Translations under genes and position numbers: made by a program
In this document: positions 1-64,000 of the stretch, one piece after another
Layout: each line of letters starts with the position of its first letter
How positions within the stretch are numbered: the first letter of the stretch is position 1
The notes under the pieces: generated by a model
Databases searched by the model: none
What the model was told of the DNA's origin: nothing
What the model saw: only the letters and a program-made list of their open reading frames with translations
Assembly: GCF_016904885.1 (NCBI RefSeq)
Contig: NZ_JADWYI010000001.1
Location: 7,869,224-7,933,223, forward strand
Reading direction: 5' to 3'
Length of the DNA stretch: 64,000 nt
DNA from: Archangium primigenium
Lineage (GTDB): Bacteria; Myxococcota; Myxococcia; Myxococcales; Myxococcaceae

Positions 1-125
1 CCGGCGCGAACTACCTCGCGGTGTACTACCGCAACCTCCAGCACCGCGCCCTGTTTCCCTTCACGCTCGTCGAGCGCCTGCATGAGCGAAGGCGGCGGCG
101 CGAGCGGGAAGGCCAGGGCGAATAG
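1..125 (+). CDS. 3' end of an unidentified CDS (partial)
   Basis: The third forward frame is open from the window edge to a TAG at 123-125 and encodes the last 40 residues of a protein that begins outside the window. The tail has an aromatic stretch (NYLAVYYRN) and ends in an Arg-rich segment (HERRRRRERE). It lies 41 bp before the TrmJ-type methyltransferase, on the same strand. I do not recognise the family. Too little is present to assign a function. Confidence 0.5.
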   Translation, partial: GANYLAVYYRNLQHRALFPFTLVERLHERRRRREREGQGE

Positions 126-166
126 CCACGGCGAGGCCCGGCGCCAGGCGCTAAGGTGCCGGGCCC

Positions 167-886
167 ATGTCCCTGCCCATCCGGCTCGTCTTGATGCGAC
201 CGCGCAACGCGGAGAACCTGGGCGCGGCCGCCCGGGCCATGAAGAACTGTGGCCTCGCCGAGTGGACCTGGGTCCATCCCGAGGCCGAGGACCTCGGCCC
301 CGCGCGCCGGCTCGCCGTGCACGCCGAGGACGTGCTGGAGGCCTCGGGCCGGGCGGACTCGCTCGACGCGGCCGTGGCCGACTGCGTCTGGGTGGTGGGC
401 ACCAGCTCGCGCAAGGTGGAGGGCAAGCGGCGCCTGTCCCCCCGGGCCGTGGCGGAGGAGATGGTGCGGCGCGCGGCCCAGGGCCCCGTGGCGCTCGTCT
501 TCGGGGACGAGCGCAGCGGCCTCACCAACGCCGAGGTGGAGCGCTGCCATGACCTGTCCGCCGTGCCCACCGCGCCCGAGCAGCCCTCCATCAACCTCGC
601 CCAGGCGGTGCTGCTCTACGCCTACGAGCTGCGCATCGCCACGCTCGACGCCGCCCCACCTCCGCCGGCCCCCCTGCCCCGGGCCGCCACCGACACGGAG
701 CTGACCCGGGTGGAGTCCGCCCTGGAGGCGGCGCTCGTGGCCGGCGGCTTCCTGGTGGACGCCCAGGCCCGGGGCCGCCCCGCCCTGCGCGAGCTCTTCG
801 CCCCCTTGCGCCGCTCGCGCCTGACCCACAAGGAGGCGGGCCTGTGGCTCGCCGCCCTGCACACCCTGGCCAAGCGCCCGCGCTGA
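167..886 (+). CDS. TrmJ/SpoU-family RNA 2'-O-ribose methyltransferase
   Basis: This 239-residue protein is a SPOUT-fold, S-adenosylmethionine-dependent RNA 2'-O-methyltransferase of the TrmJ/LasT branch. TrmJ itself methylates the ribose at position 32 of tRNAs; the substrate here is inferred. All three SpoU motifs are visible: PRNAENLGAAARAMKN at about residues 12-27 with the catalytic Asn-Glu-Asn-Leu-Gly core, LVFGDERSGLTN at 110-121 and QPSINLAQAV at 139-148, which together build the knotted cofactor site. The length fits TrmJ (about 240-260). The ATG at 167 immediately precedes the first beta strand (IRLVLMRP), so the start looks right. It is the first of a run of forward-strand RNA-modification and translation genes. 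TrmH-like members of the same superfamily are the main alternative. Confidence 0.9.
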   Translation: MSLPIRLVLMRPRNAENLGAAARAMKNCGLAEWTWVHPEAEDLGPARRLAVHAEDVLEASGRADSLDAAVADCVWVVGTSSRKVEGKRRLSPRAVAEEMVRRAAQGPVALVFGDERSGLTNAEVERCHDLSAVPTAPEQPSINLAQAVLLYAYELRIATLDAAPPPPAPLPRAATDTELTRVESALEAALVAGGFLVDAQARGRPALRELFAPLRRSRLTHKEAGLWLAALHTLAKRPR

Positions 887-985
887 AGCAGGCAGCCCGT
901 CAACCGGCCGACGTCCTCCTCCCGGGAACCCTTCCCGGTCGTCCCTACCTTGTGGACAGAAGCTTCACGACAGGAGGAGCGAGCC

Positions 986-1219
986 ATGCAGCACATGCCC
1001 TACGAACGGATGAACCTGGAGGACGGGCCCGACGAGGACAGGCCCGGGCAGCGCTCCGGGCGGAGCGCCGAGGCGGAGCAGGACTGGGAGCCCAAGCGCA
1101 CGCCGCTGTCGGCCGAGGGGGACGGCGAGAAGGAGCGGGAGATGCCCGGCGGGGAGCCCGGCCGGACCCCTGGCTCGGCCGAGGGCGAGGACTTCGACGA
1201 GGAACCCTCGCGACAATAG
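986..1219 (+). CDS. Small acidic hypothetical protein
   Basis: A 77-residue acidic, low-complexity protein rich in Glu, Asp, Gly, Arg and Pro, with no membrane segment or recognised domain. It is probably largely disordered. The ATG at 986 is preferred over an upstream in-frame start because a perfect AGGAGG (972-977) lies 8 bp before it. A repeated pattern of charged residues around a PLSAEGDGE and PGSAEGEDFD motif is visible. It sits alone between the RNA methyltransferase and the pseudouridine synthase. Function unknown. Confidence 0.6.
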   Translation: MQHMPYERMNLEDGPDEDRPGQRSGRSAEAEQDWEPKRTPLSAEGDGEKEREMPGGEPGRTPGSAEGEDFDEEPSRQ

Positions 1220-1247
1220 GTCCGCGCCGCTACAGTGGCCCCGCGCC

Positions 1248-2060
1248 ATGTCCCGAAAGCCCCCGCCTCGCCGCTCCGCTCCGCAGTTGACCAAGCAGCT
1301 CGCCAATCCCGGGCGGTGGGAGGGCAAGGCCAAGCCAGACTGGCTCGCGCGGGCCATCGCCCGGGCGGGGGTCCTGCCCCAGGAGGACGCCCAGGCCGCC
1401 ATCGAGGCCGGCCGCGTCACGGTGAATGGCCGGGTGGTCAAGCAGCACCTGGCCCCCGTGCCCCCGGGCGCCACCGTGAAGGTGGACGGGGTGCCGCTGC
1501 CCACGGCCGCCCCCACGCGGGTGCTCGCCTTCCACAAGCCCGCCGAACTGCTCACCTCCACGGTGGGCCAGCACCGCGTGGGCACCGTCTTCGAGGTGCT
1601 CCTGCCCCAACTGCCACAGGACCTGGCGCGCTTCACCTGGCACGCGGTGGGCCGGCTGGACCGGGGCACCACGGGGCTCCTGCTCTTCACCAATGACGAG
1701 AAGCTGCTCGCGCACGTGACGTCCCCGGACTCCCGGCTGCCCAAGCGCTACGTGGCCACGGTGTTCAGCGAGGCGGACGACGAGAAGGTGGAGCCCCTGC
1801 GCCGCGGCATGACGCTGGACGATGGCGAGCGCCTGCGGCCCGCCGGGGTGACCGTGCGCGACCCCCACACCGTGGAGGTCACCGTCACCGAGGGCCGCAA
1901 CCACCAGGTCAAGCGCATGCTCGGCGAGGTGGGGCTGCCCGTCCGGGCCCTGCACCGCGAGGCCGTGGGCGGGGTGACCCTGGACGTCGCCGAGGGCACC
2001 TGGCGCCCGCTCACCGACGCCGAGGTGTCCGAGGGCCTGGGCTACCCGCCCCCCGCCTAG
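1248..2060 (+). CDS. RsuA/RluB-family pseudouridine synthase
   Basis: This 270-residue enzyme isomerises uridine to pseudouridine in rRNA. An S4 RNA-binding domain occupies about residues 33-80 (LARAIARAG ... AGRVTVNGR). The catalytic core follows, with the family motif GRLDRGTTGLLLFTND at 135-150. D138 is the catalytic aspartate. The downstream motif EGRNHQVKRM at 215-224 is typical of the RsuA/RluB/RluE/RluF group, which modify single sites in 16S or 23S rRNA. RluB (23S position 2605) is the commonest assignment for this architecture, but the exact target cannot be told from sequence alone. The first 30 residues are a basic, disordered extension. It is codirectional with the EF-G gene downstream. 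Confidence 0.9.
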   Translation: MSRKPPPRRSAPQLTKQLANPGRWEGKAKPDWLARAIARAGVLPQEDAQAAIEAGRVTVNGRVVKQHLAPVPPGATVKVDGVPLPTAAPTRVLAFHKPAELLTSTVGQHRVGTVFEVLLPQLPQDLARFTWHAVGRLDRGTTGLLLFTNDEKLLAHVTSPDSRLPKRYVATVFSEADDEKVEPLRRGMTLDDGERLRPAGVTVRDPHTVEVTVTEGRNHQVKRMLGEVGLPVRALHREAVGGVTLDVAEGTWRPLTDAEVSEGLGYPPPA

Positions 2061-2358
2061 GACGGGGGCGCCGCCACCCCGCCTGGCCCCCGGGCAATCG
2101 CCGCTCCGGGAGTGGACACGTGAAGCATTCCGCACGTCCGGGCGTTAGATATCCGCGTCACTGGTAGACGATGTAGGCGTGGCTCCTCCAGCGGCCACGC
2201 GACCAGGGGGGGCTTCCCCTCGGGGCCCGGAGAGAGTAGACGGCTCACCGGTTTCAGGCCGATTTGGCTGGAAACTTCAAGCTTCGGGAAGTAAGGGCGC
2301 CCCCTGCCCTGTTCCCGCTGGACGTTCTCACAGCACCCCACAAGAAGGACCGACTCAC
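2061..2358 (+). other. Long leader region upstream of the EF-G gene
   Basis: This stretch of about 300 bp separates the pseudouridine synthase from the EF-G gene. The EF-G frame is open back to 2179, but the added residues are Pro/Gly/Arg-rich and resemble no EF-G. I therefore treat it as untranslated leader that presumably carries the promoter. A purine-rich ribosome-binding site (AAGAAGGA, 2342-2349) lies about 9 bp before the GTG at 2359. I could not identify a convincing -35/-10 pair or attenuator. Confidence 0.4.
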
Positions 2359-4473
2359 GTGGCCACCCAAGTTCCCATCGAAAAGGTTCGTAACATCGGC
2401 ATCTCCGCCCACATCGACTCGGGCAAGACGACGCTCTCCGAGCGCATCCTCTTCTACACGGGCCGCATCCACGAGATTCACGAGGTTCGTGGCAAGGACG
2501 GCGTGGGCGCGAAGATGGACTCGATGGATCTGGAGCGTGAGAAGGGCATCACGATCCAGTCCGCCGCCACGTACGCGATGTGGGGCGACTACAACATCAA
2601 CCTGATCGACACCCCCGGACACGTGGACTTCACCATCGAGGTGGAGCGTGCCCTGCGTGTGCTCGACGGCGCCATCCTGGTGCTCTGCTCGGTGTCGGGC
2701 GTGCAGTCCCAGTCCATCACCGTGGACCGGCAGATGAAGCGCTACCGGGTTCCCCGCATCGCGTTCGTCAACAAGATGGACCGCGCGGGCGCCAACTATC
2801 AGCGCGTCGCCGCCCAGCTCAAGGAGAAGCTCGGCCACCACCCGGTGCGGCTGCAGCTGCCCATCGGCGCCGAGGACAAGTTCCAGGGCCTCATCGACCT
2901 CATCCAGATGAAGGCGTTCTACTTCGACGGCGAGTCGGGTGAGGACATCCGCGAGGAGGCCATCCCGGCCGAGCTCATGGACCAGGCCCAGGCGGACCGC
3001 AAGGAGATGATCGAGAAGCTGGCCGACGTGGACGACACGCTCGGTGAGCTGTTCCTGTCCGACGCCGAGATCACCCAGGAGCAGATCATGGGTGCGGTGC
3101 GCCGCGCCACCATCGCGCTCAAGATGACCCCGGTCATGTGCGGCTCGGCCTACAAGAACAAGGGCGTGCAGCTCCTGCTCAACGCCATCTGCTCGTTCCT
3201 GCCCAACCCCTCCGAGGTCACCAACGAGGCGCTGGACCAGAAGAACAACGAGGCGAAGGTCATCCTCGAGTCCGACGCGAACAAGCCCTTCGTGGGCCTG
3301 GCGTTCAAGCTGGAAGACGGCCGCTACGGTCAGCTGACCTACATGCGCGTCTACCAGGGCAAGGTGTCCAAGGGCGACTTCATCATCAACCAGGCCAACC
3401 AGAAGAAGGTCAAGGTCCCCCGCATCGTTCGCATGCACTCGAACGAGATGAACGACATCAACGAGGGCTACGCCGGCGACATCATCGCGCTGTTCGGCGT
3501 GGAGTGCGCCTCGGGCGACACGTTCACCGACGGCACCGTGCAGTACACGATGACGTCCATGTTCGTGCCGGACGCCGTCATCTCGCTGGCCGTCGCGCCC
3601 AAGAGCCGCGACGCCCAGGCCAACTTCTCCAAGGCCCTCAACCGCTTCACCAAGGAAGACCCCACCTTCCGCGTGCACCGGGACGAGGAGTCCGCCCAGA
3701 CCATCATCCGGGGCATGGGCGAGCTGCACCTGGAGATCTACATCGAGCGCATGAAGCGCGAGTACCAGTGCGAGGTCGTCGCCGGTAAGCCCCAGGTGGC
3801 CTACCGCGAGACCATCTCGCAGAAGGGCGAGTTCGCCTACACGCACAAGAAGCAGACCGGTGGTTCGGGTCAGTTCGCGCGCGTGTGCGGCTACGTCGAG
3901 CCCCTGCCTTCCGACGCCGTGCAGCAGTACGAGTTCGTGGACGACATCGTGGGCGGTTCCATCCCCCGCGAGTTCATCCCGGCGTGCGACAAGGGCTTCA
4001 CCGAGGCGGTGAAGAAGGGCTCGCTCATCGGCTTCCCCGTCGTGGGCATCCGCGTCGTCATCAACGACGGCGCGTTCCACGCGGTGGACTCGTCCGAAAT
4101 GGCGTTCAAGACCGCCGCCATCATGGGCTTCCGCGAGGGGTATGAGGCCGCCAAGCCCATCATCCTCGAGCCGATGATGAAGGTGGAAGTGCAGGCCCCG
4201 ACGGACTTCCAGGGCTCGGTGGTGGGTCAGATCAACCAGCGCCGTGGCACCATCCTCGACACCAGCTCGGCCGAGGGTTACGTGACGGTGGTGGCCGAGG
4301 TGCCGCTGAACAACATGTTCGGCTACTCCACGGACCTGCGCTCCGCCACCCAGGGCAAGGGCGAATACACGATGGAGTTCGCCAAGTACTCGCCCGTGCC
4401 GAAGAACGAGTCCGAGGCGCTGATGGCCGCCTACCGCGAGAAGCTCAAGGCGGAGCAGGACGCGCGCAAGTAG
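2359..4473 (+). CDS. fusA: Elongation factor G, spdEFG1/mitochondrial-like type
   Basis: Translational GTPase that drives translocation on the ribosome. From the GTG at 2359 the protein is 704 residues, the length of classical EF-G. All G motifs are present: P-loop AHIDSGKTT at 17-25, DTPGHVD at 84-90 and NKMD at 138-141. EF-G domains II-V follow, including the conserved GSGQFARV and SIPREFIPA segments. The start of the mature G domain reads HIDSGKTT where most bacterial EF-Gs read HIDAGKTT, and switch I is followed by [15 protein letters not shown]. These features match, from memory, mitochondrial EF-G1 and the spdEFG1 group of spirochaetes, planctomycetes and delta-proteobacteria. It is not in a str operon (no rpsL, rpsG or tuf beside it), which fits a lineage-specific paralogue. 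Confidence 0.95.
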
Positions 4474-4514
4474 TTCCGGTGTTGTTCCAAGCCTGATTCA
4501 ACTGGCTGTTGAAG

Positions 4515-4549
4515 GAAGGCGCCTCCCCCGGGGGCGCCTTCTTTTTTTC
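4515..4549 (+). terminator. Rho-independent terminator after EF-G
   Basis: A 9-bp perfect stem, GAAGGCGCC (4515-4523) paired with GGCGCCTTC (4533-4541), encloses a 9-nt loop and runs straight into seven T residues (4542-4548). It lies about 40 bp after the EF-G stop codon and is the clearest intrinsic terminator in the window. Confidence 0.9.
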
Positions 4550-4620
4550 CGGGGCCCGCGCGCGCACTCCCGCCGCACGGGCCCCCCCGGGGACCTCCCT
4601 TCCCCTCTTTTTGAGATGCC

Positions 4621-6219
4621 ATGACTTTCGAAGATCTGAAGCTCGCCGAGCCCCTGCTGCGCGCCGTGAAGGCCGAGGGGTACTCCACCCCCACCCCCAT
4701 CCAGCAGCAGGCCATTCCCCACGCGCTCGAGGGCAAGGACGTGCTCGGCTGCGCGCAGACGGGCACCGGCAAGACGGCGGCGTTCACCCTGCCCATCCTC
4801 CAGCGGCTGTCCGTGGGCCGCCCCCCGCCCCCCGCGCGCGGCCGGCCCATCCGCGCGCTCGTGCTCAGCCCCACGCGTGAGCTCGCCGCGCAGATTGGCG
4901 ACAGCGTCAAGGCCTATGGCCGCCACACCGGCCTCACCTCCGCCGTCATCTTCGGCGGCGTGGGCCAGAACGCCCAGGAGCAGGCGCTCAAGAGCGGCGT
5001 GGACGTGCTCGTGGCCACCCCGGGCCGCCTGTTGGATCTGATGAACCAGGGCTTCGTGTCCTACAAGTCGCTGGAGGTGTTCGTCCTCGACGAGGCGGAC
5101 CGCATGCTGGACATGGGCTTCATCCATGACGTCAAGCGCGTCATCGCCGCCCTGCCCCGCCAGCGCCAGACGCTGTTCTTCTCGGCCACCATGCCGCCGG
5201 AGATCCAGGGCCTGGCCAACAGCATCCTGGTCAAGCCGGTGCGCGTGGAGGTGACGCCGGTGGCCACCACCGCGGAGACCATCGACCAGCGCCTGTACTT
5301 CGTGGAGAAGGAGAAGAAGCGCAGCCTGCTCGTGCACCTGCTGCAGAGCGACACGAACATCCAGCGCGCGCTCGTCTTCACCCGCACCAAGCACGGCGCC
5401 AACCGCGTCGCGCGGCACCTGCAGGGCGCGGGCATCGGCGCCGAGCCCATCCACGGCAACAAGAGCCAGAACGCGCGCGAGCGGGCGCTGGCGGCCTTCA
5501 AGTCCGGCGCCTGCCGGGTGCTGGTGGCCACGGACATCGCCGCGCGGGGCATCGACATCGACGGCATCTCGCACGTCATCAACTTCGACCTGCCCAACGT
5601 GCCCGAGACGTACGTGCACCGCATCGGCCGCACGGGCCGCGCGGGCGCCACGGGCATCGCCCTGTCCTTCTGCGATGGCGAGGAGCGCGCGTACCTCAAG
5701 GACATCGAGCGCACCATCCGCCGGCGCGTGCCCGTGGTGGAGGCCGGTCCCTACCGCGTCACCCAGACGCCCGCGGCCGGGCCGGACGAGCGCGAGGACG
5801 ATCACGACGAGGAGCGGGACACCCCGCGCGGCGGCCAGCGCCCGCCGCAGCGTCAGGCCCGCGCCCACACCCCCGGCACGAGCGCGCCCCGCGGCGGCAA
5901 CCCGCCCCGGAGCGAGTCGCGCGGCGGCGGTAATGGTGGCGGTGGCCGCGGCGGCGAGGGCAACCGGAGCGGGGGCAGTGGCCGCGGTGGCAATGGCGGC
6001 GGCCGGGGTGGCAATGGCGGCGGTCGCGGCGGTGGTGGTGGTGGAGGCGGCGGCCGGGGTGGCAGTGCCGGTGGCCGGGACTCGCGAGAGGCCCGCGCGC
6101 CGCGCTCGGATCGGTCCGCCTCGGGAGGCCAGGCCCCCGCGGACAAGCGCTCCCCGGCACCCGCTCCGGCGGCGCCGGCCGCCGCTTCTCAGCGGCCTCG
6201 CGCCCCCAAGTGGTTGTAA
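4621..6219 (+). CDS. rhlE: DEAD-box RNA helicase, RhlE-like, with RGG-rich tail
   Basis: ATP-dependent RNA helicase for remodelling structured RNA, for example in ribosome assembly or RNA decay. The two RecA-like domains carry the full motif set: Q motif TPIQQQA (25-31), motif I AQTGTGKT (45-52), Ia PTRELAAQ, Ib TPGR, DEAD (157-160), SAT (188-190), then ARGID and [10 protein letters not shown]. From about residue 370 the 532-residue protein continues as a charged linker and a long Gly/Arg/Asn tail with many RGG and GGG steps. It ends in an Ala/Pro segment with a basic terminus (RPRAPKW). Such tails bind RNA and can promote condensation or cold-shock function (family knowledge). The RhlE name rests on the core sequence; CsdA/RhlB-like roles are possible. 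Confidence 0.9.
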
Positions 6220-6264
6220 AGAAGGCGCCGTCCTTCTGAACCCGCCGTCCCCTCCGAGATCTCC

Positions 6265-8193
6265 GTGACCCTGCTCCGCGCCGCCGATGTCCAACTCTCC
6301 TTCGGCAGCCGTACCGTCTTCCAGGGGCTGACGCTCACGATCGAGGAGGGCGAGCGCGTGGGCCTCATCGGCGTGAACGGCTCGGGCAAGTCCTCGCTGA
6401 TGAAGATCCTGGCGGGGGCGGCCCGGGCGGACGCGGGCGAGTTGCAGTTGCGCCGCGGCTCGCGCGTCACCTACCTGCCGCAGGAGCCCGAGTTCGCCCC
6501 GGGCGCCACGGTGGCCGCCGAGCTGAGCGTGGCGCAGGGGCCCCTCAAGGAGGCCCTGGCGCTCCAGACGGAGCTCACCCAGCGCCTGGAGACCACGCCG
6601 CCCGCGGGCCAGGAGAAGCTCATGGAGCAGCTGGCCACGGTGACGGACCGCATCGAGCAGCTGGGCGGCTACGACACCGAGCACCACGCCAAGACGCTGC
6701 TCGACCGCCTGGGCGTCAAGGACTGGGACCGGCCCGTGGCGGAGCTGTCCGGCGGCCTGCGCAAGCGCGTGGCCATCGCCCGCGCGCTGCTCACCCGGCC
6801 CGAGCTGCTCATGCTGGACGAGCCCACCAACCACCTGGACGCGGACACGGTGGACTGGCTCGAGGACGAGCTGGACAAGCTGCCCGGCTCGCTGCTGCTG
6901 GTGACGCACGACCGCTACTTCCTCGATGGCCTGGTGGACCGGATCGTGGAGATCCAACCCGGCGGCGGCGTCGTCTCGTACCCGGGCAACTACGAGGCCT
7001 ACGTGGAGCAGAAGCTGCTCGCGCAGGAGCAGTCGAGCCTCGCCCAGCACAAGCGCGAGCGGTGGATCGCCCAGGAAGTGGCCTGGCTGCGCAAGGGCCC
7101 CGAGGCACGCCGCACCAAGAGCAAGGCGCGCATCGACCGGGCACGCAAGCTCATGGAGGAGAAGGGCTTCCAGCGCCCCAAGGTGGCGGGGCTCCAGGTG
7201 ATGCAGGCGCCCCGGCTCGGCCACACCGTCATCGAGGCCGAGGGCGTGCGCAAGTCCTACGGCGAGCGCGACGTGCTCCAGGGCGTGAACCTGCTGCTGC
7301 AGCGCGGCGAGCGCGTGGGGCTCGTGGGCCCCAACGGCGTGGGGAAGACCACCTTCCTGCGCGTGCTGCTCGGGGAGCTGCCGCCGGACTCGGGCAAGGT
7401 CGTCATCGGCAAGAACACGAAGATCGCCTACTACGATCAGACGCGCGCCGCGTTGGATCCCGAGCAGACGGTGTACGAGGCGGCCTCGCCGCGCGGGGAT
7501 GACTGGGTGGAGCTGGGCGATCAGCGCGTGGCCCTGCGCGACTACCTGGACGACCTGCTCTTCCCCGTGCCCATGCAGCGCATGAAGGTGAAGGCGCTGT
7601 CGGGCGGCGAGCGCAACCGGCTCCTGCTCGCGCGGCTCTTCCTGGAAGGCGCCAACGTGCTGGTGCTCGACGAGCCCACCAACGACCTGGACATCGTCAC
7701 CCTCAACATCCTGGAGGGCCTGCTGCTCAACTTCACCGGCAGCGTGCTCCTCGTCACGCACGACCGGTACTTCCTCGACAAGGTGGCCACCTCCGTCCTC
7801 GCCTTCGAGGGCGCGGGCAAGGTGACGCGCTACGAGGGCAACTTCACCATGTACAAGCGGCTGCAGGAGCAGCAGCAGGCGAAGCTCGCCGCCGCCACGC
7901 CCGCCGCCGCGAAGAAGGCCGAGCCCACCACCCCCGCCGCCGACGCCAAGGCCTCGCGCAAGCCGGGCAAGCTCTCCTACAAGGATCAGCGCGAGCTGGA
8001 CGGCATGGAGGCCGCCATCGAGGCCGCCGAGGGCCGCAAGGCCGCCCTGGAGGCCCAGCTGCAGGACCCCGGCGTCTACACGAACGGCACCAAGGCCGCC
8101 GGCGTGCAGAAGGACCTGGACGCGGCGGTGGCCGAGGTGGACCGCCTCTACACGCGCTGGCAGGAGCTGCAGGACCTGGTCGCCGGCGCCTGA
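6265..8193 (+). CDS. uup: ABC-F ATPase Uup
   Basis: Soluble ABC-F protein of 642 residues with two ATP-binding cassettes and no membrane segments. Walker A motifs are GVNGSGKSS (36-44) and GPNGVGKTT (about 354-362). Signature motifs are ELSGGLRKR and ALSGGERNR, each followed by a Walker B ending DEPTN. A C-terminal domain after residue ~560 contains KLSYKDQRELDGME and a Glu/Ala/Lys-rich coiled coil; this DNA-binding, ribosome-linked extension distinguishes Uup from EttA and YbiT. ABC-F proteins act at the ribosomal E site, and Uup also affects transposon excision and branched DNA. The chosen start is the GTG at 6265, 45 bp after the helicase gene, so the two may be cotranscribed. Confidence 0.9.
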   Translation: MTLLRAADVQLSFGSRTVFQGLTLTIEEGERVGLIGVNGSGKSSLMKILAGAARADAGELQLRRGSRVTYLPQEPEFAPGATVAAELSVAQGPLKEALALQTELTQRLETTPPAGQEKLMEQLATVTDRIEQLGGYDTEHHAKTLLDRLGVKDWDRPVAELSGGLRKRVAIARALLTRPELLMLDEPTNHLDADTVDWLEDELDKLPGSLLLVTHDRYFLDGLVDRIVEIQPGGGVVSYPGNYEAYVEQKLLAQEQSSLAQHKRERWIAQEVAWLRKGPEARRTKSKARIDRARKLMEEKGFQRPKVAGLQVMQAPRLGHTVIEAEGVRKSYGERDVLQGVNLLLQRGERVGLVGPNGVGKTTFLRVLLGELPPDSGKVVIGKNTKIAYYDQTRAALDPEQTVYEAASPRGDDWVELGDQRVALRDYLDDLLFPVPMQRMKVKALSGGERNRLLLARLFLEGANVLVLDEPTNDLDIVTLNILEGLLLNFTGSVLLVTHDRYFLDKVATSVLAFEGAGKVTRYEGNFTMYKRLQEQQQAKLAAATPAAAKKAEPTTPAADAKASRKPGKLSYKDQRELDGMEAAIEAAEGRKAALEAQLQDPGVYTNGTKAAGVQKDLDAAVAEVDRLYTRWQELQDLVAGA

Positions 8194-8202
8194 CGGCCCC
8201 GC

Positions 8203-9177
8203 TCAGGGAGGCGTGCCCACCAGCCGGTCCTGCTCCCGGCGGATCGCCTCCACCTGGCTCGCCGTCTCGCGCGCCTTCTGGAGCAGCTCCACCGGGTTGG
8301 GCACCGCGAGCGCGCCCTCGCCGTCGCGCCCGCCCTTCGCGGGCGGCGTGCCGGACGCCGGGGACTCGGGGGGTTTGACCGCCGGGCGCACCTCCACCTG
8401 GGCCGTCACCGCCACCGCCTGGGCGCGGAAGCGCTCGGGCACCTCGTCCCACCCGCGCACGACGTGCATCGTCCCCCGCGCGTCCGGGTAGCGCACCAGC
8501 GACGCGCCCGTCTCCCCGAGCACGTGCGCGTCCGGGGGGAAGCCCTCGCCGGAGAAGCCCAGGCGCCAGGCGCGCCCGTCCAGCGCCCGGAACACCACCG
8601 CGTCCCCCTCCTCGGTGTAGCGCGCGCCCGGCTCGGCGCCGCCCTCCTCGAGCCAGCGCAGGTGGGGCGTGGGCGTGCGCACCACCCGGGGCGCCGCGCC
8701 CAGGTGGGACGCCTTGAGCGCCTGGGCGCGCACGCCATGCAGGTAGAGCGCGGCCACCTCCGCCTCCCGCCCGTCCCGGGAGGACACCGCGGGCCGGGGA
8801 TCGAGCACCAGCACCGCCTGGCCATCCGCCGAGACGAACGCGTGCTGCTCCGGGGTCGCCAGGCAGGTGGGCCACTCCCACACCACCTCGCGCGTGCCGC
8901 CCTCGGTGAGCACCGTCGACACGCTCCGACACCCGCGCGCCCGAGGCGACTCCTGGGGGAACTGCCGCACCTCGGCGCGCCCGTCGGCCGAGCGCGCGAG
9001 CCCGTTCCACCCCGCCGAGGGCACCACCGGCGCGGGGACGGGCGCGGGGGCCTCGGGAACGGAGGGGGCGGGCGCTGGCGCGGGCGCCACGACGGGCGGG
9101 GACACGGCGGGCGCCGGGGACGTGGACGGAGAACAACCGCTCAACAGCACCGCCACCACGAGACTCCGCCCGCGCAT
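8203..9177 (-). CDS. Proline-rich lipoprotein, function unknown
   Basis: A 324-residue exported protein. It begins MRGRSLVVAVLLSGC, a short signal peptide ending in a lipobox (LLSGC, Cys at 15), so it should be lipid-anchored. Residues ~17-50 are an Ala/Pro spacer common in myxobacterial envelope proteins. The rest reads as beta-rich repeats (for example FVSADGQAVLVLDPR and YTEEGDAVVFRALDGRAWRLGFS) and may form a small propeller-like domain, but no family is recognised. A short helical segment (LLQKARETASQVEAI) ends the chain. It converges with uup, leaving only 9 bp between the stop codons. Confidence 0.7.
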   Translation of the reverse strand: MRGRSLVVAVLLSGCSPSTSPAPAVSPPVVAPAPAPAPSVPEAPAPVPAPVVPSAGWNGLARSADGRAEVRQFPQESPRARGCRSVSTVLTEGGTREVVWEWPTCLATPEQHAFVSADGQAVLVLDPRPAVSSRDGREAEVAALYLHGVRAQALKASHLGAAPRVVRTPTPHLRWLEEGGAEPGARYTEEGDAVVFRALDGRAWRLGFSGEGFPPDAHVLGETGASLVRYPDARGTMHVVRGWDEVPERFRAQAVAVTAQVEVRPAVKPPESPASGTPPAKGGRDGEGALAVPNPVELLQKARETASQVEAIRREQDRLVGTPP

Positions 9178-9224
9178 TGCGCCCCCTGAGTGCCGACCTC
9201 CGGCGGACGGGAGCCTACACCACC

Positions 9225-10331
9225 TCAGGCGGGGATGTCCGACACGCTCCGGGGCTCCACGCGGGGCGCCAGGTTCATCTCGTGCCGGAAGCGCGAGGAC
9301 GCCTCGTAGGCGTGGCGGCGCACGCGCATGATCGAGCCCAGGGGCCGGTGGGCCTCCACGCAGTGCCAGGGGTTGAAGGACAGCACGTCATCCCCGTAGA
9401 CGCGGCGCGCGGGGCTGCGGACGTCCTGACGCGGCAGGGTGAGGGTCGCCACGGCCTCATGGGGCGAGAGCGCCTCGGGCCAGACCACCGACGCGTCCTC
9501 CACCGGCATCCGCCCGAGGTCCGTGCACAGCTGGGCCCGCAGCTCGTAGCGCGCCTCGTGCTCGCGGAAGAAGGTGACCACCCGGTCCGTCAGCGTGGAG
9601 AAGTCCGCCTCCGTGTCGCCGCGGATCGTCTCGCCCGCGAGCCGGCGCACCTCGTCGGACAGCGGCGCGGCGCTGAGCTTGGCCAGGTAGTCCCCGAAGC
9701 GCAGGGCCGCCATGCTGTGGAACGTCTGCCCGAGCAGGTGCGTGTTGGGCGTGCCCAGGGCCTTCACGGTCTCGTTCTCCACGCCCACGGCCCCGAGCAC
9801 GTGTTTGGCGCCCCGCAGCACCGCCGACGTCACCTGCTTGGACAAATCCGAGGAGCCCGAGCGCCGCTCCGCGAACGACTGGGCCTTGAGGTAGGCCTTC
9901 ACGTGCCCGAAGGGAATCACCGGGTGGTTGACCAGCAGGAAGTCCTGCGTCGTCTCCTCGCGGTGCTCCGGCAGCACCTTGGGCCCCGGCACGCCCAGCA
10001 CCTTGATGGCCAGGCCGCGCAGGGACGGGATGGCATCGCTCTGGATGTCCCCGGGCGCCGAGGACAGGCGCACCACGACGGGATACTCGCGCGGCTCGGC
10101 GAAGAGGCCCTGGCGCAGGTGCGCGGGCAGGCCCTCCTTCACCGTGAGCGTGCCCACCAGGAGGCCGTGGCTCTTGGCGTGGGCGTCCCGGGTGGCGTGG
10201 CCGTGCCGCTCGAAGGTGGCGCGGTTCACCCGGCTCATCGACTCGACGATCCGCTGGATGACCTCCGCCTCGTCCGGCTGGAGGACTTCCACGGCATCGC
10301 TGTAACGCACATACGGGCGGGTGTCGGACAT
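9225..10331 (-). CDS. Catalase-family protein (catalase-like heme protein)
   Basis: A 368-residue protein with the catalase core fold, expected to bind heme and to act as a catalase, a peroxidase or another peroxide-handling heme enzyme. Recognisable pieces are FERHGHATRDAHAKSHG near residues 39-55 (region of the distal histidine), VVVRLSSAPGD, LRGLAIKVLGV and TTQDFLLVNHPVIPF. It is shorter than clade-1 to -3 catalases (about 480-750) and resembles the small catalase-like proteins (y4iL type), whose activity is often untested. The ATG at 10331 is chosen because an AGGAAG ribosome-binding site precedes it; longer in-frame starts have none. It is a single gene, with the oxidoreductase just upstream on the same strand. 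Confidence 0.8.
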   Translation of the reverse strand: MSDTRPYVRYSDAVEVLQPDEAEVIQRIVESMSRVNRATFERHGHATRDAHAKSHGLLVGTLTVKEGLPAHLRQGLFAEPREYPVVVRLSSAPGDIQSDAIPSLRGLAIKVLGVPGPKVLPEHREETTQDFLLVNHPVIPFGHVKAYLKAQSFAERRSGSSDLSKQVTSAVLRGAKHVLGAVGVENETVKALGTPNTHLLGQTFHSMAALRFGDYLAKLSAAPLSDEVRRLAGETIRGDTEADFSTLTDRVVTFFREHEARYELRAQLCTDLGRMPVEDASVVWPEALSPHEAVATLTLPRQDVRSPARRVYGDDVLSFNPWHCVEAHRPLGSIMRVRRHAYEASSRFRHEMNLAPRVEPRSVSDIPA

Positions 10332-10442
10332 GGCTTCCTTCTTCCTCCCCCCAGGGGGAGCGCTGGGACTGAGAAGGGCACCCTGCCCGGCTCCGGCCCG
10401 GGAGTCTGTCGCGCCCACGACAGTGCCGTGCGACGCGGCGCG

Positions 10443-11459
10443 TCAGAATCCGCTGAGCACGGCCTTGCCAATGGCCCGGCCGCTCTCGAGCAGGGCATGG
10501 GCGCGCTTGAGGTTGGCCGCGTTGATGGTGCCCAGGTGGTCGCGCATCGTGGTGCGCAGCACGCCGGCGTCCACCAGGTCCGCCACCTCGTTGAGCAGCT
10601 GGTGCTGGGCGATCATGTCGGGCGTCTGGAAGCGGTGGCGCGTGAACATGAGCTCCCAGTGCAGCGCGGCGCTCTTGCCCTTGAGCAGGGAGATGTCGAG
10701 CGGCGTCTTGGGGTCGTCGATGATGCAGAGGGCGCCCTGGGGCTTGAGCGCGTCGGCCAGGTCGGCGAAGTGCTTCTCCGTCTGGGTGAGCGCGAGCACG
10801 TAGTCCACGCCCTGGGGGCTGTGGGCCTTGATTTGAGCGGCCATGGGCTGGCGGTGGTCCACGACGTGGTGGGCGCCGAGCTGGCGCACCCAGTCCTGGG
10901 TCTCGGCGCGCGAGGCGCTGGCGAACACGGTGAGGCCGGTGAGCCGGCGCGCCAGCTGGATGGCGATGGAGCCCACGCCGCCCGCGCCGCCCACGATGAG
11001 CACCGAGCCCGCGTCGGGCTTCTTGCCGTAGGGCACCTTGAGCCGGTCGAACAGCATCTCCCAGGCGGTGATGGCGGTGAGCGGCAGGGCGGCGGCCTGG
11101 GCGAAGTCCAGCGACGCGGGCTTGCGGCCCACGACGCGCTCGTCCACCAGGTGCAGCTCGGCGTTGGTGCCCGAGCGCTCGATGGCGCCCGCGTAGAAGA
11201 CGGCGTCCCCGGCCTTGAACAGGCGCGCGTCCGGCCCCACCGCCACCACCGTGCCCGCGGCGTCCCAGCCCAGCACCTTGTCCGCGCCCTTGGGGTCCAC
11301 GTTGGTGCGGATCTTCGTGTCCACCGGGTTCACCGAGATGGCCTCGATGCGCACGAGCAAATCCCTGCCCGTGGGGGCCGGGGGGTGGGGCAGCTCGATA
11401 TCGAGGAGGCTCTCGGCGTGGTCGAGGGGGTGGCGCTGACGGTAGGCGATGGCTTTCAT
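10443..11459 (-). CDS. Zinc-type alcohol dehydrogenase-like / quinone oxidoreductase (MDR family)
   Basis: Medium-chain dehydrogenase/reductase of 338 residues that probably reduces quinones, enones or aldehydes with NADPH. The GroES-like N-terminal domain contains ISVNPVDTKIR and GWDAAGTVVAVG. The Rossmann domain has the nucleotide motif VGGAGGVGSIAIQLARR at about 158-174, the AxGGVG pattern of the quinone-oxidoreductase branch. The structural and catalytic Cys cluster of true zinc alcohol dehydrogenases is not evident, so it is likely zinc-free despite the family name. It is divergent from a LysR-type regulator with an 8-bp inverted repeat between them, a layout that suggests the regulator controls it. 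Confidence 0.85.
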   Translation of the reverse strand: MKAIAYRQRHPLDHAESLLDIELPHPPAPTGRDLLVRIEAISVNPVDTKIRTNVDPKGADKVLGWDAAGTVVAVGPDARLFKAGDAVFYAGAIERSGTNAELHLVDERVVGRKPASLDFAQAAALPLTAITAWEMLFDRLKVPYGKKPDAGSVLIVGGAGGVGSIAIQLARRLTGLTVFASASRAETQDWVRQLGAHHVVDHRQPMAAQIKAHSPQGVDYVLALTQTEKHFADLADALKPQGALCIIDDPKTPLDISLLKGKSAALHWELMFTRHRFQTPDMIAQHQLLNEVADLVDAGVLRTTMRDHLGTINAANLKRAHALLESGRAIGKAVLSGF

Positions 11460-11517
11460 GGACGGCGCTCCAGGGTGAGGCGGACGGGGCACAATCTGGC
11501 GCCGGGCCGCGCGTTCC

Positions 11518-11553
11518 GGAATCGACATTTGCGCATGGGCGGTATTCGATTCC
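11518..11553. promoter_or_regulatory. Inverted repeat, candidate LysR operator
   Basis: GGAATCGA (11518-11525) and TCGATTCC (11546-11553) are a perfect 8-bp inverted repeat separated by 20 bp. They lie in the 96-bp gap between the divergent oxidoreductase and LysR genes. LysR-type regulators commonly bind dyad sites in such gaps. The assignment as operator is inference from position and symmetry. Confidence 0.55.
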
Positions 11554-11555
11554 GC

Positions 11556-12476
11556 ATGGGCTCTCGCCGACCCCGGGGCGTGGTCTCCGCCAACTGGGAT
11601 GATCTCAAGGTGTTCCTCGCCGTGGCCCGGGCGGGCTCGCTCGTGGGCGCGGCCAGGCGCCTGGGCCAGACCCAGCCCACCATGGGCCGCCGCCTCTACG
11701 CGCTGGAGGAGGCCGTGGGGCACAAGCTCCTGCGCCGCGACGCGGAGGGCTTCAGCCTCACCCAGGCGGGCGCCGCGGTGCTCGCGCACGCCGAGCGCAT
11801 GGAGGAAGAGGCGCTCGCCTTCGAGCGGCGGCTGGCCGGCCAGGCCGAGGAACTCGGCGGCATGCTGCGCGTGTCCAGCTCGGACTGGTTCGCCACCCAC
11901 GTGCTGGCCCCCGTGGTGGCCCGCTTCAGCCAGCGCCACCCGCGCGCCGTGGTGGAGCTCGTCACCGACACGCGCCTGGTGAGCCTGAGCCGCCGGGAGA
12001 CGGACCTGGGCTTCCGCTTCCTGCGCTTCCAGGAGCCGGACGTCCTGCAGAAGCGGCTCATGCACGTGGCCTACGAGGCCTACGCCTCCCCCGCCTACCT
12101 CGCGCGCCACGGCGTCCCCTCGCCCACCACCGGCGGCGAGGGCCACGCGCTCATCACCATGGACACGGCCTTCAGCGAACTGGCCGACGTGGGCTGGCTC
12201 ACGCGCAAGCTGCCCGAGGCGCGCTTCGCCGGCCGCAGCAACAACCGGGACGTGCAGGCGCGCCTGTGCGCCGCGGGCGCGGGCATCGCCGTGCTGCCCC
12301 GGCAGGTGGGCGAGGCCACCCCGGGCCTGGAGCGGGTGTGGCTCGACGAGCCGCCCCCCGGCCGGGACGTGTGGGCGGGCTACCACCGGGACCTGCACCG
12401 CCTGCCCTTGTTGCGCGCGCTGCTGGAGACCGTCACGGGAGCGCTCGCCTCGGGCGGCGCCCCCGCGTCCGGGTGA
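11556..12476 (+). CDS. LysR-family transcriptional regulator
   Basis: A 306-residue regulator. The N-terminal winged helix-turn-helix reads NWDDLKVFLAVARAGSLVGAARRLGQTQPTMGRR, ending in the typical LysR recognition helix, followed by the linker coiled coil. The C-terminal periplasmic-binding-like effector domain starts near residue 95 (GMLRVSSSDWF). The start is uncertain: ATG at 11535, ATG at 11556 and GTG at 11580 are all in frame, and none has a strong ribosome-binding site. I chose 11556 because the earlier ATG lies inside the inverted repeat. It is divergent from the oxidoreductase at 10443-11459, its probable target. The effector is unknown. Confidence 0.88.
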   Translation: MGSRRPRGVVSANWDDLKVFLAVARAGSLVGAARRLGQTQPTMGRRLYALEEAVGHKLLRRDAEGFSLTQAGAAVLAHAERMEEEALAFERRLAGQAEELGGMLRVSSSDWFATHVLAPVVARFSQRHPRAVVELVTDTRLVSLSRRETDLGFRFLRFQEPDVLQKRLMHVAYEAYASPAYLARHGVPSPTTGGEGHALITMDTAFSELADVGWLTRKLPEARFAGRSNNRDVQARLCAAGAGIAVLPRQVGEATPGLERVWLDEPPPGRDVWAGYHRDLHRLPLLRALLETVTGALASGGAPASG

Positions 12477-12479
12477 GCC

Positions 12480-13910
12480 TCAGGGCAGGGGCCGCGACTG
12501 GAGCGACGGCGCGCCCGGCATGCTCGGCCAGCCGTTGCTCCACACGATGGCGTCCACGAGCATCACGCGCGCGGAATGGGCCGCGTTCCACGCGTGGTAG
12601 ACCATGACGGACGTGCCCGAGGGCGAGGTGACGACCGAGCCGTGGCCCGGGCCTTCCCAGCCCGACACCGTCTTGAGGATGGGGGCGCTCGCCTTGGTGT
12701 AGGGGCCCAGGGGGCTCGTGGCGCGCGCCACGCCAATGGCGTAGCGGCCGTCGTAGTAGGCGTTGCCGCTGTAGAACAGGTAGTAGTAGCCGTCACGCGC
12801 CACGACCCACGGCGCCTCCACCACCCCGCCCTCCCACGAGCGGTCGTTGGTCATCAGCGTCACCCGGCTGCCCGTGAGCGCCAGGCCATCCGCCGACAGC
12901 GCCTGGGCGTAGAGGGGCGTCTTCTGGCCCACGGCGTTGCCGTCCGCCTTCCACACCAGGTACTTCGTGCCCGCCGTGTCGGTGAAGAACGTGGCGTCGA
13001 TCATGCCCATGTTCACGTCGTGCACGAGCGGCCGGCCCAGGTCGGTGAAGGGCCCGAGCGGGCTCGAGGCCGAGGCGGCGCCGATGGACAGCACGCCGTT
13101 GGTGTGGCGCGCCGTGTAGTAGGCGATGTAGCGCGAGCCCACGCGGTGGATCTCCGGCGCCCAGAAGTCCCCCTTGGCCCACGAGGGCCGCGTGCCCGAG
13201 GGGAAGATGTGGCCCGCGCCCGTCCAGGTGATGAGGTCCGAGGAGGTGCGGATGGGGAACGCCGCCGCGGCGCCGCCCGAGGTGCACACCGCGATGTACT
13301 TGCCCCCGTCGAAGATGACGCCCGGGTCCGCGCAGTCCGTGGGGAACACGGGGTTGGTGTAGAGCCCGCCACAGCCCGTGTACCGGAACGACATGGCACA
13401 GCCGTTGGCGCCGGTGAAGTAGGGCTTCCAGCCGTTGGACAGCACGCCGTAGGAGTTGCTGCCCTCGTTGACGCACGCGCGGTCCCAGAACACGCGCCCG
13501 CCCGCGTCGTCGTACGTCCCCGTGCCGGCGCGGATCCACTTGGGGCCGTAGGTGATGCGCGTGCCGCACGTCTGCGCGCCCGAGCAGTCCGAGTCGAACG
13601 CCATCACACACGCGTTGTTGCCCGTGAAGTAGGGCTTCCAGCCGTTGGACAGCACCGCGTAGGAGTTGCTGCCCTCGTTGACGCAGGTGCCATCCCACGT
13701 CACCGCGCCGCTGGCGACGTCCACCATGGACTCGCGTCCCGGGTGGATCCACGCGCTGCCGTACGTGATGCGGGTGGAGCACGCGAGCGGCGCCTGGGAC
13801 ATGCCCACCCCCTCCTCGCCCGTGCGCGTCTCCTCACCACCACAGCCCAGGCCAGACAGCGCGGCCCCCATGACGCCCACTGCCGCCAGCCACTGATGGG
13901 TCTTCTTCAA
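12480..13910 (-). CDS. Secreted GH43 glycoside hydrolase with duplicated N-terminal module
   Basis: A 476-residue exported enzyme, probably an arabinan- or xylan-debranching arabinofuranosidase/xylosidase. The TTG at 13910 is preferred: GAGGAGG (13917-13923) lies 6 bp upstream and it yields a lipoprotein-like signal, KKTHQWLAAVGVMGAAL then GLGC. Two ~70-residue modules with paired Cys follow (each with TRITYG, CVNEGSNSY and SNGWKPYFTG). The GH43 five-bladed propeller then shows its expected acidic residues: the Asp in CADPGVIF (general base), the Asp in MIDATFF and the Glu in VVEAPWVV (general acid). Subfamily and substrate are not certain. It converges with the LysR gene (3 bp between stop codons) and is divergent from the delta-60 lipoprotein. 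Confidence 0.85.
   Translation of the reverse strand: MKKTHQWLAAVGVMGAALSGLGCGGEETRTGEEGVGMSQAPLACSTRITYGSAWIHPGRESMVDVASGAVTWDGTCVNEGSNSYAVLSNGWKPYFTGNNACVMAFDSDCSGAQTCGTRITYGPKWIRAGTGTYDDAGGRVFWDRACVNEGSNSYGVLSNGWKPYFTGANGCAMSFRYTGCGGLYTNPVFPTDCADPGVIFDGGKYIAVCTSGGAAAAFPIRTSSDLITWTGAGHIFPSGTRPSWAKGDFWAPEIHRVGSRYIAYYTARHTNGVLSIGAASASSPLGPFTDLGRPLVHDVNMGMIDATFFTDTAGTKYLVWKADGNAVGQKTPLYAQALSADGLALTGSRVTLMTNDRSWEGGVVEAPWVVARDGYYYLFYSGNAYYDGRYAIGVARATSPLGPYTKASAPILKTVSGWEGPGHGSVVTSPSGTSVMVYHAWNAAHSARVMLVDAIVWSNGWPSMPGAPSLQSRPLP
13411..13685. repeat. Intragenic direct repeat in the GH43 gene
   Basis: Two copies of a 65-bp sequence (13411-13475 and 13621-13685), exactly 210 bp apart, differ at only about three positions. 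They encode the SNGWKPYFTG and CVNEGSNSY parts of the two N-terminal modules. The high DNA identity suggests recent duplication or gene conversion. Confidence 0.85.
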
Positions 13911-14025
13911 GCGAAACCTCCTCGAATCCGGGTTCGCGCCCACTCTGGACCAAATCAGTATTTCTTGTAAATCAGGAACAACCTGGAGCGACCCACCAGG
14001 GGGGATGGCGCCCGGGAGAAAGGCC

Positions 14026-15804
14026 ATGGCAATTTGCGCCCCCACCATGTCCATCCTGTTCCGTTCCGCCTCGGCCTCGCGCTCCCGGCGCGTGCTCTGC
14101 GTGACCCTCGCGCTCCTCCTCCCGTGGAGCGTCGCCTGCGGAGATCCGGCCCCCACCGAGCCGCCCGGCCCCACCCTGCCCGCGCCCGGCCCCGACACGC
14201 CCGACGCCTCCACGCCGCCCCCGCCGGGCGACGCGGGCTCCGACGGGGGCACGCCCACCGCTCCGCCGCCGGACGCGGGGACCGGGGACGCCGGCAGCGG
14301 CCAGGAGACGCCTCCGCCGCCCCCACCGCCGCCCGCGCCGCTGGGCGTCACGCTGAGCGCCCCGCCGGAGCTGCTCGTGCGCAGTGGCGGCTCTGCCCCC
14401 TTGCGCGTGGGCCTCACCCGCACGGAGTCCTTCTCCGGGCCCGTCACCGTGTCCCTGCACGGCCTGCCGCCCGGGGTCTTCGCGGCCGAGCGCAGCGTGG
14501 CGGACGACACCCAGGCGGTGGCGCTCGTGCTGAGCGCCTCGGAGCAGGTCGGCCCGGGCACCCGGATCGACGCCACCCTGGTGGCCACCGCCCACGGCCG
14601 CTCCACCTCCCGGCCCCTGCGCCTGCTCATCTCCGGGGCCTTCCTCTCGATGGACCCCACCTTCCCCGTGGTGCCCCTGGGCTGGAGCGGGGCGACGCAG
14701 CGCTTCACGGTCCAGGCGGACGGCAAACTGCTGGTGGCGCGGCCCATCACCTCGAGCAGCGGCTCGGGAAGCGGCTTCGTCCTCGAGCGCCACCACGCGG
14801 ACGGCGCGCAGGATCTGTCCTTCGGAACACTCGGCTCCATGACCCACGAGCGCTCCGGCGTGAATGCCGTGCACGCCCTCACCCCACTCGCCTCGGGAGG
14901 CGTCCTCGTGGCGAGCGCCCACTGGGGCTGTGGGGACTTCGACGTCAACACGCCCTGCACGCTCCTCGTGTCGCGCCACCTGCCCACCGGCGCGCTCGAC
15001 ACCACCTTTGGCGGTGGCGGCTTCGCCTCGGCGCGCTTCGGCTACAACCTGCTCACCGCCCCCCAGGTGCGCGTGGACGCACAGGGCCGGGTGTCGCTTG
15101 TCGCCAGCTACGTCATGCCGGGCGTCAGCGGCCCGATGCACGGCGTCCAGCGCTGGGACACGAACGGCACGTCCCTCGCGGGCTTCGGAACCGAGGGGCA
15201 CGTGATGTTCCCCATGCCCTCGGGAGAGAAGCGGTTCGCGCAGCTGCGCGCGGTCCTTCAACACCAGGACGAATCCCTCACCCTCGCCGTCACCCTCTTC
15301 GACGACAGCGCGTCCCAAAACCACGGACTGCTGTTCGGACAGGTGGACCTGGCCACCGGGAGCGCGTCCTGGAGAGGGGGCGAGAACACGTGGGGCATGC
15401 TGCACCGCGAGGTCGTCGTGAATGCACAGGGACAGTTCGTCTCGCTGATCTCCCGCTATGCCCCCACGTACGACCTCATCGTGCGGCGGTACGACTGGAC
15501 GGGGACACGCGTCTACACCAGCCCTCGAGAGGGAACGCCCCGCCTGCTCGCCATTGGCTCGGCCAACTCCCTGTTCTTCGATGCCTCGGATACGCCCTAC
15601 ACGGTGGGCACGGAGGAAGGCGGCAGTGGCCTGGCGGTGATCCGCTTCACGCGCGAGGACAACGCGGACCCGGGCTTCGGCGTGGGCGGGGTGCTCCGAC
15701 TGGACAGCGGACTGCGGAGCCTGTCGGAGTTCACCCGTGAGCCGAACGGCGCGCTGCTCGCGCGCACCTGGCCCGAGCCGGGCCTCATCCGCCTGTGGCC
15801 ATGA
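14026..15804 (+). CDS. Lipoprotein with delta-60 propeller repeats
   Basis: A 592-residue secreted protein. The signal peptide (RRVLCVTLALLLPWSVAC) ends in a lipobox-like Cys. A Pro/Ala/Asp/Gly-rich spacer of about 80 residues follows, then an Ig-like segment (VTLSAPPELLVRSGG ... GPVTVSLHGLPPG). The C-terminal ~380 residues are delta-60 repeats, recognisable by VQADGKLLVARP ... LERHHADGAQDLSFGTLG and later copies ending TTFGGGGF, GFGTEGHV and GFGVGGVL; these fold as a beta-propeller. Function unknown; surface-exposed binding is likely. The ATG at 14026 follows a GGGAG, and ATG 14047 is an alternative. It is divergent from the GH43 gene across a short AT-rich gap that probably holds both promoters. 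Confidence 0.75.
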   Translation: MAICAPTMSILFRSASASRSRRVLCVTLALLLPWSVACGDPAPTEPPGPTLPAPGPDTPDASTPPPPGDAGSDGGTPTAPPPDAGTGDAGSGQETPPPPPPPPAPLGVTLSAPPELLVRSGGSAPLRVGLTRTESFSGPVTVSLHGLPPGVFAAERSVADDTQAVALVLSASEQVGPGTRIDATLVATAHGRSTSRPLRLLISGAFLSMDPTFPVVPLGWSGATQRFTVQADGKLLVARPITSSSGSGSGFVLERHHADGAQDLSFGTLGSMTHERSGVNAVHALTPLASGGVLVASAHWGCGDFDVNTPCTLLVSRHLPTGALDTTFGGGGFASARFGYNLLTAPQVRVDAQGRVSLVASYVMPGVSGPMHGVQRWDTNGTSLAGFGTEGHVMFPMPSGEKRFAQLRAVLQHQDESLTLAVTLFDDSASQNHGLLFGQVDLATGSASWRGGENTWGMLHREVVVNAQGQFVSLISRYAPTYDLIVRRYDWTGTRVYTSPREGTPRLLAIGSANSLFFDASDTPYTVGTEEGGSGLAVIRFTREDNADPGFGVGGVLRLDSGLRSLSEFTREPNGALLARTWPEPGLIRLWP

Positions 15805-15825
15805 CGCCGCGCGGGTGAGCGGGAC

Positions 15826-17304
15826 TCAGGGGGCGCCGCCCGTGCCGGCGGACTCCCCCTGGGCCAGCCGCGAGTGCTTGTGGCCGTAGCCGAAGTACAC
15901 GGCCAGGCCCAGGGCCATCCACACCACGAGCCGCAGCCAGGTGGCCAGCCCCAGGCCCACCATGAGGCCCACGCAGGTGAGGATGCCCAGCACGGGCACC
16001 ACCGGCACGAAGGGCGTGCGGAAGGGCCGGGGCAGCTCCGGCCGCCGGTAGCGCAGCACGAGCACGCCCGCGCACACCACGGCGAAGGCGAACAGCGTCC
16101 CGATGGACACGAGCTCGCCGAGCAGGCCGATGGGGAACAGGCCCGCCACCGCCATGGCCACCGCGCCGGTGATGATCGTGGCGACGTGGGGCGTGTGGAA
16201 GCGCGGGTGCACGTGCCCGAAGAAGGGCGGCAAGAGGCCGTCGCGCGCCATGGCGTAGAAGATGCGCGGCTGGCCCATCAGCATCACCAGCACCACCGAG
16301 GCCAGGCCGGAGATGGCCCCCACGCCCACGATGGGCTTGAGCCAGGCGAGCGCCGGCCCGCCCTTGGCGATGGCCACGTACACGGGCTCGGCCACGTTGA
16401 GGGTCGCGTGCGGCGCCAGCCCCGTCATCACCAGCGCCATGGCCATGTAGAGCACCGTGCACACCACGAGCGAGCCCAGGATGCCCACGGGCAGGTCCTT
16501 CTGCGGGTTGCGCGTCTCCTGCGCGGCGGTGGAGACGGCGTCGAAGCCGATGTACGCGAAGAAGATGACGCCCGCGCCCGAGAGCACCCCGCTCCAGCCG
16601 AACTGCCCGAAGGTCCCCGTGTTCTCCGGGACGAAGGGCGTCCAGTTGGCGGTGTCCACGTGGGCCGCGCCGAAGCCAATCACCAGCAGCACCACGGTGA
16701 TCTTCACCACGACGATGACGTTGTTGAGCCGCGCCGACTCGCGCATGCCCAGCACGAGCATCACCGTGATGACGCCCACCAGCAGCGCGGCGGGCAGGTT
16801 GAGCACCGCGCCCGTGGCGTGCAGCAGGTGCCCGCCCGGCTCCACGTCGAAGGGCGCGCTCGTGAGCGCCCGGGGCAGTTCGACGTGCAGGTAGTCGCGC
16901 AGGAAGGACGTGAAGTAGCCGGACCAGCCCACCGCCACCGCGGACGAGGCGAAGAGGTACTCCAGCATCAGGTCCCACCCGATGAGCCACGCGACCAGCT
17001 CCCCCAGCGTCGCGTAGCCGTAGGTGTAGGCGCTTCCGGCCACCGGAATCATGGCGGAGAACTCCGCGTAGCACAGGCCCGCGAAGAGACAGCCCACCCC
17101 CGCCAGCACGAAGGACAGGACGATGGCGGGCCCCGCGTGCTGCGCCGCCGCCGTGCCCGTCACCACGAAGATGCCGGCGCCGATGATGGCGCCCACCCCC
17201 AGCATCACCAGGTTGAGCCCGGTGAGCGTGCGGCGCAACTCCTGCCGTCCGCCCTCTTCCTCCTGCTGCAGCCGCGCGATGCTCTTGGTCGACCAGATCC
17301 CCAT
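15826..17304 (-). CDS. APC-family amino-acid permease
   Basis: Inner-membrane amino-acid transporter of 492 residues with 12 or more hydrophobic segments. The first helix carries the APC substrate-binding motif [15 protein letters not shown] near residues 37-51. The next conserved block, [24 protein letters not shown], matches cationic amino-acid transporters (CAT/YfnA type). [25 protein letters not shown] is the signature of the sixth-helix region. The start at 17304 ([12 protein letters not shown]) is preferred over a Met seven codons upstream because this N-terminus matches the family; neither has a clear ribosome-binding site. Substrate not determined. It lies head-to-tail with the aldo/keto reductase, 79 bp downstream of it. 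Confidence 0.88.
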
Positions 17305-17383
17305 GGGGCCGAGTGCATGCCGCAAGAGCCGGACACAGTCCAGCGCGCGGTGGTTTCACGCACGGCCCCCGTCGGGGTCAGGG

Positions 17384-18208
17384 TCAGGAGAACTGGTCCG
17401 GGTGCGGCCCCAGGCGCTTGCCCTTGTCCAGGGTGGCGATCCGCGCGAGCTCGTCCGGCTCCAGGCGGAAGTCGAACACCTGGAAGTTCTCCTCGATGCG
17501 CGAGGGCGTCACCGACTTGGGGATGACGATGAGGCCCTGATCCAGGTGCCAGCGGATGACGATCTGCGCCGGCGTCTTGCCGTACTTCTTGCCCAGCGCG
17601 CGGATGATCTCCTGATCGAACACGCCCTCGCCGCCCTGGGCCAGCGGGCTCCAGGACTCGACGTGGATCTTGTGCGCCACGTTCCAGGCGCGCAGCTCTT
17701 GTTGCTGGAGCAGCGGATGCACCTCGATCTGGTTGAGCACCGGCACCACGCCGGTCTCGTCGATCAGCCGCTGCAGGTGCGGCACGTGGAAGTTGCTCAC
17801 GCCGATGCTCCGGGTGAGGCCCGCCTTCTGCAACTCGATGAGCCCCTTCCACGCCTGGACGTAGTTGTCCTTGGCCGGCGTGGGCCAGTGGATGAGGTAC
17901 AGGTCCACGGCGTCGAGCTGGAGCTTGCGCAGGCTCGTCTCCAGCGCCTTGCGCGCATCCAGGTGCGCGTCGTTCCACAGCTTGGTGGTGATGTAGAGCT
18001 GGTCGCGCGGCACGGGCGAGTCCTTGATCGCCTGCCCGATGCCTTCCTCGTTGCGGTAGATGGCGGCGGTGTCGATGGAGCGGTAGCCGACCTCGATCGC
18101 CTTCAGGGCCGCGCGGCGGGCCTCCTCCACACTCGCCTGCCAGACACCCAGGCCGAGCTGCGGCATCGACTTGCCATCGTGAAACGTGATGCGGGGTTGA
18201 GCGGACAC
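17384..18208 (-). CDS. Aldo/keto reductase, DkgA-like
   Basis: NADPH-dependent aldo/keto reductase of 274 residues, almost the same length as E. coli DkgA (2,5-diketo-D-gluconate / methylglyoxal reductase). The AKR tetrad is visible: Asp and Tyr in GYRSIDTAAIYRNEEG (about 43-58), Lys in ITTKLWN and His in LIHWP. The cofactor tail motif IPKSVTPSRIEENF is present near residue 230. The GTG at 18208 is chosen because AGAGGAGAG lies just upstream; longer starts lack a ribosome-binding site. The substrate range is inferred to be small aldehydes and keto-sugars. With the QorB-like gene upstream on the same strand it forms a small carbonyl-detoxification group. Confidence 0.88.
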   Translation of the reverse strand: MSAQPRITFHDGKSMPQLGLGVWQASVEEARRAALKAIEVGYRSIDTAAIYRNEEGIGQAIKDSPVPRDQLYITTKLWNDAHLDARKALETSLRKLQLDAVDLYLIHWPTPAKDNYVQAWKGLIELQKAGLTRSIGVSNFHVPHLQRLIDETGVVPVLNQIEVHPLLQQQELRAWNVAHKIHVESWSPLAQGGEGVFDQEIIRALGKKYGKTPAQIVIRWHLDQGLIVIPKSVTPSRIEENFQVFDFRLEPDELARIATLDKGKRLGPHPDQFS

Positions 18209-18292
18209 GGTCTCTCCTCTTTCTTTCCAGGGCACCCACTGGGGACCCGGGGCCGCGAAACTCCTTTTCCGCGAGTGAGTCAAGGCGGAACG

Positions 18293-18314
18293 GGCCTGGA
18301 CTCCCGTCCAGGCC
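18293..18314 (-). terminator. Perfect hairpin downstream of the QorB-like gene
   Basis: GGCCTGGAC (18293-18301) pairs perfectly with GTCCAGGCC (18306-18314) across a 4-nt loop, about 35 bp past the QorB-like stop codon. No T-run follows on the minus strand, so it may be a weak or Rho-assisted terminator. Confidence 0.4.
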
Positions 18315-18349
18315 GGGGGAGAGTGTTCACGGGGAGGCGGGCGCGGGGC

Positions 18350-19210
18350 TCAGCGCCGGAGCGTCGCCGCCAGATAGTCGCGGAACGACTGGGGCCGTCT
18401 GCCGAGCAGCCGCTCCAGGGTGGGATCGACGGCGGCGAACTCTCCCCGGCGGCTGGCGGTGAAGATGCTCCCGAGCATGTCCGCCGCGTGCGCGGGCACG
18501 CCCCGGGAGATCATCGCGGCCCGGTACTCCGCGTCGCTCACGGTGACGCGCGTGATGGCGCGCCCGGTGAGCTCCGAGGCGATGCGGGCGATGGCGGCGA
18601 GGTCGAGCGCCTCCGCGCCGGTCAGCGCCGGGCTCACCCCGTCCAAGCGCCCCTCCTCGGTCAGCGCGAGCACGGTGGCCTCGGCCAGGTCCGCGTGCGT
18701 GGTCCAGGAGACCGGGCCGTCTTCCGGAGCGACGAGCTTCCCGGTCTCGAGCGCCTGGCCCATGAGCATGACCGCCGACGCCGCGTAGTAGCCATTGCGC
18801 AGCGAGGTGAAGGCCCCTCCGGACGCCCGCAGGAGCTCCTCGGTGGCCGCGTGGGTGGTCATGGGCGAGAACAGGGACGCCGGGTTCGCGCCCATGTGAC
18901 TCGTGTAGAGGATGCGGCGGACCCCCACGGCCCGGGCCGCCTCGATCGCGGTGCGGTGCAACTGGGCCGCGGCGGGGCCCACGACGTTGGCCGACACGAG
19001 CAGCACCTGGGACGCGCCCTCGAAAGCGTGGCGCAGGCTCGCGGCATCCGCGTAGTCGCCTGGACGCACCCGGACGCCCCGCTCCCTCAGCGCCTGGACC
19101 TTCTCGGGCTCACGCGTGCTGAGCCCCACCTGCTGGGGGGGCACCCGCTCGAGCAGCCGCTCCACGATGGCTCCGCCCAACTGCCCGGTGGCTCCGGTGA
19201 CGACGATCAT
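18350..19210 (-). CDS. NAD(P)H:quinone oxidoreductase, QorB/NmrA-like
   Basis: Atypical short-chain dehydrogenase of 286 residues, exactly the length of E. coli QorB, which reduces quinones with NADPH. The Rossmann motif VTGATGQLGGAIVERLL opens the protein (residues 4-20). An SDR Tyr/Lys active-site pair is not required in this NmrA-like group. LYTSHMGA, FTSLRNGYYA and GPVSWTTHADLAEA are conserved in QorB/azoreductase-like members. A clear inverted repeat lies upstream at 19247-19288. QorB genes are often controlled by adjacent HxlR regulators, but no such regulator is encoded next to it here. Confidence 0.85.
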   Translation of the reverse strand: MIVVTGATGQLGGAIVERLLERVPPQQVGLSTREPEKVQALRERGVRVRPGDYADAASLRHAFEGASQVLLVSANVVGPAAAQLHRTAIEAARAVGVRRILYTSHMGANPASLFSPMTTHAATEELLRASGGAFTSLRNGYYAASAVMLMGQALETGKLVAPEDGPVSWTTHADLAEATVLALTEEGRLDGVSPALTGAEALDLAAIARIASELTGRAITRVTVSDAEYRAAMISRGVPAHAADMLGSIFTASRRGEFAAVDPTLERLLGRRPQSFRDYLAATLRR

Positions 19211-19246
19211 GACGGCCTCCTCTTGGGGGATGACCCGACGTCCCCC

Positions 19247-19288
19247 TTGTTATCGCTGAAAACATACTTCAATTATCATCGATAACAA
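19247..19288. promoter_or_regulatory. Inverted repeat upstream of the QorB-like gene
   Basis: TTGTTATCG (19247-19255) and CGATAACAA (19280-19288) form a perfect 9-bp inverted repeat across an AT-rich 24-bp spacer, 37 bp before the QorB-like ATG. A second small palindrome, TTATC-ATC-GATAA (19273-19285), overlaps the right arm. Position and symmetry suggest a repressor site over the promoter, possibly for an HxlR-type regulator encoded elsewhere. Confidence 0.55.
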
Positions 19289-19350
19289 TCCAGTACAAGG
19301 AAACCTGTCAGCACCCGCCAAGGCGCATGTTCTTCCAGCAAGGGCTGGCG

Positions 19351-20733
19351 CTACGGAGTGGTGGGGGCGCCGCCATCCACGCTGGTGGGAATGGGCCGGG
19401 ACTTCGGCACCGGCAGCAGGCATTGGCCTTTGTAGGCGACGGTCTGGCGCGGACAGTTCGGTGGCCCTTGCCTGAGCGACAGCCAGCACCCGCCGGACAG
19501 CTCCACCTCCAAGCCTTCCGTACAGGGCGCCAGCTTCTGATTGCGCACCGGCAGGGGCGCCTGCTCGGACGGAGCGGCCACGGGGTCCACCTTCACGTCC
19601 GACATCCACTCCTCTTCGGGGGCCGGGACTGTCAGGGCCACGGGCGCGAGGCAGATCACGGGAACCAGGGCCCCCACCACGACCGCGCTGAGCAGGGCCA
19701 GCCGGAGGCCGTGACTCCGAGGGGCCGGGGGCGCGGCCACGGGAGGCGCTGAGCTGTAGGACGGACGAGGCCTCGGGGGCCGGACGATGCTCCGCTCCTC
19801 GGCCTCCCACGCGAAGAGAGTCATGTCCCACTCGGGCGCCCCATCCCGGACCGCCGCGCGCAAGGCCTCGTCGAGCGCCTCGCCGCTCCGGAAGCGCGCC
19901 CGGGGGTCCTTCTCCAGCAGCCGGACGATGAGGTCACTCAAGGCGCGAGGCACTCGGGGATTGACGCTCCGGGGCGCCTGGGGCCGCACGTGGACGATGG
20001 CGGACTGGAGCACGTCCGGGGGCCACCACTCGGGGAAGGGGTAGTGCCCGGTGGTGGCGCGGTAGAGACACACGCCCAGGGCGTACAGGTCATCGGTGGG
20101 CTGGAAGGCGTAGGCCGCGGAGGGACGTCGGGGCGAGCGCCACAAGAAGCTCACGGCCTCGGGGCTGAGCACGCAGAGCGTCACGGGAGGCAGCGGCGTG
20201 GTCGTCAGCGGCGCGGCGCCCGAGTACCACCCCACCCCGAAGTCGAGCAGGACGGGCTGGCCATCCGACGCACGCACTTGAATGTGCTCGGGCTTGAGGT
20301 CGCGGTGGAACACACCCCGGACATGCAACTCCCCCAGGGTGCGCGCCACCGTGGCGGCCAGGGCCGCGAACTGGCGGAAGGTGGGCGCGCCCGACTCGGC
20401 CCAGACATCCAGGGCCTGACCGGGCACCCAGTCCATGATGACGCCCAGCCGACCGTCGCGGGGATGGGGCCAGCGGGCACAGCCATGGAAGCCCACCACG
20501 TGCGGGTGGACGGCCCGGCCCATCATCAAGGCGACCTCGCGCTCGGCCCGACCATCGCGGGCGTACAGCGCGAGCTTGAGCGCGTAGAAGTCCCCGGGGT
20601 GGTGCACGTCCTCGACGCGGTAGACGGTGCCCTGCCCGCCCTGGCCCAGCGGCTCCACCACCCGCCACGAGCCCACCCGGGTGCCCGGGGCGAGGACCTC
20701 CGAGGAACACGCGTCACCTGGGTGCTTGGACAT
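19351..20733 (-). CDS. Membrane-anchored Ser/Thr protein kinase with altered catalytic loop
   Basis: A 460-residue eukaryote-type kinase. The N-lobe has the glycine loop GQGGQG (30-35) and Lys53 (ALKLA). The catalytic loop is HRDLKPEH (143-150) and the metal-binding motif is DFG (164-166). Asp145 and Lys147 are intact, but the Asn normally at 150, which helps coordinate magnesium, is His. A single membrane helix (LRLALLSAVVVGALVPVICL) near residue 350 is followed by a ~90-residue extracytoplasmic Cys-containing tail (CTEGLEVELSGGCW, NCPRQTVAYKGQC). Such kinases are numerous in myxobacterial signalling. Activity is likely but should not be assumed. It is transcribed towards the QorB-like gene, 140 bp away. 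Confidence 0.88.
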   Translation of the reverse strand: MSKHPGDACSSEVLAPGTRVGSWRVVEPLGQGGQGTVYRVEDVHHPGDFYALKLALYARDGRAEREVALMMGRAVHPHVVGFHGCARWPHPRDGRLGVIMDWVPGQALDVWAESGAPTFRQFAALAATVARTLGELHVRGVFHRDLKPEHIQVRASDGQPVLLDFGVGWYSGAAPLTTTPLPPVTLCVLSPEAVSFLWRSPRRPSAAYAFQPTDDLYALGVCLYRATTGHYPFPEWWPPDVLQSAIVHVRPQAPRSVNPRVPRALSDLIVRLLEKDPRARFRSGEALDEALRAAVRDGAPEWDMTLFAWEAEERSIVRPPRPRPSYSSAPPVAAPPAPRSHGLRLALLSAVVVGALVPVICLAPVALTVPAPEEEWMSDVKVDPVAAPSEQAPLPVRNQKLAPCTEGLEVELSGGCWLSLRQGPPNCPRQTVAYKGQCLLPVPKSRPIPTSVDGGAPTTP

Positions 20734-20876
20734 CGGTCACCTCCACACGGGTCGAGCCGACAGGCCACGGCCTCGTACCACGAGGTGACGGCGGAAGTCA
20801 CCTGGAGCGACACGACACGTCACATCGGACGAGGCGAGGAGGACCCGTCACAAGCCATCGGTCTCCCGCGGGAACG

Positions 20877-21230
20877 TCATGCTCCCGCCAGGAAAACGAC
20901 TCCCAACATCAGGACGATCACCGCGGGGACCGCGAGCACGAACGCCAGTGCGTGCACCTTGAGGAGGCCGGCCATGCTCTCGCTCCGGAGGCCGCGACTG
21001 GAGAGTCCCATGTACACCGCGACGCTGCACCACATCAGCGCCACAGCCACCCCATTCAAGTCGAACATGGCGCCGCCCGAGGACCGGCACATCGGGGGCG
21101 AAGCAATCCCCGCCAACAGGAGGACCCCTCCCCATAGCCGCCTGTGCACCAGGACACGCTGCTTCGCGTCCTGATTCTCGGAGTCGGAGTCGGAGTCTCC
21201 GGCCATTTCTTCCTGGGTGTTCTCGGACAT
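20877..21230 (-). CDS. Small membrane protein, hypothetical
   Basis: A 117-residue protein with an acidic, hydrophilic N-terminus (a run of Ser-Asp repeats encoded by a short GAGTCG-type DNA repeat) and three predicted membrane helices: WGGVLLLAGIASPP, VAVALMWCSVAVYMG and LAFVLAVPAVIVLMLGVVFLA. No family is recognised. It reads away from the IS remnant at 21335 and is the last core-like gene before the island. The start at 21230 has only a weak ribosome-binding site. Confidence 0.6.
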   Translation of the reverse strand: MSENTQEEMAGDSDSDSENQDAKQRVLVHRRLWGGVLLLAGIASPPMCRSSGGAMFDLNGVAVALMWCSVAVYMGLSSRGLRSESMAGLLKVHALAFVLAVPAVIVLMLGVVFLAGA

Positions 21231-21334
21231 CGTGGAGCGGAGTCTACAACCAACGCGCGGAAGGCCGCTTCTCCTTCACGGCTCGCGAGAAGTCGTCGGG
21301 GCTCATGAGTTGAGAGCGCCTGCGCCTGCTGAAA

Positions 21335-21540
21335 CTGGCAAGGGCCTGCGCCTCTTCTACCTGCCCGCGTACTCACCGCAACTCAACGACGTGGAGGCCG
21401 TTTTCCAAGTGGTGAAGCACTACGAGCTGCCCGATCGCAGTTACACCACGCTCGATGAGTTGGTGGCGGCTGTGCGGCACGCACTGCGCCGCCACCATCT
21501 CCGGCTCCGTACCCCTGAACAACATCTATGTCCGAGGGCT
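21335..21540 (+). pseudogene. IS630-family transposase remnant (C-terminal end)
   Basis: This stretch encodes the last ~65 residues of an IS630/Tc1-type transposase (LFYLPAYSPQLNDVEAVF ... ELPDRSYTTLDELVAAVRHALRR), containing the final acidic residue of the DDE catalytic triad. It closely parallels the same segment of the complete element at 26894-27957 but is not identical. Its right end, ATGTCCGAGGGCT followed by TA (21541-21542), resembles the terminal repeat of that element. The rest of the element is missing. It marks the left edge of the accessory island. Confidence 0.8.
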
Positions 21541-21619
21541 TAGGAGACTATGGGATAGGTGCCCAGTCCGCGCCATTCCTTTCCTGGGAGAAAAGGGTTT
21601 CAGGTACAACACTACGCGG

Positions 21620-23671
21620 TCACCAGTCCTCCAGAAGCGCGTCGCGCTGCTCGCGAGTTCCGGTGAACGACGAGTCGGCCGCCTTCCGCAGCGACTTCAG
21701 GTATGGTCGCGTGCCCCGATCGTCGTAGAGGACTGCCGCGACCTTCCTAATCGCTGGGCGGCTGTGAACGATCGTGAAGACCGTCTCCAACGAAGCGTTC
21801 CGCCTCTCAAGCAGGCGAGCAAGAGCCGCCGCGAGTCGTTCACACCGATCCCAGTCCCGATACCAGGACACCGACGGGGCTTGCTCCCGTAGCCAGTCCC
21901 ACTCCTCGTATTCGAGGCGCGAGCTGGCAGCAGCATCGTACGTGGGCTGGAAGCACACCGCGAAAAGCGGCGACTTCACGTCGGCTTCCCAGAAAGCCAG
22001 CGTCAGACCGAACGCCGCGACGCGAGGCACGATCGAGCCAGCGCTGGAGGTTCCACTCTTCCACACCGCTGCGAGCCGCGACTGCGTGGCCCTCGGACTC
22101 AAGAAGCGACTGCCAAGCTCGAGGTCCCTAAGCGACGGAGACGACAGACTTTCAAGCCACTCAAGCACCGTGCCTGGCTGTGCCGAGATCGCCGATTGCC
22201 AAGGATAGGAAAACTGGAGCTGACCGGACGCAAGAGCCGTGAGCGCGCGGATGATCGTGACCTTGCCGCCGAAGCGGGCGAGTGCGTCGACGGAGACGTC
22301 ACGCCCTGATGTGAAGATCGCGCTGATGACAGCACCACGCGCCTCCTCATCTAGATTCGCTCCGCCGAGCTGCGACAGCACGTCGATGGCGCGCGACCCA
22401 ACTCGTTTCCAGAGAATGGGCGATTGCGCGAGCACCGGGTTCGCGCCAACGATAGTCGACAAGAACGGCGCCTGCGCGTCTCCAAAGGTCTCGACGTCAT
22501 TGGGCACGAGCAGGAGGACCGCAAGACGTAGCACGCGCTCCCCTACTTCGGTCAACGCACTACCGAGGAGAGAGAGAACCAGCGCGACACCCTCGGTGCG
22601 CGACTCATCGAAGAGCCGTCGCGTCTGGACCTCAAGCATCGTGGCTATTGGAGCGAGGTCGTTGTCTCGATGCCCGCAGAGGCCTTGAAGCATCTCGCGC
22701 CGACCAGTCACGCCCGACTCAGTGTTGGCCCTGTCGAACACCATGCCGATGAGTCGACTGCGCGCGTCCGGATCGAGGTTCTTCGCGCCCAAAACGCTCG
22801 CGAGAGCGGACCGTGCCGAGGAGCCCTGTGCGTACCACTCGCCAAAGATCGGCGCGAGGCTCGACACGATGGCGCGCCCCGCATGCGCTCCGGCAGCCGC
22901 CTCAAGCCATGTGCGAAACGTTGGGTCGCCTCTCACGGCGCCATCGAGCACCAAATCCACCCAGCCCTCAGGCTTGCCGGGCGCGCGAAGGTCGAGGACG
23001 AGTGCTGCGCTGGCGCTCTTGCGGAACTGCGACGGCGGAATCGCCCTAGGGATGGCTTGGAGGTCAAGCAATGCGCCGGCGTTCGCACGCGGCATGAGCG
23101 CGCCCGTACAGAAGGAGAATCGCGTCTTCTCCGCAGGCAACAACTCCTCCCAAAGTCGAAGGAAGACTGCTTCGAGCTGGGCCGCAGTGTCGGCGACGAC
23201 GATTACCGGACGGGGCTGGCCCAGGACCGCGCCGATCAGCAACGCGGCGAGTCGCCTGTCCGCAAACCCATCCAGGCTTGCGCCACCGGACGTGACCTCG
23301 CCCACCTCGACAGGTTTCGAGACTGCGCTATCCACTCCCTCAAGTTGGGGGCGTCTAAACGCCTCAAGCAAAGCCGTGGTCGGCACGCGCGCGACATGGT
23401 CGCGAGGAATGAGCAGCGAATGGGTCCACACGCAGCCAGGGCGCTGCATCTCCGGCGCGTACCAAGTTTTCGCGAGAACGAAGAGGTCCGTCCCGGGTAG
23501 TGGATAAGCTGTCAGGTACTCGTCGAATCCGAGCTGCATCGACGGGCCGGACATGTCGCTCAAAACGAGCATCGTCCGTAAAGCTTCCGGGGGCAGCGGC
23601 GTCGAACTGCTCAGCAGGCGATGCCCATCGCGGTAGCCGTGTATTGCCTGGTGGATGCTCGCAGGAGCCAT
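21620..23671 (-). CDS. GAP1-type GTPase-associated protein
   Basis: A 683-residue protein, last gene of the minus-strand GTPase operon. The N-terminus has the diagnostic GAP1-N pattern IHQAIHGYRDGHRLLSSS, followed by LVLSDMSGP and WTHSLLI. From memory these define the GTPase-associated protein 1 family predicted in bacterial NTP-dependent conflict systems. The remaining ~450 residues are helical and repeat-like (LEAAAGAHAGRAIV, VLRLAVLLLVPND, LASGQLQFSYPWQ), consistent with the middle and C-terminal GAP1 regions. There is no signal peptide or membrane helix. Its biochemical role is not established; by context it may sense or regulate the two GTPases, whose genes end 3 bp upstream. G+C is visibly lower than in flanking core genes. 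Confidence 0.75.
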   Translation of the reverse strand: MAPASIHQAIHGYRDGHRLLSSSTPLPPEALRTMLVLSDMSGPSMQLGFDEYLTAYPLPGTDLFVLAKTWYAPEMQRPGCVWTHSLLIPRDHVARVPTTALLEAFRRPQLEGVDSAVSKPVEVGEVTSGGASLDGFADRRLAALLIGAVLGQPRPVIVVADTAAQLEAVFLRLWEELLPAEKTRFSFCTGALMPRANAGALLDLQAIPRAIPPSQFRKSASAALVLDLRAPGKPEGWVDLVLDGAVRGDPTFRTWLEAAAGAHAGRAIVSSLAPIFGEWYAQGSSARSALASVLGAKNLDPDARSRLIGMVFDRANTESGVTGRREMLQGLCGHRDNDLAPIATMLEVQTRRLFDESRTEGVALVLSLLGSALTEVGERVLRLAVLLLVPNDVETFGDAQAPFLSTIVGANPVLAQSPILWKRVGSRAIDVLSQLGGANLDEEARGAVISAIFTSGRDVSVDALARFGGKVTIIRALTALASGQLQFSYPWQSAISAQPGTVLEWLESLSSPSLRDLELGSRFLSPRATQSRLAAVWKSGTSSAGSIVPRVAAFGLTLAFWEADVKSPLFAVCFQPTYDAAASSRLEYEEWDWLREQAPSVSWYRDWDRCERLAAALARLLERRNASLETVFTIVHSRPAIRKVAAVLYDDRGTRPYLKSLRKAADSSFTGTREQRDALLEDW

Positions 23672-23674
23672 GCG

Positions 23675-24532
23675 CTACCCGCCCCCCAAGAGCCACGCGA
23701 TCGGCTTAGTAATATCCTGACTGGTTTCCTGGTCATGGCGAACCTTGATGCGTTTCAACGCGTCGTCGAGTTCGAGGAGCGTCTGCTTCTCCGCTTCGTC
23801 GGTGATGTCGCCACCTTGCGCGCTCACCCCAAAGACATTGTGATCGAGCAGGTCGTCGTTGGCCGCCAAGAACTGCTGAAGCAACGGAATCTCCCGATTG
23901 ATGAAGCCATGCGGCGACATTCCAAGGCTCTCGACGAGGTCCCACGCGGACACCACCACGGCGATGCGTAGCTTTCTCTGCGCCCGTTCGAGGAGGAACT
24001 GGAGGAGTTCCACGAGTCTCACTTGGTGCGGGAGCATGTCAGGCGACCAAGTGTTCGGCACGGTGTTTGCTGACGTGGCCTGTGCCGTCTGGCTTCCAGG
24101 TAGCATCGCCTCAAGTTGCTGGGCTACCGCGAGCTGCGTGCCCTTCTGGACGTCCGGGTGGAGGAACAACATCACCCCGGTCGCATTTTGCACTAACGTG
24201 TCATGGTGGCGGCTCATCCTCCGATCCGTCAGTTGCTGCTTGAATGCCTCTCCGGCTAAGTCCGGGATCGAGAGGTCGACCGCGCCGACGCCCTCACCGT
24301 CAAGATGAAGAACGACGACCTGCTCGGTCTGCAGGTTCGTGCGCGGAACCTGCGAGCACTCACGCCACTCCTTCGTGATCTGATTGAGATAGGTCCGGTC
24401 GCCGCTCAGCTTCGTCAGCTTGAGCGCCGTCGCGCTGCTTCGGTCGGAGAGCACGTGCCACAGAGCTGCCACGAAAGTGGTCTTCCCCGAACCAGGCAGA
24501 CCGATGAAGAGGAGGTTCGCCCGGTTGCTCAC
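23675..24532 (-). CDS. P-loop GTPase of conflict operon (double-GTPase 1-like)
   Basis: A 285-residue P-loop NTPase. Walker A is GLPGSGKTTF at 11-20. The switch II region reads LSIPDLAGEAFKQQ, with the DxxGE form of a TRAFAC-like GTPase. VVVSAWDLVESLG supplies the base-recognition strand, in place of a clean NKxD. No transmembrane segment is present. Start ATG at 24532 overlaps the stop codon of the preceding GTPase gene by 4 nt (ATGA), implying translational coupling. It resembles the first member of the paired double-GTPase modules found with GAP1 and GASH proteins (recall of the families, not a search). GTP rather than ATP specificity is inferred. Confidence 0.75.
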   Translation of the reverse strand: MSNRANLLFIGLPGSGKTTFVAALWHVLSDRSSATALKLTKLSGDRTYLNQITKEWRECSQVPRTNLQTEQVVVLHLDGEGVGAVDLSIPDLAGEAFKQQLTDRRMSRHHDTLVQNATGVMLFLHPDVQKGTQLAVAQQLEAMLPGSQTAQATSANTVPNTWSPDMLPHQVRLVELLQFLLERAQRKLRIAVVVSAWDLVESLGMSPHGFINREIPLLQQFLAANDDLLDHNVFGVSAQGGDITDEAEKQTLLELDDALKRIKVRHDQETSQDITKPIAWLLGGG

Positions 24533-25482
24533 GGGTCCCTCCCGGTCCGCTCGAAGTACCGCCAGCCGAACTTACTGAACTCCCGCTCGTCACGTGACGG
24601 AGCTGGGGCTTCCTGGTGATCATCACGCGAAGCGGACGCCACGATGGTCGTCCACGAAACGAACGCTTCTGCGAGGCTACCATCTGAGTTCTCCTGCATC
24701 GATGAATACGCAGGACGCGCCGCGATCTTCCTGAAGGTGAGGTGCGGGACGCGAGCGCGAAACCTTCCCTCGAACTTATCCTGCGTCTTGGCGAGAAACT
24801 CCAGCGCCGATTGTCCCCCAGAAATGATGCGATCGAGCTTGGAGAAGACGACCTCGACGTGGCAGCGCGCACTCACCATGCCAGTGTCGAGCATGCTCTC
24901 TAGGATGTCCGCAGCGTCAGCATGTGCGCTCGTTCGCTGCGCCGCGCTCGCAAGGCGCTCGCCGTCGACGAGCACGACGACAGTGTCCGCCCGACGAAGG
25001 AACGTGAGTCGCTCAGCGTCCTCTTGTGAGTCCTTTGCCATACGGAACAGCTCACCCGACATCGCAGCGAGGAGGACGTCGCGGCGGGCTGTCGACAGCT
25101 CCGTACCGCGCAGGGCAAGGTGATAATACTTCGTTTCGTCGGTCAGCCACGTTCGCTGCGTATCCGGCTGGAACCCACCCGATGCGAGTCGGTTCAGGTG
25201 GCAGATTTCCTCGAAGCCGAGGAGCGACCTCGACCCAGCGAATCTGAAGCCAGCGAACGGTCCCTGATTCAGCCGCTCGTACAGCGAAGCGAGTACCGTC
25301 GTCTTGCCGCTCCCTTCGGCGCCCGCGAAGACCACGAGGTGCGTTCGCGATCGCAGCGTGATGACCTCGGCGTCGGACGATCCAAGCGCGGCGCCGGAGA
25401 AGAGCTCGATGAACTCGGGCTCTGCTTCTTCGACAGGCGCGGCGGCTTCGACCTCTGCATTTGTGGCGCCAGTGTTGGCCAT
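24529..25482 (-). CDS. P-loop GTPase of conflict operon (double-GTPase 2-like)
   Basis: A 317-residue P-loop NTPase distinct from its neighbour. A ~45-residue acidic, Ala-rich leader precedes Walker A, AGAEGSGKTT at 53-62. RTWLTDETKYYHLAL and RRDVLLAAMSGELFR occupy the switch region, and RADTVVVLVDGERLA and VEVVFSKLDRI provide later GTPase strands; SKLD is the NKxD equivalent. Its C-terminus is hydrophilic. The start lies 1 bp past the GASH stop codon, and its own stop overlaps the next GTPase start. Pairing of two dissimilar GTPases in one operon is the hallmark of these predicted conflict systems. Confidence 0.72.
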   Translation of the reverse strand: MANTGATNAEVEAAAPVEEAEPEFIELFSGAALGSSDAEVITLRSRTHLVVFAGAEGSGKTTVLASLYERLNQGPFAGFRFAGSRSLLGFEEICHLNRLASGGFQPDTQRTWLTDETKYYHLALRGTELSTARRDVLLAAMSGELFRMAKDSQEDAERLTFLRRADTVVVLVDGERLASAAQRTSAHADAADILESMLDTGMVSARCHVEVVFSKLDRIISGGQSALEFLAKTQDKFEGRFRARVPHLTFRKIAARPAYSSMQENSDGSLAEAFVSWTTIVASASRDDHQEAPAPSRDEREFSKFGWRYFERTGRDP

Positions 25483-25483
25483 G

Positions 25484-26572
25484 TCACTCCTCCGTATCTG
25501 CGTCGGACAGCGTCCGCAGCAGGATCGCCTCGACGTATGCTTGGCGCGCCACGCGAGCAGCCGTTAGTTGGATAGACGACTTCATCCCGCTGGAGGAGTC
25601 AAAGTACTGCTGCCAGCTCGTCGGTGCGCTCTTTGACCGGATGGAGGTGGCGAGCGTGAGCGGCATCAAGTCGAGCTTGCCCTCATCAAACTTCATCGTC
25701 CGCTCCCGAGCCCACTCCTCAGGAAGAGCGTTGACGAATTCGGCGAGAGCAATCTCCTGTCCCTTCGATTCCGAGGCTACGCGCGTAAGTAGCGCCGCCG
25801 CGTTGCTCGGGCCCAACGCGACATCAGTGAGATCCGCAAGCTCAGTTCCTGCGATGATTGAGGCGGCCTCTTTGAGCGACCTCCACGATTTGTTGATATC
25901 CCGACTGCAGCCACCCTCGACCCACCACAAGATGTTCGTTTCCTCGTCGGCGCAGCGCAGGTTGTGCATAGCAGCTTCAAGCTCGCTTTCAGCCCCTCGA
26001 ACGGCGTAAAGCAACGCTTGAAAGACAGGTGTGACCGCGGTCCTGAGCTGGAGCCAGTCATTGGCAGCAGTCACCCGTTCCATCGCTGTGGCGGCAGTAT
26101 CGGCGCTCCCGCTGATGGCGCTCGGATCGAAGGGCTTTCGCTTTCGCAGTTCGATGGCGATTTCGTGGACTCCCGCGAGGACCTCGCGCGAGATTTCGTC
26201 GAGGCGAGGCTCTGTAGCCCGCAGGCTTGATGCCTCTACTGCTGCGCCTGCGAGCACTGCGGTGCGCAGTATTTCGCCTCCCTCGGGGGCGGATTGAACG
26301 CAGGCGACGAGCGAAGCGCCAGCAAGGACCTGCAGTTCGAGGTTGTTGCGCTGTGGGAACGCGGGGTCCTGCTTCTGAAAGACTGCTAAGAAGGCATCTC
26401 TCGACGTCTTGGACGGGAGACCCTGGAAGATGCGGACCGTCTCTAGGAGGTTCTGGTCGCTACTGCGAAGTGCAGTCGCCCACGCCTCCACCCCGGCCCA
26501 GCGCTTCGCGAGCTTCGCTCCGTCGGGCTCAAGGGCCACCAGCCGATACCATTCACCAAAGTTCTTGTGCAT
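25484..26572 (-). CDS. GASH-type helical protein (GTPase-associated system)
   Basis: A 362-residue, all-helical cytoplasmic protein beginning MHKNFGEWYRLVALEPDGAKLAKRW, which I recognise as the N-terminus of the GTPase-associated system helical (GASH) domain. It is otherwise a run of amphipathic helices (LRSSDQNLLETVRIF, QVLAGASLVACVQS, AVRGAESELEAAMHN) with no catalytic motif. It is thought to be a scaffold or partner for the paired GTPases. It starts 17 bp after the stop of the phosphoesterase-adaptor gene and ends 1 bp before the next GTPase start. The name rests on recalled family similarity. Confidence 0.68.
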   Translation of the reverse strand: MHKNFGEWYRLVALEPDGAKLAKRWAGVEAWATALRSSDQNLLETVRIFQGLPSKTSRDAFLAVFQKQDPAFPQRNNLELQVLAGASLVACVQSAPEGGEILRTAVLAGAAVEASSLRATEPRLDEISREVLAGVHEIAIELRKRKPFDPSAISGSADTAATAMERVTAANDWLQLRTAVTPVFQALLYAVRGAESELEAAMHNLRCADEETNILWWVEGGCSRDINKSWRSLKEAASIIAGTELADLTDVALGPSNAAALLTRVASESKGQEIALAEFVNALPEEWARERTMKFDEGKLDLMPLTLATSIRSKSAPTSWQQYFDSSSGMKSSIQLTAARVARQAYVEAILLRTLSDADTEE

Positions 26573-26589
26573 GTGCGCGGCTCTCCCGG

Positions 26590-26893
26590 CTACTTCGAGG
26601 TCTCAAAAGGGTTGAAAGGCGCCGGATCAGCGTGACGTTTTTCGGTCTCGTCCCACAACTTCGCGAGGAGACCGCTCGCTGCCGCACGCTTGAAAAGTTC
26701 GCGGAACAGAGCCTCGTCGCTCAATGCGCGGTCCTCGTCAGTCAGGAGGTTGAGGGTGTTCGCGATCGCAATCTGATGGCGGAACGGCAACGTGAGGAAT
26801 CGGAACGTGAGCCTGCGCTCGTGGATCAGTGGCGGCATGGCCTCGGTGTCCTTCGCCGTCGTCTCCGCGGCGACGGCGGCCGACATCGCGCTA
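26590..26893 (-). pseudogene. 3' half of phosphoesterase-adaptor gene, cut off by IS630
   Basis: This segment encodes ~100 residues ending PFNPFETSK. The core is a compact helical domain (LTFRFLTLPFRHQIAIANTL, DEALFRELFKRAAASGLL, LWDETEKRH). I think it resembles the adaptor-like domain seen in GTPase-associated systems, with low certainty. It has no start of its own: upstream reading runs into the IS. Deleting the IS (26894-27957) plus one TA joins it in frame to the phosphoesterase at 27960-28993, giving a 445-residue protein through codons GCC GCT AGC GCG. Translation from the internal ATG at about 26883 is possible, so the adaptor might still be made separately. Confidence 0.75.
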
Positions 26894-26926
26894 AGCCCCC
26901 GGACATGAATGTTGTACACCTGAGGC

Positions 26927-27454
26927 ATGGCGCTGCTGAAGGTGACGGAGCAAGAGCGTCGGCGGCTATGGGAGATAGCCCGGGCCGCTGACGCTGGGTG
27001 GAGAGAGCGCGAGCGCGTGGACATGGTGCTGCTGGCCGATGAGGGCTGGAGTGCACCGCGCATCGCTCGGCACCTGGGCCGGTGCGCGGCCACGGTGCGC
27101 CGGGTGTTGCGCTCCTTCGTCCAAGACGGCCCAGAAGCCCTCTTCGCGCGTCTGGCGGGCAGGAAGCCCGACAGGGCGCACCGCCAGCGGGTGGAAGCCT
27201 CGCTGCATGCGTTGTTGTCCCAGCCTCGCTCGTGGACAGCCGGGCAGTTGGCCAGCGCACTCGAGGGCGAGGGTCTTCACCTGGGGCCGCGGCAGGTGCG
27301 TCGCTATCTCGGGAGCATGGGCGCGGGCTGGCGGCGCACGCGGCTGACGCTCACGCACAAACAGGACGCCCAGGCCGTCGCCCAGGCACGCCAGGCGCTC
27401 TTCCGGCTCAAAAAAAGCCCGCGCTCAGAGGATAAATCTCTACTTCCTGGATGA
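26927..27454 (+). CDS. IS630 transposase, N-terminal reading frame
   Basis: A 175-codon frame encoding the DNA-binding half of the transposase. A helix-turn-helix (MVLLADEGWSAPRIARHLGR, then CAATVRRVLRSF) recognises the terminal repeats, and a second winged-helix region follows (SWTAGQLASALEGEG, GPRQVRRYLG). It ends shortly after an A7 tract at 27410-27416. A +1 change of frame there (or loss of one A during transcription) leads into the catalytic frame. Confidence 0.85.
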   Translation: MALLKVTEQERRRLWEIARAADAGWRERERVDMVLLADEGWSAPRIARHLGRCAATVRRVLRSFVQDGPEALFARLAGRKPDRAHRQRVEASLHALLSQPRSWTAGQLASALEGEGLHLGPRQVRRYLGSMGAGWRRTRLTLTHKQDAQAVAQARQALFRLKKSPRSEDKSLLPG

Positions 27455-27941
27455 GTGCGGGTTTTCGCCCACCCAAGCCGTGGGCTACAGCTGGGCAGAA
27501 GTCGGCAGCCGTCGAGACGTCCCCTACGAGGCGCCTCGGCGCCGACGTGTCAATGCGCTCGTCGCCTACTGCCCGACAGGCCGTCGACGCGGTTTACGCT
27601 TCCGACGCTGGGCACGCACCATCACCGCGCGAGATACCCTGGACTTTCTCTTGTCGCTCGCCGACCCGGGCGGGGTCCCCACCTGGGTGGTGCTCGACAA
27701 TGGGAACATCCACCGCTGCCGCCTGGTATGCCGCGCCCTGCCGCGCTTGCGACGGCTGGGCGTCCATCTCTTCTACCTGCCGGCCTATTCTCCTGAACTC
27801 AACGACGTGGAAGCTGTCTTCGGCGTCATCAAGGCTCAGGAGCTTCCCGAACGCAGCTACCGCACTCTCGATGCTCTGCTCACCGCGGTGCAGCAGGCCC
27901 TGCGCCGCTACCACCATCGGCTGCGGCGCAGGTGTACATAA
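27411..27941 (+). CDS. IS630 transposase, C-terminal DDE reading frame
   Basis: Catalytic half of the IS630 transposase, open from the A7 tract. It begins with INLYFLDECGFS, where the Asp is the first catalytic residue; TWVVLDNGNIH holds the second and LPAYSPELNDVEAVFGVIK the third acidic residue. An independent start at 27480 would omit the first Asp, so activity requires fusion with the upstream frame. No stops or deletions interrupt it, so the element may still be mobile. Confidence 0.82.
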   Translation, partial: KKARAQRINLYFLDECGFSPTQAVGYSWAEVGSRRDVPYEAPRRRRVNALVAYCPTGRRRGLRFRRWARTITARDTLDFLLSLADPGGVPTWVVLDNGNIHRCRLVCRALPRLRRLGVHLFYLPAYSPELNDVEAVFGVIKAQELPERSYRTLDALLTAVQQALRRYHHRLRRRCT

Positions 27942-28993
27942 TTCATGTCCGGGGGCTTAGCGGCCCCTGTCATCATCGGAGCATCGACGGCGGGCGGCGC
28001 CTTGCGTGCTGGTCGGGGACAGTCCTGCCAGACGTAGTTGTGGTATGGCTGGTTGGTGTTTCTATCCTGGTCAGCGAGGAAGTGGTGGTCGACCTTGTGC
28101 CATCGCCGCTGGAACAGCCGAACACCGAGTCGTTGGTCATCGAGCCGCGAGATTTCGATGACGTTGTACATCGGATCCCAGCTGTCATCGTCTCGCTCAG
28201 GATGCATCGCCCCTGCGGTGACCCGGAGCGTCTTGTTAATCTCCTGCACGCGCTGCGAGTGCTTGTGCCCGAAGAGTTGCATTCGGACTTTCGACTCGAG
28301 GTGGCTGACCACCGTGTCCTGGTCCTGGAGCCACTCAGGTGGGTGATGGCAGAGCGTCAGGTACTCGACCCCGTCGCTGCGGTGGACGTTCACCTGGGCT
28401 TGGCCGAGAACGATGTTGTTCTTCGCGTCGTGCTGATTCGAGACGAGAGCGCTGCAGAGGCCTCGCAGTCTGATGACGGTCCCGCACGGCAGCGTGAGGT
28501 CTCGCTCCCAGTAAGGCTTTGCCGCTGAGATCGAGCACTGAAAGCGCGCCGCGAAAGTGTTGTAATCAGCGAGCGGAGCAAGGAGGGCCTTCGCCGAGTT
28601 CTCGTCGCTGAGGATCTCGCGGAGCTCCTTGTCGAGCCCAGGCCCCCGCTTGGCGCGAATGCTCTCGTGCAGAGTCTTCGTGACCTTGCTGTTCGCGATC
28701 TTGCGGTCGACGTCGTGGTTTCCGGGCACGACCCACACGCTCTCGTCGGGACACCTGATGGCGCGGCAGAACTCGCGGAGCCAGGATGCGGCACGATCGT
28801 ATTCAGCGCGCTGACCGGAGAACGCGATGTCGCCCGTCACAAAGACGCCGGTCGCTCCTCCAAGTTCCTGCGTGAGCGCGGCGGCATCGCGGAGAAGCTC
28901 ATGCCGCACGCCGTGGTCCAGGTCGTGGATGGACATTCCCGACGTGCCGGTGAAGTGGATGTCCGAGAGATGTACGAGGACGAGCTTCTCCAT
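27908..28993 (-). CDS. Calcineurin-like metallophosphoesterase, truncated by IS630
   Basis: The N-terminal 345 or so residues are a metal-dependent phosphoesterase with every active-site motif: SDIHF (Asp11, His13), TGDIAFSG, PGNHDVD, LCHHPPEW and FGHKHSQ. Substrates could be nucleotides, cyclic nucleotides, nucleic acid or phosphoprotein. After MMTGA the frame enters the IS and ends 17 codons later (AKPPDMN ... SRWW), giving a 361-residue product without its natural C-terminal adaptor domain. ATG 28993 (MEKLVLVHLSDIHF) is preferred; the frame is open further upstream, but those residues belong to the BrxL-like fragment. It is the first gene of the GTPase conflict operon and the likely effector or signalling enzyme (inference). 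Confidence 0.82.
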   Translation of the reverse strand: MEKLVLVHLSDIHFTGTSGMSIHDLDHGVRHELLRDAAALTQELGGATGVFVTGDIAFSGQRAEYDRAASWLREFCRAIRCPDESVWVVPGNHDVDRKIANSKVTKTLHESIRAKRGPGLDKELREILSDENSAKALLAPLADYNTFAARFQCSISAAKPYWERDLTLPCGTVIRLRGLCSALVSNQHDAKNNIVLGQAQVNVHRSDGVEYLTLCHHPPEWLQDQDTVVSHLESKVRMQLFGHKHSQRVQEINKTLRVTAGAMHPERDDDSWDPMYNVIEISRLDDQRLGVRLFQRRWHKVDHHFLADQDRNTNQPYHNYVWQDCPRPARKAPPAVDAPMMTGAAKPPDMNYVHLRRSRWW

Positions 28994-28996
28994 AAG

Positions 28997-29364
28997 GTCA
29001 GCCCCCAGGGCCTTCATCGCGGCGGTCTTCGCGTCGCCGAAGAAAATCGGGACGACATGATCCACGATGTCGGCGCTGACGTCGAGGAAGTTCCGCTTGT
29101 CTCGACGCGGGAAGAACGAGCTTCGCGCCGTTTCTTCTTCGCCACCTGCAGGGGAGCGGCGAGCGAGCGAGCGGGCTTGATGTTTCCCTGAACGCTGAGG
29201 TCGCCGAGGATGAGGAGAGCGGGGCTGACAGGCACATTTCGCAGCGCCGAGTAGGCGGCGACGAAGAAGGCGACGCCGAACTCGGCCTCGACGTCGCGCG
29301 CGAAGCCCAGCCCGGACTTCTGGATATGCAGGAAGCTGAAGGCGCGCTGGACGGGCTCCTTCAT
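28997..29364 (-). pseudogene. C-terminal fragment of a BrxL/Lon-related protease, frameshifted
   Basis: The first part reads MKEPVQRAFSFLH ... NVPVSPALLILGDLSVQGNIKPARSL, the C-terminal Lon-like proteolytic domain of the BrxL-type Lon-related protein of BREX and related systems. The match then moves through all three minus-strand frames: LQVAKK in the first, NGAKLVLPAS in the second, then DKRNFLDVSADIVDHVVPIFFGDAKTAAMKALG in the third, indicating at least two frameshifts. A full BrxL is about 680 residues; the N-terminal AAA+ part is missing here. The third frame runs straight into the phosphoesterase reading frame. It is probably a decayed relic of a larger defence locus. Confidence 0.7.
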
Positions 29365-29698
29365 AGAAACTCCCTCGAAGCGTCCACGCGGGCCTCCGAG
29401 GAGTAGTGATACAGTAGCGCTAACCGCAGCGCGCGACAGCTGCCGAAGCCGAAATATAGCCGTTCACGTAGTGGAACTGGTGCTGCGTCACCCCCAGCGC
29501 CCCTCGATCCGTGCGCTGCACCTGGGCATGATCCGCTGACGTGGCTCTCCCGCACTTTATGTGCTTTGCCTGCGGCAGGCGGGCAAGCTGTCCCTCCGGT
29601 AACCAGCTGAATTCGCGCGGGATACACGTAAACTGCGGAAGCACCACAAAAGCGGATCAATCCCAAACCGCCATCGCTCGCTCCTGTCCAACAGTTGC
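29365..29698. other. Gene-poor stretch, possibly decayed coding sequence
   Basis: About 330 bp without a convincing gene. On the minus strand, 29420-29647 is open and reads plausibly (FTCIPREFSWLPEGQLARLPQ ... HQFHYVNGYIS), but it has no ribosome-binding site or recognised family. It may be a relic of a gene lost when the neighbouring BrxL-like gene decayed. No repeat or RNA gene was seen. Confidence 0.3.
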
Positions 29699-30097
29699 TC
29701 AGTCCTCGGAGTCATCCCGCCACTCCTCCGAGTTCAGCTCCTCCGGAAGCGGCGCGATCATCAGGTACCACCGCCCGGAGTCCGACTGGACGGCCATGAA
29801 GCCCTTGCCGGCGATCTTCACGCGCTCCTTGTGCTGAGCGGTCCCGCTGGCGAGCCAGGCATCGGCCTCGTCCCGCGTCGCGAACTCATGAGACACCTCG
29901 ACCGTGAATGAAGTGTCGACACACCATCTGCGGTATTTGGCCAGTTCATCCACCTTGCCACTCTCGCGGATATAGAGCAGCGCGATCTGCGCGATCTTCG
30001 CGGCCTCTCGTTCTTTGAGTCCCTCCGCGTAATTCTCGATGACAGAGGACATCAAATCGATCGTTTCATCCAGGTCGAATCCCAGTTCACGTGTCAT
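29699..30097 (-). CDS. Hypothetical protein
   Basis: A 132-residue soluble protein. The N-terminal half is helical (DETIDLMSSVIENYAEGL, KIAQIALLYIRESG). The C-terminal half has a short alpha/beta segment (VSHEFATRDEADAWLASG, KGFMAVQSDSGRWYLMIA) ending in an acidic tail. The start is firm: an in-frame TGA lies one codon before the ATG at 30097. The IS5-family element begins only 10 bp upstream, so its native promoter has been separated from it; transcription may now come from the IS. No family recognised. Confidence 0.65.
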   Translation of the reverse strand: MTRELGFDLDETIDLMSSVIENYAEGLKEREAAKIAQIALLYIRESGKVDELAKYRRWCVDTSFTVEVSHEFATRDEADAWLASGTAQHKERVKIAGKGFMAVQSDSGRWYLMIAPLPEELNSEEWRDDSED

Positions 30098-30107
30098 GCA
30101 TCACTCA

Positions 30108-30958
30108 GAGAGCCTAACTCAACCGCCGGACGAGGATGAGGCAACAGGCGAGCTGGAGGAAGGCGAAGTGGATGTCGTCGCGCACTTCGTAGCGGATGAC
30201 GAGGCGGCGGAAGAACTTCAACCAGGCGAAGGTCCGTTCCACCACCCACCGGTGGCGACCCAGGCGAGTGGAGGACTCCACGCCCCGGCGAGCAATTCTC
30301 GGTTGGATGTGCCGCTGACGAAGACCCTGGCGCACACGCGGATAATCGTAACCCTTGTCCGCGTGCAATTTACCGGGCCGCCTGCGCGACGCGCCCCGCG
30401 GCGACTTCACGCGAGGAATCTCGTCCACGAGCGGCAGCGCCTCGCGACTGTCATGCGTGTTGGCTGGAGTGAGCGACTCGGCCAGCGGCAGGCCCGCGCC
30501 GTCGGTCACCAGGTGGTGCTTGCTGCCCGGACGCCCTCGGTCCGTCGGGTTGGGACCGGTGAGTAGACCCCCCTTTTTGCCGGCACCGACGTGGAGTCGA
30601 TGGCGGCTCGTTTCCAGTCAATCAGCTCCTGGCCTCCCAACTCCGCCTCCAGCAGTCGCTGCAGTCGTTCCCACACTCCCGCTTCGGCCCAATCGCGCAG
30701 GCGCCGCCAACACGTCATGCCGCACACGCCGAACACCTCGGCGGGCAGCGACTCCCAGGGGATGTTGACCTTGAGGACGAAGATGATGCCGCGCAGCGCG
30801 AGCCGGTCCTCCTTCCAGGGCCGTCCACCCTTGGGTTGCGGAGGATGGACGGGCAGCAGGTCCTTCACTCGGACCCACAGGGCGTCCGGCAGCAGTTCTC
30901 GGGTCATACCTCCAAGGTGGTTACGCCCGGGCTACTCCGCAAGTTAAGTTAGGCTCTC
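30108..30958 (-). mobile_element. IS5-family (IS427-like) insertion sequence, 851 bp
   Basis: GAGAGCCTAACT begins at 30108 and its complement AGTTAGGCTCTC ends at 30958, a 12-bp perfect terminal inverted repeat. TCA flanks both sides (30105-30107 and 30959-30961), matching the TNA target duplication of the IS427 group. The element contains one transposase gene in two overlapping frames on the minus strand. It separates the hypothetical gene at 29699-30097 from the lipoprotein at 31064. Confidence 0.92.
30114..30907 (-). CDS. IS5-family transposase with -1 frameshift
   Basis: Two frames encode one DDE transposase. The first (30907 to about 30506) starts MTRELLPDALW and holds the DUF4096-like N-terminal domain (LPVHPPQPKGGRPWKEDR, VCGMTCWRRLRDW) and the first catalytic Asp (AIDSTSV). 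The second (to 30114) carries LHADKGYDY with the second Asp and RWVVERTFAWLKFFRRL with the catalytic Glu. They join at AAAAAGGGGGG (30568-30578, minus strand): a -1 shift there gives KKGGLLTGPNPTD, matching the family. The frameshift is probably programmed, as in other IS427-group elements. Confidence 0.88.
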
Positions 30959-30967
30959 TCAGCTTGC

Positions 30968-31063
30968 TCACAGGGGTGCCAGAACCAGCGCACCGCCGAC
31001 AATGGCAACAACGTAAGGAGCGGCAATCACGCCCCCAATCACGACAACGGCGCCAAGAGCCAC
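30968..31063 (-). pseudogene. Hydrophobic tail separated from the lipoprotein gene by a stop codon
   Basis: Immediately after the lipoprotein's TAA, in the same frame, 31 codons follow: GTG, then a single hydrophobic segment (ALGAVVVIGGVIAAPYVV ... VLAPL) and a TGA. The simplest reading is that the TAA arose from GAA and cut a C-terminal membrane helix off the upstream protein. Separate translation from the GTG as a 31-residue peptide, or stop-codon readthrough, cannot be excluded. Confidence 0.4.
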
Positions 31064-31483
31064 TTAGGCCTTGTGTTCATCGAGCCAGTGCAATGCGGCA
31101 TCCATGGTCGGAAAATGGAACTCCTGCCGGGGCAACTGAATCCCCTCCCGCTCGATCTCATCTTGCTCTTGGAGGCACTTCATGAACACGCCAAGGCATT
31201 CACTCGTGCAGTACGCATGATGATCTCCCGAGTGTTTTTCGATGCTCGGAGGCTTGGGTTTCCTGCGCCAACACTTCGTGAAGCACTGCTTCTGGATTTC
31301 GTTGCAGTACGCGTCCGCACCCGCGCCCCCCGTGCCGCTCTCCACCCGAGTGCCCACGCCCCGCGCGTCCTCGGAGATGACGTGGACCCGCGGCTCGGGC
31401 GCCCGCGTGTGGGCGCACCCCGGTCCCACGGCCAACCCCACCCCGAGTGTGAGCACCCACCTCAGCCCGACCGACGCGCGCAT
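31064..31483 (-). CDS. Cysteine-rich lipoprotein, myxobacterial type
   Basis: A 139-residue exported protein. A signal peptide (VLTLGVGLAVGPGC) with the lipidated Cys near 23 precedes a short spacer. A ~60-residue region then has paired cysteines: YCNEIQKQCFTKCWRRKPK and YCTSECLGVFMKCLQEQ. The end reads FPTMDAALHWLDEHKA and stops. In related myxobacterial proteins I recall the sequence continuing into a hydrophobic helix, which is exactly what follows this stop codon in frame. A strong ribosome-binding site (GGAGAGG) precedes the ATG at 31483. Function unknown; the Cys pattern suggests a disulphide-bonded envelope protein or effector. Confidence 0.65.
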   Translation of the reverse strand: MRASVGLRWVLTLGVGLAVGPGCAHTRAPEPRVHVISEDARGVGTRVESGTGGAGADAYCNEIQKQCFTKCWRRKPKPPSIEKHSGDHHAYCTSECLGVFMKCLQEQDEIEREGIQLPRQEFHFPTMDAALHWLDEHKA

Positions 31484-31732
31484 CCCGTGCCCCTCTCCTC
31501 CATGGACTCCGGCGCGCAGGATACCGAGACGAGGGGTCACGCCCAGCCCTCTGTGGGTCCGTGTGCGGTGACCGACAAGGACCCGAGTCCCCGAGGGGAC
31601 GGCGGCACAGGGACCGGGCGGGCGGGCGGTTCGCGCTCGGGGATGAAAACGAAGTCCTGATAACTTCTGGACGGACCCCCATCCGGTCTGGGAGAGGGCG
31701 GGGGCGAGGGCCGTTCCCCCTCCTGAGGTCTC

Positions 31733-33355
31733 ATGATTCGTCTCGACAATATCGGCAAGCAGCACGGGCAGCAGATCCTCTTCGTGGAGGCCTCGGCCCA
31801 GCTCAACAAGGGCGAGAAGGTGGGCCTCGTGGGCCCCAACGGCGCGGGCAAGTCCACGCTCTTTCGCATGGTCGTCCAGCGCGAGCACCCGGACGAGGGC
31901 CAGGTGTCCGTCGACCGCGGCGTGACCATCGGCTACTTCGACCAGGACGTGGGCGAGATGTCCGGCCAGAGCGCCGTGGCGGCCGTCATGGACGGCGCGG
32001 GCCCGGTGTCGGAGATCGCCTCGGAGCTCAAGGGCCTGGAGGCCGCCATGGCCGACCCGGACCGCATGGACGAGATGGACAAGCTCGTCGAGCGCTTCGG
32101 CGTGGTGCAGGGCCGCTACGAGGAGCTGGGCGGCTACGCCCTGGAGGGCCGTGCCCGCGAGATCCTCGCCGGCCTGGGCTTCTCCGAGGAGATGATGGAC
32201 GGGGACGTGGGCGCCCTGTCCGGCGGGTGGAAGATGCGCGTGGCGCTCGCCCGCATCCTGCTCATGAGCCCGGACGTGATGCTCCTCGACGAGCCGAGCA
32301 ACCACCTGGACATCGAGTCGCTCATCTGGCTGGAGGGCTTCCTCAAGAACTACGAGGGCGCCATCCTGATGACGAGCCACGACCGCGAGTTCATGAACCG
32401 CATCATCACGAAGATCATCGAGATCGACGGCGGTGAGCTCACCACGTACTCGGGCAACTACGAGTTCTACGAGCAGCAGCGGGCCATCAACGAGAAGCAC
32501 CAGCAGGCGCAGTTCGACCGCCAGCAGGCCATGCTCGCCAAGGAGCTCAAGTTCATCGAGCGCTTCAAGGCGCGCGCCTCGCACGCGGCCCAGGTGCAGA
32601 GCCGGGTGAAGAAGCTGGAGAAGATCGAGAAGGTGGAGCCGCCCAAGCGCCGCCAGACGCTGCTCTTCGAGTTCCAGCCGCCGCCCCGCTCGGGTGACGA
32701 CGTGGCCAAGCTCGAGCGCGTGGTGAAGGGCTATGGCAAGCGCCGCATCTACAACGGCCTGGACTTCCTCGTGCGCCGCGGCGAGCGCTGGTGCGTGATG
32801 GGCGTCAACGGCGCGGGCAAGTCCACGCTGCTCAAGCTCATCGCCGGAGACTCGCGGCCGGACGATGGCGCGGTGACGGTGGGCGGCAGCGTGAAGATGG
32901 GCTACTTCGCCCAGCACGCCATGGAGATCCTCCGGCCGGACCACACGGTGTACGACTCGCTGGTGGACAAGTTCCCCCGCGCGTCGCAGGGCGCGCTCAG
33001 GGCGCTCGCCGGGTGCTTCGGCTTCTCCGGGGACGAGATCGAGAAGAAGTGCAAGGTGCTGTCCGGAGGCGAGAAGGCCCGGCTGGTGCTGGCGCAGATG
33101 CTGTTCGATCCGCCCAACTTCCTCATCCTCGACGAGCCCACCAACCACCTGGACATGGCCACCAAGCAGATGATGATCCAGGCCTTGTCCAACTACGAGG
33201 GCACCATGCTGTTCGTGAGCCACGACCGGCACTTCCTCGGCGCCTTGAGCAACCGGGTGCTGGAGCTGACGCCCGACGGCATCCACCAGTACGGCGGCGG
33301 CTACAACGAGTACGTGGCGCGCACGGGCCACGAGGCCCCGGGTCTGCGCAGCTGA
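31733..33355 (+). CDS. ABC-F family ATPase (YbiT/EttA group)
   Basis: Soluble 540-residue ABC-F protein with two ATPase cassettes. Walker A motifs are GPNGAGKST (about 35-43) and GVNGAGKST; signatures are ALSGGWKMR and VLSGGEKAR, followed by LLDEPSNHLD and LILDEPTNHLD. The linker between cassettes (FYEQQRAINEKHQQAQFDRQ ... KKLEKIEKVE) is the charged P-site-tRNA interaction motif of ABC-F translation factors. It lacks the Uup C-terminal coiled coil and is closest in layout to YbiT. Role: ribosome rescue or translational regulation, possibly antibiotic protection (family knowledge). It is the second ABC-F gene in the window and is monocistronic, ending in a hairpin. Confidence 0.9.
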   Translation: MIRLDNIGKQHGQQILFVEASAQLNKGEKVGLVGPNGAGKSTLFRMVVQREHPDEGQVSVDRGVTIGYFDQDVGEMSGQSAVAAVMDGAGPVSEIASELKGLEAAMADPDRMDEMDKLVERFGVVQGRYEELGGYALEGRAREILAGLGFSEEMMDGDVGALSGGWKMRVALARILLMSPDVMLLDEPSNHLDIESLIWLEGFLKNYEGAILMTSHDREFMNRIITKIIEIDGGELTTYSGNYEFYEQQRAINEKHQQAQFDRQQAMLAKELKFIERFKARASHAAQVQSRVKKLEKIEKVEPPKRRQTLLFEFQPPPRSGDDVAKLERVVKGYGKRRIYNGLDFLVRRGERWCVMGVNGAGKSTLLKLIAGDSRPDDGAVTVGGSVKMGYFAQHAMEILRPDHTVYDSLVDKFPRASQGALRALAGCFGFSGDEIEKKCKVLSGGEKARLVLAQMLFDPPNFLILDEPTNHLDMATKQMMIQALSNYEGTMLFVSHDRHFLGALSNRVLELTPDGIHQYGGGYNEYVARTGHEAPGLRS

Positions 33356-33381
33356 GCGTGACCCCGAGTGGTTGAAGTCCC

Positions 33382-33409
33382 CGAGGGCGCCTGGAGACGG
33401 GCGCCCTCG
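33382..33409 (+). terminator. Hairpin terminator after the ABC-F gene
   Basis: CGAGGGCGCC (33382-33391) pairs perfectly with GGCGCCCTCG (33400-33409) across an 8-nt loop, followed by TCGTTTG. The T-run is short, so termination may be moderate. It lies 27 bp past the ABC-F stop codon. Confidence 0.7.
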
Positions 33410-33444
33410 TCGTTTGCGCCCTGAACCTGGGAGGGGTTCTGTCC

Positions 33445-35667
33445 ATGTCGTCGGCTCACCGCTCACGCACGCTGGCCCGCGCGACGCTCACCCAGATGGG
33501 TGTGCGCGTCGCGGCCATCACCGCCCTGGCCACGCTCCTGAGCTATCTGCACATCTTCGACGTCTTCCTCGCGGAAGCGCTCGGCAACCTGGAGCGCGGC
33601 GCCACCCGGCACAGCCAGCAGGAGCAGGCGCTCTTCAAGGAAGCCGAGAGCGATCACGCCGTCCTCCGGCAAGCCTTGCAGGAGCGGATTCGCGATGGGC
33701 GGGCGTTGGATCCCAACCCCCGCTTCGACCGCCTGGTCACGCGCCTGCCGGACGGGACCCTGCGCAACCGCCTCGAGGGGTTCGATGGCACGCGCATGCC
33801 CTGCATCTTCATCGCCAGTGGGGTGAAGGACGACGCGGACTTCCGCCGCCGGATCCTGGCCGCGTATGACCTCGTGGAGCGCCATGGGCCCCTCCTCCAC
33901 GTTCGCCACACGAATACCTATGTCACCCTGCCCGAGGCAGCCCTGGTGCAGTACTGGCCCGAGCAGCCGAACTGGTGTCAGGAGATGGATCCCGCGTTGA
34001 TGAACCCGGAGTTCGAGTTCTTCACCGTCAGCACGCCCGAGCGCAATCCCGAGCGCCGCATGGTCTGGACGGGCATCACCACGGAGCCCATCTCCATCTC
34101 GCTCACCACGCCGGTGGACGTGGACGGCCGCTACTCCGCCGCGCTCGGGCTGGACATGCTCATCGATGACTTGAAGGCGCGGACCCTCGGGGACAGTCCG
34201 CCCGGGGCCTACAACCTCATCTTCAGCGACGCGGGAGAACTCATCGTCCATCCCGAGGTCAAGATGAAGCAGGGGGTGTTCGTCTACAACATCCTGCGCG
34301 AGGACCGGCCCCTGGAGACGCTCTTCGAGCAGCCGCTGTCCGCCGAGCAGCGCACCCATGTGCGTGCCATCTTCGACCGGGTCCAGGCGCGCGCGCCGGG
34401 TCAGAAGGTCCTGGAGCTGGCGGAGTACGACGAGTACCTCGCCGTGGCGTGGCTGAACGGTCCGCAGTGGCACCTGGTGACGGTGTTGCCCCGGAGCACG
34501 GTGTCCTCGCTGGCGCTCGGGGCCGCGCGCTACCTGCTCGCCTTTGGTCTGGCCTCGTTGATCCTGGAATTGCTCATCATGTCCTGGGTGCTCACGCGGC
34601 GGATCTCCCAACCCCTGCGCTTGTTCACCCAGGCCACGGACCGGGTCGCGGTCGGTGACTTCCAGGTCGCCCTGCCCCGCTCACGCGACGACGAGCTGGG
34701 ACGGCTGGCGCAAGGCTTCGAGCTGATGGCGCACGAAATCCATCAGCGCGAAGCGGCGCTGCGGGAAGTCAACGAGGGGCTGGAGGGCCGCATCACCGAG
34801 CGGACCCGGGAGCTGCGAGACAAGAACGTCACGCTCGAGGAAGCGCTGACCCAACTCAAGCAGGCACAGGAGCTGCTCGTGGAGAAGGAGCGTCTGGCCT
34901 CCCTGGGAGCCTTGATGGCGGGCATTGGCCATGAGCTCAAGAATCCGCTCAACTTCGTGAACAACTTCGCCCAGCTCTCGGCGGGGCTCGTGGAGGAGCT
35001 GCGCGAGGAGTTGAGGCAACCCCCCTCGGGCCCGCCGGGCGACGCCCAGGCGCGGATGAACGAGCTGCTCGATTGGCTGACCCAGAACGTCAGGAAGATC
35101 GAGCAGCACGGAAAACGGGCCGACAATCTCTTGCGCGACATGCAGTTGCACACCCATGTGCGCGCCCACGCGCACGCGCCCACGGATCTCCACGCGTTGT
35201 TGGAAGAACAGCTGAGCCTGAGCGCTCAGAACGCGCGCATCGTGCACCCCGACCTGACGGTGCTCTTCCGCAAGGAGCTGGACCCGTCCTCGCGGACGGT
35301 GGAGGTGGTTCCCCAGGACCTGGGACGGGCCCTGCTGAACCTCCTCGACAACGCCGTGTATGCCGTGGCGGAGAAGCGCAAGCGCCTGGGACCCGCGTTC
35401 ACCCCCGAGGTGACGGTGACCAGCCGGAGCGAAGGCGCCTGGGTGCGCATTGTCATCCACGACAATGGCATCGGGATTCCGAGCAAGGTGCTCGACAAGG
35501 TCTTCAGCCCCTTCTTCACCACCAAGCCCGCGGGGGTAGGCACGGGACTGGGGCTGTCCATCTGCCAGGACATCGTGGTCCGGCAACACGGCGGGGAGCT
35601 CCGGATCGAGTCGGAGGAAGGCCATTCCACCCAGTGCACCCTGCGTCTGCTCCAGAAGAGGCCCTGA
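33445..35667 (+). CDS. Membrane sensor histidine kinase (Cache-type sensor, HAMP)
   Basis: A 740-residue orphan sensor kinase. A first membrane helix (VAAITALATLLSYLHIFDVFLA) is followed by a ~330-residue periplasmic sensor region that looks like a double-Cache fold (SISLTTPVDVDGRYSAALGLDM, YNLIFSDAGELIVHP). The second helix is LLAFGLASLILELLIMSWVL. A HAMP linker and a coiled coil lead to the dimerisation domain, with phospho-acceptor His496 in GIGHELKNPLNFV. The HATPase has its N box (LLNLLDNAVYAV), G1 (DNGIGI), F box (FSPFFTTK) and G2 (GTGLGLS). No response regulator is adjacent. A GGGAGGGG site precedes the ATG at 33445. The small-molecule ligand is unknown. Confidence 0.9.
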   Translation: MSSAHRSRTLARATLTQMGVRVAAITALATLLSYLHIFDVFLAEALGNLERGATRHSQQEQALFKEAESDHAVLRQALQERIRDGRALDPNPRFDRLVTRLPDGTLRNRLEGFDGTRMPCIFIASGVKDDADFRRRILAAYDLVERHGPLLHVRHTNTYVTLPEAALVQYWPEQPNWCQEMDPALMNPEFEFFTVSTPERNPERRMVWTGITTEPISISLTTPVDVDGRYSAALGLDMLIDDLKARTLGDSPPGAYNLIFSDAGELIVHPEVKMKQGVFVYNILREDRPLETLFEQPLSAEQRTHVRAIFDRVQARAPGQKVLELAEYDEYLAVAWLNGPQWHLVTVLPRSTVSSLALGAARYLLAFGLASLILELLIMSWVLTRRISQPLRLFTQATDRVAVGDFQVALPRSRDDELGRLAQGFELMAHEIHQREAALREVNEGLEGRITERTRELRDKNVTLEEALTQLKQAQELLVEKERLASLGALMAGIGHELKNPLNFVNNFAQLSAGLVEELREELRQPPSGPPGDAQARMNELLDWLTQNVRKIEQHGKRADNLLRDMQLHTHVRAHAHAPTDLHALLEEQLSLSAQNARIVHPDLTVLFRKELDPSSRTVEVVPQDLGRALLNLLDNAVYAVAEKRKRLGPAFTPEVTVTSRSEGAWVRIVIHDNGIGIPSKVLDKVFSPFFTTKPAGVGTGLGLSICQDIVVRQHGGELRIESEEGHSTQCTLRLLQKRP

Positions 35668-35704
35668 CGGAGGCCCGCCGCGTGGGCAGCCGCTCGACGC
35701 GGCC

Positions 35705-36127
35705 CTACCCGAACAGGGCCTGGGCGATGCCCCGGTAGAGCGGCCCCGCGCCGGGGATGACGTTGATGAAGGGGCTGAGCGTGTCCCAGGCGTCGCGCTG
35801 GTAGATGAGCTGGCCGTCGCGGGAACGGAACTCGGTGATGCCGGGCACGGGGATCTTGGGACCCACCTTGAGACCCATGAGCATCGTCCAGTTCATGCAG
35901 AAGTGCGCGTCGGTGCCCACGACGGTGACGTTCTGGAAGCGCATGGTGAGGCGCGAGCGCAGCGTCCCCATCATCCGGGAGAAGTCCTCCTTGCCATGCA
36001 GGTCATGGAAGGGGTCGATGAAGTGGATGTCCGGGGCGTAGAGCGCGAGGAGTTCCTCGAAGGGGAGTTCCTGGGGCGTGTCGTGGACGGAGAAGGCGTG
36101 GGCGACGCGTTCGGTGAAGGCGGTCAT
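35705..36127 (-). CDS. SnoaL/NTF2-like family protein
   Basis: A 140-residue small alpha+beta barrel protein. FEELLALYAPDIHFIDPFHDLHGKEDFSRMM is the typical NTF2-like/SnoaL opening, and the chain continues with paired strands (VVGTDAHFCMNWTMLM, ITEFRSRDGQLIYQRDAWD). Members bind small hydrophobic ligands or act as isomerases or hydratases; nothing here specifies which. A longer in-frame start upstream encodes an unlikely Arg/Pro-rich leader, so ATG 36127 (MTAFTERVAHAF) is used. It converges with the sensor kinase gene. Confidence 0.8.
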   Translation of the reverse strand: MTAFTERVAHAFSVHDTPQELPFEELLALYAPDIHFIDPFHDLHGKEDFSRMMGTLRSRLTMRFQNVTVVGTDAHFCMNWTMLMGLKVGPKIPVPGITEFRSRDGQLIYQRDAWDTLSPFINVIPGAGPLYRGIAQALFG

Positions 36128-36214
36128 GTCCCGGGGCCTAGCACAGCCCTCCCAAGGCCACGCGGGGAGTCCAGGCCCCCCGACGCGTTCCCGACAGTTC
36201 ACACGCGCACGGGC

Positions 36215-38701
36215 TCAATACGCGGGCGTGGGAAACACCCGCAGTTGGCCCGAGCGCGACAGCACCACGAGTTCCGGACGCGCATCGCCCACCAGATTCA
36301 CGGGCCACACCTTCTGGATCGCGTCACCGGCCGCGTAGCGCTGGAGGGGACCCCACCGGCCGGGACCCGTGCCCAGCGAGAGCCACAGCTCGGTCCCCTC
36401 GACGGACGTGCCCGCGATGTCCACGAAGCCATCGCCGTTCAGATCCTCCACCGTGAGCGTCTTGTTGTGCAGGGGCGGCGCGCACAGGATGGGCGCGCCC
36501 AGCGAGCCCCGCCCATCGCCGGGATACAGCCACACCTGGCCAAAATCTTCGCTGGTGTAGACCAGATCCGTCCGGCCATCGCCATTCACATCCGCGACCC
36601 CACCGTGGAAGCTCTCCCTGTAACTCATGGCGGAGAGGAACCCATATCCCGCCCGAATGCGGCCATCCGCCGAGGTGAGGTTGAGATTGATTCCCAGGCT
36701 CTGATGAACGGCATCCAGCAGACCGTCTCCGTCGAAGTCGCCAGCGAGCAGACCGTCGGCGCCCGGATGATAGGCATCGGGGTCCGGATTGCGGTCCCCC
36801 AGAGCGTCCGCGCGGAAGGAGCGCTGGCCCAGGTGGGTGAAGCGCATCGACCGCGCGGAGGACTCCCGCTCGAGCAGCGTGGCCGCCAGGTCCATGCGGC
36901 CATCCCTGTTGAAGTCCGCCGCCAGCACCTCGCCGGCCGAGTCTCCCAGGACGAGGAACGTCGAGAAGGGCTTCGCCGCGTCATTCCACAGCAAGCGGGT
37001 GGTCCAGGGCGAGCCCTCCCGATGCATGACCGCCGCGAGATCACTCCGTCCGTCTCCGTCGAAGTCGCCCGCGCGGAGCTGCTCCACCGTGTAGGAATCC
37101 ATGAGGGACTGGACGGGAAAAGTGCCATCCCCCGGGTTGGACACCCACACGATTCCCGAGCCGCGCGGCGCGAGCGCGAGATCTGTCCGCCCGTCCCCAT
37201 CGAAGTCCCCGGAGGTCAGGTCCGAAAGGGGCCCGGCTCGTGACAGGTCGAACAGGGGTTGAACGATGGCCGGAGACAAGGACGGCCGCGGAGAGGCGCC
37301 CCACGGACACAGGGAGTCGCTGGGCGATTCGAGAACGGGCGCGTCTGGAATGGCATACACGGACACGGTGTTGTCGTCCGCCTCCGCCACCAGGAGTTCC
37401 CGCGAGCCGTTGCCGTCCAGGTCCACGGTGGCGGCGGCGCTCGGGGCCCGGCCCACGCGCAGCTGCGCATGCGGCACGAGCGCGCCCTGGCCATCCCCCC
37501 GCAGCAGCGACACCATGCCCGCGCGGCCATGCAGGGCCACGACATCGGGGGCGGCGTCGGGGCCGAGGTCCACCACGGCGACGTCATCCGCCTCGCGCTC
37601 GAGCGTCACCGAGGACGCCTCGGCGAAGCCGCCCTGGCCATCGCCCAGGAACACCCGGAGCACCCACGTGTCCATCATCGCGAGGACGTCCATGTGGCCA
37701 TCCTGGTTGAAGTCCGCGCCATACACTTGGCGGGCACCGTTCCAGGGCAGGAGGCCGCCCGCGCGGACCCGCCCCACCCCGGCTCCGAGATAGAGCGGGA
37801 GCGTGCCTCGCGCCTTGTTGAGCGCCGAGGAGAACGCGATATCCGCGAGCCCATCCTCGTTGAAGTCCGCGACCACGGCCGACACGTTGTGCTCGATGTC
37901 GGAGAAGAGCCGGGCACCGGTCTCGTCCTGGAGCGTGGCGGAGGCGAGCGGAGTGGTGCCCTGAGACCGGAGCACACCAAAATCAGACCCCTGGTACCGC
38001 CCCTCGTTCGTGTCCTTCCAATTGCCCACGGCCCAGAGGAATGCGCCCTCCGCCCCTCCACTCCAGAAGCCCACACGGGAGGAGACGCCCTGGCCCACGC
38101 GAAGGGACTCGGCGGAGAAGGCGCCCGTTCCGTCGCCCAGCAACAACCGCGCGGACTCGCGACCGCCCAGCAGCACATCCAGGTGGCCATCGCCTTGCGC
38201 ATCGCCCACCGCGATGCGGCCCCCGGACGCATGAGGCAAGGCCCGCCGCTGCGCCACCGTCCCGAGTCCTCCGCGCCCATCGTTGAGCAGCAGGAGGAAC
38301 TCCCCGGTGCGGTTCACGTACTGGCTGGCGTGATTACGGCCCTCCGCGTTGATGGCCAGGTCGGGCGCGCCATCGTGGTTGAAGTCGCCCACCGCGATGC
38401 CCTTGGGGGACACGCCCGCGAAGAACGAGGCGAGCAGCCAGTCCCGCCGGGTGCCTCCCGCGGCGGGTGGCGCCTCCGGCTCGGCCACTGGCGGCGGTGT
38501 CGGCTCCGGTGTCGAGGGCGGACCCTCGGTGGGGGGCTGCGTCGCCGAAGCGGGGGGAGTCGTGGGCGATTCCTCACCCGACGGGACAGGGGTCGGCACC
38601 TGGGAGACAGGCGCCGGGTCCACGCCCCCACACCCCGAGGACACGCCCGCGCCCATGAGCACACCCAGGCGCGCCCACTTCGACCATCGCTTCATCGTCA
38701 T
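36215..38701 (-). CDS. FG-GAP/VCBS repeat lipoprotein
   Basis: An exported protein of about 828 residues. A signal peptide with a lipobox-like end (VLMGAGVSSGC) is followed by a Pro/Thr/Glu-rich spacer of about 60 residues. Then comes an array of roughly a dozen repeats of the type VGDFNHDGAPDLAIN, DFNEDGLADIAF and DLNGDGFVDIAG. These are FG-GAP/VCBS repeats whose DxNxDGxxD loops bind calcium and which fold as beta-propellers, like integrin-alpha domains. Probable roles are adhesion or surface display; no enzyme domain is seen. Two nearby ATGs (38701 and 38695) are equally plausible. Confidence 0.8.
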   Translation of the reverse strand: MTMKRWSKWARLGVLMGAGVSSGCGGVDPAPVSQVPTPVPSGEESPTTPPASATQPPTEGPPSTPEPTPPPVAEPEAPPAAGGTRRDWLLASFFAGVSPKGIAVGDFNHDGAPDLAINAEGRNHASQYVNRTGEFLLLLNDGRGGLGTVAQRRALPHASGGRIAVGDAQGDGHLDVLLGGRESARLLLGDGTGAFSAESLRVGQGVSSRVGFWSGGAEGAFLWAVGNWKDTNEGRYQGSDFGVLRSQGTTPLASATLQDETGARLFSDIEHNVSAVVADFNEDGLADIAFSSALNKARGTLPLYLGAGVGRVRAGGLLPWNGARQVYGADFNQDGHMDVLAMMDTWVLRVFLGDGQGGFAEASSVTLEREADDVAVVDLGPDAAPDVVALHGRAGMVSLLRGDGQGALVPHAQLRVGRAPSAAATVDLDGNGSRELLVAEADDNTVSVYAIPDAPVLESPSDSLCPWGASPRPSLSPAIVQPLFDLSRAGPLSDLTSGDFDGDGRTDLALAPRGSGIVWVSNPGDGTFPVQSLMDSYTVEQLRAGDFDGDGRSDLAAVMHREGSPWTTRLLWNDAAKPFSTFLVLGDSAGEVLAADFNRDGRMDLAATLLERESSARSMRFTHLGQRSFRADALGDRNPDPDAYHPGADGLLAGDFDGDGLLDAVHQSLGINLNLTSADGRIRAGYGFLSAMSYRESFHGGVADVNGDGRTDLVYTSEDFGQVWLYPGDGRGSLGAPILCAPPLHNKTLTVEDLNGDGFVDIAGTSVEGTELWLSLGTGPGRWGPLQRYAAGDAIQKVWPVNLVGDARPELVVLSRSGQLRVFPTPAY

Positions 38702-38800
38702 GTCGGAGGAGCTCCGCTTCACTGGCGGTGGACTTGGACATCGGACATGGGTGTCGCAAGTGCGAGGCGTCGTCGGCGTTCGTCGTTGAACGCACACCCG

Positions 38801-39277
38801 TCACGTTCCCGGAGGACGGGAGACTTCGGCCTGCGCCTTCGCGTGGGCGATGGAATCAAGATGCTCCGCGCGGAGGGGATCGTCCCGGCGAAGGCAGCGC
38901 ACCCGTCGCTCCGCGTCCGCCAACAGGCGCCAGGCCGCACGGGCTCGCCGAGGAAAACGCTGGAGGGACAGCACGAAGAGACACGCGACGTGGACACGTA
39001 AGGCGAGGTTGGAGAAACCGAGCCGCTCAACACGACGGAGCCACTTGCCGAACTCCGCCCACGGGCGGTTGAACGAGTAGGCGAGCGTGACGAGGTCCTC
39101 CGCGATGCCACACTGAATCCGTTGGCGCTCCCGCTCGGTCCGTGCCTCGCGCAACCATCGCTTTTCCAGCGCGAGCAAGGCGTGTCGTCGCTGTTCGAAC
39201 GAAGCGTTCGCCTCGATAAGGCCCAGGAGGACTTCATCCTTCTCTTGACCCCGGGTCAGTCCTCGAGACGGCCGCAT
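38801..39277 (-). CDS. Putative immunity protein for the adjacent SitA-like toxin
   Basis: A 158-residue, strongly basic and helical cytoplasmic protein (RRHALLALEKRWLREARTER, EFGKWLRRVERLGFSNLALR, ARAAWRLLADAERRVRC) without signal peptide or recognised domain. Its ATG at 39277 lies 2 bp after the toxin stop codon (TGA GC ATG), so the two are coupled. In myxobacterial swarm-inhibition (Sit) loci a cognate immunity gene sits directly downstream of the lipoprotein toxin. I infer the same here; sequence alone does not prove it. Confidence 0.5.
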   Translation of the reverse strand: MRPSRGLTRGQEKDEVLLGLIEANASFEQRRHALLALEKRWLREARTERERQRIQCGIAEDLVTLAYSFNRPWAEFGKWLRRVERLGFSNLALRVHVACLFVLSLQRFPRRARAAWRLLADAERRVRCLRRDDPLRAEHLDSIAHAKAQAEVSRPPGT

Positions 39278-39279
39278 GC

Positions 39280-39735
39280 TCAAGTGCCCGGACAATCTTT
39301 ATGGTTGGCCCGCAGAGGCCAATAGCCATGGCGCATGCAGGCATCAAAACAGGCCTGGCATTGGGTTTCCCCAGACCGACGCCCCGGAATCCGGCCACCG
39401 CCCGCACGAATGCATTTCGCGTAACGCGGCTCGCAGATGTCTGTTCGCCACCGTTCCCGTTCGGCCTCACTCGGGAGGTCGAGAATGGGCACGGCTTCGA
39501 CTTCAGGATGAGTGGTCGTGACCTTGCCGGGAAGCAATTGCTCTGGACGTTGAGCCGAGGGAGCAACGGCCGTACATCTTTCGTATTGCCCGGGATTCTC
39601 CTTCAAACAGCAGGACACCGTGCTGTCAGTGGGATTGCACTCCGCCACGTGAGCGCAGCCCCCCACACAGAGAAGCAGTAAACCCACGACGAACGTCCGA
39701 ATGCCACGCGGGCAGCCCCTGAGATCGCGCCGCAT
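39280..39735 (-). CDS. SitA-like lipoprotein toxin candidate
   Basis: A 151-residue exported lipoprotein. The signal peptide (FVVGLLLLCVGGC) ends in a strong lipobox, followed by SCCLKENPGQYERC, a Pro-rich spacer, and a compact C-terminal domain with ERERWRTDICEPRYAKCIRAGG, TQCQACFDACMRHGYWP and the ending NHKDCPGT. This pattern (short lipoprotein, cysteine-rich variable C-terminus, immunity gene next door) resembles SitA-type polymorphic toxins used for kin discrimination by outer-membrane exchange in Myxococcus (recalled, not searched). Its ATG overlaps the stop of the GlcD-type gene (TGATG), so it is translated as part of that operon. The biochemical target of the C-terminal domain is unknown. 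Confidence 0.6.
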   Translation of the reverse strand: MRRDLRGCPRGIRTFVVGLLLLCVGGCAHVAECNPTDSTVSCCLKENPGQYERCTAVAPSAQRPEQLLPGKVTTTHPEVEAVPILDLPSEAERERWRTDICEPRYAKCIRAGGGRIPGRRSGETQCQACFDACMRHGYWPLRANHKDCPGT

Positions 39736-41105
39736 CACAGCAGCTTGCCCGGGTTGAGGATACCGAGCGGATCCAACGCCGCCTTGAGCGTGTGGTGCAG
39801 CGCCGTGGACGTCGCGCCCAGCTGGCGCTCCAGGAAGGGCCGCTTGAGCAGGCCCACCCCGTGCTCCCCGGTGAGGGTGCCCCCCAGGTCGAGCGTCACC
39901 ACGAGGATGTCGTCGAACGCCGCCTGGGCCCGCGCCACTTCATCCGGGTCTTCCCGGTTGAACACGAGCGTGGGGTGCATGTTGCCGTCCCCCGCGTGTC
40001 CGAACGTGCCGATCAGCACGCCCCGCCGCTCGGCGATGCGCTCCACCGCCGCGAGCAATTCCGGCAGGCGGGAGATGGGCACGCACACGTCATCGAGCAG
40101 CGCCGTCCCCTCCTTCTCGAACGCGGAGAAGGCGAAGCGCCGGGCCGCCATCAGCGCCTCGCCCTCGGCCTGCTCGGAGGACTGGACGACGAAGGTCGCG
40201 CCCGCCGCCTCGCACGCCGCCGCCATCCGCGCGCACTCGGCCACGCCCTGCTCGCCCCCCGCGTCCGAGCGGGCCAGGAGCAGCGCCGCCACGTCCACGT
40301 CCAGTCCCAGGGGCCGGTGCTTCTCCACGGCGCGCACCGTGGTCCGGTCCATCAGTTCCAGGAGCGAGGGTTTGAGGCCCCTCATGATGTCCAGCACCGC
40401 CCCGCCCGCCGCCGCGAGCGAGGGGAACGCCGCCACCAGCGTCGTCGCCGGAGGGGGCTTGGGCCGCAGGCGCAGGGTGGCCTCGGTGATGATGCCCAGC
40501 GTGCCCTCGGAGCCGACGAACAGGCGCGTCAGATCGTAGCCCGCCACGTTCTTCACCGTGCGCCCGCCCGTGCGCACCACGTTCCCATCCGCCAGCACCA
40601 CCTCCAGCCCCAGCACCGCGTCCCCCGTCACGCCGTACTTCACGCAGCACAGGCCGCCCGCGTTGGTGGCCAGGTTGCCGCCCAGCGAGGAGAACTCCCA
40701 GCTCGCCGGGTCCGGCGCGTACCAGAGCCCCTGCTCGGCCGCCGCCGCCTTGAGCGTGCCGTTGATGACGCCGGGCTGGACGACGGCGAACAGGCACTGG
40801 GTGTCCAGCTCCAGGATGCGGTTCATCCGCGTGAGCGACAGCACGATGCAGCCGTCCACCGCGTTGCACCCCCCCGCCAGGCCCGAGCCCGCGCCACGCG
40901 CCACCACGGGCACCCGGTGCGCCGAGGCCACCCGGAGCACGGCCTGCACCTCCGCCGTGCTCCCGGGGCGCACGAGCACCCGAGGCATGCCCGCCGGCGC
41001 CCACCCCGCGTGGTCGTACCGGTGGGCCTCCAGCACATCCGCATCCGTGATGACGGCTTCCGCCGGAAGCACGGCCGCCAGGGCGGCCAACAGGTCCGCG
41101 CGCAT
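39735..41105 (-). CDS. FAD-linked oxidase, GlcD (glycolate oxidase) family
   Basis: A 456-residue flavoprotein that oxidises a 2-hydroxy acid such as glycolate or D-lactate. The FAD-binding PCMH domain shows VVARGAGSGLAGGCN, VVQPGVINGTLK, GGNLATNAGG and GGRTVKNVAGYDLTRLFVGSEGTLG. The C-terminal domain has the metal/substrate motifs FGHAGDGNMHP and GTLTGEHGVGLLKR. ATG 41105 follows a GGGGGAGAA; an alternative start 24 bp earlier is less likely. The genes for GlcE and GlcF are not adjacent, so it probably works alone, as single-subunit D-2-hydroxyacid dehydrogenases do. It is in one operon with the OPT transporter and the toxin. Confidence 0.88.
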   Translation of the reverse strand: MRADLLAALAAVLPAEAVITDADVLEAHRYDHAGWAPAGMPRVLVRPGSTAEVQAVLRVASAHRVPVVARGAGSGLAGGCNAVDGCIVLSLTRMNRILELDTQCLFAVVQPGVINGTLKAAAAEQGLWYAPDPASWEFSSLGGNLATNAGGLCCVKYGVTGDAVLGLEVVLADGNVVRTGGRTVKNVAGYDLTRLFVGSEGTLGIITEATLRLRPKPPPATTLVAAFPSLAAAGGAVLDIMRGLKPSLLELMDRTTVRAVEKHRPLGLDVDVAALLLARSDAGGEQGVAECARMAAACEAAGATFVVQSSEQAEGEALMAARRFAFSAFEKEGTALLDDVCVPISRLPELLAAVERIAERRGVLIGTFGHAGDGNMHPTLVFNREDPDEVARAQAAFDDILVVTLDLGGTLTGEHGVGLLKRPFLERQLGATSTALHHTLKAALDPLGILNPGKLL

Positions 41106-41129
41106 GTCTTCTCCCCCCTCTTGCTCCAA

Positions 41130-43016
41130 TTACTTGGGCATGACCCCGAAGGCCTTGAGCATCGCGACGGCGATGCCCATGAGGCTCTCGCCCGCGATGA
41201 AGCCCGAGCTGACCGGGAGCACGGCGGCCTCGGCGAGCTGGGGCTTGCGGCGGCGCAGCACCTCGGCGATCGCCGCGCCGATGAAGAAGCTGATGGAGCT
41301 CGCCCCGGGGATGACGATGGACAGGCCCAGGCCCGACGCCGAGGGGATGAAGGGCTTGGCGCTCTTGGGCGCCCAGCGGTCCAGCAGCACCAGCGCCACG
41401 CCCAGGGTGAGGCCACACACGGCGCCGATGCGCGCGGACACCGGCAGGGACTCCACGCCGCTCATGAGCATCTTGGACACGCCCGCCCAGACGAGCGACG
41501 AGGGCGCGGGGAACTCCTCGGTGCCCAGCACGTCCGCGCTCGGCACGAGCAGGTTGAAGGCGGGCACCACCACCGCCGCCCCCGCCACCACGCCGAAGAG
41601 CTGCGCGACGAACTGCTGGCGGGGATTCGCCCCGAGCAGCCAGCCGGACTTCAAGTCCGTGAGCAGGTCCGCCGAGTGCAGCCCCACGCCGCCCGTGGCG
41701 TTGGCGCTCATGATGTTGGCGGTGAGGTTGCCCGGGAGCAGGCCGCCGTAGAGCAGCTGCGTCACCGGCCCGAGCGCCTTGGTGGGCGTGGTGTCCGTCT
41801 CGCCCGTGACGCGCGAGGCGATGACGCCCATCACCACCGCCAGCGGCAGGGCGATGACGCCCGCCCACCAGGGAATCTGGAAGAGGTAGGCCATGAGCCC
41901 CACCACCACGGGGCCCAGCACCAGGAAGCCCAGGGGGAACCACGAGGGCGGGCACTCGATGTCCGCGAGCGGATCCCGGTTCTCCTCCGTCTTCTTGCCG
42001 AACAGCCCCGCGAGCGCCTGGAAGGATTTGGCCACGCTGCGCCACTGGAAGGCGAAGGACAACAGGCCCGAGGCCACCAGCAGCGAGGCGCCCGTCCACA
42101 GCGTCCAGGCGTTGATGGCCTTGTAGGACACCTCGGGGATGACGCCCCGGCTGACCATCTCCGGCGCGAGCACGCCGTAGGTGAGCAGCGCGCCCACGAG
42201 CATGGACCAGCCCGTCTTGAAGCTCACCAGCGCGCCCGCGCCCACGAGCAGGAGGCTCAGGTCCAGGGAGAGCGTCCACGCCCCGGCGGGCTTGCCGCCC
42301 AGCATGAAGGGCAGGCTCAGCTTGGCGGGCAGGTTCCACGCGAGCCAGGCGCCCTTGGCATCGCGCCACACGGCCACGGCCGCGCCGATGAGGCCCGCGA
42401 TGCCCAGGTAGCGCGCCTTGCCGCGCGAGCGCTCGTCATGCCCGTGCAGCGCCTGGAGCGTCTCGGCGGTGGCGGTGCCGGTGGGGAACGGCAGCTGCTC
42501 GATGTTGATGAGCTGGCGCTTGATGGGGATGGCGGCGAAGACGCCCAGCGCGGACACGGCGGCGAACCACGCCACGAGCCAGCCCGAGGGCGGCAGCGCT
42601 CCGGTGAGCATGAGCAGCGCGGGCACGGCCGCCATGTTGCCGCCGCCCGTCATGTACCCGGCCGCCGAGGCCACCGAGCCCATGGCGTTGTTCTCCAGGG
42701 TGGTGAAGTCGTCGCGCACCAGGCCCACGCCGCGCAGCATGCCGAAGGTGGCGAAGGCGAGGATGCACGCGGTGAGGGTGACGCCCAGGCTCCAGCCCGT
42801 CTTGAGGATGACGTACAGGTTGGACAGGCACATCACCGCGCCAATGAGCATGCCCGCGATGACGGCGCGCACGGTGAGCTGCCGCGCGCCCCCCTGGTAG
42901 ACGTGCTCCAGCCAGTAGCGCTCGGGGTCCTCCTTCTCGGGGGGAGGCGCCGACGGCGGAACGGGCTCGGGTTGGATGCGCAGCTGCTGGGGCGAGGGCG
43001 AGACGGGTGCGGTCAT
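41130..43016 (-). CDS. OPT-family oligopeptide transporter
   Basis: A 628-residue inner-membrane protein with about 14-16 hydrophobic segments. The family-typical opening is VRAVIAGMLIGAVMCLSNLYVILKTGWSLG, followed by AAVPALLML and the conserved INIEQLPFPTGTATAETL. A charged central loop (FGKKTEENRDPLADIECPPSW) separates the halves. OPT proteins import small peptides or metal-chelate complexes with protons. A Pro-rich 40-residue N-terminus precedes the first helix. It is the first gene of the minus-strand operon that continues with the GlcD-type oxidase 24 bp downstream. Confidence 0.9.
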   Translation of the reverse strand: MTAPVSPSPQQLRIQPEPVPPSAPPPEKEDPERYWLEHVYQGGARQLTVRAVIAGMLIGAVMCLSNLYVILKTGWSLGVTLTACILAFATFGMLRGVGLVRDDFTTLENNAMGSVASAAGYMTGGGNMAAVPALLMLTGALPPSGWLVAWFAAVSALGVFAAIPIKRQLINIEQLPFPTGTATAETLQALHGHDERSRGKARYLGIAGLIGAAVAVWRDAKGAWLAWNLPAKLSLPFMLGGKPAGAWTLSLDLSLLLVGAGALVSFKTGWSMLVGALLTYGVLAPEMVSRGVIPEVSYKAINAWTLWTGASLLVASGLLSFAFQWRSVAKSFQALAGLFGKKTEENRDPLADIECPPSWFPLGFLVLGPVVVGLMAYLFQIPWWAGVIALPLAVVMGVIASRVTGETDTTPTKALGPVTQLLYGGLLPGNLTANIMSANATGGVGLHSADLLTDLKSGWLLGANPRQQFVAQLFGVVAGAAVVVPAFNLLVPSADVLGTEEFPAPSSLVWAGVSKMLMSGVESLPVSARIGAVCGLTLGVALVLLDRWAPKSAKPFIPSASGLGLSIVIPGASSISFFIGAAIAEVLRRRKPQLAEAAVLPVSSGFIAGESLMGIAVAMLKAFGVMPK

Positions 43017-43043
43017 GTGGAGGCCCCAACAATAGCCGGAACC

Positions 43044-43532
43044 TCAGTGCTCGTGCGCGCCGCCCGGACCGTGGGCGTGGCCGTGCTCCAGCTCCTCGGC
43101 GGTGGCCTGACGCACCTCGTGCACCGTCACGTCGAAGTGCAGCGTCTTGCCGGCGAGCGGGTGGTTCAGGTCCACCACCACCGTGTCGCCCTTGAGCTCG
43201 CGGATGGTGATGGGGATGACGTCGCCGTCCGCCGTCTGCGCGGAGATGCTCAGGCCGGGCTCGAGCGGCGCGCCCGGGGGGAACATGGTGCGGGGCACTT
43301 CCTGCAGGCCCCGGGCGTCGTGCTCGCCGTAGCCCTGGGCGGGCACCACCACCACCTGCCTGGCGTCCCCCGCGGACAGGCCGGCCAGCTGGCCCTCCAG
43401 CCCCGGGACGATCTGCCCCCGTCCATGAATGTAGGCCAGGGGCTTGCCGGGGGCGCTCGAGTCGACGGTCTTCCCGTCACCGAGATGCAACCGATACTCC
43501 AACGAGACCACGCAATCCTTGGACACCTTCAT
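43044..43532 (-). CDS. slyD: FKBP-type peptidyl-prolyl isomerase, SlyD-like
   Basis: A 162-residue cytoplasmic cis-trans prolyl isomerase and chaperone. The FKBP part (YRLHLGDGKTVDSS, YIHGRGQIVPGLEGQLAGLSAGD) is interrupted by the insert-in-flap domain (about residues 70-125: YGEHDARGLQEVPRTMF, ISAQTADGDVIPITI), and LNHPLAGKTLHFDVTVHEV closes the fold. The His-rich tail (HGHAHGPGGAHEH) is suited to nickel binding, as in SlyD. ATG 43532 gives the expected MKVSKDCVVSLEYRL start; upstream in-frame sequence is not family-like. Confidence 0.9.
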   Translation of the reverse strand: MKVSKDCVVSLEYRLHLGDGKTVDSSAPGKPLAYIHGRGQIVPGLEGQLAGLSAGDARQVVVVPAQGYGEHDARGLQEVPRTMFPPGAPLEPGLSISAQTADGDVIPITIRELKGDTVVVDLNHPLAGKTLHFDVTVHEVRQATAEELEHGHAHGPGGAHEH

Positions 43533-43665
43533 GTGGGACGGCTCCCTTGACCCGACCTGGGATGTGGGGTTTCCCGGCGGTATGGGCCAGACCCGGGCCC
43601 AAAGGCAACCCCGTGCCACGAGGAAGCGCGACAAACGGACGATTCCGGCCGCGCCCGGGCCGCGC

Positions 43666-44934
43666 TCAGGCCTTCGGGGCGGACGGCTCGTCGGCCGCGG
43701 GGTCCTTCTCTCCCCGGGCCACGTAGACGGCGGCGGCCAGGTCCCCCGTCACGTTGAGCGTGGTGCGGCACATGTCCAGGAAGCGATCCACGCCCAGCAC
43801 GAGCGCCAGGCCCTCGGGGGGAATCTTGAACATGCCCAGGATCATCGCGATGACGGGGATGGAGCCCGCCGGCACGCCCGCGGTGCCGATGCCCGCCAGG
43901 ATGCAGATGAACATGATGACGATCTGGTTGGGCAGGGTCAGCGTCACGCCGAACACCTGGGCGAGGAAGAGCACGGTGACGCCCTCGAAGAGCGCGGTGC
44001 CGTTCTGGTTCATGGCCGAGCCGGCGGTGAGCACGAAGCGCGAGACGTTGCGCGGCAGCTTGAGGTTCTCCTCGGCCACCTTGAGCGCGGTGGGCAGGGT
44101 GCCGCTGGAGGACGCGGTGGAGAAGGCGGTGACGATGGCCAGGCGGCAGTCGCGGAAGAAGGCGATGGGGTTGCGCCCGCCGAGAAAGCGCACGGACAGC
44201 GAGTATACGCCGAACATGTGCAGCGCGAGCGCCAGCAGCACCACGCCCACGTAGGCCGCCACCTGCATGAGGATGCCGAAGCCCAGGCGCGCCGTCATGG
44301 TGAAGAGCAGCGCGGCCACGCCCACCGGCGCCAGGCGCAGCACGGCGTCGATGAGCGTCATCATCACGTCGTAGAGCCCCTGGATGGCGCCCTTGAGGGC
44401 CCGCGCCCCCTCGGTGTCCGTCACCGCCAGGGCCACGCCGAAGAAGAGCGCGAAGACGATGAGGGCGATCATGTCCCCATCCGCCGCCGCCTTGACGGGG
44501 TTGTTGGGCACCATGGCGGTGATGAGCGCGGGCACCGAGGTGTCGCTCGGCGCGGGGGCCGCCTTCACCGCCGTGCCCTGCTGGATGAGGGCGCGCGCCT
44601 CGTCACTCAGGCCCTTGCCCGGCTGGAACACGTTGACCGCCACCAGGCCGATGAGCACCGCGATGGAGGACACCACCACCGTGTAGCCCAGCGTGCGCAG
44701 GCCCAGCCGCCCCAGCTGCTTCAAGTCCAGCTCGCACACGCCCATGACGAGCGCGGCGAAGAGCAGCGGCACCACCAACATCAGCAGCATCCGCAGGAAG
44801 AGCGTGCCCACGAGCGACGTGATGTTCGTCACCACCCACTCAAGCCAGGGCGCGCCGTGCGCGACGAGGTTGGCGAGGATGCCCGCGCCCGTGCCGATGA
44901 CGATGCCCAGGAGCATCTTCTGGTGCTGCTTCAT
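43666..44934 (-). CDS. Dicarboxylate/amino-acid:cation symporter (DAACS family)
   Basis: A 422-residue transporter of the GltP/DctA/GltPh family importing glutamate, aspartate or C4-dicarboxylates with protons or sodium. Eight membrane helices and two re-entrant hairpins are expected. Visible landmarks are the serine-rich hairpin FSTASSSGTLPTAL, the NMNGT-equivalent AMNQNGTALFEG and the second hairpin GIGTAGVPAGSIPV, which form the substrate and cation sites. MKQHQKMLLGIVIGTGAGI starts at 44934. It appears monocistronic. Confidence 0.9.
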   Translation of the reverse strand: MKQHQKMLLGIVIGTGAGILANLVAHGAPWLEWVVTNITSLVGTLFLRMLLMLVVPLLFAALVMGVCELDLKQLGRLGLRTLGYTVVVSSIAVLIGLVAVNVFQPGKGLSDEARALIQQGTAVKAAPAPSDTSVPALITAMVPNNPVKAAADGDMIALIVFALFFGVALAVTDTEGARALKGAIQGLYDVMMTLIDAVLRLAPVGVAALLFTMTARLGFGILMQVAAYVGVVLLALALHMFGVYSLSVRFLGGRNPIAFFRDCRLAIVTAFSTASSSGTLPTALKVAEENLKLPRNVSRFVLTAGSAMNQNGTALFEGVTVLFLAQVFGVTLTLPNQIVIMFICILAGIGTAGVPAGSIPVIAMILGMFKIPPEGLALVLGVDRFLDMCRTTLNVTGDLAAAVYVARGEKDPAADEPSAPKA

Positions 44935-44978
44935 CTGGAATCCTCACCGCGTGTGGGGGGGTTGAAAGGGCGCGCAGC

Positions 44979-45746
44979 CTACCGGTTCGCCGGGGCGCCC
45001 GTCTCGCGCAGTCGTCCGGCGACGCGCTCGGCCCACTCGGGCTCCACCTCCAGGCACGCCGCCTTGCGGCCCAGCCGCACCGCCGCCGCCGGCATGGAGC
45101 CGCTGCCCGCGAAGGGGTCCAACACCCAGTCCCCCGGCCGGCTCCAGGTGCGCACGAGCGGCTCCAGCACCGAGAAGGGCTTGTGGTGGGGGTGGTTGCC
45201 CCAGCGCGCCGCCTCGCTGTCGTCGTCGTAGCCGCCCACCACCGCCCAGGTCGTGGGTGGGTCCTCCAGCCGGGGCTCGGGCGCGGGCGTGCGCGCGAGC
45301 ACCAGCGCCACCTCGTAGACGCGCAGCATCTGCTCGTTGGCGTTCTTGTCCGTGGTGCGCTTGCCCCAGACGTACTCGCCCCGCAGGTGCTCGAAGCCCA
45401 GCGCGCGCGCCGTGGCGAGGATGGGCTCCTTGCCCAGGAGGTTCGTCCAGATGGCCAGGGGGGCGTCCGGCGTCAGGTGCGCCACCGCCCGCGTCATCCA
45501 CGCCTCGGTGAAGGTCCGGTAGTCGCGCACCGTCTCGAAGCGCACGATGGGGTTGCGGTCGATCTTCTTGTGCTCGCGGGGGTCGCGCAGGTCGCCCCCC
45601 TTGCGGCGGCGCGTGAGCAGGCAGTAGGGCGGATCCGTGTGCAGGAAGGCCGCCCGGGTCTCGCCCAGGACGTGGCGGTAGCCGCCGGGCTCGCGCGCAT
45701 CGGCCCGCACGCAGCGGAAGGACTCGCTCTCGGGGTGGGGATTCAT
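44979..45746 (-). CDS. Orphan DNA methyltransferase (N6-adenine/N4-cytosine type)
   Basis: A 255-residue S-adenosylmethionine-dependent DNA methyltransferase. The catalytic motif IV, DPPY, is at 38-41, and the cofactor motif DPFAGSGSM lies near residue 212. This order (catalytic motif first) defines the beta class. It is compact, with a short recognition region between the motifs (WGKRTTDKNANEQMLRVYEVAL). No restriction endonuclease gene is adjacent, so it may have an epigenetic rather than a restriction role. G+C content matches the surrounding core genes. Target sequence unknown. Confidence 0.82.
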   Translation of the reverse strand: MNPHPESESFRCVRADAREPGGYRHVLGETRAAFLHTDPPYCLLTRRRKGGDLRDPREHKKIDRNPIVRFETVRDYRTFTEAWMTRAVAHLTPDAPLAIWTNLLGKEPILATARALGFEHLRGEYVWGKRTTDKNANEQMLRVYEVALVLARTPAPEPRLEDPPTTWAVVGGYDDDSEAARWGNHPHHKPFSVLEPLVRTWSRPGDWVLDPFAGSGSMPAAAVRLGRKAACLEVEPEWAERVAGRLRETGAPANR

Positions 45747-45806
45747 CCGGCGCGCACCCTACCCCAGCCGCCCCGCTTCACCACCCCCGGGCCGTGAAGA
45801 CACCGG

Positions 45807-46976
45807 CTAGCGCTTGCGCCGCGCCGGGGCCGCCCGGCCCCACCGCCCCTGGAGCCGGGCCTCGGAGGCGAGCGCCTCGTCCCACGAGGGCCCGTCCGGC
45901 AGCAGCCGCGGGGCATGCTCGAGCAGGAGCCGCTCCAGGGCCCGCTCCTCGCACAGGCGCCGGAACTCGTGCGCGTCCAGGCCCTGCTCGGCCCACCAGG
46001 CCTCGCGCCCCTCGGGGGCCACGCCCAGCCCACGCCAGACGTCCGCCTCGGCCCGGGCCACCTCCTCCGGCGTGGGCGACAGGCCCAGGGAGCGCGCCCA
46101 CCCCGCGAGCAGCGCCCGGCGCAGGCCCGCCTCCGCCAGGGCCGCCGCGTCCGGCGCGGCGCGCAGCTCCTCCAGCACGTCCTCGGTGGAGCGCAGCGCG
46201 TCCTCCGTGCCGCACAGGCCCTCCACCAGCCGGCGGCGGCGGACATAGGAGGACGGCGGGGCGCGGGGCCTGTCCGGCGGCGGCGCGGGGCGGGCCCCCG
46301 AGGCGATGAACGCCGCGGCGGCCTGGAGGCAGGCCTTGGCGTCCTCGCGCTTCAAGTCCACGAGGCCCGGCGCCGTCCACGTGGCCCACTTGGCCCGGGT
46401 GTCCGGGCTCCACGCCGGGCCCAGGGCCTTGAGCAGCCGGGGCCAGGTGCGGTCCTGGTAGAAGGCCGCGAGGGCCGCGTCCACCAGCGCCTGGGCCTCC
46501 TCGGGCGAGAGCACGCCCTCCTCCCGGGCCCGGCGCGCCGCGTGGCGCACGTTGACCAGCGGCACCGTGAGCCCCCGGAAGCCGTGCTCGGCGTCCGCGT
46601 GCAGGAGCGCCACCTCCGCGTCGTCCACCAGTTCGCCCCGCTGGTAGGCCTCGAAGATGGCGCCCACGCCCACCATGCCGTGGCCGGACAGCTCCGCCGC
46701 GCGCAGGGCCCCCATGCTGCCGCCGCCGAACACCGCCACGCCCGCGTCCAGCGCGGCCAGCACCTCGTGGTGCCACACGGAGGGCTGCGCCTCGAAGACG
46801 CCGTCCACCAGGGCGATGGCGCGCGGCCGCAAGGACAGGGCCCGCCAGAGGTCTCCCTGGCCCGCGGGCGGCAGCACCCGGCAGGGCACGAGCGCCTCGG
46901 CCTCCGCTTCCGGCAGCGAGGGACCGAGGAAGACGATGAGGTCCTCCGGACGCACGGGAGCGGGAGGCCGTTTCAC
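45807..46976 (-). CDS. TfuA-domain protein, partner of YcaO
   Basis: A 389-residue protein. The N-terminal ~200 residues are a TfuA domain: IVFLGPSLPEAEAEAL, VDGVFEAQPSVWHHEVLAALDAG, FGGGSMGALRAAELSGHGMVGVG and FEAYQRGELVDDAEVALLH. The C-terminal half is helical and Arg/Ala/Glu-rich (STEDVLEELRAAPDAA, SLGLSPTPEEVARAEADVW) and has no named family. TfuA proteins help YcaO enzymes exchange backbone oxygen for sulphur, forming thioamides. The GTG start at 46976 overlaps the YcaO stop codon (GTGA), so the pair is translationally coupled. Confidence 0.85.
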   Translation of the reverse strand: MKRPPAPVRPEDLIVFLGPSLPEAEAEALVPCRVLPPAGQGDLWRALSLRPRAIALVDGVFEAQPSVWHHEVLAALDAGVAVFGGGSMGALRAAELSGHGMVGVGAIFEAYQRGELVDDAEVALLHADAEHGFRGLTVPLVNVRHAARRAREEGVLSPEEAQALVDAALAAFYQDRTWPRLLKALGPAWSPDTRAKWATWTAPGLVDLKREDAKACLQAAAAFIASGARPAPPPDRPRAPPSSYVRRRRLVEGLCGTEDALRSTEDVLEELRAAPDAAALAEAGLRRALLAGWARSLGLSPTPEEVARAEADVWRGLGVAPEGREAWWAEQGLDAHEFRRLCEERALERLLLEHAPRLLPDGPSWDEALASEARLQGRWGRAAPARRKR

Positions 46977-48142
46977 AGCAACTCCGAGACACGCAGGCCC
47001 GGCACCACCACACGCACCACGTGGAGTCCGGGGAGGGGGGCGCGCAAATCGACGGCGGCGGCCCGCGCGAAGCCCGCCGCCGCCAGCAGGCGCAGCACCT
47101 CGCGCACCGCGTCCTCGGGCGAGCCCAGGGCCGTGGGGACGGGCTCGGGCAGGGCGGACACGTCCCGGCGCGCCCGGGTCCCGGCGCACGCGGCGGCCAG
47201 GGCCTCCAGGGCCTCGGTGTCGCCGGCCTCCACGTCCTCGCGCGCGCCGTGGATGTCGGTGAGGCGTGACTGCGCCGCCTCCAGCAAGGCCCCGAGCAGC
47301 GCCTGCTCCCGCGTCAGCGCGCACGCGTAGCCCGCCGCCAGGGGCACGGGCCCCCGCTCCCGGTCCACCAGCATCGCCCCCCCCACCGGCAGACCCACCG
47401 CGCCCACCGTCTTGCCGTCCGGCGAGAGATCGAAGAGGTACACGTCGAAGCCCCGCGTCCCCAGGCTCCGGGCGAGCGCGGCCACGCGGGGGGCACCGGC
47501 CTCCAGGCCCTCGGGGCGCAGCAGGCGGGAGCGCAGCACGGACTCCGTCCAGCCCTCCGGCAACAGGCGCGCGAGCTGATCCCGCTCGGTGGCCTCCAGC
47601 AGCGCGTGCAACAGCGCCCGGGTGCGCTCCGGGTGCGCGCCCGAGCCATTGCTCGTCCACTGCACGCACACCGGACCGAGCGCGGGCGCGCCCGTGGGCG
47701 GGCAATACACCCCCTGGGCGGGCACGAGCACGGGCTGGCCCGTGTGCAGCTCGGTGGCCTCGCGCCAGGCACAGCGCACCCGGGGACTCCACAGCCGCCC
47801 GGCGACCACCCCGCCCCGGGTGCCCAGCGCCTCGGCGCCCCAGGCGGCCTCGCCCCGGGCCGTCCACCCCTCCAGGCTGCCCCAGCGCAACTGCTCGGCG
47901 GGGACGTTCTCCGCGCCCCACAACTCCGCCGTCTCCAGCAGGGCGCCCGCCGAGGCCGACGCGAAGTCCAGCCCCTTGCCGTTGCACACCTGGAGCACGT
48001 ACCCGCCCGGCCGCACCGCGACGGCCACCTCCACGCCCGCCCGGTCCAACCCCGTCACCCGGGCCACGCGGGAGACGCCCAGCGCCGGGGCGAGCCGCGC
48101 GAGGAAGTCAGGCGTCAGGGGCGGCGCGGGCGGCAGGGACAC
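46973..48142 (-). CDS. YcaO-family ATP-dependent cyclodehydratase/thioamidase
   Basis: A 389-residue YcaO protein that activates peptide backbone amides with ATP. YcaO landmarks are NGKGLDFASASAGALLETAE (about 54-73), SNGSGAHPERTRALLHALLEATERD with the ATP/Mg-binding acidic residues, and EAAQSRLTDIHGAREDV. The C-terminus ends PGLRVSELL and lacks the Pro-rich PxPxP tail of azoline-forming RiPP cyclases. With TfuA next to it, thioamide formation is the best guess. No precursor peptide gene is evident between 45747 and 48769, so the substrate may be a distant peptide or a cellular protein. The start is a GTG at 48142. Confidence 0.87.
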   Translation of the reverse strand: MSLPPAPPLTPDFLARLAPALGVSRVARVTGLDRAGVEVAVAVRPGGYVLQVCNGKGLDFASASAGALLETAELWGAENVPAEQLRWGSLEGWTARGEAAWGAEALGTRGGVVAGRLWSPRVRCAWREATELHTGQPVLVPAQGVYCPPTGAPALGPVCVQWTSNGSGAHPERTRALLHALLEATERDQLARLLPEGWTESVLRSRLLRPEGLEAGAPRVAALARSLGTRGFDVYLFDLSPDGKTVGAVGLPVGGAMLVDRERGPVPLAAGYACALTREQALLGALLEAAQSRLTDIHGAREDVEAGDTEALEALAAACAGTRARRDVSALPEPVPTALGSPEDAVREVLRLLAAAGFARAAAVDLRAPLPGLHVVRVVVPGLRVSELL

Positions 48143-48187
48143 GGGGGCACTCGAGGGCGGGCGGGAGCGGCGGCGCAGGATGCCGAG

Positions 48188-48769
48188 TCAGGCCGTCCAG
48201 GTGCAAGCGTACTCGCAGGCGCCGTGGCCCCGGGCGCGGCATTTCGTGTGGGTGATGCGCACGTCGCGGCCCCCGCTCAGCTCGATGGCGCGCTGGTACC
48301 ACCCGATGATGGTGAGGCAGTCCGCCTCGGTGACGTTCTCCGCGCCCACGGTGCGCAGCAGCGCCGAGCGCTCCCCGGTCTTCTCGTACGAGCGCGCGCC
48401 CACCGCGTAGTACAGCCGGTAGATCTCCGGCGCGTGGCTGAGCAGGAAGTGGGGGTCGCCCTTGCGGATGAAGACGTGGTGGGGACCGGTGAGGTTCTCC
48501 TCGGCGGAGGCGCGGCCCATGTCGATGAAGGCCTTGTTGCGGTCCCGGGGGGACAGCGCCTCCGCGATGGCCGCGTCCAACCGGAGGTTCAAGTCCAGGG
48601 GATACCAGCCGATGGGCATGATGACGCCACTGAGGACCTTGCGATCCTCGGGGGACAACTTCTGAAGCACCTCTTGCAGGCGGCCCGGCGCGCTCTGCCT
48701 CATCAAGAGGTTGAGGCGGGCGATCAGGACACTGCCCTTGATGCGGCCGGCCCCCCCAGTGATTGCCAT
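48188..48769 (-). CDS. DUF2378 / V4R-like myxobacterial family protein
   Basis: A 193-residue soluble protein of a family expanded in myxobacteria (DUF2378, TIGR02265-like). It shows the typical core GRIKGSVLIARLNLLMRQ, IMPIGWYPLDLNLRLDAAIA and RASAEENLTGPHHVFIRKGDPHFLLSH, and ends RARGHGACEYACTW, like the small-molecule-binding V4R fold. Functions are unknown but signalling or ligand sensing is suspected. ATG 48769 (MAITGGAG) is preferred to an earlier Met with an unlikely Cys/His leader. It lies 45 bp upstream of YcaO on the same strand and may be cotranscribed. Confidence 0.75.
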   Translation of the reverse strand: MAITGGAGRIKGSVLIARLNLLMRQSAPGRLQEVLQKLSPEDRKVLSGVIMPIGWYPLDLNLRLDAAIAEALSPRDRNKAFIDMGRASAEENLTGPHHVFIRKGDPHFLLSHAPEIYRLYYAVGARSYEKTGERSALLRTVGAENVTEADCLTIIGWYQRAIELSGGRDVRITHTKCRARGHGACEYACTWTA

Positions 48770-48844
48770 GGTGTGAAGTCCTCGGTGAGGCCCGGCATTG
48801 TGACAGCCCGACTGAGGACACGGCAATACAAGGAATCGCGGGAA

Positions 48845-49189
48845 TCAGCGAGCGCCTGGTTCCCGCGGATGGTTCTCCAAGTTGTCGCCGAACACCCGGG
48901 GTCCACGCATCTCCGCGGCCAGCAACACCACGGTCTCCGCCGCCGGATCGGCGCGGGGATTCATGCGCGCGAAGGACTCACGCAGTTCGTTCCGCAACGA
49001 CCGGAACTCCATGCGCATCTCCTCGCGGAAGGCGACCACCTCGGCCCACAGCCGCTCCATCCGTTCCTCATGCGTGTCCATGCGCGTTTCCATCGCATCC
49101 ATGCGCGCGTCCTGCCCGTCCGCTCGTCCCCCCAGCGCCTGCACCGCCTTCAGGATCTGGATGCCCATGTCCTCGCTGATTCCCGCCAT
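48845..49189 (-). CDS. Coiled-coil hypothetical protein
   Basis: A 114-residue protein dominated by a coiled coil (DARMDAMETRMDTHEERMERLWAEVVAFREEMRMEF) with heptads of Met/Leu and Arg/Glu, and a Pro-rich tail. No membrane segment or catalytic motif. A start 21 bp earlier (GTG) is possible, but ATG 49189 (MAGISEDMGIQILKAV) seems better. Similar short coiled-coil proteins are common in myxobacterial genomes and are uncharacterised. Confidence 0.65.
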   Translation of the reverse strand: MAGISEDMGIQILKAVQALGGRADGQDARMDAMETRMDTHEERMERLWAEVVAFREEMRMEFRSLRNELRESFARMNPRADPAAETVVLLAAEMRGPRVFGDNLENHPREPGAR

Positions 49190-49388
49190 GACGTGTTCCT
49201 CCTCGCCCACCCAGGACCGTCCCCGGGGCGCTCGCCTGCCCGCCCTCCAGCGGGCAACGAACGACGAGGAAGATACGCCCGCTCTGGTGACCTTTCAAGT
49301 TGGGTATCGCGAGTGACCCATGAAGGAAGGTGGGCACCTGGACGAAAAGCCCTTTTAACTTCCCACCGACCCGGGTGTTCCTCGGGGT

Positions 49389-50000
49389 GTGAAGGCCCTG
49401 GACACCACCCTCCGGCGGACGGACGCGCGGGCGGAGCCCGACGACGAGGCCCTGTGCCGCGCCTTCCTGGCGGGGGACGAGGAGGCGTTCGGGGTGCTCG
49501 TCGCCCGGCACCGGGTGCTCGTGTTGTCGCTGGTGCGGCGCTACGCCACCTCGCCCGAGGACGCGGCGGACCTCGCCCAGCAGGCGTTCCTCCGGGCCCT
49601 GGAGGCCTCGCGCCGGGTCTTCTCCCGCTGGAGCCTCGCGGGCCCCATGCCCTTTCGGGCGTGGCTCATCCGCATCGCGCTCAACCTGGGGAAGAACCAT
49701 GCCCGCCAGGGCCGGCGCTGGCTCAGGGCCGTGGAGACGCCGGAGCCCGAGTCCCCGGACGAGTCCGCGCACGAGTCCCTGGAGCGCGCCGAGCGCGAGC
49801 GGCAGGTGCGCGCGGCGGTGCTCACCCTGCCCCGCCGCCAGCGCGAGGTGCTCACCCTGCGGGTGGACGCGGGCCTGGCCTTCAAGGACATCGCCGAGTC
49901 GCTCGGCATCACCGAGACCAATGCGAAGGTGAACTTCCATCACGCCGTGAAGCGCCTCCGGGCGCGGGTGGCCGAAGCGCCCGAGGAGGAGCGCCCATGA
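49389..50000 (+). CDS. ECF-type RNA polymerase sigma factor
   Basis: A 203-residue extracytoplasmic-function sigma factor. Region 2 is CRAFLAGDEEAFGVLVARHRVLVLSLVRRYATSPEDAADLAQQAFLRAL; region 4 is LPRRQREVLTLRVDAGLAFKDIAESLGITETNAKVNFHHAVKRLR, with the helix-turn-helix that contacts the -35 element. The GTG at 49389 is a tentative start. Its stop overlaps the next gene (ATGA), which encodes a zinc-finger anti-sigma factor, and a periplasmic LTXXQ-like protein is third. The arrangement implies control by an envelope signal. Confidence 0.9.
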   Translation: MKALDTTLRRTDARAEPDDEALCRAFLAGDEEAFGVLVARHRVLVLSLVRRYATSPEDAADLAQQAFLRALEASRRVFSRWSLAGPMPFRAWLIRIALNLGKNHARQGRRWLRAVETPEPESPDESAHESLERAERERQVRAAVLTLPRRQREVLTLRVDAGLAFKDIAESLGITETNAKVNFHHAVKRLRARVAEAPEEERP

Positions 50001-50545
50001 AGGCGAGCCATGAGTCCGAAGAGACGTTGAGCCTGTGGGCCGCGGACGCCCTCGAGCCGTCCGACGAGGCCCGGGTGCGTGCGCACGTGGAGGCCTGCGA
50101 GGCCTGCCGCCGCGAGGTGGACGCCCAGCGCGAGGTGCTCGGGCTGGCCGCGCTGCCGCCGCCGTCCGTCCGGGAGCAGGCCGTGCTGGAGGCCTTGCCC
50201 CGCACCACCGTGGGCGTCTGGCGGCGCACCCAGGTCCGTCAGGCCGCGCGCATGCGGACCACGGGCGGGCTGCTCGCCGTGGCCGCCGCCGCCCTGCTGA
50301 TGATCGGCCCCATGACCCGGACGTCCACTGTCTCCCCGCCCCGCGCCACCACGCCCGTGGGCTCCGCCACGGCCCCGGCCGACGAGGAGATCCTGACGCT
50401 GGAGCAGTGGGCCCTGGCGGACCCCTTGTCCGACGCGCTCGATGACTGGGACACGGGGCTCGACACATCCGACGACGGCGTCGACGCGTGGGACGTCGAG
50501 CCCGAGGACTTCCTCTCTCCCGCCCCGTTTGGAGACACCCCATGA
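49997..50545 (+). CDS. Anti-sigma factor with zf-HC2 domain
   Basis: A 182-residue single-pass membrane protein. The N-terminal anti-sigma zinc-binding domain contains the HVEACEACRREV motif (HxxxCxxC), which binds zinc and the sigma factor. A membrane helix (GGLLAVAAAALLMIGP) follows near residue 90. The periplasmic tail is acidic (DEEILTLEQWALADP, DDWDTGLDTSDDGVDAWD). It overlaps the sigma gene by 4 nt and the next gene by 4 nt (ATGA both times), giving strict coupling across three genes. Confidence 0.85.
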   Translation: MKASHESEETLSLWAADALEPSDEARVRAHVEACEACRREVDAQREVLGLAALPPPSVREQAVLEALPRTTVGVWRRTQVRQAARMRTTGGLLAVAAAALLMIGPMTRTSTVSPPRATTPVGSATAPADEEILTLEQWALADPLSDALDDWDTGLDTSDDGVDAWDVEPEDFLSPAPFGDTP

Positions 50546-50997
50546 AGACCCACCCTTGGCTCGTCCTCGCCCTCACCCTGCTGCCCGTGGCGGCCCCCCA
50601 CGCCGCCGAGCCGGACGGCGCCGAGCGCGCGCAGAAGCAGGCGCGCATGAAGCGCGTGCTGTCGCTCGCGGAGGACCTCGAGCTGAACGAGGCCCAGGCC
50701 CTGAAGATGGCCGAGACGATGCGCCAGTTCGACGAGCGCCGCCTGCCCTTGCTGCGGCAGGTGCACGCCTCCGCGCAGGTGCTGCGGCGGGCCGCCAAGG
50801 GCGACGCCTCGCTCCAGGCGCAGGTGGATCAGGCCGTCCAGCAGGTGTTCGACGCCCGCGCCCAGCTCACCGCCCTGGAGCGCGAGCTGTACCAGACCCT
50901 CGCCCGGGAGCTGCCGCCCCAGAAGCGCGCCCAGCTCGCCATCTTCCTGGCCCGCAACGACGGCAAGATGAAGTGGCGCAAGGGCGACCGGGACTAG
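50542..50997 (+). CDS. Periplasmic LTXXQ/Spy-CpxP-like protein
   Basis: A 151-residue exported helical protein. A cleavable signal (LVLALTLLPVAAPHAA) is followed by a long charged helical region: MKRVLSLAEDLELNEAQALKMAETMRQFDERR, then RAQLTALERELYQTLARELPPQKRAQLAIFL. The paired pattern of Leu-x-x-x-Gln resembles the LTXXQ motif of Spy/CpxP/CnrX-type periplasmic chaperone-sensors. As third gene of the ECF operon it probably reports envelope or metal stress to the anti-sigma factor (inference). Translation is coupled to the gene upstream by an ATGA overlap. Confidence 0.75.
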   Translation: MKTHPWLVLALTLLPVAAPHAAEPDGAERAQKQARMKRVLSLAEDLELNEAQALKMAETMRQFDERRLPLLRQVHASAQVLRRAAKGDASLQAQVDQAVQQVFDARAQLTALERELYQTLARELPPQKRAQLAIFLARNDGKMKWRKGDRD

Positions 50998-51069
50998 GGC
51001 TCCCTCCCCAAGCAGGCGGCCGGACACACCGGACCGCTCGCGGCGCTGCGCGGCCGACGCCTGGCCGCT

Positions 51070-51720
51070 ATGAGAAAGCCCCTCATGAGCACGCTTTCCC
51101 TCAAGTACGTGGCCCTGGGTGACTCCTCCGGTGTGGGTGTGGGGGGTCGTCCGGGCGGCTATGTGGAGTATCTCTTCCAGCGGCTGCGCCGGACGCGGGA
51201 CGGCGTGGGGCTGCTCAACCTCGCCGTGAGCGGCGCCACCAGCGCCACCGTGCTGTCCGGCCAGTTGGCGCGGGCCCAGCGCACCTCGCCCCAGGTGGTG
51301 ACGCTCGGGGTGGGCATCAACGACCTGTGGCGCGGCGTGACGCCCGGCGAGTTCGAGTCCAACATGGACCGGCTGGCCAGCGGACTCGTCTCCACGGGGG
51401 CCCGGGTGGTGGTGTCCAACCTGCCCGACATGTCCCTGGCGCCCGTGGCCCGGCTCGCGGCCCACTTCCTGCCCCTGCCCCTCATCGTGGAGCGCATCGG
51501 CGCCTTCAACGCGGCGCTCGAGCGCGTCATCACCCGCCACGGGCTGCTGGGGGTGGACCTGTACGCCCCCAGCCACGTGGAGCTCCCCGCCGGGAACTTC
51601 TTCTCCGCCGATGGCTTCCACCCCTCGGACGCGGGCTACCAGCGCATGGCGGAGCACTTCTGGCCGGTGCTGCAGCGGGCCTGCGAGGCCGCCCCCGAGC
51701 GGCCCCGCGCCACCGGCTAG
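51070..51720 (+). CDS. SGNH/GDSL-family hydrolase
   Basis: A 216-residue serine hydrolase (esterase/lipase type) with all SGNH blocks: GDSSGVG (nucleophile Ser, about residue 18-24), the Gly of NLAVSGAT, LGVGINDLW with the oxyanion Asn, and the C-terminal DGFHPSDAG carrying the Asp-x-x-His pair. No signal peptide is seen, so it is cytoplasmic unless exported otherwise. The start could be 51070 or the Met five codons later. It is the last high-G+C gene before the second island. Confidence 0.85.
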   Translation: MRKPLMSTLSLKYVALGDSSGVGVGGRPGGYVEYLFQRLRRTRDGVGLLNLAVSGATSATVLSGQLARAQRTSPQVVTLGVGINDLWRGVTPGEFESNMDRLASGLVSTGARVVVSNLPDMSLAPVARLAAHFLPLPLIVERIGAFNAALERVITRHGLLGVDLYAPSHVELPAGNFFSADGFHPSDAGYQRMAEHFWPVLQRACEAAPERPRATG

Positions 51721-51752
51721 GGCTTCGCTTGAGCAAGGCGTGCCGCGCCATT

Positions 51753-51905
51753 GTGGCGAGTGAAGAATACCATCCTAGAAGAGGAAAACTGGAAGTGGCT
51801 CAGGCGGATGCACTGCGCACGGCCGATCTCCAGTTCCTCACATTCAGTGCCGAATGTCTTGAGGTGTACGCCGGACACATGAAGCGGGTAGCAGAATCAG
51901 GGTAA
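51753..51905 (+). CDS. Possible small protein upstream of the nuclease-helicase
   Basis: A 50-codon frame from GTG 51753 to TAA 51903-51905, reading EEYHPRRGKLEVAQADALRTADLQF ... CLEVYAGHMKRVAESG. It lies 11 bp before the nuclease-helicase GTG, and its composition resembles that gene. It has no clear ribosome-binding site, so it may be a relic or not translated. Confidence 0.3.
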   Translation: MASEEYHPRRGKLEVAQADALRTADLQFLTFSAECLEVYAGHMKRVAESG

Positions 51906-51916
51906 AATGCACCCTT

Positions 51917-54562
51917 GTGGCTGGTCCAACTCCCGCTCAACTACCGCACCCCAGGGCACTGGGCGTACCCAGATATGACGGCTCGCCATATGTGACGAGC
52001 CGTGATGGTCGGCTCATCACCACGCGTGTCCTTCTCGACGGAGATAATGAGGCTGACGTAGCATCGCTTCCTTCAGCAGTCGGCTCACGCCCGCGCGTCT
52101 ATTGTCCGTTCTGTGGCTCGCTCGGACAGTACCGGCTACCGCGCAAAAAACCGGAGATCATCATTCCGCACTTTGCGCATGCGGATGATGATGAGTGTGT
52201 CTCCGCAGCGCTAGAGAGCATCCTCCACCGGCGCGCTAAGCGATTCCTCTTTGATGGACTCCAGCGCCTGCGCCATCAGGACAGGCCTCTCTTGGGTTTG
52301 GTGAAGTGTCGGCGATGCAAAGAGCCTTACTCCAAAGAAATCCTGCATTCAGGCTCATGGGCGCAGGAATTGGAGGAAGTGCGGGATGCATCAACAGGGC
52401 GAAAGCCCGATGTTGCAGCACTCGACGAGAGAGGCGGTCTCGCCTTCTTCTTCGAAGTGCATGCGACCCATTTAGTGGATGAGGCGAAAACGCGCGACTA
52501 CAACGCGGGCTCGACGCCAGGCATCGAACTCGATGCCTCCACATTGGTGGGTGAGCACGGTGAATGTTTATGGTTCGGCGTGGAGCCCCTCCGTGAAGCA
52601 AGGGCAAGTTGGCATTCAGAACGTGAGCCGCGCAGCTTCAATGTATGCAATTCATGCCGTGTTGCTCCTGAAGGGCTATCCGCTTTAATTACCTTGATCC
52701 ATACGCTCTACCGCTCCAAACCCGAGAATGGATTGCAACTGCTACACACTGCAGGCGAGCACATGGGGCTCAAGGGCTCATGGACAGTTCAGGCTGGCGC
52801 TGAAGCATTGTCATGGCCAGTAGAGCAGCCAGAGTTGATTCGCGAGAAATGCGGCGATGCCACCGCTCGAGTCCTCGCCAATCGCACACAATGGCCCATG
52901 CCCACAGAAATCCTGACAACAGGCTTCAAACTCAGGGAGGAAAACCCCTGGAAGAAGGAACCGCTTCCCGTGGTGCTCGAGAACCCATACTCAGCCCTGT
53001 GTAATATGGCCTCGCGAAAGAACGTGGTCAAGCAGGAGGAACTTGGGTTCGCCGATCTCCTCGTCGAGGCACAAGAGCTCGTGCTGAGGTCTGAGCGTTA
53101 TAATGCATACGCGGGGCAAGCATTGGCGCGAAGCATACAAGATGGACATGCGGCTTACATCGCCGAAGATCTAGCAAAATTGGTTGCACGTGTCGTCCAT
53201 GCAGACGCGCGGGAGGTGCTCTCTTGTCTTCAAACCACTGCAAAAACAGGTGATTTTCTCGTCTCTGGGCAGTGGGAGCAGGAGAATGTGATCGCACTCA
53301 AGGCGGTGGCCGACATAGAAGCACGCGTAAGCGAAAGGATATGTGCGCGCCGCTTGCACAGCCCTCTCCCCCTAGGTGAACACCGATTGAAAGAATTAAC
53401 GGAGGATCAGCGCAAGGCTGTCGAAACAGCGCTCAACTACCGGTTCTCGATCATTACCGGTGGGCCGGGCACAGGCAAGACACATGTAGTCAAGAGCATC
53501 GTACTTGAATCTTGGGCTAGAAACAAAGGTGACCGGTGGTTCCTGGCTGCACCAACGAACAAAGCCCTTCAACGCCTCAGAATGATGACGAACACATACC
53601 CATCAAAAGCACGCACCGTTCACGCGTGGCTCCGAAAAAGCAAAGAGTTCGAGCACAATCCTCCGCATGGCCTCATTATAGATGAGTCGAGCTTCCTCGA
53701 TATAGAGCTAATGGATCAGGTGCTCGAACTGGCCAAGGACGTCAGGCGGCTTGTGCTGGTGGGGGATCCGGATCAATTACCGAGTATTGGCCATGGCGCA
53801 GTTCTCAAGGATCTACTCGCCAGTGGCGAAGTAAAATCCGTGAGGCTCTCAAAAGTTCATCGCGTCGAAAAAGGCCGGGACGCACTTATCGACGCATCGC
53901 ATTCCATTCTCCAAGGCAGACTGCCATCGCCCGGTGAAGGAGTAACACTCCTTACTCCCGAAAAAAATGTCCTCGACATGGCTTTCCGCGAATTCGCGCG
54001 CCTCATAGCCGAGGCGAACGGCAATCTTGGCGAGGTACAGGTCATCACGCCAAACAGAGAGACGGTGAAGGCGCTCAACGATCACATACAGACGCGTTTC
54101 AACGGGAGTAAACCTTTGCTGCCGTGCTCTCGCAACCTGCGACAAGGGGACCGCGTCGTCTGCAACACTACGGTACATGGCACGCGTCTCTTCAACGGCC
54201 TTCAAGGCGTTATCCAAAGCGGTTCTTCTGAGGGCCTGCTGTTGAAAATTGAGGGTGAGTCCGACCCGATATCAGTGGCACAGGCGCATGTGGACACACT
54301 CACTCCCGCGTATGCGATGACAGTGCACAAGGCCCAAGGTTCAGAATGGGCCCATGTGCTCATCGTCGCAGATCGTCCCAGTCGCATCTTTGATAGGAAT
54401 CTATTGTACACGGCGGCGACGCGTGCCCAGCGCAGTTTGACCCTGGTAGGGACACATGCATTGCTCGCGTTAGCCGCCAAGCGAGTACGACCGCGAGTTA
54501 CCCTCCTTGCAGACCTCGTTCGCAAGCGCCAGCGACAGACGGCTATTTCCGCAAAGAAGTAA
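51917..54562 (+). CDS. CoiA-like nuclease fused to RecD2-like SF1B helicase
   Basis: An 881-residue protein with two parts. Residues ~55-215 resemble a CoiA/restriction-endonuclease-fold nuclease: a zinc-like CPFCG and PHFAH pair, LESILHRRAKRFL, then KPDVAAL (Asp165) and FEVHATHLVDEAKTRDY (Glu180, His182), a PD-(D/E)xK-type variant with ExH. A Cys pair (CRRCKEPYS) lies between. A ~270-residue helical middle leads to a full SF1B helicase: Walker A GGPGTGKTH (515-523), DESSF (589-593), GDPDQLPSIGHG, LSKVHRV, YAMTVHKAQGSEW and YTAATRAQRS. The helicase resembles RecD2/Pif1 enzymes. A DNA-defence role is likely, but this fusion matches no named system I recall. G+C is clearly lower than in neighbours. 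The GTG start has only a weak ribosome-binding site. Confidence 0.8.
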   Translation: MAGPTPAQLPHPRALGVPRYDGSPYVTSRDGRLITTRVLLDGDNEADVASLPSAVGSRPRVYCPFCGSLGQYRLPRKKPEIIIPHFAHADDDECVSAALESILHRRAKRFLFDGLQRLRHQDRPLLGLVKCRRCKEPYSKEILHSGSWAQELEEVRDASTGRKPDVAALDERGGLAFFFEVHATHLVDEAKTRDYNAGSTPGIELDASTLVGEHGECLWFGVEPLREARASWHSEREPRSFNVCNSCRVAPEGLSALITLIHTLYRSKPENGLQLLHTAGEHMGLKGSWTVQAGAEALSWPVEQPELIREKCGDATARVLANRTQWPMPTEILTTGFKLREENPWKKEPLPVVLENPYSALCNMASRKNVVKQEELGFADLLVEAQELVLRSERYNAYAGQALARSIQDGHAAYIAEDLAKLVARVVHADAREVLSCLQTTAKTGDFLVSGQWEQENVIALKAVADIEARVSERICARRLHSPLPLGEHRLKELTEDQRKAVETALNYRFSIITGGPGTGKTHVVKSIVLESWARNKGDRWFLAAPTNKALQRLRMMTNTYPSKARTVHAWLRKSKEFEHNPPHGLIIDESSFLDIELMDQVLELAKDVRRLVLVGDPDQLPSIGHGAVLKDLLASGEVKSVRLSKVHRVEKGRDALIDASHSILQGRLPSPGEGVTLLTPEKNVLDMAFREFARLIAEANGNLGEVQVITPNRETVKALNDHIQTRFNGSKPLLPCSRNLRQGDRVVCNTTVHGTRLFNGLQGVIQSGSSEGLLLKIEGESDPISVAQAHVDTLTPAYAMTVHKAQGSEWAHVLIVADRPSRIFDRNLLYTAATRAQRSLTLVGTHALLALAAKRVRPRVTLLADLVRKRQRQTAISAKK

Positions 54563-54637
54563 ACTGCCCCGACTGCACGTGGCGACACAACGCTGTGACA
54601 CTGCTGCGGAGCCGATGACGCCGTCTCACAGCGGAGA

Positions 54638-55598
54638 TCACGTGGCTTGAGGCTGAAAGCCACAGGCTTTGAACCATTGGGCCGCATCCGAGGCAGAAAT
54701 GAGCAGCATGGCGTCCTCGACCGCCTGACGAAGTGCTGTGACGGTGCGCGCTTCTGCCGTCCGGAGCAATCCCTTGAGCTTGGACCATGCGAATTCAATG
54801 GGGTTGAGGTCGGGTGAATACGGAGGCAGGTAGAGCACCTGGCCTCCATGCTGCTCAATGAGGGCGATGGCTTCCTTTCGAAAGTGCGCCCCCGCTCTGT
54901 CCAACAAGACGATGTCTCCAGGCCGCAGCATCGTCAGGAGATAATGGCTGACGAAATGGAGGAAGACATCCCCAGTCGTGGCTCCCTCATTCATCATGAC
55001 GGTTTCCAGCCCATCGAGACTGAGCGCGCCAATCATGCTCAGCACGGTGCCTCGATTGCGAGGGACAGCTTGCGCCACGCGTTGTCCCGTCGGGGCCCAG
55101 GCTCGTTCGCGCATCATGTCGATGGTGCAGCCCGCCTCGTCGATGCTCAACACCTTGGGAGTCGGAAGCTCGGGTTGTCGTTGGTGAAAGGCCTCTCGTT
55201 GGGCTTGGACGTCGGGTCGTTCGCGTTCGGTCGGGTAGCGGACTTTTTTTGAGCGTGTAGCCCAATCGCGTCAGCGTCCGGCCGATGGTTGCCACGCTCA
55301 CTCGCACGCCTGTGCGCTCCGTCCACGCTCGCGCCATCTCGGCTCGGGTCCGGTCGGGTTGTTCATCGACCAGGCGACGAAAAGCGCTCAGCTCCCCATC
55401 GCCTATTAGGTGGGTTTGCCCACCCCCGTGCGGCCGCGGAGCAGGGCTTCCCGTCTCACGAGTGAGACGCATCCAGCGTTGGACCGTGGCCCTACCCACT
55501 CCGAAGCGACGTGCCAATTGCTTGGACGTCCCCTCTCCTTGCTGGAAGGCCTCAACCACCCGTTGCCTCAAGTCCATCGAGAGTGCTGTCGTTCCCAT
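54638..55598 (-). mobile_element. IS630-family element (transposase in two frames), ends not resolved
   Basis: A second IS630-type transposase, different from the one at 26894. The first frame (55598 downwards) has the helix-turn-helix STKQLARRFGVGRATVQRWMRL and the GYTLKK tail; the second (to 54638) has LSIDEAGCTIDMM, IVLLDRAGAHFRK and PPYSPDLNPIEFAWSKLKG, holding the DDE residues. They are linked by an A7 tract (minus strand, 55244-55250) with a +1 frame change, the same layout as the other IS630 element. I could not define the terminal repeats with confidence; the left end must lie close to the stop codon of the nuclease-helicase gene. Confidence 0.8.
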
Positions 55599-55600
55599 CG

Positions 55601-55889
55601 CTCCCGATCAACCCCTGGGCGCCTCAGCTCATTCGATTCCCGCTGTCAGTGCCTACCAAGGTCGCTAGTCCAGAGTGACAGCAAACCCAGTTATGCACTC
55701 CGAACAATAGCGACAATATTACGGACGCACCGAAGTGCCTAACGTCGGCTATTGGTGAGATGATGACTTGGCGATGTGCTGCTGCGCAGTACCGGCGAAG
55801 TACTCCGCACTAACTGACTCTCACTCCATCGCTCCCATTTTATCTTGCGACCAGCACACACGATTGGGTAGCGCATGCCGTAGTTCATC
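55601..55889. other. Intergenic stretch beside the IS630 element
   Basis: About 290 bp of mixed, lower-G+C sequence with no gene, repeat or RNA that I can support. It probably contains the right end of the IS630 element and the junction with the transposase remnant at 55890. Confidence 0.3.
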
Positions 55890-56000
55890 TGGGAGCATCG
55901 CGTTAACGCCACTCGCTACGACAAGCTGGCCGTCAATCACCTAGCCATGGTGCAGGTGGCGCTCCTCTTCAGCGACTTACGCCGCCTGCATCCGGCATAG
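55890..56000 (+). pseudogene. Transposase C-terminal remnant
   Basis: A 36-codon open stretch reading WEHRVNATRYDKLAVNHLAM ... DLRRLHPA, then TAG. The core TRYDKLAxNxLAM is the usual C-terminal end of IS5/IS4-superfamily transposases. Nothing of the rest of the gene remains. With the IS630 element it marks the right edge of the second island. Confidence 0.65.
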
Positions 56001-56007
56001 ACCGTGC

Positions 56008-57798
56008 CTAGGGCTCTTCCAGCTCGCGCACCCGGAAGTCGTCGAACCAGACCCCGGCGATGGGCGTGTACAGGCCCGCGAGGCCCTCGGACTTCAGCGC
56101 CGAGGAGCTCGTGTCCGTCACCATCAGGCGCACCTGGCCGTTGACCGAGGCGGCCAGCCGCACCGGCCCCGAGCCCCACGCCGCCAGGGTGAACAGGGCC
56201 CCCTCGCGCGCGGAGGACTGGCCGCTGGAGGCCTCGCCCAGCACCGTGTGGCTTCCGTCCTCGCGGTAGCGGCGGATTTGGATCCGACCCGAGGGCAGGT
56301 ACACGAGCGCGTAGGCGGCCTGGCCCTGGGCGCGCAGCACCACGCCCGCCTCGTCCACCGCGAAGGCCTGCAGCCACGCCTCCACCTGACAGTCGCGGCA
56401 GCGCGAGGGCGAGGCCAGGGCCTGGTTGCCCCGCGAGGTGTCCAGGTCACTCACCGCGCGCTTGCCGTTGGTCAGCCACAGGCCCCGCTGGGACCAGTCC
56501 GACCCCAGGCTCTTGGAGGAGCTCCGGGAGAAGCCGTCCCGGAAGAGCTCCGTGCCCGGCGAGGGCAGTTCCTCCGGGGGCGCGGAGGGGGGCGGCGGCG
56601 GGGGCTCGGAGCCACCGCCCCGGGCCTCCAGCTTCACGCGCACCATGTGGCCCCGGGAGTTGTCGTCCGGCGCCTCGCCGAAGAAGCAGGGCACCTCGGA
56701 CACGCCCGCGGGCAGCGTCTCGAGCGCGTTGGGGTAGCCCTTGTAGGTGCCCTTCGTGTCGAGCACCACCGGCGCGCTGAACTTCCCGTCGCGCAGCGTC
56801 CGGGCATGAATCTCATACCCGCCGATGGACTGGCGCATGACGTTGTAGAAGACATACAGCGTGTCGCCCACCCGGGTGACGGCCGACTGCATCGCCCAGT
56901 CCCGCGAGGACTCCAGGAGCGTGCGCGAGCCGAAGGTCGAGCCGTTGAAGTGGCGGTGGTACAGCCGCTCCGTCTCGTCCTTGTAGACCAGGTGCATGCC
57001 GCCCTTGCCGTCCGCCACCGCGCTGAGCGCCGCCCCGTGGTAGATGCCGTCGGAGAAGGCGTCCTTCACCGAGCCCCACGCCTCCACCGGCTCGTTGTCG
57101 TCGCGGATGCGCATGCGCGTGGGCTCGAACCCGTCGTGCATGGCGTAGACGAAGACGAGCTTGGAGCCCACGCTGAGCAGCCGTCCGCCGCCGCGGCGCT
57201 TCACCCGGCCCAGGTTCGCCTGACGCTCGAAGTTCGAGCCGCCATCCGTGGACACGGACAGCACCGCCGTGGAGCCCCCATCCGACTCCAGACGGAAGGC
57301 CTGCACCCACAGGCGGCCCTTGGAGTCGCGCGCGAGCAAGGCCCGGGTATAGGCCGTGGAGTCGTCGGCGTTGAAGATGCGCACGGCGGGCTCCGGCGCC
57401 CAATCGTGGGTGCCCGCGCGGTAGCGCCACCATTGGAAGTACACGTCGTGCCGCGACGAGGCCTTGAGGCTGGGCGCCTCCCAGGAGTAGACGAGCGCCA
57501 CGTCCTTGCCCACGGCGATGAGGTCCGCGCGGTCCGCGTGGCTCGCGTCCGGCTGGATGGGGGCGGCGTAGCGGAACGTGCGGCCCTCGTCATCCGAGCG
57601 GTAGAAGGACAGGCCGCGGCCATCCGCCCCTTCCTGCTGGATGGCCAGGAGCCACGTCGGTGCGTGGCCCCCTCCGGTATCGATCCGCACCGCGTGCCGC
57701 TGCGCCGGCAGCGTGAGCGCGTTGCCGACGCGCACTGGCATGACGGGTGTCGTGCTCGCGAGCACCGCCGCGATGACCGCCACAGAACTCCAGATCAT
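56008..57798 (-). CDS. Secreted sialidase-like beta-propeller protein
   Basis: A 596-residue exported protein. The signal peptide is IWSSVAVIAAVLASTTPVMP. The first ~400 residues contain Asp-box-like BNR repeats (FYRSDDEGRTFRYA, LSVSTDGGSNFERQ) within a propeller (WWRYRAGTHDWAPEPAVRIF, LVYKDETERLYHRHF). A Pro-rich linker leads to a C-terminal ~170-residue LamG/concanavalin-like domain (DGFSRSSSKSLGSDWSQRG, WFDDFRVRELEEP). The sialidase catalytic Arg triad is not demonstrated, so a glycan-binding protein is as likely as an enzyme. A GGAGGGGGA site precedes ATG 57798. Confidence 0.75.
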   Translation of the reverse strand: MIWSSVAVIAAVLASTTPVMPVRVGNALTLPAQRHAVRIDTGGGHAPTWLLAIQQEGADGRGLSFYRSDDEGRTFRYAAPIQPDASHADRADLIAVGKDVALVYSWEAPSLKASSRHDVYFQWWRYRAGTHDWAPEPAVRIFNADDSTAYTRALLARDSKGRLWVQAFRLESDGGSTAVLSVSTDGGSNFERQANLGRVKRRGGGRLLSVGSKLVFVYAMHDGFEPTRMRIRDDNEPVEAWGSVKDAFSDGIYHGAALSAVADGKGGMHLVYKDETERLYHRHFNGSTFGSRTLLESSRDWAMQSAVTRVGDTLYVFYNVMRQSIGGYEIHARTLRDGKFSAPVVLDTKGTYKGYPNALETLPAGVSEVPCFFGEAPDDNSRGHMVRVKLEARGGGSEPPPPPPSAPPEELPSPGTELFRDGFSRSSSKSLGSDWSQRGLWLTNGKRAVSDLDTSRGNQALASPSRCRDCQVEAWLQAFAVDEAGVVLRAQGQAAYALVYLPSGRIQIRRYREDGSHTVLGEASSGQSSAREGALFTLAAWGSGPVRLAASVNGQVRLMVTDTSSSALKSEGLAGLYTPIAGVWFDDFRVRELEEP

Positions 57799-57921
57799 TC
57801 CCTGGTCCCCCTCCGTTGAACTGGAGGACAAACTAGGCACGGGCCCTCGCGAAAAAAGCATCCCGGGCGGGGGCCCACCGAGGGCAGATTTCTTCCCTGC
57901 CCGGGATACCGCGGTGCCGTC

Positions 57922-63219
<5,298 letters not shown>

Positions 63220-63359
63220 AGACCGGCGGTGTTTAACGGCACACGTCGGGCCCGCCAACGGAATCCGTGACGTGGGGTGACGCCTGCCCGCTCGTCCTGC
63301 GCGCACCCGGGAGTCGCTACCATGGACTCCCCCTCTTCCACCCCAGGAGAGACCCCCCC

Positions 63360-64000
63360 ATGAGCGTTCGCATCAACCTGCTGGCCCCGGAGATCCGCGC
63401 CAACCCCTACCCCTTCTACGCCCGGCTGCGCCGCGAGGCCCCGGTGAGTCAGGTGGACCCGGGCGGCCTGTGGGCGGTGACGCGCTACGAGGACGTGCTG
63501 CACGTGCTCAAGCACCCCCAGCTCTTCTCCTCCGAGGGCTTCCGCCAGGCCTACCGCCCGGGGTGGATCTCCAACTACCCGCTCGCGGACTCGGTGCTGG
63601 TGATGGACCCACCGCGTCACACCCGGCTGCGCGCGCTCATCAACCGCGCCTTCGGGGCCTCGGTGCTCACGCGCATCGAGCCGCGCGTGCGGGAACTCGC
63701 CGCGCGCATCGTCGCGGCGCTGCCCGAGGAGCAGGAGGTGGACTTCGTGGCGGCCTGGTCCGTGCCCATGCCCATGGGGGTGCTGGGCGAGCTGCTCGGG
63801 CTGAGCCCCGAGTTGCACCCGCGCCTCATCCGCTGGGCGCAGCACTTCGCCCAGTTCACGAGCATTGGCCCGGACGACCCCGAGCGGCAGCAGGCCATGC
63901 GCGACACGGTGGACGAGGCGCGCGGCCACTTCCAGCAGGTGCTGGACGAGCGGCGGCGCCACCCCGGGGACGATCTGATGAGCGACCTGCTGCGGGCCCA
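63360..64000 (+). CDS. Cytochrome P450 (partial, 5' part)
   Basis: The first 213 codons of a P450 continuing beyond the window. ATG 63360 follows an AGGAGAG. The family start reads NLLAPEIRANPYPFYARLRREAPV, then WAVTRYEDVLHVLKHPQLFSSEGF, MDPPRHTRLRALINRAFGA (helix C, heme-propionate contacts) and WSVPMPMGVLGELLGLS. The I-helix and heme-binding Cys lie outside the window. It belongs to the bacterial class I type that needs separate ferredoxin partners. Substrate unknown. It is divergent from the UvrA-type gene. Confidence 0.9.
   Translation, partial: MSVRINLLAPEIRANPYPFYARLRREAPVSQVDPGGLWAVTRYEDVLHVLKHPQLFSSEGFRQAYRPGWISNYPLADSVLVMDPPRHTRLRALINRAFGASVLTRIEPRVRELAARIVAALPEEQEVDFVAAWSVPMPMGVLGELLGLSPELHPRLIRWAQHFAQFTSIGPDDPERQQAMRDTVDEARGHFQQVLDERRRHPGDDLMSDLLRA

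What the first reader, a model, noticed from the sequence alone, without database searches (positions are those of the whole stretch)
51917..54562. Fusion of a CoiA-like nuclease domain to a RecD2-like helicase in a low-G+C island
The N-terminal zinc-like cysteines, Glu-x-x-x-His and Asp...Glu-x-His pattern resemble CoiA/PD-(D/E)xK nucleases, while the C-terminal half has a complete SF1B motif set. Nuclease-helicase fusions are typical of anti-phage enzymes. The gene is isolated, of foreign composition and bordered by transposase remains. I do not recall a named system with this architecture.
Basis: partly seen in the sequence, partly recalled or inferred. Interest (0 to 1): 0.75.

Follow-up and report, generated by a model that had tools for sequence, protein, structure and literature searches.

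The report
CoiA-type nuclease fused to RecD2-like helicase
A foreign-looking bacterial gene encodes one protein that joins a DNA-cutting domain of the CoiA family to a DNA-unwinding motor related to RecD2, a combination we did not find elsewhere; it most likely destroys invading DNA, but that function is untested.

Summary
Window 51917-54562(+) is one intact 881-codon gene. Residues about 60-206 are a CoiA-family PD-(D/E)XK nuclease domain: profile match to Pfam-certified CoiA proteins (probability 99.1; window alone 94.5; helicase control 0.1), kept catalytic-type residues, and a modest-confidence model whose best second-look matches are restriction-endonuclease-like (Z 8.5-8.7; Foldseek alone not significant). 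Residues 491-869 are a complete RecD2-type SF1B helicase. It fails RecD2 family cut-offs; CoiA stands where the OB domain would be. The fusion was found only here: 48 of 1,378 genome searches held a CoiA-like domain, and the helicase was joined to it only in the window gene. The gene is foreign in composition and absent from this place in 5 of 5 relatives read. The neighbouring transposase is a full-length, multi-copy IS, not remains. Stand-alone CoiA relatives lie near Gabija (2) and an Argonaute-associated REase (1) among 18 neighbourhoods, partly scanned; PADLOC hits to this protein itself are generic. Best reading: a one-gene nuclease-helicase acting on foreign DNA, analogous to Nhi. Defence is inferred, not shown.

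The parts
51718..56020 (.). Approximate extent of the lineage-specific low-G+C segment
   Evidence: DNA alignment to relatives stops at about 51687-51718 and resumes at about 56020 (2 genomes of another genus) or 57916-57921 (3 same-genus genomes); G+C 0.54-0.61 against 0.69-0.74 on either side
51917..54562 (+). CoiA-like nuclease / RecD2-like helicase fusion gene, 881 aa
52103..52198 (+). Residues 63-94: CxxC ... HFAH ... C, zinc-ribbon-like CoiA_N motif
   Evidence: C63, C66, H88, C94 invariant in the 8 sequences of A1; weak CoiA_N match, relatives above cut-off
52214..52534 (+). Residues 100-206: PD-(D/E)XK nuclease core; E100, H104, K108, D165 (52409-52411), E180 (52454-52456), K191, E204
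   Evidence: All invariant in A1, found by similarity, and in A6, where E100, H104 and K108 were part of the search pattern; order of helices and strands and REase-like fold matches; CoiA profile match
52784..53116 (+). Residues about 290-400: diverged helical region equivalent to the RecD2 HhH region
   Evidence: alignment to most RecD2 proteins read begins at about residue 294-304; no HHH_RecD2 or HHH_5 Pfam match at E<=1
53387..54523 (+). Residues 491-869: SF1B helicase core, Walker A K521 (53477-53479), DE box D589-E590, VHKAQGSEW, YTAATRA
54625..55646 (-). Full-length IS630-type insertion sequence (HTH and DDE in two frames), starting 62 bp after the stop codon
   Evidence: 5 other full-length copies of 99-100% identity in own genome; DDE_3 and HTH matches
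51730..51905 (+). Short upstream ORF (TTG start) ending 11 nt before the fusion's GTG; status unknown
   Evidence: sequence; no significant Pfam match

Best explanation
The gene encodes a single-chain nuclease-helicase. The C-terminal SF1B motor (RecD2 type; 5'->3' translocation is established knowledge of that family, recalled) loads on single-stranded DNA or 5'-tailed ends. The N-terminal CoiA-type PD-(D/E)XK domain, placed where RecD2 has its OB domain, cuts the strand being unwound or displaced. Lying in a lineage-specific low-G+C segment of a genome without another RecD-like match, its most likely job is destruction of incoming or replicating foreign DNA (phage or plasmid): a one-gene defence enzyme acting like Nhi. 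Shown here: domain identities, kept motifs, foreign location, no other match to it in its genome. Inferred: enzymatic activity, polarity, coupling of cutting to unwinding, and the defence role.
For: CoiA membership by profile comparison (helicase control); D165, E180, K191 and E204 invariant in 12 of 12 sequences of A6 and 8 of 8 of A1; REase-like second-look matches 9y1l Z 8.7, 1wdj Z 8.6, 3ijm Z 8.5; RecD2 as best solved match by sequence (3e1s, E 4.5e-44) and fold (3gpl, E 5.9e-34, TMt 0.79); SF1B motifs present; gene foreign in G+C and absent at the site in 5 of 5 relatives read; no other match to it in its own genome at E<=0.001. Stand-alone CoiA relatives: both Gabija subunits at 2 and an Argonaute-associated REase at 1 of 18 neighbourhoods; among the 25 of 26 families shown for 99 control proteins there is no Gabija or Argonaute family. 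Plasmid relatives lie near TIR, RM, Abi and AAA+UvrD genes in part. A double-GTPase conflict-type cluster lies 25 kb away in the window.
Against: No second example of the fusion, so no evidence of selection on the joined protein. The main PADLOC matches to the helicase are generic. The only other genes seen in the segment are the IS and a short ORF, so no defence gene lies beside it. The neighbourhood controls were arbitrary stretches, not matched for mobile DNA; about half of the neighbour proteins were scanned and only 10 pinned to loci, so the association may only mean 'lives in mobile DNA'. Housekeeping genes are also frequent among the neighbours. The N-terminal model is of modest confidence (mean pLDDT 54.2, core 58-78 by block) and Foldseek gave no match below E 0.001. 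The tool notes that a best Z of 7-8 is typical even for models without a clear Foldseek match.
Confidence: 0.45

Rival explanations
1. A DNA-processing enzyme of a mobile element (plasmid, ICE or prophage) left in the chromosome: it serves the element's own replication, recombination or DNA transfer rather than host defence.
For: RecD-like helicases are common on plasmids (342 of 72,556 records match); stand-alone CoiA-like proteins occur on plasmids (1 record, 13) and viral contigs (13 of 18 pattern stretches), some near ParA/ParB, TraM-type or integrase genes; foreign composition.
Against: Besides the independently multi-copy IS, no other mobile-element gene is seen in the segment. Some stand-alone relatives sit beside complete defence pairs.
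Confidence: 0.3
2. A competence-type enzyme: like CoiA in Firmicutes it acts on incoming single-stranded DNA during natural transformation, with its own motor attached.
For: CoiA-family profile match; CoiA is listed among competence-induced recombination functions located with the DNA-uptake machinery (PMC3527212, passages seen).
Against: The gene is absent at this place from the relatives read. In the 9 plasmid neighbourhoods read, no other competence gene is annotated.
Confidence: 0.1
3. A dead or decaying chimera produced by recombination, with no selected function as a fusion.
For: Only one example among 1,378 genome searches.
Against: 881 codons open, with a coding G+C pattern by codon position in most of its length (weakest in residues 231-345); nuclease and helicase signature residues kept.
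Confidence: 0.1
4. The N-terminus keeps the REase fold as a DNA-binding or zinc domain without cleavage.
For: The canonical ExK lysine position is His182, variable among relatives; model confidence is modest.
Against: D165, E180 and a Lys on the next helix (K191) are invariant in 12 of 12 sequences of A6, as expected for an active PD-(D/E)XK variant with a migrated Lys (recalled).
Confidence: 0.1

Closest known systems
CoiA family (PF06054 CoiA_nuc, PF25164 CoiA_N)
   Same: CxxC...HFAH...C zinc-like motif, E..LH..AK helix, PD...E pair; hhalign probability 99.1 to five certified members
   Different: ExH instead of the ExQ of the certified members, a Lys at 191 that they lack, and a helicase C-terminal to the domain
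RecD2 / RecD-like helicase YrrC (TIGR01448)
   Same: Complete SF1B motor and a residual helical region; best solved match RecD2 3e1s/3gpl
   Different: 294 bits against a cut-off of 500; OB_YrrC, HHH_5 and HHH_RecD2 not detected, SH3_13 below cut-off; nuclease domain added
Nhi (nuclease-helicase immunity), single-gene anti-phage enzyme
   Same: One protein with nuclease and helicase; reviewed as DNA nicking and unwinding (PMC12904381, passages)
   Different: Only a weak helicase-region match to the PADLOC Nhi model (E 2.9e-6), exceeded by ordinary RecD2; the nuclease halves were not compared
Dna2, AddA and RecB type nuclease-helicases
   Same: PD-(D/E)XK nuclease plus SF1 motor (recalled; Dna2 5eax is rank 43 among the helicase fold matches)
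   Different: Different helicase subfamily; nuclease of the CoiA branch (recalled for Dna2, AddA and RecB)

Membership tests
CoiA family | Sequence-profile similarity to certified CoiA proteins | tested here: met
   Window alone vs 5 proteins that pass both CoiA cut-offs: probability 94.5, E 7.5e-8; with 11 relatives 99.1, 6.3e-19; helicase control 0.1
CoiA family | Direct Pfam match above gathering score | tested here: not met
   CoiA_N 16.9 bits against 26.3; CoiA_nuc not reported at E<=1. So: a CoiA-like branch, not a certified member
CoiA family | PD-(D/E)XK-type residues | tested here: met
   D165 and E180 align with invariant Asp and Glu of certified members (2 in A4; 5 in A10)
CoiA family | PD-(D/E)XK-type fold | tested here: inconclusive
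   Second-look matches Z 8.5-8.7 to REase-like proteins on a modest-confidence model; Foldseek not significant. Leans to met
CoiA family | Role in natural transformation | not testable with these tools
   Needs genetics in a competent host
RecD2 (TIGR01448) | Family score above curated cut-off | tested here: not met
   294 bits against 500
RecD2 (TIGR01448) | N-terminal OB and HhH domains | tested here: not met
   No OB_YrrC, HHH_5 or HHH_RecD2 match at E<=1; control RecD2 L353 shows all three
RecD2 (TIGR01448) | SF1B helicase motifs and fold | tested here: met
PADLOC PDC-S68 / type IV RecD / RecD_like | Specific similarity beyond the shared helicase | tested here: not met
   Best stretches start at residue 386 or later; two ordinary RecD2 proteins score higher on typeIV_RecD, RecD_like and the best PDC-S68 model; the N-terminus alone has no PADLOC match at E<=0.1
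Nhi | Nuclease-helicase single chain giving phage immunity | not testable with these tools
   Architecture analogous; immunity needs plaque assays

The most novel reading that the evidence does not exclude
A previously undescribed one-gene anti-invader enzyme in which a CoiA-type nuclease has replaced the OB domain of a RecD2 helicase; by extension, the wide CoiA-like family outside competent Firmicutes is a nuclease family recruited to defence and mobile-element conflict.
Probability: 0.3. Interest if true: 0.7.

Novelty: new variant of a known kind. Interest (0 to 1): 0.5.

Why it matters
CoiA's biochemical role in transformation is unclear to my knowledge (recalled). A natural fusion to a motor whose substrate and polarity are understood suggests that CoiA-type nucleases act on DNA being unwound, and gives a single-gene construct in which the activity can be tested. 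It would also add a nuclease branch to the single-chain nuclease-helicases, and it points to CoiA-like proteins near Gabija and Argonaute-type loci as candidates for defence screens.

Tried and rejected
PADLOC as evidence of defence for this protein: rejected. Two ordinary RecD2 controls (L087, L002) score higher on typeIV_RecD, the best PDC-S68 model and RecD_like. On MkoA the window scores somewhat higher (46.6 bits against 31.0 and 22.1), but over residues 490-555 only.

CoiA_nuc (PF06054) as a genome probe: 1 of 195 phylum genomes, too narrow; replaced by profile A1. Of the 19 of 195 genomes matched by the single N-terminal sequence at E<=0.01, the weakest (G097, G154) look like chance, as does a second own-genome match (L123).

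Long frames holding a CoiA-like domain in L344 (1,118 aa) and L219 (1,030 aa): read-through of high-G+C sequence by eye, no helicase.

A combined 28-sequence alignment (A5) was not used: identities of the N-terminal rows fell to 9-16%, so I judged it misaligned and predicted two separate models. Foldseek had no match below E 0.001; the REase reading of the fold rests on VIA-align's second look and on the profile match.

No RNA family at gathering threshold in 51600-56100. Phage collection: no match to the N-terminus at E<=0.01. Viral scans with the N-terminus or L105 as single queries found no relative; A3 found one (L250).

Paper searches for the architecture: CoiA+RecD+helicase+defense gave 0; 'competence protein CoiA'+phage+defense gave 0; CoiA+nuclease+helicase gave 17, none on this by title and abstract start; RecD2+phage defense+nuclease+helicase gave 1, unrelated by listing; 'CoiA-like' occurs in none of the 10 papers listed. 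Most subscription papers are not held.

Full report
What is there. Window 51917-54562 on the + strand is one open frame of 881 codons without internal stops, within an 899-codon stop-to-stop frame. Its G+C is 0.56 against 0.69 for the window; its third-position G+C, 0.585, is lower than in 37 of the 38 other frames predicted in the window. Along the gene G+C is 0.587, 0.545, 0.535 and 0.566, so the fusion was probably acquired as a unit (inference). The assembly is 9.49 Mb in 3 contigs. I take it for a myxobacterium from size, G+C and gene content; no call states this.

The C-terminal half. Pfam finds AAA_30, AAA_19 and UvrD_C_2 above cut-off. NCBIfam's RecD2 model scores 294 bits against a cut-off of 500. 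The SF1B motifs are present: Walker A K521, D589-E590, GDPDQLP, VHKAQGSEW and YTAATRA (motif names recalled). The solved proteins most similar in sequence are RecD2 (3e1s, E 4.5e-44) and RecD of RecBCD. A model of residues 214-881 (mean pLDDT 76.8; block means 66-93 over the helicase core) matches RecD2 best (3gpl, E 5.9e-34, TM-score by target 0.79). A control plasmid RecD2 (L353) shows OB_YrrC, HHH_5, HHH_RecD2 and SH3_13 above cut-off. In the window protein the first three are not reported at E<=1 and SH3_13 has 14.4 bits against 41. Of four plasmid RecD2 proteins compared, three align from residue 294-304 and one from 206. So the CoiA domain stands in place of the OB domain and the HhH region is diverged.

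The N-terminal half. By itself the window sequence gives only a sub-threshold CoiA_N match. Residues 1-345 matched in 19 of 195 phylum genomes at E<=0.01, the window's own among them and the weakest probably chance. Alignment A1 of eight proteins has, among others, invariant C63, C66, H88, C94, E100, H104, K108, E153, D165, E180, K191 and E204, and 3 of the 7 relatives scanned pass Pfam's CoiA_N cut-off. Five other proteins pass both CoiA cut-offs and form profile A10. Against it the window N-terminus alone scores probability 94.5, the window with 11 viral-contig relatives 99.1, and the helicase profile 0.1. In the viral-contig alignment A6 the invariance of HFAH, E100, L103, H104, A107 and K108 is by construction, as they were in the search pattern; D165, E180, K191 and E204 were not. 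The model of residues 1-298 is modest (mean pLDDT 54.2; blocks 58-78 over residues 101-210) with helix 102-120, strands, D165 at the head of strand 166-169, E180 in strand 175-182, helix 189-197 carrying K191, and strand 202-206: the order expected of a PD-(D/E)XK core (recalled). Foldseek gave no match below E 0.001. VIA-align's second look ranks 9y1l (Z 8.7, 113 aligned, 3.2 A), 1wdj (8.6, 111, 2.8 A), 3ijm (8.5, 109, 4.5 A) and 3ot2 (7.4), then the DrdV nuclease, Hjc and, lower, SPARDA and RecU. The tool warns that Z below 8 is common; the recurrence of one fold class in the list, with the profile match, is what persuades me. CoiA is named in Pfam's PD-(D/E)XK clan in PMC1913061 (passage seen). 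The window has ExH where the five certified proteins have ExQ; that position varies among the relatives.

How rare the fusion is. Profile A1 was run on 193, 8, 398, 246, 276 and 257 genomes: 21, 0, 18, 3, 2 and 4 matched, 48 of 1,378, the window's own included. Four genomes are counted twice, and in the large searches only the top 7-14 candidates of a genome were scored, so misses are possible. All 54 matching places were fetched and all show a CoiA-like frame (two, L224 and L346, are cut by contig ends). Over all 356 loci held, 114 frames are CoiA-positive, repeats included, and the helicase is joined in four, all copies of the window gene. Of 72,556 plasmids, 342 have a match to the whole protein at E<=1e-20, but none covers 80% of it. 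Thirteen of the 18 viral-contig stretches found by motif patterns encode a CoiA-like frame (226-572 codons), none with the helicase. The genome contigs and viral scans with the whole protein, which use six short peptides, gave 79 and 80 loci, none with a CoiA-like frame.

Where it sits. Three of 3 same-genus genomes align up to about window 51687-51710 and again from about 57916-57921; 2 of 2 genomes fetched from another genus align to 51687-51718 and again from about 56020. Between those points they hold other genes of host-like G+C (0.68-0.72), so the site is variable rather than cleanly empty. None of these five genomes matches the protein at E<=1e-30, and the window genome has no other match at E<=0.001. 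The IS630-type element starts 62 bp after the stop codon, is about 1,022 bp long, and has 5 other full-length copies of 99-100% identity.

Does it do defence? For this protein PADLOC gives PDC-S68 and type IV RecD matches, but two ordinary RecD2 proteins score higher, so these are uninformative. For stand-alone CoiA-like relatives, 18 neighbourhoods were fetched, one of them from the window's own genome, with 14 control stretches at arbitrary places in 14 of the same 18 genomes. Scanning 99 of 197 predicted neighbour proteins (some CoiA-like genes among them) and 99 of 171 control proteins at E<=1e-15 gave 246 against 26 PADLOC families. The first number is inflated by near-duplicate Gabija and kinase models (one kinase alone hits 26). 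The control hits look to me like housekeeping paralogues (RtcR, cysteine desulfurase, helicases), though SspA, DndA and DpdF models are among them. Ten proteins were pinned to loci: L325 and L328 each carry both GajA and GajB, L321 an Argonaute-associated REase, L322 a generic helicase hit; four others had none at E<=1e-30. Housekeeping genes are common among the neighbours too. Nine of the 14 plasmid records with a match were read: L124 has a TIR gene, L305 SNF2, methyltransferase and DEAD genes, L306 a type ISP RM enzyme and Abi, L307 AAA+UvrD and Abi, L308 a methyltransferase and Fic; L304 and L309 have toxin-antitoxin-type pairs, L304 also ParA/ParB; L310 and L311 have integrases, L311 a UvrD gene. 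This is suggestive, not a demonstration.

Mechanism. From the anatomy I expect 5'->3' translocation by the motor (known for RecD2, recalled) and cleavage by the CoiA domain of the strand it feeds or displaces. [quoted passage not shown] The defence role is the most likely single explanation but below even odds; a mobile element's own DNA-processing enzyme is the main rival.

Noticed in passing
window 21623-26572 (-): Four-gene GAP1-N1 / DO-GTPase1 / DO-GTPase2 / GASH cluster, a GTPase-associated conflict-type system, third-position G+C 0.71-0.78; a likely describing paper is PMC7159879 (search listing only)..
   Followed up: partly
window 26927-27451 (+) and 27911-29065 (-): Transposase-like HTH frame and a calcineurin-like phosphoesterase with a PDC-S60 match (E 1.8e-14) beside the GTPase cluster.
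   Followed up: no
window 57925-63306 (-): 1,794-aa UvrA-like protein with repeated ABC and UvrA interaction matches, about double length.
   Followed up: no
G000:C1:6531769-6532386 (L228): The same genome encodes a second, stand-alone CoiA-like protein (384-codon frame).
   Followed up: partly
L325:6910-16001 and L328:1827-10000: Stand-alone CoiA-like genes within a few kb of GajA+GajB (Gabija) pairs.
   Followed up: partly
L321:7548-11644: CoiA-like gene followed, one frame later, by a Class I Argonaute-associated REase (Aga, E 5.9e-170).
   Followed up: partly
L276-L293 (IMG/VR contigs): CoiA-like proteins, both certified CoiA (L279, L285) and the K191-type branch, are encoded on predicted viral contigs.
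   Followed up: partly
L231 (stand-alone CoiA-like, 632 aa): Weak PADLOC match of its zinc-like N-terminus to DruB1 of Druantia (E 0.0025); DruB may contain a CoiA-like N-terminus.
   Followed up: no
window 51730-51905 (+): Short ORF in the foreign segment ending 11 nt before the fusion's start codon; could be a leader or a remnant.
   Followed up: no
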